The translations under genes and the position numbers were made by a program. The notes under the pieces are model-generated. The model was given only the letters and a program-made list of their open reading frames with translations, did no database searches and had not been told where the DNA came from. 25,454 nt of DNA, from the IMG/VR virus record IMGVR_UViG_3300049595_000249, positions 1-25,454 of that record; one strand, 5' to 3'. Below are positions 1 through 25,454 of the stretch, piece by piece (position 1 is the stretch's first letter; each line of letters starts with the position of its first letter). Origin of the DNA: a virus.

Positions 1-1
1 T

Positions 2-274
2 AGGCCGAGGTATGTGATGATTAAATCGTCTAGTAATGCAACAAACTGGTTTGTTATTGATACCGCACGAGATACATACAATCAATCTGGTAGCGTTTTG
101 TGGCCTAACTTGGCTAATAGCGAAGATAATGGCGGTGCTGATATTTCTCCAATGGATTTTTTGTCTAATGGTTTCAAGATGAGGTCTGCTTCTGCCGATA
201 CAAACATCAATAATTACACATACATCTACGCCTGTTTTGCGGAAAACCCCTTTAAGTATTCTCTTGCGAGGTAA
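2..274 (+). CDS. C-terminal part of a phage tail fibre/appendage protein (DUF7483-like), 5' truncated by window edge
   Basis: The frame is open from base 2 to the TAA at 272-274, so only the last 90 residues are present and the true start lies upstream; the GTG/ATG at 14-19 are internal. The motifs PRYVMIKSSS, NWFVIDTARD and a terminal YIYACFAENPFK are what I recall from the C-terminal domain (DUF7483) of large phage tail-fibre or appendage proteins, which often carry lectin-like domains before it. The tail assembly chaperone-like gene starts 2 bases after the stop, which suits a fibre/chaperone pair. Role inferred: part of the virion, probably host recognition. The family match is by eye. 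Confidence 0.7.
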   Translation, partial: RPRYVMIKSSSNATNWFVIDTARDTYNQSGSVLWPNLANSEDNGGADISPMDFLSNGFKMRSASADTNINNYTYIYACFAENPFKYSLAR

Positions 275-276
275 TT

Positions 277-798
277 ATGTTTCAACTAAACGGTAACCCA
301 ATCTCAATCGACTCTGAACAAGTCATCGGTGGCATACGCTATCCGCACCTGCGTGACCCTGCCCTGCGTGAGCAGTTAGGCGTGACTGAGGTAGCAGACC
401 CGGAGCAGTATGACCAGCGGTTCTACTGGGGCGTAGGCAATCCCAAACTTCTGAATGACCGTGAGGAAGTAGACCAAGATGGCAACCCCATGTATGTCAA
501 GGTCTTGGGTGAGGTCAACGGTGAGCCTGCGATGGTGGACTCGACAGAGCGTCTGGTAACCAAAGGTCTTAAGAGCCAATGGATAGCGCAGGTCAAGGAT
601 ACGGCTGGAAAGATGCTTGCCCAGACCGATTGGATGGTAGTGCGTAAGGCAGAGCGCAATGTAGACATACCCGCTACGGTGGTGGCAAAGCGTGCGGCGA
701 TTGTGGCTGAGTGCGATAGGCTTGAAGCTGCGATTGCGGCTTGCACGACAGTCGAGGCTTTAATCACGGTGGTTAGCAACCAGTCTTGGGGTGAATAA
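277..798 (+). CDS. Putative tail fibre assembly / tail assembly chaperone-like protein
   Basis: 173 residues, starting 2 bases after the previous stop. The C-terminal half has the pattern W..QVKDTAGKMLAQTDWMVVRKAE followed by an Ala-rich helix. This 'KD..G.MLAQTDW.V.RKAE' pattern recurs in proteins encoded next to phage tail fibres and often annotated as tail fibre assembly or tail chaperones. The N-terminus starts with FQLNGNPISI, also typical of these small tail-associated proteins. The stop overlaps the next start (TAATG). An alternative is a minor structural protein; I see no enzyme motif. Confidence 0.6.
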   Translation: MFQLNGNPISIDSEQVIGGIRYPHLRDPALREQLGVTEVADPEQYDQRFYWGVGNPKLLNDREEVDQDGNPMYVKVLGEVNGEPAMVDSTERLVTKGLKSQWIAQVKDTAGKMLAQTDWMVVRKAERNVDIPATVVAKRAAIVAECDRLEAAIAACTTVEALITVVSNQSWGE

Positions 799-965
799 TG
801 TCAACAGTAGACCAAGTTAAAGGACAACTTGATACCCATGAAGCTGTATGTGCTGAACGCTATGCAGGCATCAATGCTAGGCTAAAGAGACTAGAACAGA
901 TCCTGCTTGGGACTACTGGTTTTATCGTAGTTCTATTACTCAGTTTAGTTCTTAAAATAGGTTAA
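798..965 (+). CDS. XhlA-like small membrane protein (holin-associated type)
   Basis: A 55-residue gene starting with the ATG that overlaps the previous TAA (TAATG). Residues 1-35 are charged and look like an amphipathic helix (RLKRLEQILL at its end). Residues 40-53 form one very hydrophobic segment followed by a short K-containing tail. A short coiled coil then one membrane helix is the layout of the hemolysin XhlA family, found in phage lysis or tail modules. It is far from the holin/endolysin pair at 11776-12749, so a lysis role is only a guess; a membrane-anchored tail or superinfection function is also possible. Confidence 0.6.
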   Translation: MSTVDQVKGQLDTHEAVCAERYAGINARLKRLEQILLGTTGFIVVLLLSLVLKIG

Positions 966-966
966 T

Positions 967-1314
967 ATGAGCAGACGAGTATCCGCTGCAGCAACTAGGA
1001 CCAGTGCTACTAAGGTAACGCTGTTAACTGTACCTACCAAGAACACTGGTGTGTGGCAGGTGATGTATATTATTAGTACCTCTGGCGTTGATAGCCCACA
1101 GGTATTCTGGTATGACAAGTCTGCTAATGTAGAGTACAAGGTAGTCGGTGGTAAGAACTTAAATGCTGGTGATTATATCCTGCTAGACGGTAACGCTGCA
1201 GTTATCATGCAGGAAGGCGATGAGATTAGGGTTCAGAATAGTGGTACAAATTCTGTAACCTACATAGCAACAGTAGAGTTTGTACCTGAAACTGCAGTCC
1301 AATTCCAATTCTAA
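967..1314 (+). CDS. Small conserved phage protein of unknown function, probably virion-associated
   Basis: 115 residues starting one base after the previous stop; an AGG lies 6 bases before the ATG. The sequence alternates hydrophobic and polar residues as in an all-beta fold, with a core EYKVVGGKNLNAGDYILLDG and a later MQEGDEIRVQNSG. I have seen similar proteins in uncultured marine and freshwater podoviruses, close to fibre and connector genes, without a known function. Position between tail genes and head-tail connector genes suggests a small structural or decoration protein; this is inference. No signal peptide or membrane segment is visible. Confidence 0.55.
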   Translation: MSRRVSAAATRTSATKVTLLTVPTKNTGVWQVMYIISTSGVDSPQVFWYDKSANVEYKVVGGKNLNAGDYILLDGNAAVIMQEGDEIRVQNSGTNSVTYIATVEFVPETAVQFQF

Positions 1315-1323
1315 GGAGATACT

Positions 1324-1491
1324 ATGCCAATGGTAGACGGAAAGAAATACCCTTACACTAAGAAGGGCAAACAAGAGGCAGCATCAGCAAAGATCAGCAA
1401 GCTGCGTAAAGAGGGTATGCCTCAGAAGCAGGCAGTAGCTGTTGGCCTAGCCATGACTGGTATGTCTAAGAAGAAGAAAGCTAAGAAATGA
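1324..1491 (+). CDS. Small basic protein 1 of a three-gene set
   Basis: 55 residues, with a perfect ribosome binding site (AAGGAG at 1313-1318) before the ATG. It has the start KKYPYTKKGK and ends in a Lys-rich tail (MSKKKKAKK). The middle, KLRKEGMPQKQAVAVGLAM, resembles the 'KQAVAIAL' helix of small basic proteins common in phage structural regions. The stop overlaps the next start. High charge suggests nucleic-acid binding or a peptide packaged with DNA; this is inference. Confidence 0.65.
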   Translation: MPMVDGKKYPYTKKGKQEAASAKISKLRKEGMPQKQAVAVGLAMTGMSKKKKAKK

Positions 1492-1631
1492 AACAAGGAC
1501 TTTATGCCAATATCAATGCAAAGCGTAAGCGGATAGCTGCAGGCTCTGGTGAGAAGATGCGTAAGGTCGGCTCCAAAGGTGCTCCTACAGCTAAGGCGTT
1601 CAAACAAGCTAAGAAGACTGCGAAGAAATAA
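1488..1631 (+). CDS. Small basic protein 2 of a three-gene set
   Basis: 47 residues; the ATG overlaps the previous TGA (ATGA) and the TAA overlaps the next ATG. It reads GLYANINAKRKRIAAGSGEK, then KGAPTAKAF, then a Lys-rich end. 'GLYANI.AKR.RI.AGSGE.MR..G.KGAPTA.AF' is a pattern I know from many podovirus and siphovirus genomes, always as a short hypothetical gene near structural genes. More than a quarter of the residues are Lys or Arg. Function unknown; a DNA-associated virion peptide is plausible. Confidence 0.7.
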   Translation: MKQGLYANINAKRKRIAAGSGEKMRKVGSKGAPTAKAFKQAKKTAKK

Positions 1632-1876
1632 TGGTAAAGAAGGTATATCAGAATCCAGAAGGTGGCTTAAACGCCAAAGGTAGAGCATACTTCAAGAACA
1701 AAGAAGGTGCTAACCTGAAGCCTCCAGTGTCCTCTAAAGAGGCTGCAAAGTCTCCTAAGAAGGCGGCTAGGAGGAAGTCCTTCTGTGCTCGTATGAGCGG
1801 CGTACCGGGGCCTATGAAGGATGAGAAGGGCAGACCTACTCGCAAGGCACTAGCACTAAGGAAATGGGATTGCTAA
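1631..1876 (+). CDS. Small basic protein 3, DUF6321-like
   Basis: 81 residues, coupled to the previous gene by TAATG and ending directly before the adaptor gene. Key motifs are GGLNAKGRAYFKNKEGANLKPP near residues 11-32 (broken here: GGLNAKGRAYF, then KEGANLKPP), RRKSFCARMSGVPGPM in the middle, and LRKWDC at the C-terminus. The pair 'S.CARM.G' and terminal 'LRKW.C' is characteristic of DUF6321 phage proteins. Two conserved Cys residues and many Lys/Arg suggest a small nucleic-acid- or metal-binding protein. Function unknown. Confidence 0.75.
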   Translation: MVKKVYQNPEGGLNAKGRAYFKNKEGANLKPPVSSKEAAKSPKKAARRKSFCARMSGVPGPMKDEKGRPTRKALALRKWDC

Positions 1877-2533
1877 ATGGCTAGAAAATCTTACTTACAA
1901 ATTGTTAATGATGTCCTGATTCGCTTGCGTGAGCCAGAGGTCACATCAGTTAACGACACTGCTTACTCAAAACTTATTGGTAAGTATGTCCAAGATGCAC
2001 AGAGGCAAGTAGAGGATGCTTATAACTGGAATGCCTTGACTAACACACTAACCATGAACACTGTTGCTAACTTGTTCAACGGTGTATTAGTTGGTGCTGG
2101 CACTCGATTCAGAACTTTGAGCATTATTAATGACACAAGTAATTGGTTCTTAGAATATAAATCTAGTAATGAGATGGACGATCTATTTTTAAATCAGTCT
2201 ATTCAAACAGGCCCTCCTCGTTACTATAACTTTAACGGTGTTGATCCTGCTGGAGATACTCAGGTAGACTTGTACCCTATACCTGATGGTGTATATGTTA
2301 TTCGATTTAACATTATACAGCCGCAAGATCCATTACAGTATGACATAGATGAAATCCTAGTTCCTGCTGAACCTGTCATCTTCTTAGCCTATGCTAAGGC
2401 TTTGGCAGAGCGTGGAGAGGACGGTGGTATGTCTAGTTCAGAAGCTTATGGTTTATATCAGACTTCTCTGGCAGACCATATCTCTACAGAAGGTAATCGT
2501 TATCCTGACGAACTTAACTGGAATGCGGTCTAA
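1877..2533 (+). CDS. Head-tail connector adaptor protein (podovirus adaptor / tail tubular A-like)
   Basis: 218 residues. The N-terminus SYLQIVNDVLIRLREPEV followed by a Tyr/Trp-containing helix (VEDAYNWNAL) is typical of adaptor proteins that form the ring below the portal (SU10 adaptor, T7 gp11, P22 gp4 functional class). The middle is beta-rich with PRYYNF and the end is helical (FLAYAKALAERGEDGG). These proteins connect the portal to the tail nozzle. The next gene, the nozzle, starts on the last base of this stop (TAATG), the usual order in podoviruses. Confidence 0.75.
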   Translation: MARKSYLQIVNDVLIRLREPEVTSVNDTAYSKLIGKYVQDAQRQVEDAYNWNALTNTLTMNTVANLFNGVLVGAGTRFRTLSIINDTSNWFLEYKSSNEMDDLFLNQSIQTGPPRYYNFNGVDPAGDTQVDLYPIPDGVYVIRFNIIQPQDPLQYDIDEILVPAEPVIFLAYAKALAERGEDGGMSSSEAYGLYQTSLADHISTEGNRYPDELNWNAV

Positions 2534-4383
2534 TGGCACAACAACAACAGGCAGCTTCGATTGCAGCACCGGGATTCTTTGGACTAAACCTCCAAGAGTC
2601 TAGCATATCCCTGTCTAGCGGGTTTGCTCTAGAGGCTTATAACTGTATTATTGATAGATATGGTAGGATCGGTGCTCGTAGAGGCTGGGTTCCTGTCAAT
2701 GCTTCTAATGGTGACTTAGGCTCTAACAATGTAGAGTTTATGTTTGAGGTTGTAAATGCTGCTTCTACTACTTTAATTAGTGCAGGCAATAATAAACTAT
2801 TTACTGGAACTACTACCCTAACTAATAAAACTGTCAGGACGCAAGCCAATACTGCCGATGTTGCTTATACCATTACAGCTAATCATTGGCAAGCTGCTGC
2901 GTTGCCTTATGGGGATGGAGTAGATGCTGTTCCTCACGCTTATTTAGTCCAAGCTGGTCACCCAATATTAGTATATCATCCATTACCAACACCCGGAACA
3001 GGCGCTACATTCTCTGTGTCTACAGTCAGTAGTGGCGCTATTACTGCTGTGTCTGTAACTGCTGCTGGGTCTGGATACAATGTTGGTGATGTTCTAACTA
3101 TGGCAGGCGGTACTGGCTCTGGTGCTAAGTTGACTGTGGCTACTTTAAGCGGCACAGGCGTGGCTACCGTGACTGTCTCAACTGCTGGTACAGGTTACAC
3201 AGTATCTGATGCTTTGACCAGCACAGTAACTACCATTGCTAACCCACACTCACACTCTGGCTCTTTTGGATTTCAACAGTTAGGCGATGTTGGTACACTA
3301 CCGACTGGTTACTCAACTTCAGACTTTAAACCTAACTGTGCGTTAGCTGCTTATGGTCGTATCTGGGTTGCTGATATTGTTGGTGACAGGCAGACTGTAT
3401 ATTTCAGTAGGTTATTAGACGGGTCTGACTTCTTTGGTGGTGACTCAGGTTCTTTATCAATAAATTCTGTATTCCCTAACAACGATCAGATTATCGGTCT
3501 AGCAGCGCACAACGGATTCTTAATCATCTTTGGTAGGAACAACATAGCTATCTATTCTAATCCTATTGATGTTACCACTTTAGCTTTAGCAGACTATATC
3601 CCTAATGTGGGATGTATTGCTAGGGACTCTATCCAGAACACAGGCTCAGACATTATTTTCTTATCAGACTCTGGGGTTCGCAGTCTTCAGCGGGTTATCC
3701 AAGAGAAGTCTCTTCCTATGCGAGACATTTCTAAGAATGTACGGGATGACTTAATCAGCAATGTTGACTCTGAGACAGCAATCCAGATCAAGTCAATCTA
3801 TTATGACAGAGATGCTTTTTATTTATTAGCCTTACCTACCACTAAGTGGGTGTACTGCTTTGATATGAGAGCGCCTCTACAGGATGGGTCAGCTAGGGCT
3901 ACTATCTGGACAAACATAGATCCTCATGCTTTCTGTGTAACCGCAGCCAAGGAGTTATTAATAGGTAAGACTGGGTATGTTGGTAAGTACTTTGGACACC
4001 TAGACAATACAGCTACCTATCGGTTCCAGTACTACACTAACTACTTCGACTTTGACAGTCCTACCAAAGAAAAGATTCTAAAGCAAATAGGAATGGTTCT
4101 CATTGGTGGTTCGAATCAAGATATTGCTATCAAATGGGGCTTCGATTATAACGAAAATTACTCAGCAGTTACGAAAAAGCTTGACACAGCGGTTGCTTAC
4201 GAGTATAATATAGGGGAGTATAATATTGCTGAGTTCTCTGACGGTATTGTACTGGACAAGTTTAAGTCCCATGTAGGCGGTAAGGGGCCAATTATGCAAG
4301 TAGGATTAGAGGCTGAGATTAATGGTAACCCTTTGTCGATTCAGCGGATTGACATCTACATTAAACAAGGAAAAACAGTATGA
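2533..4383 (+). CDS. Tail nozzle / packaged-DNA stabilisation protein (P22 gp10 or T7 gp12 class)
   Basis: 616 residues. The N-terminus [13 protein letters not shown] followed by [18 protein letters not shown] is a recognisable start of podovirus nozzle/stabilisation proteins, where the last segment threads between subunits. The body is beta-propeller-like (repeated short blades such as [44 protein letters not shown]). Residues about 157-233 are a Gly/Thr/Ser-rich repeat insertion, listed separately. The protein closes the head and forms the tail tip after packaging. It overlaps the fibre gene by 4 bases (ATGA). Confidence 0.75.
3001..3237 (+). repeat. Gly/Thr/Val-rich beta repeat insertion within the nozzle gene
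   Basis: Residues about 157-235 of the nozzle protein contain two related units: [20 protein letters not shown] and [19 protein letters not shown]. They are low in charge and end just before a PHSHSGSF segment. Such 'G.GY.VGD.L' units occur as inserted beta domains in many phage structural proteins. It is a protein-level repeat, not a nucleotide array. Confidence 0.6.
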
Positions 4384-5699
4384 GTAACTATATCAAAGCT
4401 ACAAACTTTACCGCTAAGGATGCTCTTCCTAGTGGTAACTCAGGTAAGATTATTAAAGGAACTGAGATTGACGTAGAGTTAACTGCTATTGCTTCTGCTG
4501 TAGCTTCTAAGGCAGATACGGCTAGTCCTACATTTTCAGGAACCCCTGCTGGACCAACGGCAGCAGCTTCGACAAACACAACGCAATTAGCTACTACAGC
4601 ATTTGTGCAGAACGTGATTACTGCTTCTCTGCCAACTGGCCTTATTATGCTTTGGTCTGGATCTCAAGCAACTATTCCTACTGGCTGGGCGCTTTGTGAC
4701 GGAACTAATTCAACCCCTGATCTTCGTGGTAAGTTTGTTATTGGTGCTGGCTCTATTGCAGCAACTGCTACAGGTACTGCTGGTGCGTCCGTGACTGGTT
4801 CTATTGCTGGTACAACTCTAACAGTGTCTGGTGTAACTCATGGAACTGTGGCTGTAAACGATGTTGTTGGTCATGCTTCCCTACCTAGCACTACTACGAT
4901 CACTGGTCTTGGAACTGGCACTGGAAGCACAGGAACCTACACACTAACCTACACAGGATCTACTTCTTCGTTTACTGGTTCTATCTCTGGCACTACACTG
5001 ACTGTCACTGCTGTGGCCTCTGGCACTATTGTTACAGGTCAGGTACTAACAGGCGGTTCTGTAACAGCAAACACCACGATTGTTAGTCAGCTTACTGGTG
5101 CTGCTGGTAGTACTGGTACTTACACTGTAGATATTAGTCAGACTTTGGCTTCTACTAGCCTAACTGGTACGTTCACCTTAACAAGCACAACATTAACTAT
5201 TAACTCTACAATCCTAAGAGTTTCTTCTGTTGCTTCTGGAACGCTTGCTGTTGGTCAGTTCTTAACTGGTACTGGTATTGACTTTGGCATCAGTATCACT
5301 GCACTTGGAACAGGCACAGGCGGTGCAGGGACATATACTATCAGTTCTGGAGATGCCTTTACCAGCACTACAATATCGGCTTCTGCTGGAACAGTTACTG
5401 TAGGCGCTACTGGTGGTTCTAAAGACGCTACACTTGTTAGTCACACACACTCAGCCACAGCAGTCAGCGATACTGTTGCAGCACACACTCACAGTGTACC
5501 AACAAACTCTGTTACTGGTCCCGGTAATAACGGCGGTGGTCGCTTTGTTAACGGAGACAACGGAGGCGGTAACGTTAATACTACTTCTGGTGGAGCACAT
5601 TCACACACAGTATCAGTGTCTGTTGCTTCAGCAGGTTCGTCAGGCACTAACGCTAACCTACCACCGTACTATGCCCTTTGCTACATTATGAAGACTTGA
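4380..5699 (+). CDS. Tail fibre/receptor-binding protein with phage tail collar domain
   Basis: 439 residues. Residues 1-90: [16 protein letters not shown].., a helical, virion-attachment-like N-terminus with [18 protein letters not shown], a motif common before fibre shafts. Residues about 85-123: collar domain (Phage_tail_collar) with [21 protein letters not shown]. This domain normally continues directly into the His-rich part, but here residues 138-332 are three tandem repeats, and the domain resumes at [17 protein letters not shown]. Three HxH motifs (H355/H357, H369/H371, H407/H409) resemble metal-binding HxH sites in phage fibre tips. The C-terminus [14 protein letters not shown] is the normal collar end. 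Probable host-recognition fibre. Confidence 0.8.
4791..5375 (+). repeat. Three tandem 60-72 residue repeats inserted inside the collar domain
   Basis: Units cover residues about 138-197, 198-260 and 261-332. The first two begin with TGSI(A/S)GTTLTV, the third with a degenerate version of that start; each then has (A)SGT(I/L)..GQ.LTG and closes with an (A/S)GTYT motif such as [23 protein letters not shown] or [12 protein letters not shown]. Base sequences of the units have diverged, so this is not a recent duplication. This unit type is widespread in phage and bacterial surface proteins. Confidence 0.75.
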
Positions 5700-5983
5700 T
5701 GCAAAAGTTTCCAGTAGTAAATAGACAAGAATATATAATGTACTTGGAGTTGTTTAGTAACTTATACTGGCTTCATACCGATGTGTTTAAGTGGTCAGCA
5801 GAAACAAAGAAACATTATATTAAAGATTTAAACCAGCTTCAATCACTACTCAATGCCCCTATTTATGCAATGATAGACAATGATAAGCTAAGTAAGTTTA
5901 GTAAAACGATAGGATTCAAATACTTAAAAAATTTGATAGGAAACGATGGAAATGTTTATCAGATTGATATTAGGAGTGTATAA
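5699..5983 (+). CDS. Small protein of unknown function downstream of the tail fibre
   Basis: 94 residues from the ATG that overlaps the fibre stop (TGATG); a start 7 codons earlier is possible but would need a longer overlap. The protein is rich in Lys, Tyr and Leu, with a helical N-terminal half (YIMYLELFSNLYWLH) and a C-terminal NDGNVYQIDIRSV. Base composition is more A/T-rich than its neighbours, with no clear ribosome binding site, so it is likely expressed by coupling to the fibre gene. No family recognised. The place right after a collar-type fibre suggests a fibre chaperone or accessory protein. Confidence 0.6.
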   Translation: MQKFPVVNRQEYIMYLELFSNLYWLHTDVFKWSAETKKHYIKDLNQLQSLLNAPIYAMIDNDKLSKFSKTIGFKYLKNLIGNDGNVYQIDIRSV

Positions 5984-6999
5984 TGGGTAAAATTGTAGGT
6001 AAAATTACTGACGCAGTAGGCTTAACGGATATTAAAGGCACACAGCAACGAGGTGAACAAGCTGCTGCGGCTCAACGTGAAGCTGCTTTAAGGGCTGCTC
6101 AGATATCTGCATTCAGACCAGTCGGGATGACATCTCGCTTTGGCACAAGTCAGTTTGATATCACAGATGTTGGTGGTGTCCCTCGTGTCACTGGAGCCAG
6201 CTACACAGTAGCACCTGAACTAGCAGCTATTCAAGATCAGTTAATGGGCTTGACTGGCGGCGCTGTGTCTACTGCTCAAGAAGCTCAGATGGCTGCTCAG
6301 CCTCTTGGCATGGCTGCTCAACGCCTATTCAATCTTGGTGGTCAGTATATCTCTGAGTCTCCAGAGGCTGCTCGTCAGCGTATCTTTAATCAGTTACAAG
6401 AAGCAAGGATGCCAGCGCAAATTCAAGAAGAACAAAGGCTAGCTTCTGGTGCTTTTGGTCGTGGACGTGCTGGATTAAACATTGGTGGTATTGGTCAGCC
6501 TGAACTCTATAGCTTAGCCCGTGCTCGTGAGGCACAACGTGCTCAAGATATTGTTTCAGCAGAACAGCAAGCACAGCAACAGGTTCAGTTTGGTAGTGGT
6601 TTGTTTGGCTTAGGTTCTCAACGTCTTGGCGAACAGTATGCTATCCCAACACAGGCTCTTGGTCCTCTACAGTCTTACCTCGGTACGCTTGGTTCTATTG
6701 AGGAGATGGGCCAACAACCGTTTAGGCTTGGCATGGCTGTTGGTGGTGCTGCACAGCCCGGAGCTACAGCAGGCGCTCAGCTTCTACAGTCTGGTTTGAC
6801 TAGTGCTGCCACAACTCAAAGAGCAGCAGGAGACGCTGCGTCTGGTCAGTTAACTGGCTTTATGAATAAGATGTTGAATGCTGCTGTTGGCGGCTTTTCA
6901 GGAAGTTTTGGTGGATCAAGTCCTTGGGCTGGTGGTAGTGCTCCCACATATGGTGGGCAGGCTTGGGGAGGCACTGCAGACAATCCTTGGTACGGTTAA
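5983..6999 (+). CDS. Internal virion / DNA-ejection protein, Ala-Gln-rich (T7 gp14-like position)
   Basis: 338 residues, start overlapping the previous stop (TAATG). Very rich in Ala, Gln and Gly, with a long helical region full of AAQ/EAQ repeats (EQQAQQQVQ) and a Gly/Trp/Ser-rich flexible C-terminus (SPWAGGSAP ... DNPWYG). Small, Ala/Gln/Gly-rich proteins ahead of two or three larger ones are the usual pattern for podovirus internal (ejected) proteins that form the trans-envelope channel. No enzyme motif is visible. Assignment rests mainly on composition and position between tail fibre and lysis genes. Confidence 0.6.
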   Translation: MGKIVGKITDAVGLTDIKGTQQRGEQAAAAQREAALRAAQISAFRPVGMTSRFGTSQFDITDVGGVPRVTGASYTVAPELAAIQDQLMGLTGGAVSTAQEAQMAAQPLGMAAQRLFNLGGQYISESPEAARQRIFNQLQEARMPAQIQEEQRLASGAFGRGRAGLNIGGIGQPELYSLARAREAQRAQDIVSAEQQAQQQVQFGSGLFGLGSQRLGEQYAIPTQALGPLQSYLGTLGSIEEMGQQPFRLGMAVGGAAQPGATAGAQLLQSGLTSAATTQRAAGDAASGQLTGFMNKMLNAAVGGFSGSFGGSSPWAGGSAPTYGGQAWGGTADNPWYG

Positions 7000-7012
7000 T
7001 TAGGAGATAGAT

Positions 7013-7825
7013 ATGGGATTTTCAACACAGCAAATATTACAGAGTGATCCAGACTACCTTCGTAGGCAGATGGTTCAGCAGGAGATGCAACGTCTGAATC
7101 CTAGTGGAGATGCTGCAGGTGCTATCGGAGCTTTGCTTGGTAGAGGCATTGGCAACGTAGCTTCTGGGCGTGGGTTCATGGATACTGGAGATGCTGGTCT
7201 TCGTAGAGTATCACAAGTTCAAGCTATTATGAGCAGGGTTCCTTTTGATCCTAGTAATCCTGCAGCATACTATGAAGGAGTGGCTGCAGCTTTACAAGAA
7301 GCAGGCTTTGGAGATTTAGCTCCTGAAGCATTAAAGCAAGCCTCTTTAGCTAGAACACAAGCTAAAGAACTTTCTCTAAGAGAACGTCAGGTAGGTGCTC
7401 AAGAAGCAGAAGTAGACATAAAGAAACAAAAAGCTACACAAGGTAATGTTACTAACTTTGTCACCAAAAAGGGCGATGCAATTATTGAAAGAGAAGGTAG
7501 GATGTACGTTCAAAAGGTTGATGATGATGGTGTAGTTTCGCTAGAGCCATACAAAAAAGCAACACATGGTGCGTTTGAAACTAAAGCAGATTATGCAGCA
7601 GCACAGGCTGCAGCAGGTGGAGTAGTTCGTCAGCCTATCGTTGACCCACGTACTGGCTTTACTACTGGGTACATTATTCTTGATCGTAACGGAAATGAGA
7701 TTCGCCGTGAGACATTTGGTGCTCAAGGTGCAGGCGCTGGTACGGCTCCTCAAGGAACTGGTGGTGGAGGCGCTGTGCCTAACATCTATCAACAAGAACT
7801 TGAAAGACGTTTAAAGAATAAATAA
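7013..7825 (+). CDS. Putative internal virion / DNA-ejection protein 2
   Basis: 270 residues with a good ribosome binding site (TAGGAGATAGAT before the ATG). The N-terminal part (DPDYLRRQMVQQEMQRLNP) and a central helical region (SLRERQVGAQEAEVDIKKQK) look coiled-coil; a small beta segment (GDAIIEREGRMYVQKV) follows and the end is Gly-rich. It overlaps the next start by one base (TAATG). The place in a block of four ejection-type genes supports a virion-internal role; no family can be named with certainty. Confidence 0.55.
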   Translation: MGFSTQQILQSDPDYLRRQMVQQEMQRLNPSGDAAGAIGALLGRGIGNVASGRGFMDTGDAGLRRVSQVQAIMSRVPFDPSNPAAYYEGVAAALQEAGFGDLAPEALKQASLARTQAKELSLRERQVGAQEAEVDIKKQKATQGNVTNFVTKKGDAIIEREGRMYVQKVDDDGVVSLEPYKKATHGAFETKADYAAAQAAAGGVVRQPIVDPRTGFTTGYIILDRNGNEIRRETFGAQGAGAGTAPQGTGGGGAVPNIYQQELERRLKNK

Positions 7826-9441
7826 TGGCTGAGATAAATCAATCTGTTTTAAAATCTCTATCTATATCTGACTTACGAGCACTGTCAGAAGGTAATCTTG
7901 AGGCCGTATCTATACCAGCATTAAAGTTACTAGCTGGAGAAGAGTTTGGTACTGGAGAAACCTTAGCTCGTAGTGCTGAGCGTGGGGCTACTGGATTTAT
8001 TCGTGGTGGTGCTGATGTACTACGTAAAGCAGGTATTGATGTAGGAGCTACTGAGCAGACTGGGGTTGTGCCAGAGGGTTATGTTGATCCGCTAACTGGT
8101 ATGCTTGGTGCTCCAGTATCTCCTGAAACAACTAGCCTTGCTACTCCCGGTCAGCGTCAACTAACAGACTTTGAACGAGAGCAAGAGTATAGAGCAATGC
8201 TTGAGCAAAGGCCAGTAACTGCTATTGGTGGTTACTTAGCTGGTGCTATTGCAGGCGATCCTACAAACTTAGTTGCTTTTTCAGCTAAGACAGCACTGCA
8301 AGGTGCTAAGCAGTTAGGCGCATTAGGTGGTGCTCAAGCAGCTATTGAACCAGTATACGAAGAGTTTGGTGATTCTCGTCTTCGTAACATAGCTTTTGGT
8401 GCAGGCGGTGGTGCTGTCTTTGGTGCTGGCTTTGGCGCACTGGCTGGTAGGTTTGCTCGTAAGGCTGATGAAGCTGCTGCTAAGATGGAAGGTGACGTAC
8501 CTGCTGTCACAAAGACCAGAGAAGAGATTGAGGCAGAGCTTCCTCCACTTACTCCAGTAGACCAGCAACCTACACTACTGTCACGCTTACCTGATACAGA
8601 CCAAGCTATAGTAGATAAGGTACTTGCTCGTTATGAGGACGTAGACTTATTACCAAATAAAGCATTTGACGAAGTAGCTGATGCTTTAGAGTCTACTAAT
8701 CCACAAGCTGCTGCACTGTTTCGTGGTGCAAAAGAACCGCCAGATACTGTGGCACAGCAACAGGCTGCTCTACTAAAAGCAGACTTTGATCAGAAAGCTT
8801 CAATCAAAAGTGCAAAGGTTACTGACGATGCGTTTGCTGAGTCAAGTTCATACTTAAAAGCAGAGAAGACTGGAGATTACAGGGACTTCTTAACTGATCC
8901 TATTCGTAACTATCCTCTGTCTCCTACTCAGTTTGCTAAGATGATTGCTCCTGAGAACCCATTCAAGGGACAGAATCTTAAGACCGCTCTATCAAGAGAT
9001 GAGAAAATGACTGATGCTTTATCTCAACTTATTGGGCCAACCTTTGGTAGGTTTAACAGAGAGAAAGCAGCAAAGACTTGGGAGCAGGTAGAGATTAAAG
9101 GAGAGTCAGTTCCTTATGAGACTGTTGTCTCTGCATTTGTTAACCGTAAGCAAGAAGAGGTGCTAGGTGCGGAGCTTACATCCAAGATTTCAAAAGCACT
9201 TGCATCAGAATTAAACCAACTTGACCAGTTAAAAGATGTAGCTAGGCTAGCTAAAGAGCAGAACAACGAAGAGATGTACGCTTACATTGCTCAGAGGTTT
9301 GCTACTGTCAATGCCTTATCATCTTCACTTGATGGCAACATCAGTAATCTAGGACGTGCTCTGGCATATACTAAACAGGTTAAGAAAATTATAAATTCAA
9401 ACGGTACATTACCACCGTATCTTGGAGGACTTCAGTGTTAA
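7825..9441 (+). CDS. Large internal virion / DNA-ejection protein, N-terminal partner
   Basis: 538 residues. It opens with repeated LxxLSxxxL-type helices (LKSLSISDLRALSEG) and LAGEEFGTGETLARS, a start I associate with large podovirus ejection proteins. A Gly/Ala-rich hydrophobic stretch (GAGGGAVFGAGFGALAGRF, residues about 191-210) could cross or enter a membrane. The rest is Glu/Lys/Ala-rich helix. The C-terminus ends abruptly (PPYLGGLQC), 7 bases past the start of the next gene, and in related phages, as I recall them, this region continues as one polypeptide. It may therefore be the front half of a split protein. Confidence 0.6.
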   Translation: MAEINQSVLKSLSISDLRALSEGNLEAVSIPALKLLAGEEFGTGETLARSAERGATGFIRGGADVLRKAGIDVGATEQTGVVPEGYVDPLTGMLGAPVSPETTSLATPGQRQLTDFEREQEYRAMLEQRPVTAIGGYLAGAIAGDPTNLVAFSAKTALQGAKQLGALGGAQAAIEPVYEEFGDSRLRNIAFGAGGGAVFGAGFGALAGRFARKADEAAAKMEGDVPAVTKTREEIEAELPPLTPVDQQPTLLSRLPDTDQAIVDKVLARYEDVDLLPNKAFDEVADALESTNPQAAALFRGAKEPPDTVAQQQAALLKADFDQKASIKSAKVTDDAFAESSSYLKAEKTGDYRDFLTDPIRNYPLSPTQFAKMIAPENPFKGQNLKTALSRDEKMTDALSQLIGPTFGRFNREKAAKTWEQVEIKGESVPYETVVSAFVNRKQEEVLGAELTSKISKALASELNQLDQLKDVARLAKEQNNEEMYAYIAQRFATVNALSSSLDGNISNLGRALAYTKQVKKIINSNGTLPPYLGGLQC

Positions 9442-11327
9442 AAAACCAAGACGCTTGTAAGAAAGCTATTGATGCATACTTTGATGGTATTCGTGCAATA
9501 GATGGACTAGCTATTGATGAAGGCGCAAAGATAGCAATGAAAGCCAAAGCAACTAAAGAGGTTGCTACATCTCCGGGTTTTCGTCAGCGTATGTCTGAGA
9601 TTGTAGTCAATTCATTTATCTCATCTGTTGGAACACCATTAGTAAACTTATACTCTACACTTGTTAAAGCTCCTTTTCTTATTGCTGAACGTGCATTGCT
9701 TGGTCTTATGCCGGGAAACAAAGTTAAACTAGGAGAGACCACTGCTATGATGCGTGGTTTCTTTGATGGATTGGCAGAGGGTATCGGATTTTTAAAGACT
9801 GGTTACAGCGAAGGTATGCCTTTAGATAAGACTCTGGTTGATACGTCAACAGCATTTGGTAAATCTATATCTTCTGGTCCTATTGAAAAAGCTATAGCTC
9901 CTATTGTTACAGTACCTACTAAAGCTGCTGTTGCAGTGGACGAGTTCTCTAAAGCTATCTTTCGTAGGATGCAGCTTAATGCTAAAGCATATCGCATATC
10001 TCGCAGCGTTCCTGAAGGTAAACTTAATGGTAAGACCAGAGATGAATTATATGATTCTATTCGTACTATAGATATCTCTGATCCAACCAAGGTAGGAGCA
10101 ACTCGTGCATGGCAAGAAGAACTAAAGAAGGTATCTCCTGACTTAGCTGACGAGCTTATTAACTTTGCTAAGATTCAAACCTTCCAGCAAGATTTAGGTG
10201 AGCTTGGCAACATGATGATTCGTGCTAAGACTAAAGTTCCTGAGCTTGTATTCATTGCTCCATTCATTAAGACACCTATTAATATTCTAAAGGACGCTCT
10301 GTCCTATACTCCAGTTAGTCTTGCAATGAAACAATTCAAAGGCAAGAAGGACGAGGCAGCAGCACGTATGCTGTTAGGTGCTGGGCTAGGATTGATGACT
10401 GCCAAATCTGTAATGGATGGTAACTTAACTGGTAGTTATCCTAAAGATCCGGGACGTAGAGAGGCGATGATTGCTGCAGGTATTCCTGAATACTCTATGA
10501 AGATTGGTGATCGTTGGTATTCTTATTCACGCATTGAGCCTTTGGCTACTGTCTTGGGTATTACTGCTGACGGTGTGGAGACAATGATTGACTACCTTCG
10601 TTTACCAGATCCAGAAAAGAAAGCTGAGAAACTAGCAGTTGATTCAGTACTTGCAATCACAAAGAACCTAACTTCTAAAACATTCCTTGAAGGTATCACT
10701 GGATTCCTACAGGCTGTCCACGATCCTGAGAGATATGGTGGTTCATATATCAATAGCTTTGCAAGCGTATTGGTTCCGGGTGCTGTAGCTCAGTTTGCCC
10801 GTGGTGCAGACCCTGTTATGCGAGAGATCAATAGTTTTAGTGATGCCTTGCAAAACAGACTGCCCGGATTAAGAACTACTCTGCCTGTTAAGTATGATAT
10901 CGTAGGAGAAGCTAGAGAGAATCCTTCATATGGGTTGATGGGTACATTTGGTATTGCTACTAAAGAAGCAGCACAGACACCACTACAAAAAGCCATTGAT
11001 GATGTTGGCTTTACATATACTAAACCAGAGAAGAAGATTCGTGGTGTAGAACTAGATGCTTCTACTTATGAGAAATACGCTAAGACATCAGGACAACTGA
11101 TTAATGAATTACTAACACCAATAGTTGAAAGTCCTGAGTTTAATAACTATACCAAAGAACAAAAAAGATTTATCATGAAACGAGTAGCAGAGCGTGGTAG
11201 ATTAGCCGCTACTAACATTATGTTTGGTGAGAAGATGTCTTCAGATCCTGAGTTCGCTACTGAGTTCCGCAGACAAGTCTTGAAGAAACGAGGAGTAAGG
11301 GCAACCGAAGAAGACTTGGAGGATTAA
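9435..11327 (+). CDS. Large internal virion / DNA-ejection protein, C-terminal partner
   Basis: 630 residues starting at GTG 9435, with GGAGG at 9424-9428 giving a strong ribosome binding site 6 bases before it. Recognisable motifs: SPGFRQRMSEIVVNSFIS.. (residues about 48-65) followed by a hydrophobic helix, FIAPFIKTPINILKDALS near residue 273, a Gly-rich hydrophobic helix (LLGAGLGLMTAKSVMDG), and YSMKIGDRWYSYSRIEPLA near residue 355. This 'F.KTP.NI ... GD.WYSY.R.EPL' arrangement recurs in giant podovirus ejection proteins. The first gene and this one are coupled by overlap, consistent with a split ejection protein. Confidence 0.65.
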   Translation: MLKNQDACKKAIDAYFDGIRAIDGLAIDEGAKIAMKAKATKEVATSPGFRQRMSEIVVNSFISSVGTPLVNLYSTLVKAPFLIAERALLGLMPGNKVKLGETTAMMRGFFDGLAEGIGFLKTGYSEGMPLDKTLVDTSTAFGKSISSGPIEKAIAPIVTVPTKAAVAVDEFSKAIFRRMQLNAKAYRISRSVPEGKLNGKTRDELYDSIRTIDISDPTKVGATRAWQEELKKVSPDLADELINFAKIQTFQQDLGELGNMMIRAKTKVPELVFIAPFIKTPINILKDALSYTPVSLAMKQFKGKKDEAAARMLLGAGLGLMTAKSVMDGNLTGSYPKDPGRREAMIAAGIPEYSMKIGDRWYSYSRIEPLATVLGITADGVETMIDYLRLPDPEKKAEKLAVDSVLAITKNLTSKTFLEGITGFLQAVHDPERYGGSYINSFASVLVPGAVAQFARGADPVMREINSFSDALQNRLPGLRTTLPVKYDIVGEARENPSYGLMGTFGIATKEAAQTPLQKAIDDVGFTYTKPEKKIRGVELDASTYEKYAKTSGQLINELLTPIVESPEFNNYTKEQKRFIMKRVAERGRLAATNIMFGEKMSSDPEFATEFRRQVLKKRGVRATEEDLED

Positions 11328-11328
11328 T

Positions 11329-11766
11329 ATGAGCGAAGTTACTGGGGCTGCAAAAGCAGCAGTAGCTGGTATTCGTGAAGCGTTAGCAGTAGGTAAAGAA
11401 CTAGAGTCAGTTACCAAAGACATACAAGAACTAGGTAAAGCTGACCTTCAGGCCAGAGCATCATTCAGACGTAAACAAAAACAAAGACCATCAGATACCT
11501 CTGTCTTCTCAGCGGTAGAAGAATGGCGTGGGGTCTACGAGATTAAGAAGATAGAAGAAGAACTAAAACAAGACATCATATCTAAGCACGGTGAAGCTGC
11601 TTGGGAGGAGGTCTTAGTAATTAAGGACAGAATCCTGAGAGATAACAAGGATCTGACTGACGAGTATGGCAGAGACCTTCACAAGCTAGCCATGCTCAAG
11701 TGGTACTGCTTCATAACTGCTTTCGTATTGGTTAGCTTTTTCTACGTACTTGGATACAAACCTTAA
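11329..11766 (+). CDS. Tail-anchored membrane protein with coiled coil, next to the holin
   Basis: 145 residues; GGAGG lies about 8 bases before the ATG. An Ala-rich helix (residues 1-45), a basic stretch (RRKQKQR), a WRGVYEIKKIEEELKQ helix, and one hydrophobic segment near the C-terminus (residues about 125-142, WYCFITAFVLVSFFYVLG) followed by KP. I have seen homologues with 'AVEEWR.VYE..K.EEEL' between ejection and lysis genes in aquatic podoviruses. With only two residues after the membrane segment, it would point into the cytoplasm. A lysis accessory or ejection-related membrane role are both possible. Confidence 0.55.
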   Translation: MSEVTGAAKAAVAGIREALAVGKELESVTKDIQELGKADLQARASFRRKQKQRPSDTSVFSAVEEWRGVYEIKKIEEELKQDIISKHGEAAWEEVLVIKDRILRDNKDLTDEYGRDLHKLAMLKWYCFITAFVLVSFFYVLGYKP

Positions 11767-11775
11767 GGACTGTCT

Positions 11776-12261
11776 ATGATTACCCTATTTTCTACCCTTG
11801 TCTCCTTCTTGGCTGGTGGTCTGCCTAAGTTCCTAGACTTTTTCCAAGATAAGTCTGATAAAAAACACGAATTAGAGCTAGCCAAATTGCAGATGGCTAG
11901 GGAATTGGAGATGGCAGAGAAGGGGTTCCTAGCTCAGGCTAGGGTGGAGGAGATTAGGACTGACCAAATTGCAATGCAGGCTGCAGTTCAGGAGAAGGAA
12001 GCCCTCTATGCCCACGACATAGCCATAGGGCAGGGAGCCAGTAGGTGGGTCATAAACCTTAGAGCCAGCGTCAGACCAGTCATTACCTACGGTATGTTCT
12101 TTATGCTGGTAATGGTCAATGTGTTTGGGTTCTTCTACGCTTGGAAGCAGAATGTCCCATTTGATCAGGCTCTGAACCTGCTCTGGGATGAGGACTCAGC
12201 CATCATCTTCTCGTCTATCATAGCATTCTGGTTTGGGTCACAGTCTTTCAATAAGAAATGA
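11776..12261 (+). CDS. Holin with three membrane segments (GTA_holin_3TM-like)
   Basis: 161 residues; an AAGGA lies upstream of the ATG. A hydrophobic N-terminus (residues 2-16), a long charged helix rich in Glu, Lys and Ala (residues 25-85), then two strong membrane segments at about 101-123 and 141-157. The RASVRPVITYG motif entering the second segment and the final FWFGSQSF are characteristic of the 3TM holin family used by gene transfer agents and many phages. Holins permeabilise the inner membrane at the end of infection and release the endolysin, whose gene overlaps this one by 4 bases (ATGA). Confidence 0.8.
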   Translation: MITLFSTLVSFLAGGLPKFLDFFQDKSDKKHELELAKLQMARELEMAEKGFLAQARVEEIRTDQIAMQAAVQEKEALYAHDIAIGQGASRWVINLRASVRPVITYGMFFMLVMVNVFGFFYAWKQNVPFDQALNLLWDEDSAIIFSSIIAFWFGSQSFNKK

Positions 12262-12749
12262 AAGTATCCAAAGAATGCATCGAGATGATAAAGCACCACG
12301 AAGGGGTAAGGACACGCAGCTACAGGTGTCCAGCCTTGCTGTGGACAGTGGGGGTTGGTCATGTCATAGACCCCAATCATATCAGGGTTCCTTTTGAGGA
12401 GCGTAAAAACCTCGCAATACCCAGTGGATGGGATAGAGCTTTGTCTATGGCAGAGGTTGATGACATACTTGCCAAGGATCTCCTCACGTTTGAGAGAGGC
12501 GTACTACGACTGTGTCCTACTAATCTTACTCAGTCTAGGTTTGATGCACTCGTCAGCTTTGCTTTTAATGTGGGACTGGGTAACCTCCAGCGTAGCACAA
12601 TAAGACAGAAGCATAACAGGGGTGACTTTGAAGGGGCTGCAGAAGCTTTCATGCAGTGGACGAAAGCTGGAGGAAAAGTCCTTCCCGGCCTTGTTAAGCG
12701 CAGGAAGGATGAAAGCACACTCTATTTAAAAGTTGATAAGAATCCGTAG
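12258..12749 (+). CDS. Endolysin, GH24 lysozyme (muramidase)
   Basis: 163 residues. Family signature HHEGVRTRSYRCP.LLWTVGVGH gives a catalytic Glu15 with the spacing Glu15-Cys24-Thr30, equal to Glu11-Asp20-Thr26 of T4 lysozyme but with Cys in place of Asp. Later RFDALVSFAFNVGLGNL and a C-terminal GLVKRRKDE helix are also typical of GH24. The enzyme cuts the glycan strands of peptidoglycan. No signal or membrane anchor is visible at the N-terminus, so it should depend on the holin encoded just upstream. This is the last gene of the plus-strand operon. Confidence 0.88.
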   Translation: MKVSKECIEMIKHHEGVRTRSYRCPALLWTVGVGHVIDPNHIRVPFEERKNLAIPSGWDRALSMAEVDDILAKDLLTFERGVLRLCPTNLTQSRFDALVSFAFNVGLGNLQRSTIRQKHNRGDFEGAAEAFMQWTKAGGKVLPGLVKRRKDESTLYLKVDKNP

Positions 12750-12851
12750 GAACGCAAAGTCTACTACAATATATCGTTCTTCATCATCTACAACTTCGAC
12801 ATACTCAAAACCAAACATCAATCCAGATATAATACATAAGTCTATATTCAT
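12726..12851 (-). CDS. Short conserved phage protein of unknown function, last minus-strand gene
   Basis: 41 codons from ATG 12851 to TAA 12726, starting one base after the stop of the ribonucleotide reductase gene. The product is acidic in the middle and hydrophobic at both ends: SGLMFGFEYVEV, then DDEERYIVVDFAFLRILI. I recall peptides of the pattern 'FGFE...EE..Y.V.D...FRI.I' at this size in several phage genomes. Its last 24 bases overlap the 3' end of the endolysin gene on the other strand, so the two operons meet inside coding sequence. Function unknown. Confidence 0.6.
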   Translation of the reverse strand: MNIDLCIISGLMFGFEYVEVVDDEERYIVVDFAFLRILINF

Positions 12852-12852
12852 A

Positions 12853-14742
12853 TCAAATCTCACAGTGACCTGCGACACACGCTAATGTCTGTGCGCCTTC
12901 GACATTGTCATCTTCTTCCTTGAGGTTATCCCACACAATATCTGTAGGCATCTTAGATAGAAGCTCTTCGTACTGCTCTTTAGTACACTCTTCGTATGGT
13001 GCTTGTCGATAAGAACCACCATCCCAAGGTAGGAATGAGATACCACTAAGCTCATCGAAGTTCCTCCACACCCAAGCACCAACATCCATCCACTCATCTT
13101 CCTTGACAGAGATAGTCACTGAAGGCTTGTGCTCACACCAGTGGCGCTGGTACATCAGCCACAGATCAAGGTGTTGCATAGCTGTTAGGTCATCACGAGT
13201 ACGAGAAGACTCTGGTGCTTTCACTGGGAAAGAAAACACAGCAGTGCTATCAGGTCTCATGACACAGTCCTCTGTAGGGATGTTAGAGTCTGTGAGGAAC
13301 TTGGTCAGCGGATCTTTCTTGTCACCACGAACACGGCGAATATAATAGTTACTATGTCGAGTATGAATACCAGAGGCAGAATTAACAAGTTGAGAAACAG
13401 TGCCGCTAGGTTTGACACAAGTAATCGCAGCAGACACAGGGATTCCCAAGCGAGTTGCAAACTCATTGTTGGTATTAACTGAGACCTCCCGTAAGTATTC
13501 AAGAGACTGCGTAGTGCTTTCACATACCCTCCCCATCCAAGGATTATCTAAGATACCAGTTAATGATACACCAAGTAAACGCTCATCCTCAGTGTTCTTT
13601 TGCCACACCTTACGCAGGTAAGGGAAGTGCGTCAGAGTACTTTGGAACGTGCCTAAGATTGTAGCAACTCTAACCTTCTTAGCTATGTCAGCTACAGTAT
13701 CTTCAGCACGTACTACTACCTCAGTCAGGTTACAGAACTGATAAGGGCGCAGGATAATCTCTGAGCATGGGTTAGTACCAAAGTCATAGCTAGCATCTCT
13801 GCGTCCGTTCTTCTCAGCCTGAGTTTTGCTTGCCTCTCGTGAGAAGATACCACGCTCACCTGAGTGGCTGTTGTACAGGCTAGTCCACTCTGCAAGGAAC
13901 TGACCAATGTCAGGCTTCGATGTGTAGGCTGCAGAGTTATTAGCCAATGCTCTCTGACTGTTGTGCTCCCACCAGCTACCAGACTTACAGGAACGCATAC
14001 GATCATCCTCAAGGTCCGACAAAGAAATCATTGCGCTTCTTCTAACTCCACCCACAACAACAACTTCCCCGATCTTGCAGAGAAGATCATGACATTCGAT
14101 TGATGTGAGTTTGCGGCCAGCTGCTCCTCTAAATTTGTTGGTAGTAAACTTAAAAAGCTCGTCCAAAGGGCCGGGTCCAGAAGCCCTTCCTCCGAAGGTT
14201 TTAAGCCTAGCTCCTGCAGGTCTAATTTTGGATAGGTCATACCTTGCCACTTCCCCAGAGTATAGAAGAGCGATGAGTTGGCGAAGAGCCTTTGCCCATC
14301 CTTCTTTACTGTCCGCAACCACAATAGTAGTCTGACTATCAAACAACTGGTCTGGGACTTCAGGTAACTGATCAACATACTTATGCTCCACAGAAAAGCC
14401 TACACCTGTACCACAGAGTAGGATGTACATAGCCTCATCGAATGCTTTAGGGTCATCGATAGGTAGATAGCTACAGTTGTAGCCAGCAGTGTTGTCACGA
14501 TCCAGTGCCTTGCCTGCTGTCATGATAGCCCTCATAGATGGCATAACATCTAGGTTCTTGACAGCATTAACAAGCTCTGCTCGTAGCTCAGCATCAGGTG
14601 AGAACTTATACTTCTCATCCAGATGATTAAACATAAAATTAAAGTAACGATCTACTGATTCATCCCAGTGCTCACGCCGATTCTTCTCAGGTAGAAACCT
14701 ACTATAACGACTCTTTGCAATAAACTGTTGATAGTAATCCAT
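12853..14742 (-). CDS. Class II (adenosylcobalamin-dependent) ribonucleoside-triphosphate reductase
   Basis: 629 residues. It reduces ribonucleotides to deoxyribonucleotides for phage DNA synthesis using coenzyme B12, not oxygen. The five functional cysteines of the monomeric enzyme (Lactobacillus leichmannii type) all have counterparts: Cys90 (AGYNCSY), radical Cys326 in GTNPCSEI with Asn324 and Glu328, Cys337 in QFCNL, and the C-terminal pair Cys622 and Cys627 (ACVAGHC). Spacings 326-337 (11) and 622-627 (5) equal those in the model enzyme (408-419, 731-736). It is shorter than the roughly 740-residue bacterial enzyme. It implies a host that makes or takes up B12. Confidence 0.92.
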   Translation of the reverse strand: MDYYQQFIAKSRYSRFLPEKNRREHWDESVDRYFNFMFNHLDEKYKFSPDAELRAELVNAVKNLDVMPSMRAIMTAGKALDRDNTAGYNCSYLPIDDPKAFDEAMYILLCGTGVGFSVEHKYVDQLPEVPDQLFDSQTTIVVADSKEGWAKALRQLIALLYSGEVARYDLSKIRPAGARLKTFGGRASGPGPLDELFKFTTNKFRGAAGRKLTSIECHDLLCKIGEVVVVGGVRRSAMISLSDLEDDRMRSCKSGSWWEHNSQRALANNSAAYTSKPDIGQFLAEWTSLYNSHSGERGIFSREASKTQAEKNGRRDASYDFGTNPCSEIILRPYQFCNLTEVVVRAEDTVADIAKKVRVATILGTFQSTLTHFPYLRKVWQKNTEDERLLGVSLTGILDNPWMGRVCESTTQSLEYLREVSVNTNNEFATRLGIPVSAAITCVKPSGTVSQLVNSASGIHTRHSNYYIRRVRGDKKDPLTKFLTDSNIPTEDCVMRPDSTAVFSFPVKAPESSRTRDDLTAMQHLDLWLMYQRHWCEHKPSVTISVKEDEWMDVGAWVWRNFDELSGISFLPWDGGSYRQAPYEECTKEQYEELLSKMPTDIVWDNLKEEDDNVEGAQTLACVAGHCEI

Positions 14743-14748
14743 ATATTT

Positions 14749-14913
14749 TTATTCTTCCCAGTTAACTAAGTTTTGTAATCTGTCTGCTTGGTCTTCTATT
14801 ATATCATCAAATCTTTCTACTATATCCTCAGACCTTAACGCTAGTTCTTCAACTAATGTTATCTCATCCCACCTCTTCAGTCTTTCCTTAATCTCTTCTA
14901 ATGTTAGGGTCAT
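14749..14913 (-). CDS. Short acidic helical protein of unknown function
   Basis: 54 codons from ATG 14913 to TAA 14749, filling the gap between the DUF3310 and reductase genes. The product is almost entirely charged helix: LEEIKERLKRWDEITLVEEL then SEDIVERFDDIIEDQ. I recall peptides 'MTL.EIKERLK..DE..L.E.L...SEDLVERF' as a common short gene in podoviruses. No metal or membrane motif. The nearest Shine-Dalgarno-like AAGG is about 13 bases from the ATG, so initiation is probably weak or coupled to the upstream gene, which ends 8 bases before. Confidence 0.65.
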   Translation of the reverse strand: MTLTLEEIKERLKRWDEITLVEELALRSEDIVERFDDIIEDQADRLQNLVNWEE

Positions 14914-14915
14914 AT

Positions 14916-14944
14916 ATTATATCACACCTTGTAATACTTGTCAC
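14916..14944 (-). promoter_or_regulatory. Candidate sigma70 promoter with extended -10
   Basis: On the minus strand: GTGACA, 17 bases, then TGATATAAT (-10 at 14921-14916). The TGA is also the stop codon of the DUF3310 gene and the -35 lies inside that gene. The predicted start near 14909 falls just past the ATG of the 54-codon gene at 14913, so if real it would serve the reductase gene rather than that small gene. Confidence 0.45.
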
Positions 14945-15272
14945 CAACTTTATCATAATTTTCTATTAAGAACTCAAGATAATGCTTGGCCTTCTCAAGG
15001 TCTTGTTTGCCTGCCTTCTTACGATGACGAGCTACATACTTAATTACATTACACGCCCAAGGGTCTAAGCCCCAATCTAGGAACACATCCCAAGGCTCGA
15101 TGTTAGACTTGTAATGATCGCCTCCAATCTGCTTAGACTTGATGTAGTCACCTAGTGTCTTGACATCTACACTGGTAGCTCTGTCAAATGCTTGGTCTAC
15201 ATTGTGTAAGTTGATTGGCTCAAGTTGCTGTACCCTGTACCAGTCTGAAGGTGTTGCGTTATCAATGCTCAT
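14922..15272 (-). CDS. DUF3310 family protein
   Basis: 116 residues with a good ribosome binding site (AAGGAAG before ATG 15272), overlapping the end of the phosphoesterase gene by 11 bases. Residues 49-103 carry the whole DUF3310 signature: IGGDHYKS, PWDVFLDWGLD, NVIKYVARHRKK and DLEKAKHYLEFLI. This family is very common in phages next to nucleotide metabolism and replication genes and is sometimes called nucleotide kinase-like, but its activity is not established. Position beside the reductase fits a nucleotide-related role. Confidence 0.88.
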   Translation of the reverse strand: MSIDNATPSDWYRVQQLEPINLHNVDQAFDRATSVDVKTLGDYIKSKQIGGDHYKSNIEPWDVFLDWGLDPWACNVIKYVARHRKKAGKQDLEKAKHYLEFLIENYDKVGDKYYKV

Positions 15273-16029
15273 ACTTCTTCCTTAAGTAGTTAAGACTAAC
15301 TGGCATCTCATCGAAGCTACCATTGTTGACCTCATGCAACATCCAGATACCACGCCAGTACTTGTTACCTTGGCTCCCTAGATAGTCCTCATCATGCAGG
15401 TAGCAGCAGCCACTGAACAGGCCAGTAATCTGTGAGCCATCAGCACGATTGGCATAAGCTATCTGCCTATTCTGCACATGGCCCATCACTGCAGACATAT
15501 GCTTCTTAGATAGCAGTGCAGCGGCAGAAGTTACAGCACGCCCCATAACGCCAGAAGTAAAATAATGAGCATACACAACACCATCAATGACAATAGGTTC
15601 AAGGTACGGTATAACTTCCCAACCACAATGTTCGTAGTTAAGGTCGCTGAGACCAATAGTTCCATCCAGTTTAGGGTCTCCTTCGATAGCTCTGGAAATT
15701 CTTTCTTCATGATTTCCAAGAGTGAGTACCATTCTTGGTTTGTATTGTTTCTCCTTGTTCCGCTTTGCTCGTTCATTGTATTCCTTGATTGGTGCTAGCA
15801 ACATCTCCATTGCTTTGTTAGTAACATCGATGTCAGTCTTGTAGCGTCTGCCTTCAAAACACTTACGGCCTACATCGTAGCTCGACAGGCTAGGCATATC
15901 AGCAAAGTCCCCAATCTGTACAATCACATCAGGCTTCTTCTCTGCAAGGTACTTACCTACCCATGTCAGGTAACTAAGATCAACACCGTCCTTAACTTGG
16001 CAGTCAGGGATTATGGCATGAACAGTCAT
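15262..16029 (-). CDS. Metallophosphoesterase (calcineurin-like) of phage type
   Basis: 255 residues. Metal-site motifs in order: PDCQ (Asp9), GDFADMPS (Asp41), GNHEER (Asn106, His107, Glu108), AHYF (His155) and MGHVQNRQ (His184). This is the calcineurin-like order, but the first motif is D-x-Q where D-x-H is usual and the last is GHVQ where GHxH is usual, a variation I associate with phage members. The substrate is unknown. The start overlaps the previous stop (ATGA). Confidence 0.8.
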   Translation of the reverse strand: MTVHAIIPDCQVKDGVDLSYLTWVGKYLAEKKPDVIVQIGDFADMPSLSSYDVGRKCFEGRRYKTDIDVTNKAMEMLLAPIKEYNERAKRNKEKQYKPRMVLTLGNHEERISRAIEGDPKLDGTIGLSDLNYEHCGWEVIPYLEPIVIDGVVYAHYFTSGVMGRAVTSAAALLSKKHMSAVMGHVQNRQIAYANRADGSQITGLFSGCCYLHDEDYLGSQGNKYWRGIWMLHEVNNGSFDEMPVSLNYLRKKYEH

Positions 16030-16331
16030 TGTGCGTCCTTGTCTTCGTTGTCTAGTGGTTCTACTTTGGCAGTAGCGATGTACTGCTCTGGGCCAATTGT
16101 CTCAAACAAACCATCAGTCTCCATGCCATATGGGTCTTTGATTACAACACGCTCCATTACTCCACTATAACCAGAGGTCTCTAGGAACTTACAGAACTCA
16201 TAGAGTATCTTAGGCCATGCAACGAAGTCTGCAAAGTAGTGACGAACCTTGACAGTAGAAGCCTCTGGATATTCTGTAGGCTCTCCTTCTTGAAACTCAG
16301 AATCATAAATGAATCGATAAACTTTACTCAT
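16026..16331 (-). CDS. Hypothetical protein between resolvase-like and phosphoesterase genes
   Basis: 101 residues with a strong ribosome binding site (AAGGAGTAAGT before ATG 16331). It is acidic, has several aromatic residues (VRHYFADFVAWPKILYEF) and ends in a charged tail (EPLDNEDKDAQ). It is coupled on both sides: 8-base overlap with the upstream nuclease gene and ATGA overlap with the phosphoesterase gene. No family recognised. Being embedded in the replication block it may act with its neighbours, but nothing in the sequence shows how. Confidence 0.65.
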   Translation of the reverse strand: MSKVYRFIYDSEFQEGEPTEYPEASTVKVRHYFADFVAWPKILYEFCKFLETSGYSGVMERVVIKDPYGMETDGLFETIGPEQYIATAKVEPLDNEDKDAQ

Positions 16332-16665
16332 ACTTACTCCTTAATAAGTTAAAGAAATACTCTGCATCTACCACAGCCAAGGGCTTATCTCTGTTTTGTT
16401 TGATGATACAAACAGGTTCGTATCCTCCTGCGTTTCCTCTGGCTTGTTCGTAATAACCGTATACTGAGATAGCTGCTCTGGACTTGCATTCCAAACTAAT
16501 TGGCAAGACCCGTCTGGCTGCTGGACTGAGTAACAGATCCTCCCCTGACACGCCCATACTAACTGAGCGAACATCGTCTGCCTCCAGATTGAACTTGGCT
16601 AGTATTAGATCTCTTACCCACTTTTGCAGGTGTCTTCCTTTGGACTTGGCGCTGCTCGGTTTCAA
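16324..16665 (-). CDS. PD-(D/E)XK nuclease, Holliday-junction-resolvase-like (T7 gp3 role)
   Basis: 113 residues. An N-terminal basic helix (KSKGRHLQKWVRDLI) is followed by GVSGEDLLLSP and PISLECKSRA: Asp43 and Glu59-x-Lys61 form the PD-(D/E)XK metal site, and YYEQARGNA adds the usual helix with Gln. Small proteins of this layout in podoviruses are resolvase/debranching endonucleases, like T7 endonuclease I. The only usable start is TTG 16665: a stop lies just upstream in frame, the first ATG is at residue 37, and AAAGGA sits about 8 bases before the TTG. The gene starts 107 bases inside the previous one. Confidence 0.75.
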   Translation of the reverse strand: MKPSSAKSKGRHLQKWVRDLILAKFNLEADDVRSVSMGVSGEDLLLSPAARRVLPISLECKSRAAISVYGYYEQARGNAGGYEPVCIIKQNRDKPLAVVDAEYFFNLLRSKYE

Positions 16666-16915
16666 GTGTTACATCCTTTCTTACTTTAATCCACTGCTTA
16701 GGTAGATGCATACGGGCATTGCTGTTGTCCATAGATACTGTATTAGCGATGCATAGTGCGTCATCTGTCTCATCAATAATCCATCCAATACTGTGACAAA
16801 GGTGAACTTCTGCTTTAACATCCTCTTGCCACTCAACATCTGCTACTGCGTCAACCCACTGGATGTACTGCAAAGGGCAGGTGACCAAATCTGGTTTTCG
16901 TTTCTTCGTATCCAT
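16559..16915 (-). CDS. Hypothetical protein with long overlaps on both sides
   Basis: 118 residues. It begins KKRKPDLVTCPLQYIQWVDAV, continues with an acidic segment, SIGWIIDETDDALCIAN, and MHLPKQWIKVRKDV, and ends in a basic, low-complexity tail. The 'D..WVDA...W ... GW...ED ... A ... M.IPK..I' arrangement recurs in small phage genes placed beside exonucleases and resolvases; function unknown. It overlaps the exonuclease gene by 73 bases and the nuclease gene by 107 bases. The last 35 residues, which lie over the nuclease gene, look less constrained than the rest. Confidence 0.65.
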   Translation of the reverse strand: MDTKKRKPDLVTCPLQYIQWVDAVADVEWQEDVKAEVHLCHSIGWIIDETDDALCIANTVSMDNSNARMHLPKQWIKVRKDVTLETEQRQVQRKTPAKVGKRSNTSQVQSGGRRCSLS

Positions 16916-17547
16916 AACAATTGTCCATTCTCCAAGACTCTAGTTTCATCGTTGTCGTATGCTTCTAATACTGCGGTGTACATATCGGCTTCGGTAACAC
17001 AGTCCTCTAGAATCTTTGCCGCCTTCTTTGGACCTATTCCTTTTAGACCTATAATGTTATCAACTCTATCGCCAGTCAGTAGTTGCGTATAGAAATGTTT
17101 GATAGCTTGTTGGTCATCGATCAGGTACTTCGTATCCTTAATAAAGTTGTAGTGCCAACCACGAATCATATCAAGGTCTTTGTCGATAGACATGATTATA
17201 TATTCTTCAATGTCTCCAATCTCATAAGCCTTGATACCAATAGCGTCATCAGCTTCTTGTCCGTTTACTACTTCACAGCCCCATGCTTTCTCAAGATACT
17301 CTCGAATCAATCCATAATGTTTAGGCTTAGTGCCAACTCGATTACCTTTGTATGGTGCTGTTACTGCGATGTCCTTTCGGTAGTTGTTGGAACCAGTGAG
17401 ATAACCTTGGTAGTCTCCTACCCAAGGCTTCATCACTAGCTCCTCCATAAACTCAGCACATCGTGCCAAGCACAGTTTGTCATTAACATCTTCGGAAGCG
17501 AATCCAATTCTGTAAGTGACGATGTCGGCATCGATGAGTGCTAACAT
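16843..17547 (-). CDS. 5'-3' exonuclease / flap endonuclease family (T7 gp6-like role)
   Basis: 234 residues. Acidic metal-site motifs: LIDADIV (Asp6, Asp8), GQEADDAIG (Glu98, Asp100, Asp101), SIDKDLD (Asp122, Asp124) and TGDRVDNI (Asp160, Asp163). A YKGNR motif (66-70) for 5'-end binding is present, and GLKGIGPKKAAKIL (167-180) is the helix-3-turn-helix. This is the FEN/T5 exonuclease fold. In podoviruses it removes RNA primers and degrades host DNA. The start overlaps the previous stop (TAATG) and the C-terminus overlaps the next gene by 73 bases. Confidence 0.88.
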   Translation of the reverse strand: MLALIDADIVTYRIGFASEDVNDKLCLARCAEFMEELVMKPWVGDYQGYLTGSNNYRKDIAVTAPYKGNRVGTKPKHYGLIREYLEKAWGCEVVNGQEADDAIGIKAYEIGDIEEYIIMSIDKDLDMIRGWHYNFIKDTKYLIDDQQAIKHFYTQLLTGDRVDNIIGLKGIGPKKAAKILEDCVTEADMYTAVLEAYDNDETRVLENGQLLWIRRNENQIWSPALCSTSSGLTQ

Positions 17548-17780
17548 TACTTCTTCAGAAACGCAGCCATAGCTTCGAGTGCCTGTGCTGCTTGCTTCTT
17601 ACTGGAGAACTCGTTGTCATTGATAGTTACAGAACCATCAGATGACACAGAGAACTTGAAGAAGTCTGAACCCCATACTGTGTGATTAAGTCCATCAACC
17701 TCTACCTCAAACACAGACTCTACTGGTGACACCTTGAAGTTAAACTTAGGTGACGGGGATGTTGCTTTCTTTGCTGTCAT
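17547..17780 (-). CDS. Small protein of unknown function between SSB and exonuclease
   Basis: 77 residues starting at ATG 17780 with AAAGGA at suitable distance. The sequence has a beta-rich core (FNFKVSPVESVFEVEVDGL ... FKFSVSSDGSVTIND) and a C-terminal helix (KKQAAQALEAMAAFLKK), and a Lys/Ser/Pro start. It is preceded by palindrome copy 1 (17792-17805), which lies right before its ribosome binding site, so its translation or transcription may be controlled by it. No family recognised. Position between ssDNA-binding protein and exonuclease suggests a DNA-metabolism role. Confidence 0.7.
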   Translation of the reverse strand: MTAKKATSPSPKFNFKVSPVESVFEVEVDGLNHTVWGSDFFKFSVSSDGSVTINDNEFSSKKQAAQALEAMAAFLKK

Positions 17781-17791
17781 ATTATATCCTT

Positions 17792-17805
17792 TAGATAGTT
17801 ATCTA
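17792..17805. promoter_or_regulatory. Palindrome copy 1 (TAGATA-NN-TATCTA), intergenic
   Basis: Perfect 6-base arms with a 2-base centre, in the 26-base gap between the ssDNA-binding protein gene and the next gene. On the minus strand it reads TAGATAACTATCTA and is followed directly by AAAGGA and, 11 bases after the palindrome, by the ATG. Confidence 0.7.
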
Positions 17806-17806
17806 T

Positions 17807-18205
17807 TTATAGTACGTTGTCATCGGCAGTAGCGTCTGCACCTGCATACTCAATCAGCTTGGTGACAGTTAGCTTATTGATGCCAGCACTAACACCGCTC
17901 TTACCATTCTTGTTGTAAGCATAGGGTTTAATCAGTGCAATGCCTCGTGATCCGTTGGCTACCTTGCAAGTGACCCTGTTACCTTCTGCATCAACAGTGG
18001 TGATAGGATAGTTCTTAGACTTAGCAGTAATGAAAAAACCTTTTTCTTCTTTATTGCGAACTGAGATACCAACTTCTTCCAGTGCCTTGATAGCAGGCTT
18101 GGATAGGTTGCACAGGTCTACCTGATACTTACCCGACATCTGATTAGGGGTATCAAGAAATGCCCACATTAAATCAGCTTCAATCTTAAGAGGTTTTAAA
18201 TCCAT
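17807..18205 (-). CDS. Single-stranded DNA-binding protein
   Basis: 132 residues with a strong ribosome binding site (CAGGAGAACATT before ATG). Motifs MSGKYQVDLCNLS (23-35), KGFFITAKSKNYPI (55-68), VANGSRGIALIKPY (82-95) and NKLTVTKLIEY (110-120) match a phage ssDNA-binding family common in aquatic podoviruses, functionally like T7 gp2.5. The acidic C-terminal tail (GADATADDNVL) is the usual site for contacting polymerase and helicase. It has its own strong promoter (18252-18279), as expected for a protein needed in large amounts. Confidence 0.8.
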   Translation of the reverse strand: MDLKPLKIEADLMWAFLDTPNQMSGKYQVDLCNLSKPAIKALEEVGISVRNKEEKGFFITAKSKNYPITTVDAEGNRVTCKVANGSRGIALIKPYAYNKNGKSGVSAGINKLTVTKLIEYAGADATADDNVL

Positions 18206-18251
18206 AATGTTCTCCTGAACAAGTTAAGTTAAAAGTTACAGCTACCATAAT

Positions 18252-18279
18252 ATTATAGCACATCAGTGTAGTTTGTCAA
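18252..18279 (-). promoter_or_regulatory. Strong sigma70 promoter upstream of the ssDNA-binding protein gene
   Basis: On the minus strand: consensus -35 TTGACA (18279-18274), 16 bases, then TGC plus consensus -10 TATAAT (18257-18252), an extended -10. Predicted start near 18245, about 40 bases before the ATG at 18205. The -35 lies in the last codons of the preceding gene (stop 18263-18265). Confidence 0.8.
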
Positions 18280-18466
18280 TATCCTCCTGTTTCACCTTAT
18301 GAAATGTTGCCATCATCAGGGCAGTACTGAAGATGGATTGTAGTTCGTCCATGTCCTGAACTGAAGTCTTCATATGGATAGTCTTGTCCTTACGTACACA
18401 AAGGAGGACAACATCTTCCATCCCTTCCCAGAACTCGTCTGTCTTATCTAGTGGGTGTTTGCCCAT
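18263..18466 (-). CDS. Small acidic protein of unknown function after DNA polymerase
   Basis: 67 residues; starts 19 bases inside the 3' end of the DNA polymerase gene with AAAGGA five bases before ATG 18466. Sequence features: DKTDEFWEGMEDVVLLCVRKDKTIHMKTS (FWEGMEDVVLL core) and a C-terminal helix ending EDIDKLH. No recognised family; no metal or membrane motif. It is the last gene before the strong promoter of the ssDNA-binding protein gene, whose -35 box overlaps its final codons. Confidence 0.65.
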   Translation of the reverse strand: MGKHPLDKTDEFWEGMEDVVLLCVRKDKTIHMKTSVQDMDELQSIFSTALMMATFHKVKQEDIDKLH

Positions 18467-20106
18467 GTTTTTCCTTTCTTGTACTCACCATCCAAAGGGC
18501 ATCGTAACTTCAGTACTTTACCCGCTTCCCTGATACTCTGTACTGCGAGGATGCCTACCATATCTGCCTCATCCTCAAGGCATTCTATCTGCCACTCGTC
18601 ATGCACGTTGGCTACGAAGTGTGCGTCAAGCTGGGTCTTCCTAAGCTTCTCATCCAACAGGACAAGAGCCTGCTTCATTACTATTGCACCAGCACTCTGA
18701 AGCAATGTGTTGAGTGCGCTGTGCTGGGAACGGATCTGTAACCTGCGTCCATCAAGACCTTCAATCGTCCCTCCCGCTGATAGGTTTTCAACCTTGGTCC
18801 TAAGCTTTTGTAAGCTTGGCGTGTTCCGAAGAAAAGCACTCGTGAGGTCTTTACCTTCTTTAACTCCACCACCAACAATCGCCCCAATTTTGGCAGGTCC
18901 TGCCCCATAAAGGAGGGCATAGATAAAAGTCTTGGCCTGCGCCCGTGTAGCAAGCCCTGCAGCCCTTTGGTTTTTCGTGTGGACATCAGTTCCCAACTCT
19001 TGCGATCCTTCTGTAACAGTCTTGACATACTCCTGATCCTTCATGTAATGAGCAAGCATCCTAAGTTCTAAGGCACTAGCGTCTGCACCCACCAATAGAT
19101 AGTTATCTATTACTGTCCAACAATCCCTGCACTCGTGTCCCCAAGGACTACTACTGCTAGGAACCTGAGCCATGTTAGGGCTGTGGTGTGTCATTCGTCC
19201 CGTGACTGCTCCATTGGTGATGACCTTACCGTGAACCCGTCCGTCTTCAGATACAGCAGTAAGCCATGACTTAACCTGAGCCACCCGTTTCTGAATGAGT
19301 AGGTATTCGGCAATGAGCTTCGCTTCTGGTATATCAACTCCATCCAAGACTGACTCATCTACAATCACCGCTCCTTTCTCAGTATGCTTTGTAGGTTTCC
19401 ATCCCTTGCTCATCAGACGCTTAGCTATCTGCTGACGAGAACCCGGATTGAATACCTCAACGTCATCCTTTAACTGCTTGCCTGTCTTCTCGCTAACTCT
19501 TTGGGTAGTAATAGGAGGGAAGATGATTTGTAGTTCGTGTTCTATCTCGCAAAGCCTACGCTCCCAATCACCTACCAAACCCATAGCCTTAGCTACGTCC
19601 AGCTTAAACCCACGTCTCTCCTGACCAGTTACAATCCACTGAACCTTGTGCTCAAGTTCGACTGACTGCTCAGAGAAATCTCGTAGTTCCTTCTTCAAAT
19701 AATTGTACAACTCACCACAGATTGTTACATCTTCCTTACAGTACTCCACCATCTCAGGCGTTAGGCCGCCCTCGAAATCTTCGTACTCCTTCTTGGTTCG
19801 GCTTACGAGCCTTGCTAGATTTGCTAGGCTGTGACCCCCGTCCCTTGTAGGGTTTGACAGTCTTGACATAACCAGTGTATCCCGAACTTGGTTCATCTGA
19901 ATCGTAGTCTTCCAGACCCTGTTCAATACTGGAAAGTCGAAGCTGATCCCGTTGTGTCCTACTATCAACGTAGCTTTCTTGATAAACTCTTGAAAGCTTT
20001 GTGACTCTGTCCATACCATCACTTCCTTAGTGTCAAGGTTATAAGTACAGCAACACCAAATAGTGTCGTGCTTAAGATTGGTTTCAATATCAAGTGCGAT
20101 TCTCAT
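18448..20106 (-). CDS. DNA polymerase, family A, with 3'-5' exonuclease domain
   Basis: 552 residues; replicates the phage genome. Proofreading domain: ALDIET (Asp6, Glu8), GHNGISFDF (Asp57) and YCKEDV (Asp126). Polymerase domain: TGRMTHHSPNMAQVP, motif A GADASALELRMLAHY (Asp342, Glu347), motif B RAQAKTFIYALLYG (Arg388, Lys392, Tyr396, Tyr400) and motif C HDEW (His502, Asp503, Glu504). The residue equivalent to Phe762 of E. coli Pol I is Tyr396, as in T7, a variant linked in the literature to virulent phages. It is more compact than the 704-residue T7 polymerase. No Shine-Dalgarno is seen; a TGATATAAT box lies directly before the ATG. Confidence 0.95.
   Translation of the reverse strand: MRIALDIETNLKHDTIWCCCTYNLDTKEVMVWTESQSFQEFIKKATLIVGHNGISFDFPVLNRVWKTTIQMNQVRDTLVMSRLSNPTRDGGHSLANLARLVSRTKKEYEDFEGGLTPEMVEYCKEDVTICGELYNYLKKELRDFSEQSVELEHKVQWIVTGQERRGFKLDVAKAMGLVGDWERRLCEIEHELQIIFPPITTQRVSEKTGKQLKDDVEVFNPGSRQQIAKRLMSKGWKPTKHTEKGAVIVDESVLDGVDIPEAKLIAEYLLIQKRVAQVKSWLTAVSEDGRVHGKVITNGAVTGRMTHHSPNMAQVPSSSSPWGHECRDCWTVIDNYLLVGADASALELRMLAHYMKDQEYVKTVTEGSQELGTDVHTKNQRAAGLATRAQAKTFIYALLYGAGPAKIGAIVGGGVKEGKDLTSAFLRNTPSLQKLRTKVENLSAGGTIEGLDGRRLQIRSQHSALNTLLQSAGAIVMKQALVLLDEKLRKTQLDAHFVANVHDEWQIECLEDEADMVGILAVQSIREAGKVLKLRCPLDGEYKKGKTWANTH
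19096..19109. promoter_or_regulatory. Palindrome copy 2 (TAGATA-NN-TATCTA), inside the DNA polymerase gene
   Basis: Same 14 bases as copies 1 and 3 within the polymerase gene, encoding residues 333-337 just before motif A. It may be a real site or a coincidence of codons; the exact 14-base identity with copies 1 and 3 argues for a site. Confidence 0.5.
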
Positions 20107-20112
20107 CCTAAT

Positions 20113-20121
20113 ATTATATCA
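20113..20121 (-). promoter_or_regulatory. Extended -10 box (TGATATAAT) directly before the DNA polymerase start
   Basis: The TGA is the stop of the primase-helicase gene; TATAAT follows at 20118-20113. No good -35 is seen 16-18 bases upstream. If used, the transcript would begin near 20106, the A of the polymerase ATG. Confidence 0.4.
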
Positions 20122-21702
20122 CAGTTCTTTGTCTTCGTGTGTCTCACTCATTCGTCCAGTGATACGATCATAGTATAAGGCGCAGGCTGGGCCAGTCAGT
20201 CCACTGAATCTGTTCTTCAGAACCCTGACCCGTGTGGTGTGTCGCTCCTTCAGATCCTCTGACTGACCATTGCGCTCAAGACCTAGCACCATGTCAGACA
20301 ACTGACCTATCGAACCAGACCCACGCAAGGCAGACAGGGACGTAGCCGCGCCCTCCTCGTGACCCTTACCATCAGGACGCTTGAGATGTGACACGCAGAA
20401 CAGTGCTATGCCTGTACTCTGGACAATCATCCTAAGCTTGGTCATGATTTCATCTAAGGCTTTTCGTTCATCACCATTGTCCTGTGCAGATACCACGATA
20501 CTAACGTGATCAAGAAAAATATACTTGCAATCAAGAGCCTTAGCCATGAAACGAACTCTGTTGATAATGTTGTCGATTGCAGTAGAGCCAAAGTGATCAA
20601 AAAGGAAGACACGACCAGTACCCAGTGTAGCGTCAAAAGCACTTCGTAGTTCTTCATTCGTAGCCTCAGTGTCAGGTAGGTGCAATGGTTTGTTAGCCGC
20701 CAAGCTCATGATACTCTTGGCAGTACGCTTCACAGATTCCTCAAGGAACAGCAGTCCAATGTTCTCATCAGTGCTGTTGTTCAGAATGTGATACACAATC
20801 TCTCGCAGGAACTGTGACTTGCCTAGCCCTGAGCCTGCAGTGATCGTGATCAACTCACCCTCTCGTATGCCATAGGTCAGGTCATTAAGACCAGAGAACG
20901 GATACTGAACCTTAGCTAACTCTACTGGTTGATTGACCAAGTCCCACAACCCAGCGCCATCGATGATGCCATCAGGCGTGAACCTCTCAGCCTGCCACCA
21001 TGCATCTACAAACGCTTTGCCTTCGCCTTGTCCGTTGTATTCGCAGGCATCCTTAAGGTCTTTGGTTCCTTTAAATATCTTGGCTTTAGTTCCAAGGACT
21101 TCAGCAACCTGCTCAGCAGCAGTTCGGCCTGCGTCATCACTGTCAAAGCATAGGACAATGTTCTCGAAGGAGTCGAGCCATTCGTAGTTCGCCTTGATAT
21201 CCTGTACTGCATTACCTGCACCATTCCTAACAGAAACCACAGGGTACTTAGAACCCAGCATCTGATACGCCGCCGCAGCGTCAAACTCTCCCTCGCAAAT
21301 AGTGACATACTTACCCCCTTTGTTAAATAACTGCTGCCCAAAGAGAGCACCTTGTTGCCACGAACCCTCGATGCTAAAGCGTTTGTCATCAGTGTTGCGT
21401 TTCTTATACGCAACTAATGTGTCCCCATTGTAGTAGGGAAAGTAATAGAAGTTATCCTTCACCCCTATGCCATAGGTCTGACAGGTCTCACGAGTTAGTC
21501 CTCGATCAACCACAGAGCCATAGGTCAGGTCATGTACGTTAGTCATCTTAGATTGAACCTTGGTTAGGTTTGGTTTCATATCGCCTTTGGTTACTTTCTT
21601 CTCACCACATTTAAAGCACAGGCTACCCCAGTCATAGTAGGTAAGTGCGTCACTACTACCACAGTCAGGGCATGGTTGATGTGCCTTGAGTTGCTCAGCC
21701 AT
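20119..21702 (-). CDS. DNA primase-helicase (T7 gp4-like)
   Basis: 527 residues from ATG 21702, chosen because GGAG lies about 8 bases before it; an upstream TTG is less likely. N-terminal zinc ribbon: CPDC (Cys11, Cys14) and CFKC (Cys29, Cys32). TOPRIM primase core: CEGEFDAAA (Glu138) and CFDSDDAG (Asp187, Asp189). Helicase (DnaB/RecA-like): Walker A AGSGLGKSQ (Lys295), Walker B YIFLDHVS (Asp398), SHLKR (His439) and LRGSGSIGQLSD with a C-terminal Arg-rich VRVLKNRFSG. It unwinds DNA and makes primers for the polymerase encoded next. Confidence 0.94.
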   Translation of the reverse strand: MAEQLKAHQPCPDCGSSDALTYYDWGSLCFKCGEKKVTKGDMKPNLTKVQSKMTNVHDLTYGSVVDRGLTRETCQTYGIGVKDNFYYFPYYNGDTLVAYKKRNTDDKRFSIEGSWQQGALFGQQLFNKGGKYVTICEGEFDAAAAYQMLGSKYPVVSVRNGAGNAVQDIKANYEWLDSFENIVLCFDSDDAGRTAAEQVAEVLGTKAKIFKGTKDLKDACEYNGQGEGKAFVDAWWQAERFTPDGIIDGAGLWDLVNQPVELAKVQYPFSGLNDLTYGIREGELITITAGSGLGKSQFLREIVYHILNNSTDENIGLLFLEESVKRTAKSIMSLAANKPLHLPDTEATNEELRSAFDATLGTGRVFLFDHFGSTAIDNIINRVRFMAKALDCKYIFLDHVSIVVSAQDNGDERKALDEIMTKLRMIVQSTGIALFCVSHLKRPDGKGHEEGAATSLSALRGSGSIGQLSDMVLGLERNGQSEDLKERHTTRVRVLKNRFSGLTGPACALYYDRITGRMSETHEDKEL

Positions 21703-21928
21703 TAGTCTTCTCCTGATATGGACGAACAAACCACAGAGGACAGGCAGTGACAGTACAGTGCTTCACCTCGTCAGTTGCTCCGTGACAGCAGTCATAACAC
21801 TTGGCATTGATGCTCTTTCGTAGGCTCTCAGGATCTTCACGCCAGTGGTCAATGGGTGTCTTGTGCTTGTACCCAGACTTCTTGGCAGCGTTAGCCTTAG
21901 CTAAATTAATCATCAGTTTCTCTTGCAA
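21695..21928 (-). CDS. Cys-rich small protein, probably zinc-binding
   Basis: 77 residues if started at TTG 21928, which has GGAG six bases before it; ATG 21913 and TTG 21940 are alternatives. A basic N-terminal half (KKSGYKHKTPIDHWRED) is followed by Cys44-x2-Cys47-Cys48, His57-Cys58 and Cys63, in the arrangement KCYDCCHG.TDEV..C....CPLW. This pattern, with the final 'CPL(W/Y)..RP', is common in phage small proteins and suggests one zinc site. Placed immediately before primase-helicase with an 8-base overlap. Palindrome copy 3 lies just upstream. Function unknown. Confidence 0.7.
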   Translation of the reverse strand: MQEKLMINLAKANAAKKSGYKHKTPIDHWREDPESLRKSINAKCYDCCHGATDEVKHCTVTACPLWFVRPYQEKTNG

Positions 21929-21941
21929 TTTGAACTCCAAA

Positions 21942-21955
21942 TAGATAGTTATCTA
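21942..21955. promoter_or_regulatory. Palindrome copy 3 (TAGATA-NN-TATCTA), intergenic
   Basis: Identical to copies 1 and 2. On the minus strand it is followed by TTTGGAG and the TTG start at 21928, placing the start codon 13 bases after the palindrome, close to the 10-11 bases in copies 1 and 4. Confidence 0.7.
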
Positions 21956-22011
21956 TGGTTAGGTATCAGGATAATTAGGGACGACACATGAAATGCAAGC
22001 CAAGGTGCAAT

Positions 22012-22203
22012 TCAGAATGCCACATCGCCTAATTGACTGAAGTCACTAACCCTCTTATCCAACTCCTTGCGTTGCTCTAGCAGGACAGCCACATCCTTGA
22101 TGACTTGGTTTGTCCCTAATAATTCTACGTAGTCTGCCACGTCATTAAGACAGAACCAGTAGTGTGCTTCTTCTTGAATCTGTTGTTGCTCTTCATAGTT
22201 CAT
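22012..22203 (-). CDS. Small helical protein of unknown function
   Basis: 63 residues from ATG 22203, with AAGGA about nine bases before it and a strong promoter at 22265-22293. The product is Glu/Gln-rich with YEEQQQIQEEAHYWF at the start and a second helix VAVLLEQRKELDKRV. No conserved family recognised. It is the first gene after the promoter, so it would be the promoter-proximal gene of the downstream replication block. A gap of about 70 bases (21941-22011) with a palindrome and a weak hairpin follows it. Confidence 0.65.
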   Translation of the reverse strand: MNYEEQQQIQEEAHYWFCLNDVADYVELLGTNQVIKDVAVLLEQRKELDKRVSDFSQLGDVAF

Positions 22204-22264
22204 ACTTAGTATCCTTATTAAGATAATAATAATATTAAAGAACTCTTTAGATTACTTAATAGAT

Positions 22265-22293
22265 ATTATAGCATACTTAAATATCCAAGTCAA
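22265..22293 (-). promoter_or_regulatory. Strong sigma70 promoter with extended -10
   Basis: On the minus strand: TTGACT (22293-22288), 17 bases, then TGC plus TATAAT (22270-22265). Predicted start near 22258. The -35 lies in the last codons of the preceding gene (stop 22277-22279), the same layout as at 18252-18279. Confidence 0.75.
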
Positions 22294-22498
22294 GACTATG
22301 ATCCACACACCTATCGCTATAATCATCATCATCTTGTCTACAATCTTCTTCCTCAAGATCACTCCTGTCCAAAGTTAAAACATCATCTTTTATTGTAGCA
22401 TAACAATTGTTACAAAGGTCTAAATACTCTTCAGTCTTTAGGGTCTTTCGAGTTGCCTCAAAGTCTGTCAGTGCTGCGTTGCAGCTAAGACATCTCAT
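22277..22498 (-). CDS. Zinc-ribbon-like small acidic protein
   Basis: 73 residues from ATG 22498, which overlaps the previous stop (ATGA); a GTG four codons upstream is less likely. Two Cys pairs, Cys3-x2-Cys6 and Cys29-x2-Cys32, frame a short linker with LTDFEATRK and YLDLCNNC, a pattern I recognise from many podovirus genomes ('MRCL.C...L.DFEATRK'). The C-terminal half is very acidic (EEEDCRQDDDDYSDR). Probably binds one zinc. Function unknown; an acidic tail might mimic nucleic acid, but that is speculation. Confidence 0.75.
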   Translation of the reverse strand: MRCLSCNAALTDFEATRKTLKTEEYLDLCNNCYATIKDDVLTLDRSDLEEEDCRQDDDDYSDRCVDHSLDLDI

Positions 22499-22665
22499 AC
22501 TTCCACCCACTTTCGATTAGCCCAGTCATAACTAAAGAGCGCACCTTCCTTAGTAATACCATACAAGTTATTGTTTCTGTCAAAAGCAATTGACACAAAC
22601 ATCCGACAATCTGCAATGACAATTTCTTGTGCCACTTCTTCAACTACCTTCTTAGTCCTCGCCAT
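22495..22665 (-). CDS. Small protein of unknown function with beta-propeller-blade-like motif
   Basis: 56 residues from ATG 22665; an upstream TTG is less likely and would increase overlap. A basic start (ARTKKVVEEVAQE) precedes VSIAFDRNNNLYGITKEGALFSYD and ends NRKWVEV. 'NNLYGIT..G.L..YD....W' resembles a single blade of a beta-propeller or a short all-beta fold. Coupled on both sides by overlaps (14 bases upstream, ATGA downstream). No function can be assigned. Confidence 0.65.
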   Translation of the reverse strand: MARTKKVVEEVAQEIVIADCRMFVSIAFDRNNNLYGITKEGALFSYDWANRKWVEV

Positions 22666-22828
22666 ACCATTCCCTTCGTTCTTTAAGAGTGTCAATCAAC
22701 TTTAACTTTTCCTTGTCATCCATGATTGACCAGTTCTCAATCTCCATGCGTGAGCGGAGACATCCAACACATAAGCCAATGTCATATTCTATCTGACATA
22801 CATCGATGCAAGGACTATTTACAGGCAT
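22652..22828 (-). CDS. DUF1289 family Cys-rich protein
   Basis: 58 residues from ATG 22828, with GAGG 7 bases before it. The whole protein matches the DUF1289 pattern: SPCIDVCQI (Cys7, Cys11), GLCVGCLRSR (Cys20, Cys23), IENWSIMDDKEKLKLI. DUF1289 is a small, usually bacterial protein with four cysteines that probably bind zinc or an iron-sulfur cluster; function is not known. A phage copy in an early operon suggests host-derived interference with a host pathway, but this is speculative. It overlaps both neighbours by 14 bases. Confidence 0.85.
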   Translation of the reverse strand: MPVNSPCIDVCQIEYDIGLCVGCLRSRMEIENWSIMDDKEKLKLIDTLKERREWYGED

Positions 22829-22988
22829 CTTCAAACCTCGCAATCTCTTCTACAAGACGCTTGATCCTAGCACGAAGCATGAAGTTCTCACGCTCAAGCT
22901 CTGAGATATCGTTCATGTACTGATCCACTAACTGCACCTCGTAAGGCACACCAGAAACCCTGTGAACATGAGGGTCTTTATCATTCAT
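22815..22988 (-). CDS. Coiled-coil small protein of unknown function
   Basis: 57 residues from ATG 22988 (third of three successive ATGs; GAGGAG gives best spacing, about 7 bases, to it). The N-terminus HVHRVSGVPYEVQLVDQYM is followed by a single long coiled coil, ISELERENFMLRARIKRLVEEI. It probably forms a dimer or trimer. The gene start overlaps the end of the small membrane gene upstream. No recognised family. Confidence 0.65.
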   Translation of the reverse strand: MNDKDPHVHRVSGVPYEVQLVDQYMNDISELERENFMLRARIKRLVEEIARFEDACK

Positions 22989-23064
22989 CATCATTCTCCT
23001 CAGCGATTCCATACAATACAGCGAAGATAATAACACAAGCCATCACAATAAGAAAGTTTATCAT
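22981..23064 (-). CDS. 27-residue membrane microprotein
   Basis: ATG 23064 overlaps the stop of the preceding gene (ATGA). One hydrophobic helix (INFLIVMACVIIFAVLYGI) and an acidic tail (EENDDE). Its tail codons also form the ribosome binding site of the next gene (GAGGAG). A single-span inner membrane peptide, possibly acting on the host membrane. Very short, so confidence depends on its overlaps in an otherwise gap-free operon. Confidence 0.55.
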   Translation of the reverse strand: MINFLIVMACVIIFAVLYGIAEENDDE

Positions 23065-23207
23065 TTCATAGCCGCCATTGTCAAGCCGATATTCCCAATA
23101 GAATAACCTATAAACGCTATGCCTAAGCCAGTGTTGCCTTTGATAAGTAGATCAACACTCACCAGTGCGTAGACCACACCTATGATTGCGATAAGCCATG
23201 CTGACAT
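23061..23207 (-). CDS. Small double-span membrane protein
   Basis: 48 residues; ATG 23207 overlaps the previous stop (TAATG). Two hydrophobic segments, WLIAIIGVVYALVSVDLLI and GLGIAFIGYSIGNIGLTM, separated by KGNT. 'W.IAI.G..YA.......KGN.G...A..GY...NIGL' is a pattern I recall from podovirus early genes, so it is likely real and conserved. It is followed directly by the 27-residue membrane peptide. Inner-membrane location inferred; function unknown. Confidence 0.7.
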   Translation of the reverse strand: MSAWLIAIIGVVYALVSVDLLIKGNTGLGIAFIGYSIGNIGLTMAAMK

Positions 23208-23479
23208 TATGATTTATCCTTCTCATATAACTCCTTAGCCTTGACATACACAGTTGCTGAGTGTAGGCCAATGACATAGTCGAGTTTACCAACAACACCC
23301 CAAGCCTTCTCCTTGATAGCAGTCTCCCGCATATCAATCATCTTGGCAAGGATAAAGATCTCAGCATGGTCTTGATTCTCGACAACCTCTTCAAGCTCTG
23401 AGATCCGTGACTTCATCCAGTCAACCTCATCTTTATAGTTCTCGTAATAAACCCAGTCTTCCTTGTCTATCGTAGACAT
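23207..23479 (-). CDS. Helical early protein; possible longer form starting at 23548
   Basis: 90 residues from ATG 23479, which has a perfect AAGGAG six bases upstream. Contents: a charged helix (EVDWMKSRISELEEVVENQ), ILAKMIDMRETAIKEKAWG and a C-terminal helix VYVKAKELYEKDK. In frame, an upstream ATG at 23548 adds 23 residues beginning MKQRNFVAKYSQRSGAGKHK. That stretch resembles a separate small basic phage protein ('MKQRNFVAK...R.GAG.HK.K'), so this gene may be a fusion with two starts. Function unknown. Confidence 0.6.
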   Translation of the reverse strand: MSTIDKEDWVYYENYKDEVDWMKSRISELEEVVENQDHAEIFILAKMIDMRETAIKEKAWGVVGKLDYVIGLHSATVYVKAKELYEKDKS

Positions 23480-23507
23480 ACGCTTCTCCTTATGTTTACC
23501 TGCACCA

Positions 23508-23762
23508 CTACGCTGCGAATACTTCGCTACAAAGTTGCGCTGCTTCATCACATTCCACCCTTGCCTGTGTCTCAATCCAGACATGAGCGCCACATGACAG
23601 AGGCTTGTCAGGACTGTAAACGATTTCCGAATCACCATGTATCTTCACACGATGAGCATACATATTACTCTTATAAGTCTTAACTGTCAAGACAGGTAAG
23701 TTATCCCCAGTCTTGCGGTTATGCTTGATGTTGTGCTGATTTACATGGATGATTGTTTTCAT
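23508..23762 (-). CDS. Conserved phage protein of unknown function
   Basis: 84 residues from ATG 23762, overlapping the previous stop (ATGA) with AAGGG before it. TIIHVNQHNIKHNRKTG, PVLTVKTYKSNMYAHRV, SEIVYSPDKPLSCGAHVW and IETQA form a conserved beta-rich protein that I recall in many T7-like and aquatic phages ('MK.IIHVNQH.I..N.K.G...PVLTVK.YK.N.YA'). No function established. It overlaps the possible long form of the next gene by 41 bases. Confidence 0.75.
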   Translation of the reverse strand: MKTIIHVNQHNIKHNRKTGDNLPVLTVKTYKSNMYAHRVKIHGDSEIVYSPDKPLSCGAHVWIETQARVECDEAAQLCSEVFAA

Positions 23763-24112
23763 ATTATCCCTTTTATTTGTCTTCCACCGGCATTATAGAA
23801 CCACCTAGGAAATGATATCATACCTCTAAGATCTGTCAAGGAAGTCTTAGGCTCAATACTGTTACCATCCTTGTCAGTACCCAATACCAGTGCCTTGCCA
23901 CACAAAGGATTAGGATAGCCATCAACCATGAAGAACCGTCTATCTTCCTTGTACAATCCCTCGTCATCGATATAGATTGTATCAACAGATCCTTTGAATC
24001 CTACACAATCAAATGTCTCACAGTCAATAAGTTCATAGATGTCTTCGTAGTTTCCTGAGTATTCTACCTCAGTTACTATGGTTTCATATGGGTCGATCAG
24101 GTATGCTTTCAT
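23759..24112 (-). CDS. DUF3846-like protein
   Basis: 117 residues from ATG 24112, with AAGGAG right before. The start KAYLIDPYETIVTEVEY.G.YEDIYELID, the middle DTIYIDDEGLYKEDRRFFMV and GKALVLGTDKDGNS are the layout of DUF3846, a family found in phages and mobile elements with unknown function. Palindrome copy 4 lies immediately upstream of its ribosome binding site (24123-24136), so this gene is a candidate for the control by the palindrome. Confidence 0.75.
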   Translation of the reverse strand: MKAYLIDPYETIVTEVEYSGNYEDIYELIDCETFDCVGFKGSVDTIYIDDEGLYKEDRRFFMVDGYPNPLCGKALVLGTDKDGNSIEPKTSLTDLRGMISFPRWFYNAGGRQIKGII

Positions 24113-24122
24113 GCTATCTCCT

Positions 24123-24136
24123 TAGATAACTATCTA
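24123..24136. promoter_or_regulatory. Palindrome copy 4 (TAGATA-NN-TATCTA), intergenic
   Basis: Centre AC on the plus strand, GT on the minus strand (copies 1-3 have the reverse). On the minus strand it runs straight into AAGGAG and the ATG at 24112, 10 bases after the palindrome. Its upstream end overlaps the stop codon of the preceding gene. Confidence 0.7.
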
Positions 24137-24376
24137 AAATCCAATACGCTTGAGTTGGTCTCTGAGTTTGATCTGTGCAGGCGTGTGCTCGACAGGAAAC
24201 CATTGGTCAGCAATCTGAACCTGCATAATATCATGAGCATAGACAGAGCCAGTCTCTGTGAACTCACCATACACAGTGGCTAGGCGAGTGTTGCCTTTCA
24301 TATTGTCAGCAATCTCTGCCTCCCACCCGTTCAACAACTTAACTCTACTGCCTCGCTTTAGGTCATTAGTCTTCAT
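24134..24376 (-). CDS. Conserved phage protein of unknown function
   Basis: 80 residues from ATG 24376 (a GTG three codons upstream is possible). KTNDLKRGSRVKLLNGWEA, GNTRLATVYG, TGSVYAHDI and VEHTPAQIKLRD make a small beta-barrel-like protein that I recall in several podovirus genomes ('MKTNDLKKG..V.L.NGW...I.DN..GNTR'). KOW/SH3-like folding is possible by pattern, but not shown. It overlaps the previous gene by 11 bases. Confidence 0.75.
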   Translation of the reverse strand: MKTNDLKRGSRVKLLNGWEAEIADNMKGNTRLATVYGEFTETGSVYAHDIMQVQIADQWFPVEHTPAQIKLRDQLKRIGF

Positions 24377-24575
24377 ATATTTCACATACCTTTTTATATG
24401 CGTTTATTAAGTTACCTTCGTTATCATATATCTCATTAAGACGAAGGATCCAGTCTGTAACAGCAGTAATATGGTGCTTGTCTGGATTGTCAATGAGCCA
24501 CAATAACTCATGATAGACCAATGCCTCAAGCATTTCTTTCCTGTCTGTCACGCAAACGGCTGTATCTTTTTGCAT
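24366..24575 (-). CDS. Small helical protein of unknown function
   Basis: 69 residues from ATG 24575, with a GGAG about ten bases upstream. Two helical segments: EMLEALVYHELLWLID and ITAVTDWILRLNEIYD, then NLINAYKKVCEIYED. Overlaps the gene upstream by 28 bases and the next by 11. No family recognised, no membrane segment or metal motif. Confidence 0.6.
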   Translation of the reverse strand: MQKDTAVCVTDRKEMLEALVYHELLWLIDNPDKHHITAVTDWILRLNEIYDNEGNLINAYKKVCEIYED

Positions 24576-24751
24576 TGATAAATTACTCCTTCATAGTTAG
24601 ATGCTATCCAATCATCAGTTGTTACGTCAATATAATCATTAAACTCTGCCTCTTCCATGTCAACTATCTTATAGTCTCCGTAAATTGTAGCATATGGTAA
24701 ACCATAATAATCTTCTTCATAGATAATATTGTCTCCAATCAATACCTTCAT
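24548..24751 (-). CDS. Small acidic protein of unknown function
   Basis: 67 residues from ATG 24751 with AAGGA before it and ATGA overlap with the previous stop. Very acidic and Tyr/Asp/Glu-rich: YEEDYYGLPYATIYGDYK, VDMEEAEFNDYIDVTTDDW. Such acidic early phage proteins are sometimes DNA mimics or inhibitors; nothing here proves it. No recognised family. Confidence 0.65.
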   Translation of the reverse strand: MKVLIGDNIIYEEDYYGLPYATIYGDYKIVDMEEAEFNDYIDVTTDDWIASNYEGVIYQCKKIQPFA

Positions 24752-24921
24752 ACTGCTTCCTTGGCTTGAAACAAGTCATCACACCGAACCTTCATGACAG
24801 CATCCCGTAGTGAGCGATAGGCAACACGAATGTCAATCTCAGAATGCTCCGTCCAACCACCTGACTCGATCTCTGCGATTAAGTCTTGCATATGATACAA
24901 CATATCTTTTGTGTCCATCAT
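24748..24921 (-). CDS. Small helical protein of unknown function
   Basis: 57 codons from ATG 24921 (the adjacent ATG 24918 is equally possible); AAAGG lies six bases before the first ATG, right after the stop of the GP88-like gene. Ends with ATGA overlap with the next gene. Features: MLYHMQDLIAEIESGGW, SEIDIRVAYRSLRDAVM. A single-domain helical peptide with two Cys-free halves and one Cys (RCDD). No family recognised. Confidence 0.65.
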   Translation of the reverse strand: MMDTKDMLYHMQDLIAEIESGGWTEHSEIDIRVAYRSLRDAVMKVRCDDLFQAKEAV

Positions 24922-24923
24922 TA

Positions 24924-25454
24924 TTAACCTTTCATCTGAATGAGTTTGATAACCTTAGCCTTTGACTTACCGTGATATGGATACGCAATCACAGGAGTCA
25001 TCTTATCCCAACATTGCCTACAAGTCAAGCACTTTCCATCCTGTTTATATGCAGGACACACATACGCCTCAGTCTTGAAATCCCTGTCGGGTATGATGGT
25101 GCTAGAATTTAGATAAGTATCTAAAACAGACCCATCCACCTCGTCACTAGATGCCCTGACTGTAACATTAGGCAAGTCCTGCATAGACCTAAGTATAGCC
25201 TGAAACTTAGGAAACTTATACATCCTAGTAGGCAGCCAGTGCCTACAATTAGGGGTGCGATTCATGACAGTGTAAATCTTTTCTGCCAATTGGATATGAA
25301 ACATATCGCCAGAGTCGAACCATCTAAAGAATTTCTGCCTAGATAGGGACGAAACCATGCGATCTACCCAGTCTGAATTGCGCCAGTCTTGCAAATTAAA
25401 CTCTCGCACTGCCTTAACATTGGGCATATGATACATACCCTGCCTAGCATAGCA
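24924..25454 (-). CDS. GP88 (gene product 88) family protein, N-terminus beyond the window edge
   Basis: The frame is open to the right edge, so the 176 residues here are the C-terminal part; ATG 25436 is internal, because it follows CYARQG, a motif usually found inside GP88 proteins. Recognisable parts are MYHMPNVKAVREFN, FRWFDSGDMF, TRMYKFPKF, VRASSDEVDG and a Cys cluster AYVCPAYKQDGKCLTCRQCW (three or four Cys, likely binding metal). GP88 is a widespread phage family of unproven function. Palindrome copy 5 lies inside this gene. Confidence 0.75.
   Translation of the reverse strand, partial: CYARQGMYHMPNVKAVREFNLQDWRNSDWVDRMVSSLSRQKFFRWFDSGDMFHIQLAEKIYTVMNRTPNCRHWLPTRMYKFPKFQAILRSMQDLPNVTVRASSDEVDGSVLDTYLNSSTIIPDRDFKTEAYVCPAYKQDGKCLTCRQCWDKMTPVIAYPYHGKSKAKVIKLIQMKG
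25110..25123. promoter_or_regulatory. Palindrome copy 5 (TAGATAAGTATCTA), inside the GP88-like gene
   Basis: Same arms with centre AG and flanking TT/AA giving 18 bases of symmetry-like sequence (TTTAGATAAGTATCTAAA). It encodes LDTYL in the gene. Weaker evidence than the intergenic copies. Confidence 0.45.

Follow-up and report, generated by a model that had tools for sequence, protein, structure and literature searches.

The window analysed here, i.e. the whole stretch of 25,454 bases, is a virus record of a podovirus-like phage with its early genes on the minus and its late genes on the plus strand. Profile matches identify a family A DNA polymerase, a DnaB/Toprim primase-helicase, a 5'-3' exonuclease, a B12-dependent-type ribonucleotide reductase (RNR), and a phage lysozyme. 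Inspection of the early open reading frames (ORFs), without a profile search, pointed to no RNA polymerase. The minus strand carries the gene of a Gp2.5-like single-stranded DNA-binding protein (SSB; 17807..18205; the near-identical L086:18580-18978 matches phrog_112, 1.8e-11), the DNA polymerase gene polA (18448..20106; Pfam DNA_pol_A, 2.9e-49), a GP88-like gene that runs off the window (24924..25454; GP88, 8.5e-30 for L086:11135-11776), and, at the distal end of the early arm, the RNR gene (12853-14742), of which Pfam models match parts only. Three putative sigma70-like promoters on the same strand, all with an extended -10 and all consensus matches only, read TTGACA-16-TATAAT (12/12; 18252..18279, upstream of the SSB gene), TTGACT-17-TATAAT (22265..22293), and TTGACA-16-TATCAT (23812..23839, early arm).

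The 14-base palindrome TAGATA-NN-TATCTA is present in five exact copies, with the plus-strand centres GT, GT, GT, AC, and AG in coordinate order. The copy at 17792..17805 (TAGATAGTTATCTA) fills part of a 26-bp gap between the stop of the SSB gene (17807) and the next start (ATG 17780, minus), downstream of the predicted promoter at 18252..18279 and in the same transcript; it is kept in L006, L007, L008, L094, L096, and L108 and is degenerate as TAGATAATTAGCTA in L010/L011. The second copy (19096..19109) lies within polA, just before polymerase motif A, where it encodes IDNYL in place of a conserved ExK/Y-type turn of site-less relatives. The third (21942..21955) occupies a gap adjoining the TTG start of an 81-aa ORF (21695-21940, minus), about 310 bp downstream of the predicted promoter at 22265..22293. 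The fourth (24123..24136) overlaps the stop codon of the ORF 24134-24385 (minus) and adjoins the Shine-Dalgarno sequence of the ORF 23759-24112 (minus), and the fifth (25110..25123) is found inside the GP88-like gene, encoding LDTYL at a position where site-less relatives differ.

A sequence-only reading of the window had listed these coordinates and centres, and a recount reproduced them exactly. It had put the chance expectation well below 0.01; the computed value is 0.003-0.006 exact copies (Markov orders 1-4) vs. five observed. With up to two mismatches allowed, the window holds eight matches, a number never reached in 100 dinucleotide shuffles, and chance origin is ruled out by the Markov expectation together with the shuffles. 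TAGATA-NN-TATCTA is the sole palindrome with 6-base arms repeated at least three times in the window, and no other of this kind was found in the window or in longer motif-negative relatives. The same reading had confined the full copies to the early half and had seen half sites in the late one: all five palindromes are in the early half, the late half is devoid of a full copy, and unpaired half sites are indeed present there, though in the early half too. The site was found neither in the late arm nor in shuffled sequence.

Distribution among related phages and the partner gene g1

The relatives considered here (80 from IMG/VR) were gathered by polymerase. The nearest named phages, Pelagibacter phages HTVC103P/104P, are distant (polymerase ~50%), and the capsid protein of cyanophages matches that of the window phage at 30-37% within the portion that aligns. 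The palindrome recurs in L006-L011 (86-99% alike), L034 (75%), and L044, L045, L046, and L048 (64-68%) and is absent from most other polymerase relatives; as contig completeness was not established for the relatives, claims of absence are provisional. The near-whole G002 (= L086; 39.4 kb) harbors eight strict copies and G003 seven, all in the early arm. Near-whole contigs carrying g1, the gene described below, show 7-9 relaxed matches each, the strict ones again in the early arm only, and no strict site was found in the late arm or at the exonuclease-to-RNR end of the early arm. Some copies have moved: L105 has lost those in GP88 and before g16 and has acquired others before g3 and g15. The contig of L115 bears two further copies at its far end, which would fit an early arm that is circularly permuted. 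In L025, L029, L041, L104, and L105, a gene of 213-220 aa (FDVGAHHPYNISNTALLYERGWRGVCVEANPN), methyltransferase-like by eye, is inserted between or near primase and polA; it is absent from the window and from G002.

A broad motif scan of viral contigs revealed two or more strict copies, among 79 new loci checked, only in known members of the group, and in what could be seen among the matches listed, repeated copies are restricted to this phage group. A single copy by a start codon in L100, a different phage, was set aside as probable chance. Searching the literature for the 14-mers gave a single match, an unrelated yam SNP paper, and, within the library searched, no paper naming the sequence as an operator.

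The occurrence of the sites coincides with that of g1 (163-170 aa; 167 codons in G002, L086:10269-10772), the gene that opens the early arm and is located beyond the window's end. Contigs spanning the terminase small subunit to the primase contain 5-8 strict sites when g1 is present (8/8) and none when it is absent (22/22), a count that includes near-duplicates such as L107/L108. Relaxed matches number 98 in 205 kb of g1-positive loci vs. one in 797 kb with neither g1 nor sites; since the latter class is defined partly by its lack of strict sites, the count over spanning contigs is the fair test. No convincing ORF other than g1 occurs in all positives and in no negatives; the remaining ORFs listed are antisense or overlapping frames or are missing from some positives. 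In a tree of the terminase (TerL), g1 switches three times and the sites follow each time; the contrast amounts to three independent pairs and is, because of this small number, below significance (sign test, p 0.25).

Phages with 95-97% identical TerL, plausibly infecting similar hosts, have both g1 and the sites or neither, which argues against binding of the site by a host transcription factor or nucleoid protein with g1 as a linked accessory, e.g. an antagonist of that factor. Such an arrangement is unlikely also in view of the sites at the start of g1 and within it, as is seen with autoregulated regulators. It would accommodate the missing recognisable DNA-binding domain of g1, and the distance of the nearest cultured relatives (polymerase ~50%) leaves room for it.

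An alignment search of IMG/VR yielded 18 g1 loci with identities of 52-100%, of which the most distant, L114 and L115 (52-53%), show mostly variant sites, e.g. TAGCTAACTATCTA and TAGATAGTTACCTA. g1 has no Pfam match above cut-off, no PHROG match, no PDB sequence match, and no match in INPHARED, and neither profile nor fold searches detected a known DNA-binding domain. An AlphaFold2 model based on 16 relatives is all-helical (pLDDT 82; residues 21-100 above 90), for which Foldseek against PDB and BFVD returned nothing convincing. The helix of residues 56-73 (EKEAKNYKSRVKAILKNW) is conserved and basic and would be the candidate for DNA contact.

Several short palindromes near replication genes are reminiscent of the dispersed centromere sites known from some plasmid-prophages. 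A function as parS-like partition sites or as recombination sites is nevertheless highly improbable: the g1-positive contigs searched gave no match to tyrosine integrase (PF00589), resolvase (PF00239), or ParA (PF13614), and g1, unlike the protein of a ParB/parS system, belongs to no Pfam family above cut-off and matches no ParB family. Furthermore, neither a g1 relative nor a prophage carrying one was found in 84,980 bacterial and archaeal genomes (GTDB), at the sensitivity of that search.

Selection on the palindrome as DNA

Judged from the aligned sequences, the element is selected as DNA, with its sequence kept and its position shifting. The sequence-only reading had asked for conservation of the site where flanking codons are not conserved, and at orthologous loci the site is retained while the flanks, even codons, differ. 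In polA, most site-less relatives show before motif A V-x-[EDG]-G-[KY]-x-LVG, whereas the window group has VIDNYLLVG because the palindrome sits there. In L044, the site comes one codon later (VDLDNYLVG), in L046 with one extra codon (VDLDNYLLVG), and in L045 and L048 elsewhere, near the 3' end (LDSYLKK), giving at least four separate placements in polA. In the GP88 gene, the LDTYL of the site becomes VDTYL in L107/L108. For site 2, located within g1, the mean pairwise codon identity is 0.89 vs. 0.47 at other invariant residues. Copies inside genes are read as nTA-GAT-Ann-TAT-CTA and avoid the TAG-first frame, which would create a stop codon.

Of 62 non-redundant relaxed sites, a few of which, outside early-arm positions, are probably chance matches, 56 have GT, AC, or AT as their two-base centre. 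At arm position 4/11, a compensating change is missing for 16 of 18 departures, and on account of these one-arm changes the palindrome is not regarded as an RNA hairpin. The claim that it would make a poor hairpin holds as well: the perfect palindrome folds as RNA at -3.6 to -4.7 kcal/mol, and its AT-rich 6-bp arms with neither a GC-rich stem nor a T run, along with this weak fold, rule out an intrinsic terminator. It is very unlikely that the element acts in RNA at all, as a small hairpin near the Shine-Dalgarno sequence controlling translation or mRNA processing. Several copies do abut a Shine-Dalgarno sequence and the perfect form can fold, but the loop letters vary with the stem letters fixed, the tested variants lose the hairpin (-0.4 or 0 kcal/mol), and copies are buried deep inside polA, GP88, and g1. 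As a structured RNA element it was rejected, given that the stem is not kept by compensatory changes.

Layout around g1 and a model for early transcription

In G002, the upstream part missing from the window contains the genes g1 and g2, two promoters (P1 and P2), three sites, of which site 2 is inside g1, and, between g1 and P2, a terminator-like hairpin. In the direction of transcription, the usual g1 locus shows a promoter, a site, g1 with an internal site, a terminator-like hairpin, a promoter, and a downstream site, with promoters and terminators being consensus matches only. In G002, G003, L096, and L104, site 1 (degenerate in L104) lies no more than about 20 bases past a sigma70-like P1 (TAGACA-16/17-TAAGAT or TATTCT). 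After g1 and site 2 comes a GC-rich hairpin with a T run, clearest in G002, G003, and L104, and then the second predicted promoter P2 (TTGACA-16/17, extended -10) with site 3 before g2. Most of the other g1 loci share P2 and the sites inside or following g1, but L097 is devoid of a copy after P2. In L111 and L097, the stretch directly before g1 shows no recognisable P1, and in L113 and L115 the predicted P1 is preceded by site 1.

Two further kinds of element were observed in these regions. Another short palindrome, TTGCANTGCAA or, in L107, GCTGCAGTGCA, precedes g1 in L105, L107, L109, and L113; it stands close to the usual P1 or replaces it and is possibly the site of another regulator. Elements resembling hammerhead ribozymes, in which CUGAUGAG or CUGAAGAG is followed by CGAAA and stems II and III are closed, occur in early-arm gaps of L097 (5719), L111 (4934, 5249), L113 (6959), L114 (1018, 1384), L038 (4669), L066 (1420, 1670), and L091 (18599, minus strand). 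A start codon closely follows many of these elements, and several adjoin g1. Some match Rfam HH9 and RAGATH-1, in every case with a score under the gathering threshold; no such element was seen in the window.

We judge it fairly probable that a dimer-binding, phage-encoded regulator, most likely the g1 product, has TAGATA-RY-TATCTA (RY = GT, AC, or AT) as its operator and brakes early transcription. A symmetric DNA site for a dimeric regulator had been the first idea of the sequence-only reading, and it is supported by the strict co-occurrence of a candidate gene, whose product would be the binding partner. Host RNA polymerase would start at the sigma70-type promoters P1 and P2, and the g1 protein, made first, would accumulate. 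Its binding to site 1 beside P1 and to site 2 within its own gene would bring about autoregulation; it would further occupy site 3 just downstream of P2 and additional sites, spaced at 0.2-3 kb and located both between and within genes, as far as polA and the SSB gene. Bound in this way, it may block initiation and elongation at dispersed operators in a stoperator-like manner, so that early transcription would be turned down and the late arm left free. Early-transcription timing is favored over lysogenic immunity, since no integrase, resolvase, or ParA was found in the g1-positive contigs searched, and no g1-carrying prophage in the bacterial and archaeal genomes.

In most g1 loci, the sites near promoters are found past the -10, and the bulk of the remaining sites well inside transcribed regions, which fits blocking better than activation. 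It is improbable that the g1 protein acts at the sites as an activator, as an elongation or antitermination factor, or as a replication or DNA-organising protein. The location of site 1 in L113 and L115, which would also suit an activator, and the recurrence of sites inside or beside polA and the SSB gene count in favor of such functions; the missing strict sites in the late arm and at the exonuclease-to-RNR end speak against them. A g1 repressor, for its part, has to be weighed against the unrecognised fold and domain, the restriction of the tree contrast to three pairs, the position of site 1 in L113 and L115, and the P1 not recognised in L111 and L097.

Stoperator-like control is best known from temperate actinobacteriophages. 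In Cluster A mycobacteriophages (L5, Bxb1), one short site is repeated genome-wide at promoters and in short intergenic gaps; the stoperators of L5, 13 bp long, asymmetric, oriented with transcription, and numbering 20-30 per genome, are tied to a phage-encoded repressor that binds as a monomer with a helix-turn-helix (HTH), and the phages are temperate (PMC6550527, PMC9283540). The present sites resemble these in lying beside P1 and P2 and in their preference for gaps, which hold five of the eight sites of G002 and make up 5.7% of the region (p 3e-5). They differ in being 14-bp palindromes with GT, AC, or AT centres and no single orientation, and in numbering 5-9 per genome in the early arm only, not 20-30 throughout. 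The Cluster A repressor has an N-terminal HTH and, once bound, stops transcription elongation; the model of g1 is all-helical, with no Pfam, PHROG, PDB, or fold match. Unlike the temperate Cluster A phages with their integrase or parABS, no PF00589, PF00239, or PF13614 match was obtained here, from contigs that may be incomplete. Being palindromic, few, and without a single orientation, and with no integrase or parABS found, the sites are not filed under Cluster A stoperators.

Autoregulated phage repressors such as CI, Cro, and Arc have a symmetric operator beside their own and a neighbouring early promoter. The symmetric site beside the promoter of the candidate regulator and a neighbouring early promoter is alike, but here the sites run kilobases downstream and into coding sequence, and g1 matches no known repressor family or fold. 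Gp5.7 of T7 is a small phage DNA-binding protein that represses initiation by host RNA polymerase (PMC5569994). As a lytic-phage protein acting on transcription by the host polymerase it offers a parallel, provided that g1 binds DNA; unlike the 7-kDa, winged-HTH-like Gp5.7 acting at initiation, g1 is of about 19 kDa, predicted all-helical, and linked to a repeated sequence-specific site.

The dispersed sites and g1 suggest an undescribed on/off control system in these uncultured aquatic phages, which show no sign of dormancy genes. More tentatively, g1 could be the founder of a new family of proteins that bind DNA sequence-specifically and whose helical fold resembles that of no known regulator, serving as an early brake at palindromic roadblocks in phages without lysogeny genes, for which conserved polA residues have been given up in favor of the site. 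The polA case is one of a regulatory site clearly overriding protein sequence in a replicative polymerase. The 14-bp site and the ~167-aa protein form a small, directly testable pair, and their presence or absence among near-identical phages represents a natural experiment. If true, aquatic podovirus-like phages with no recognisable lysogeny genes would have a palindromic form of stoperator-like control, linked to a single gene whose fold matches none known, and with it a separate way of timing early genes with the host polymerase alone.
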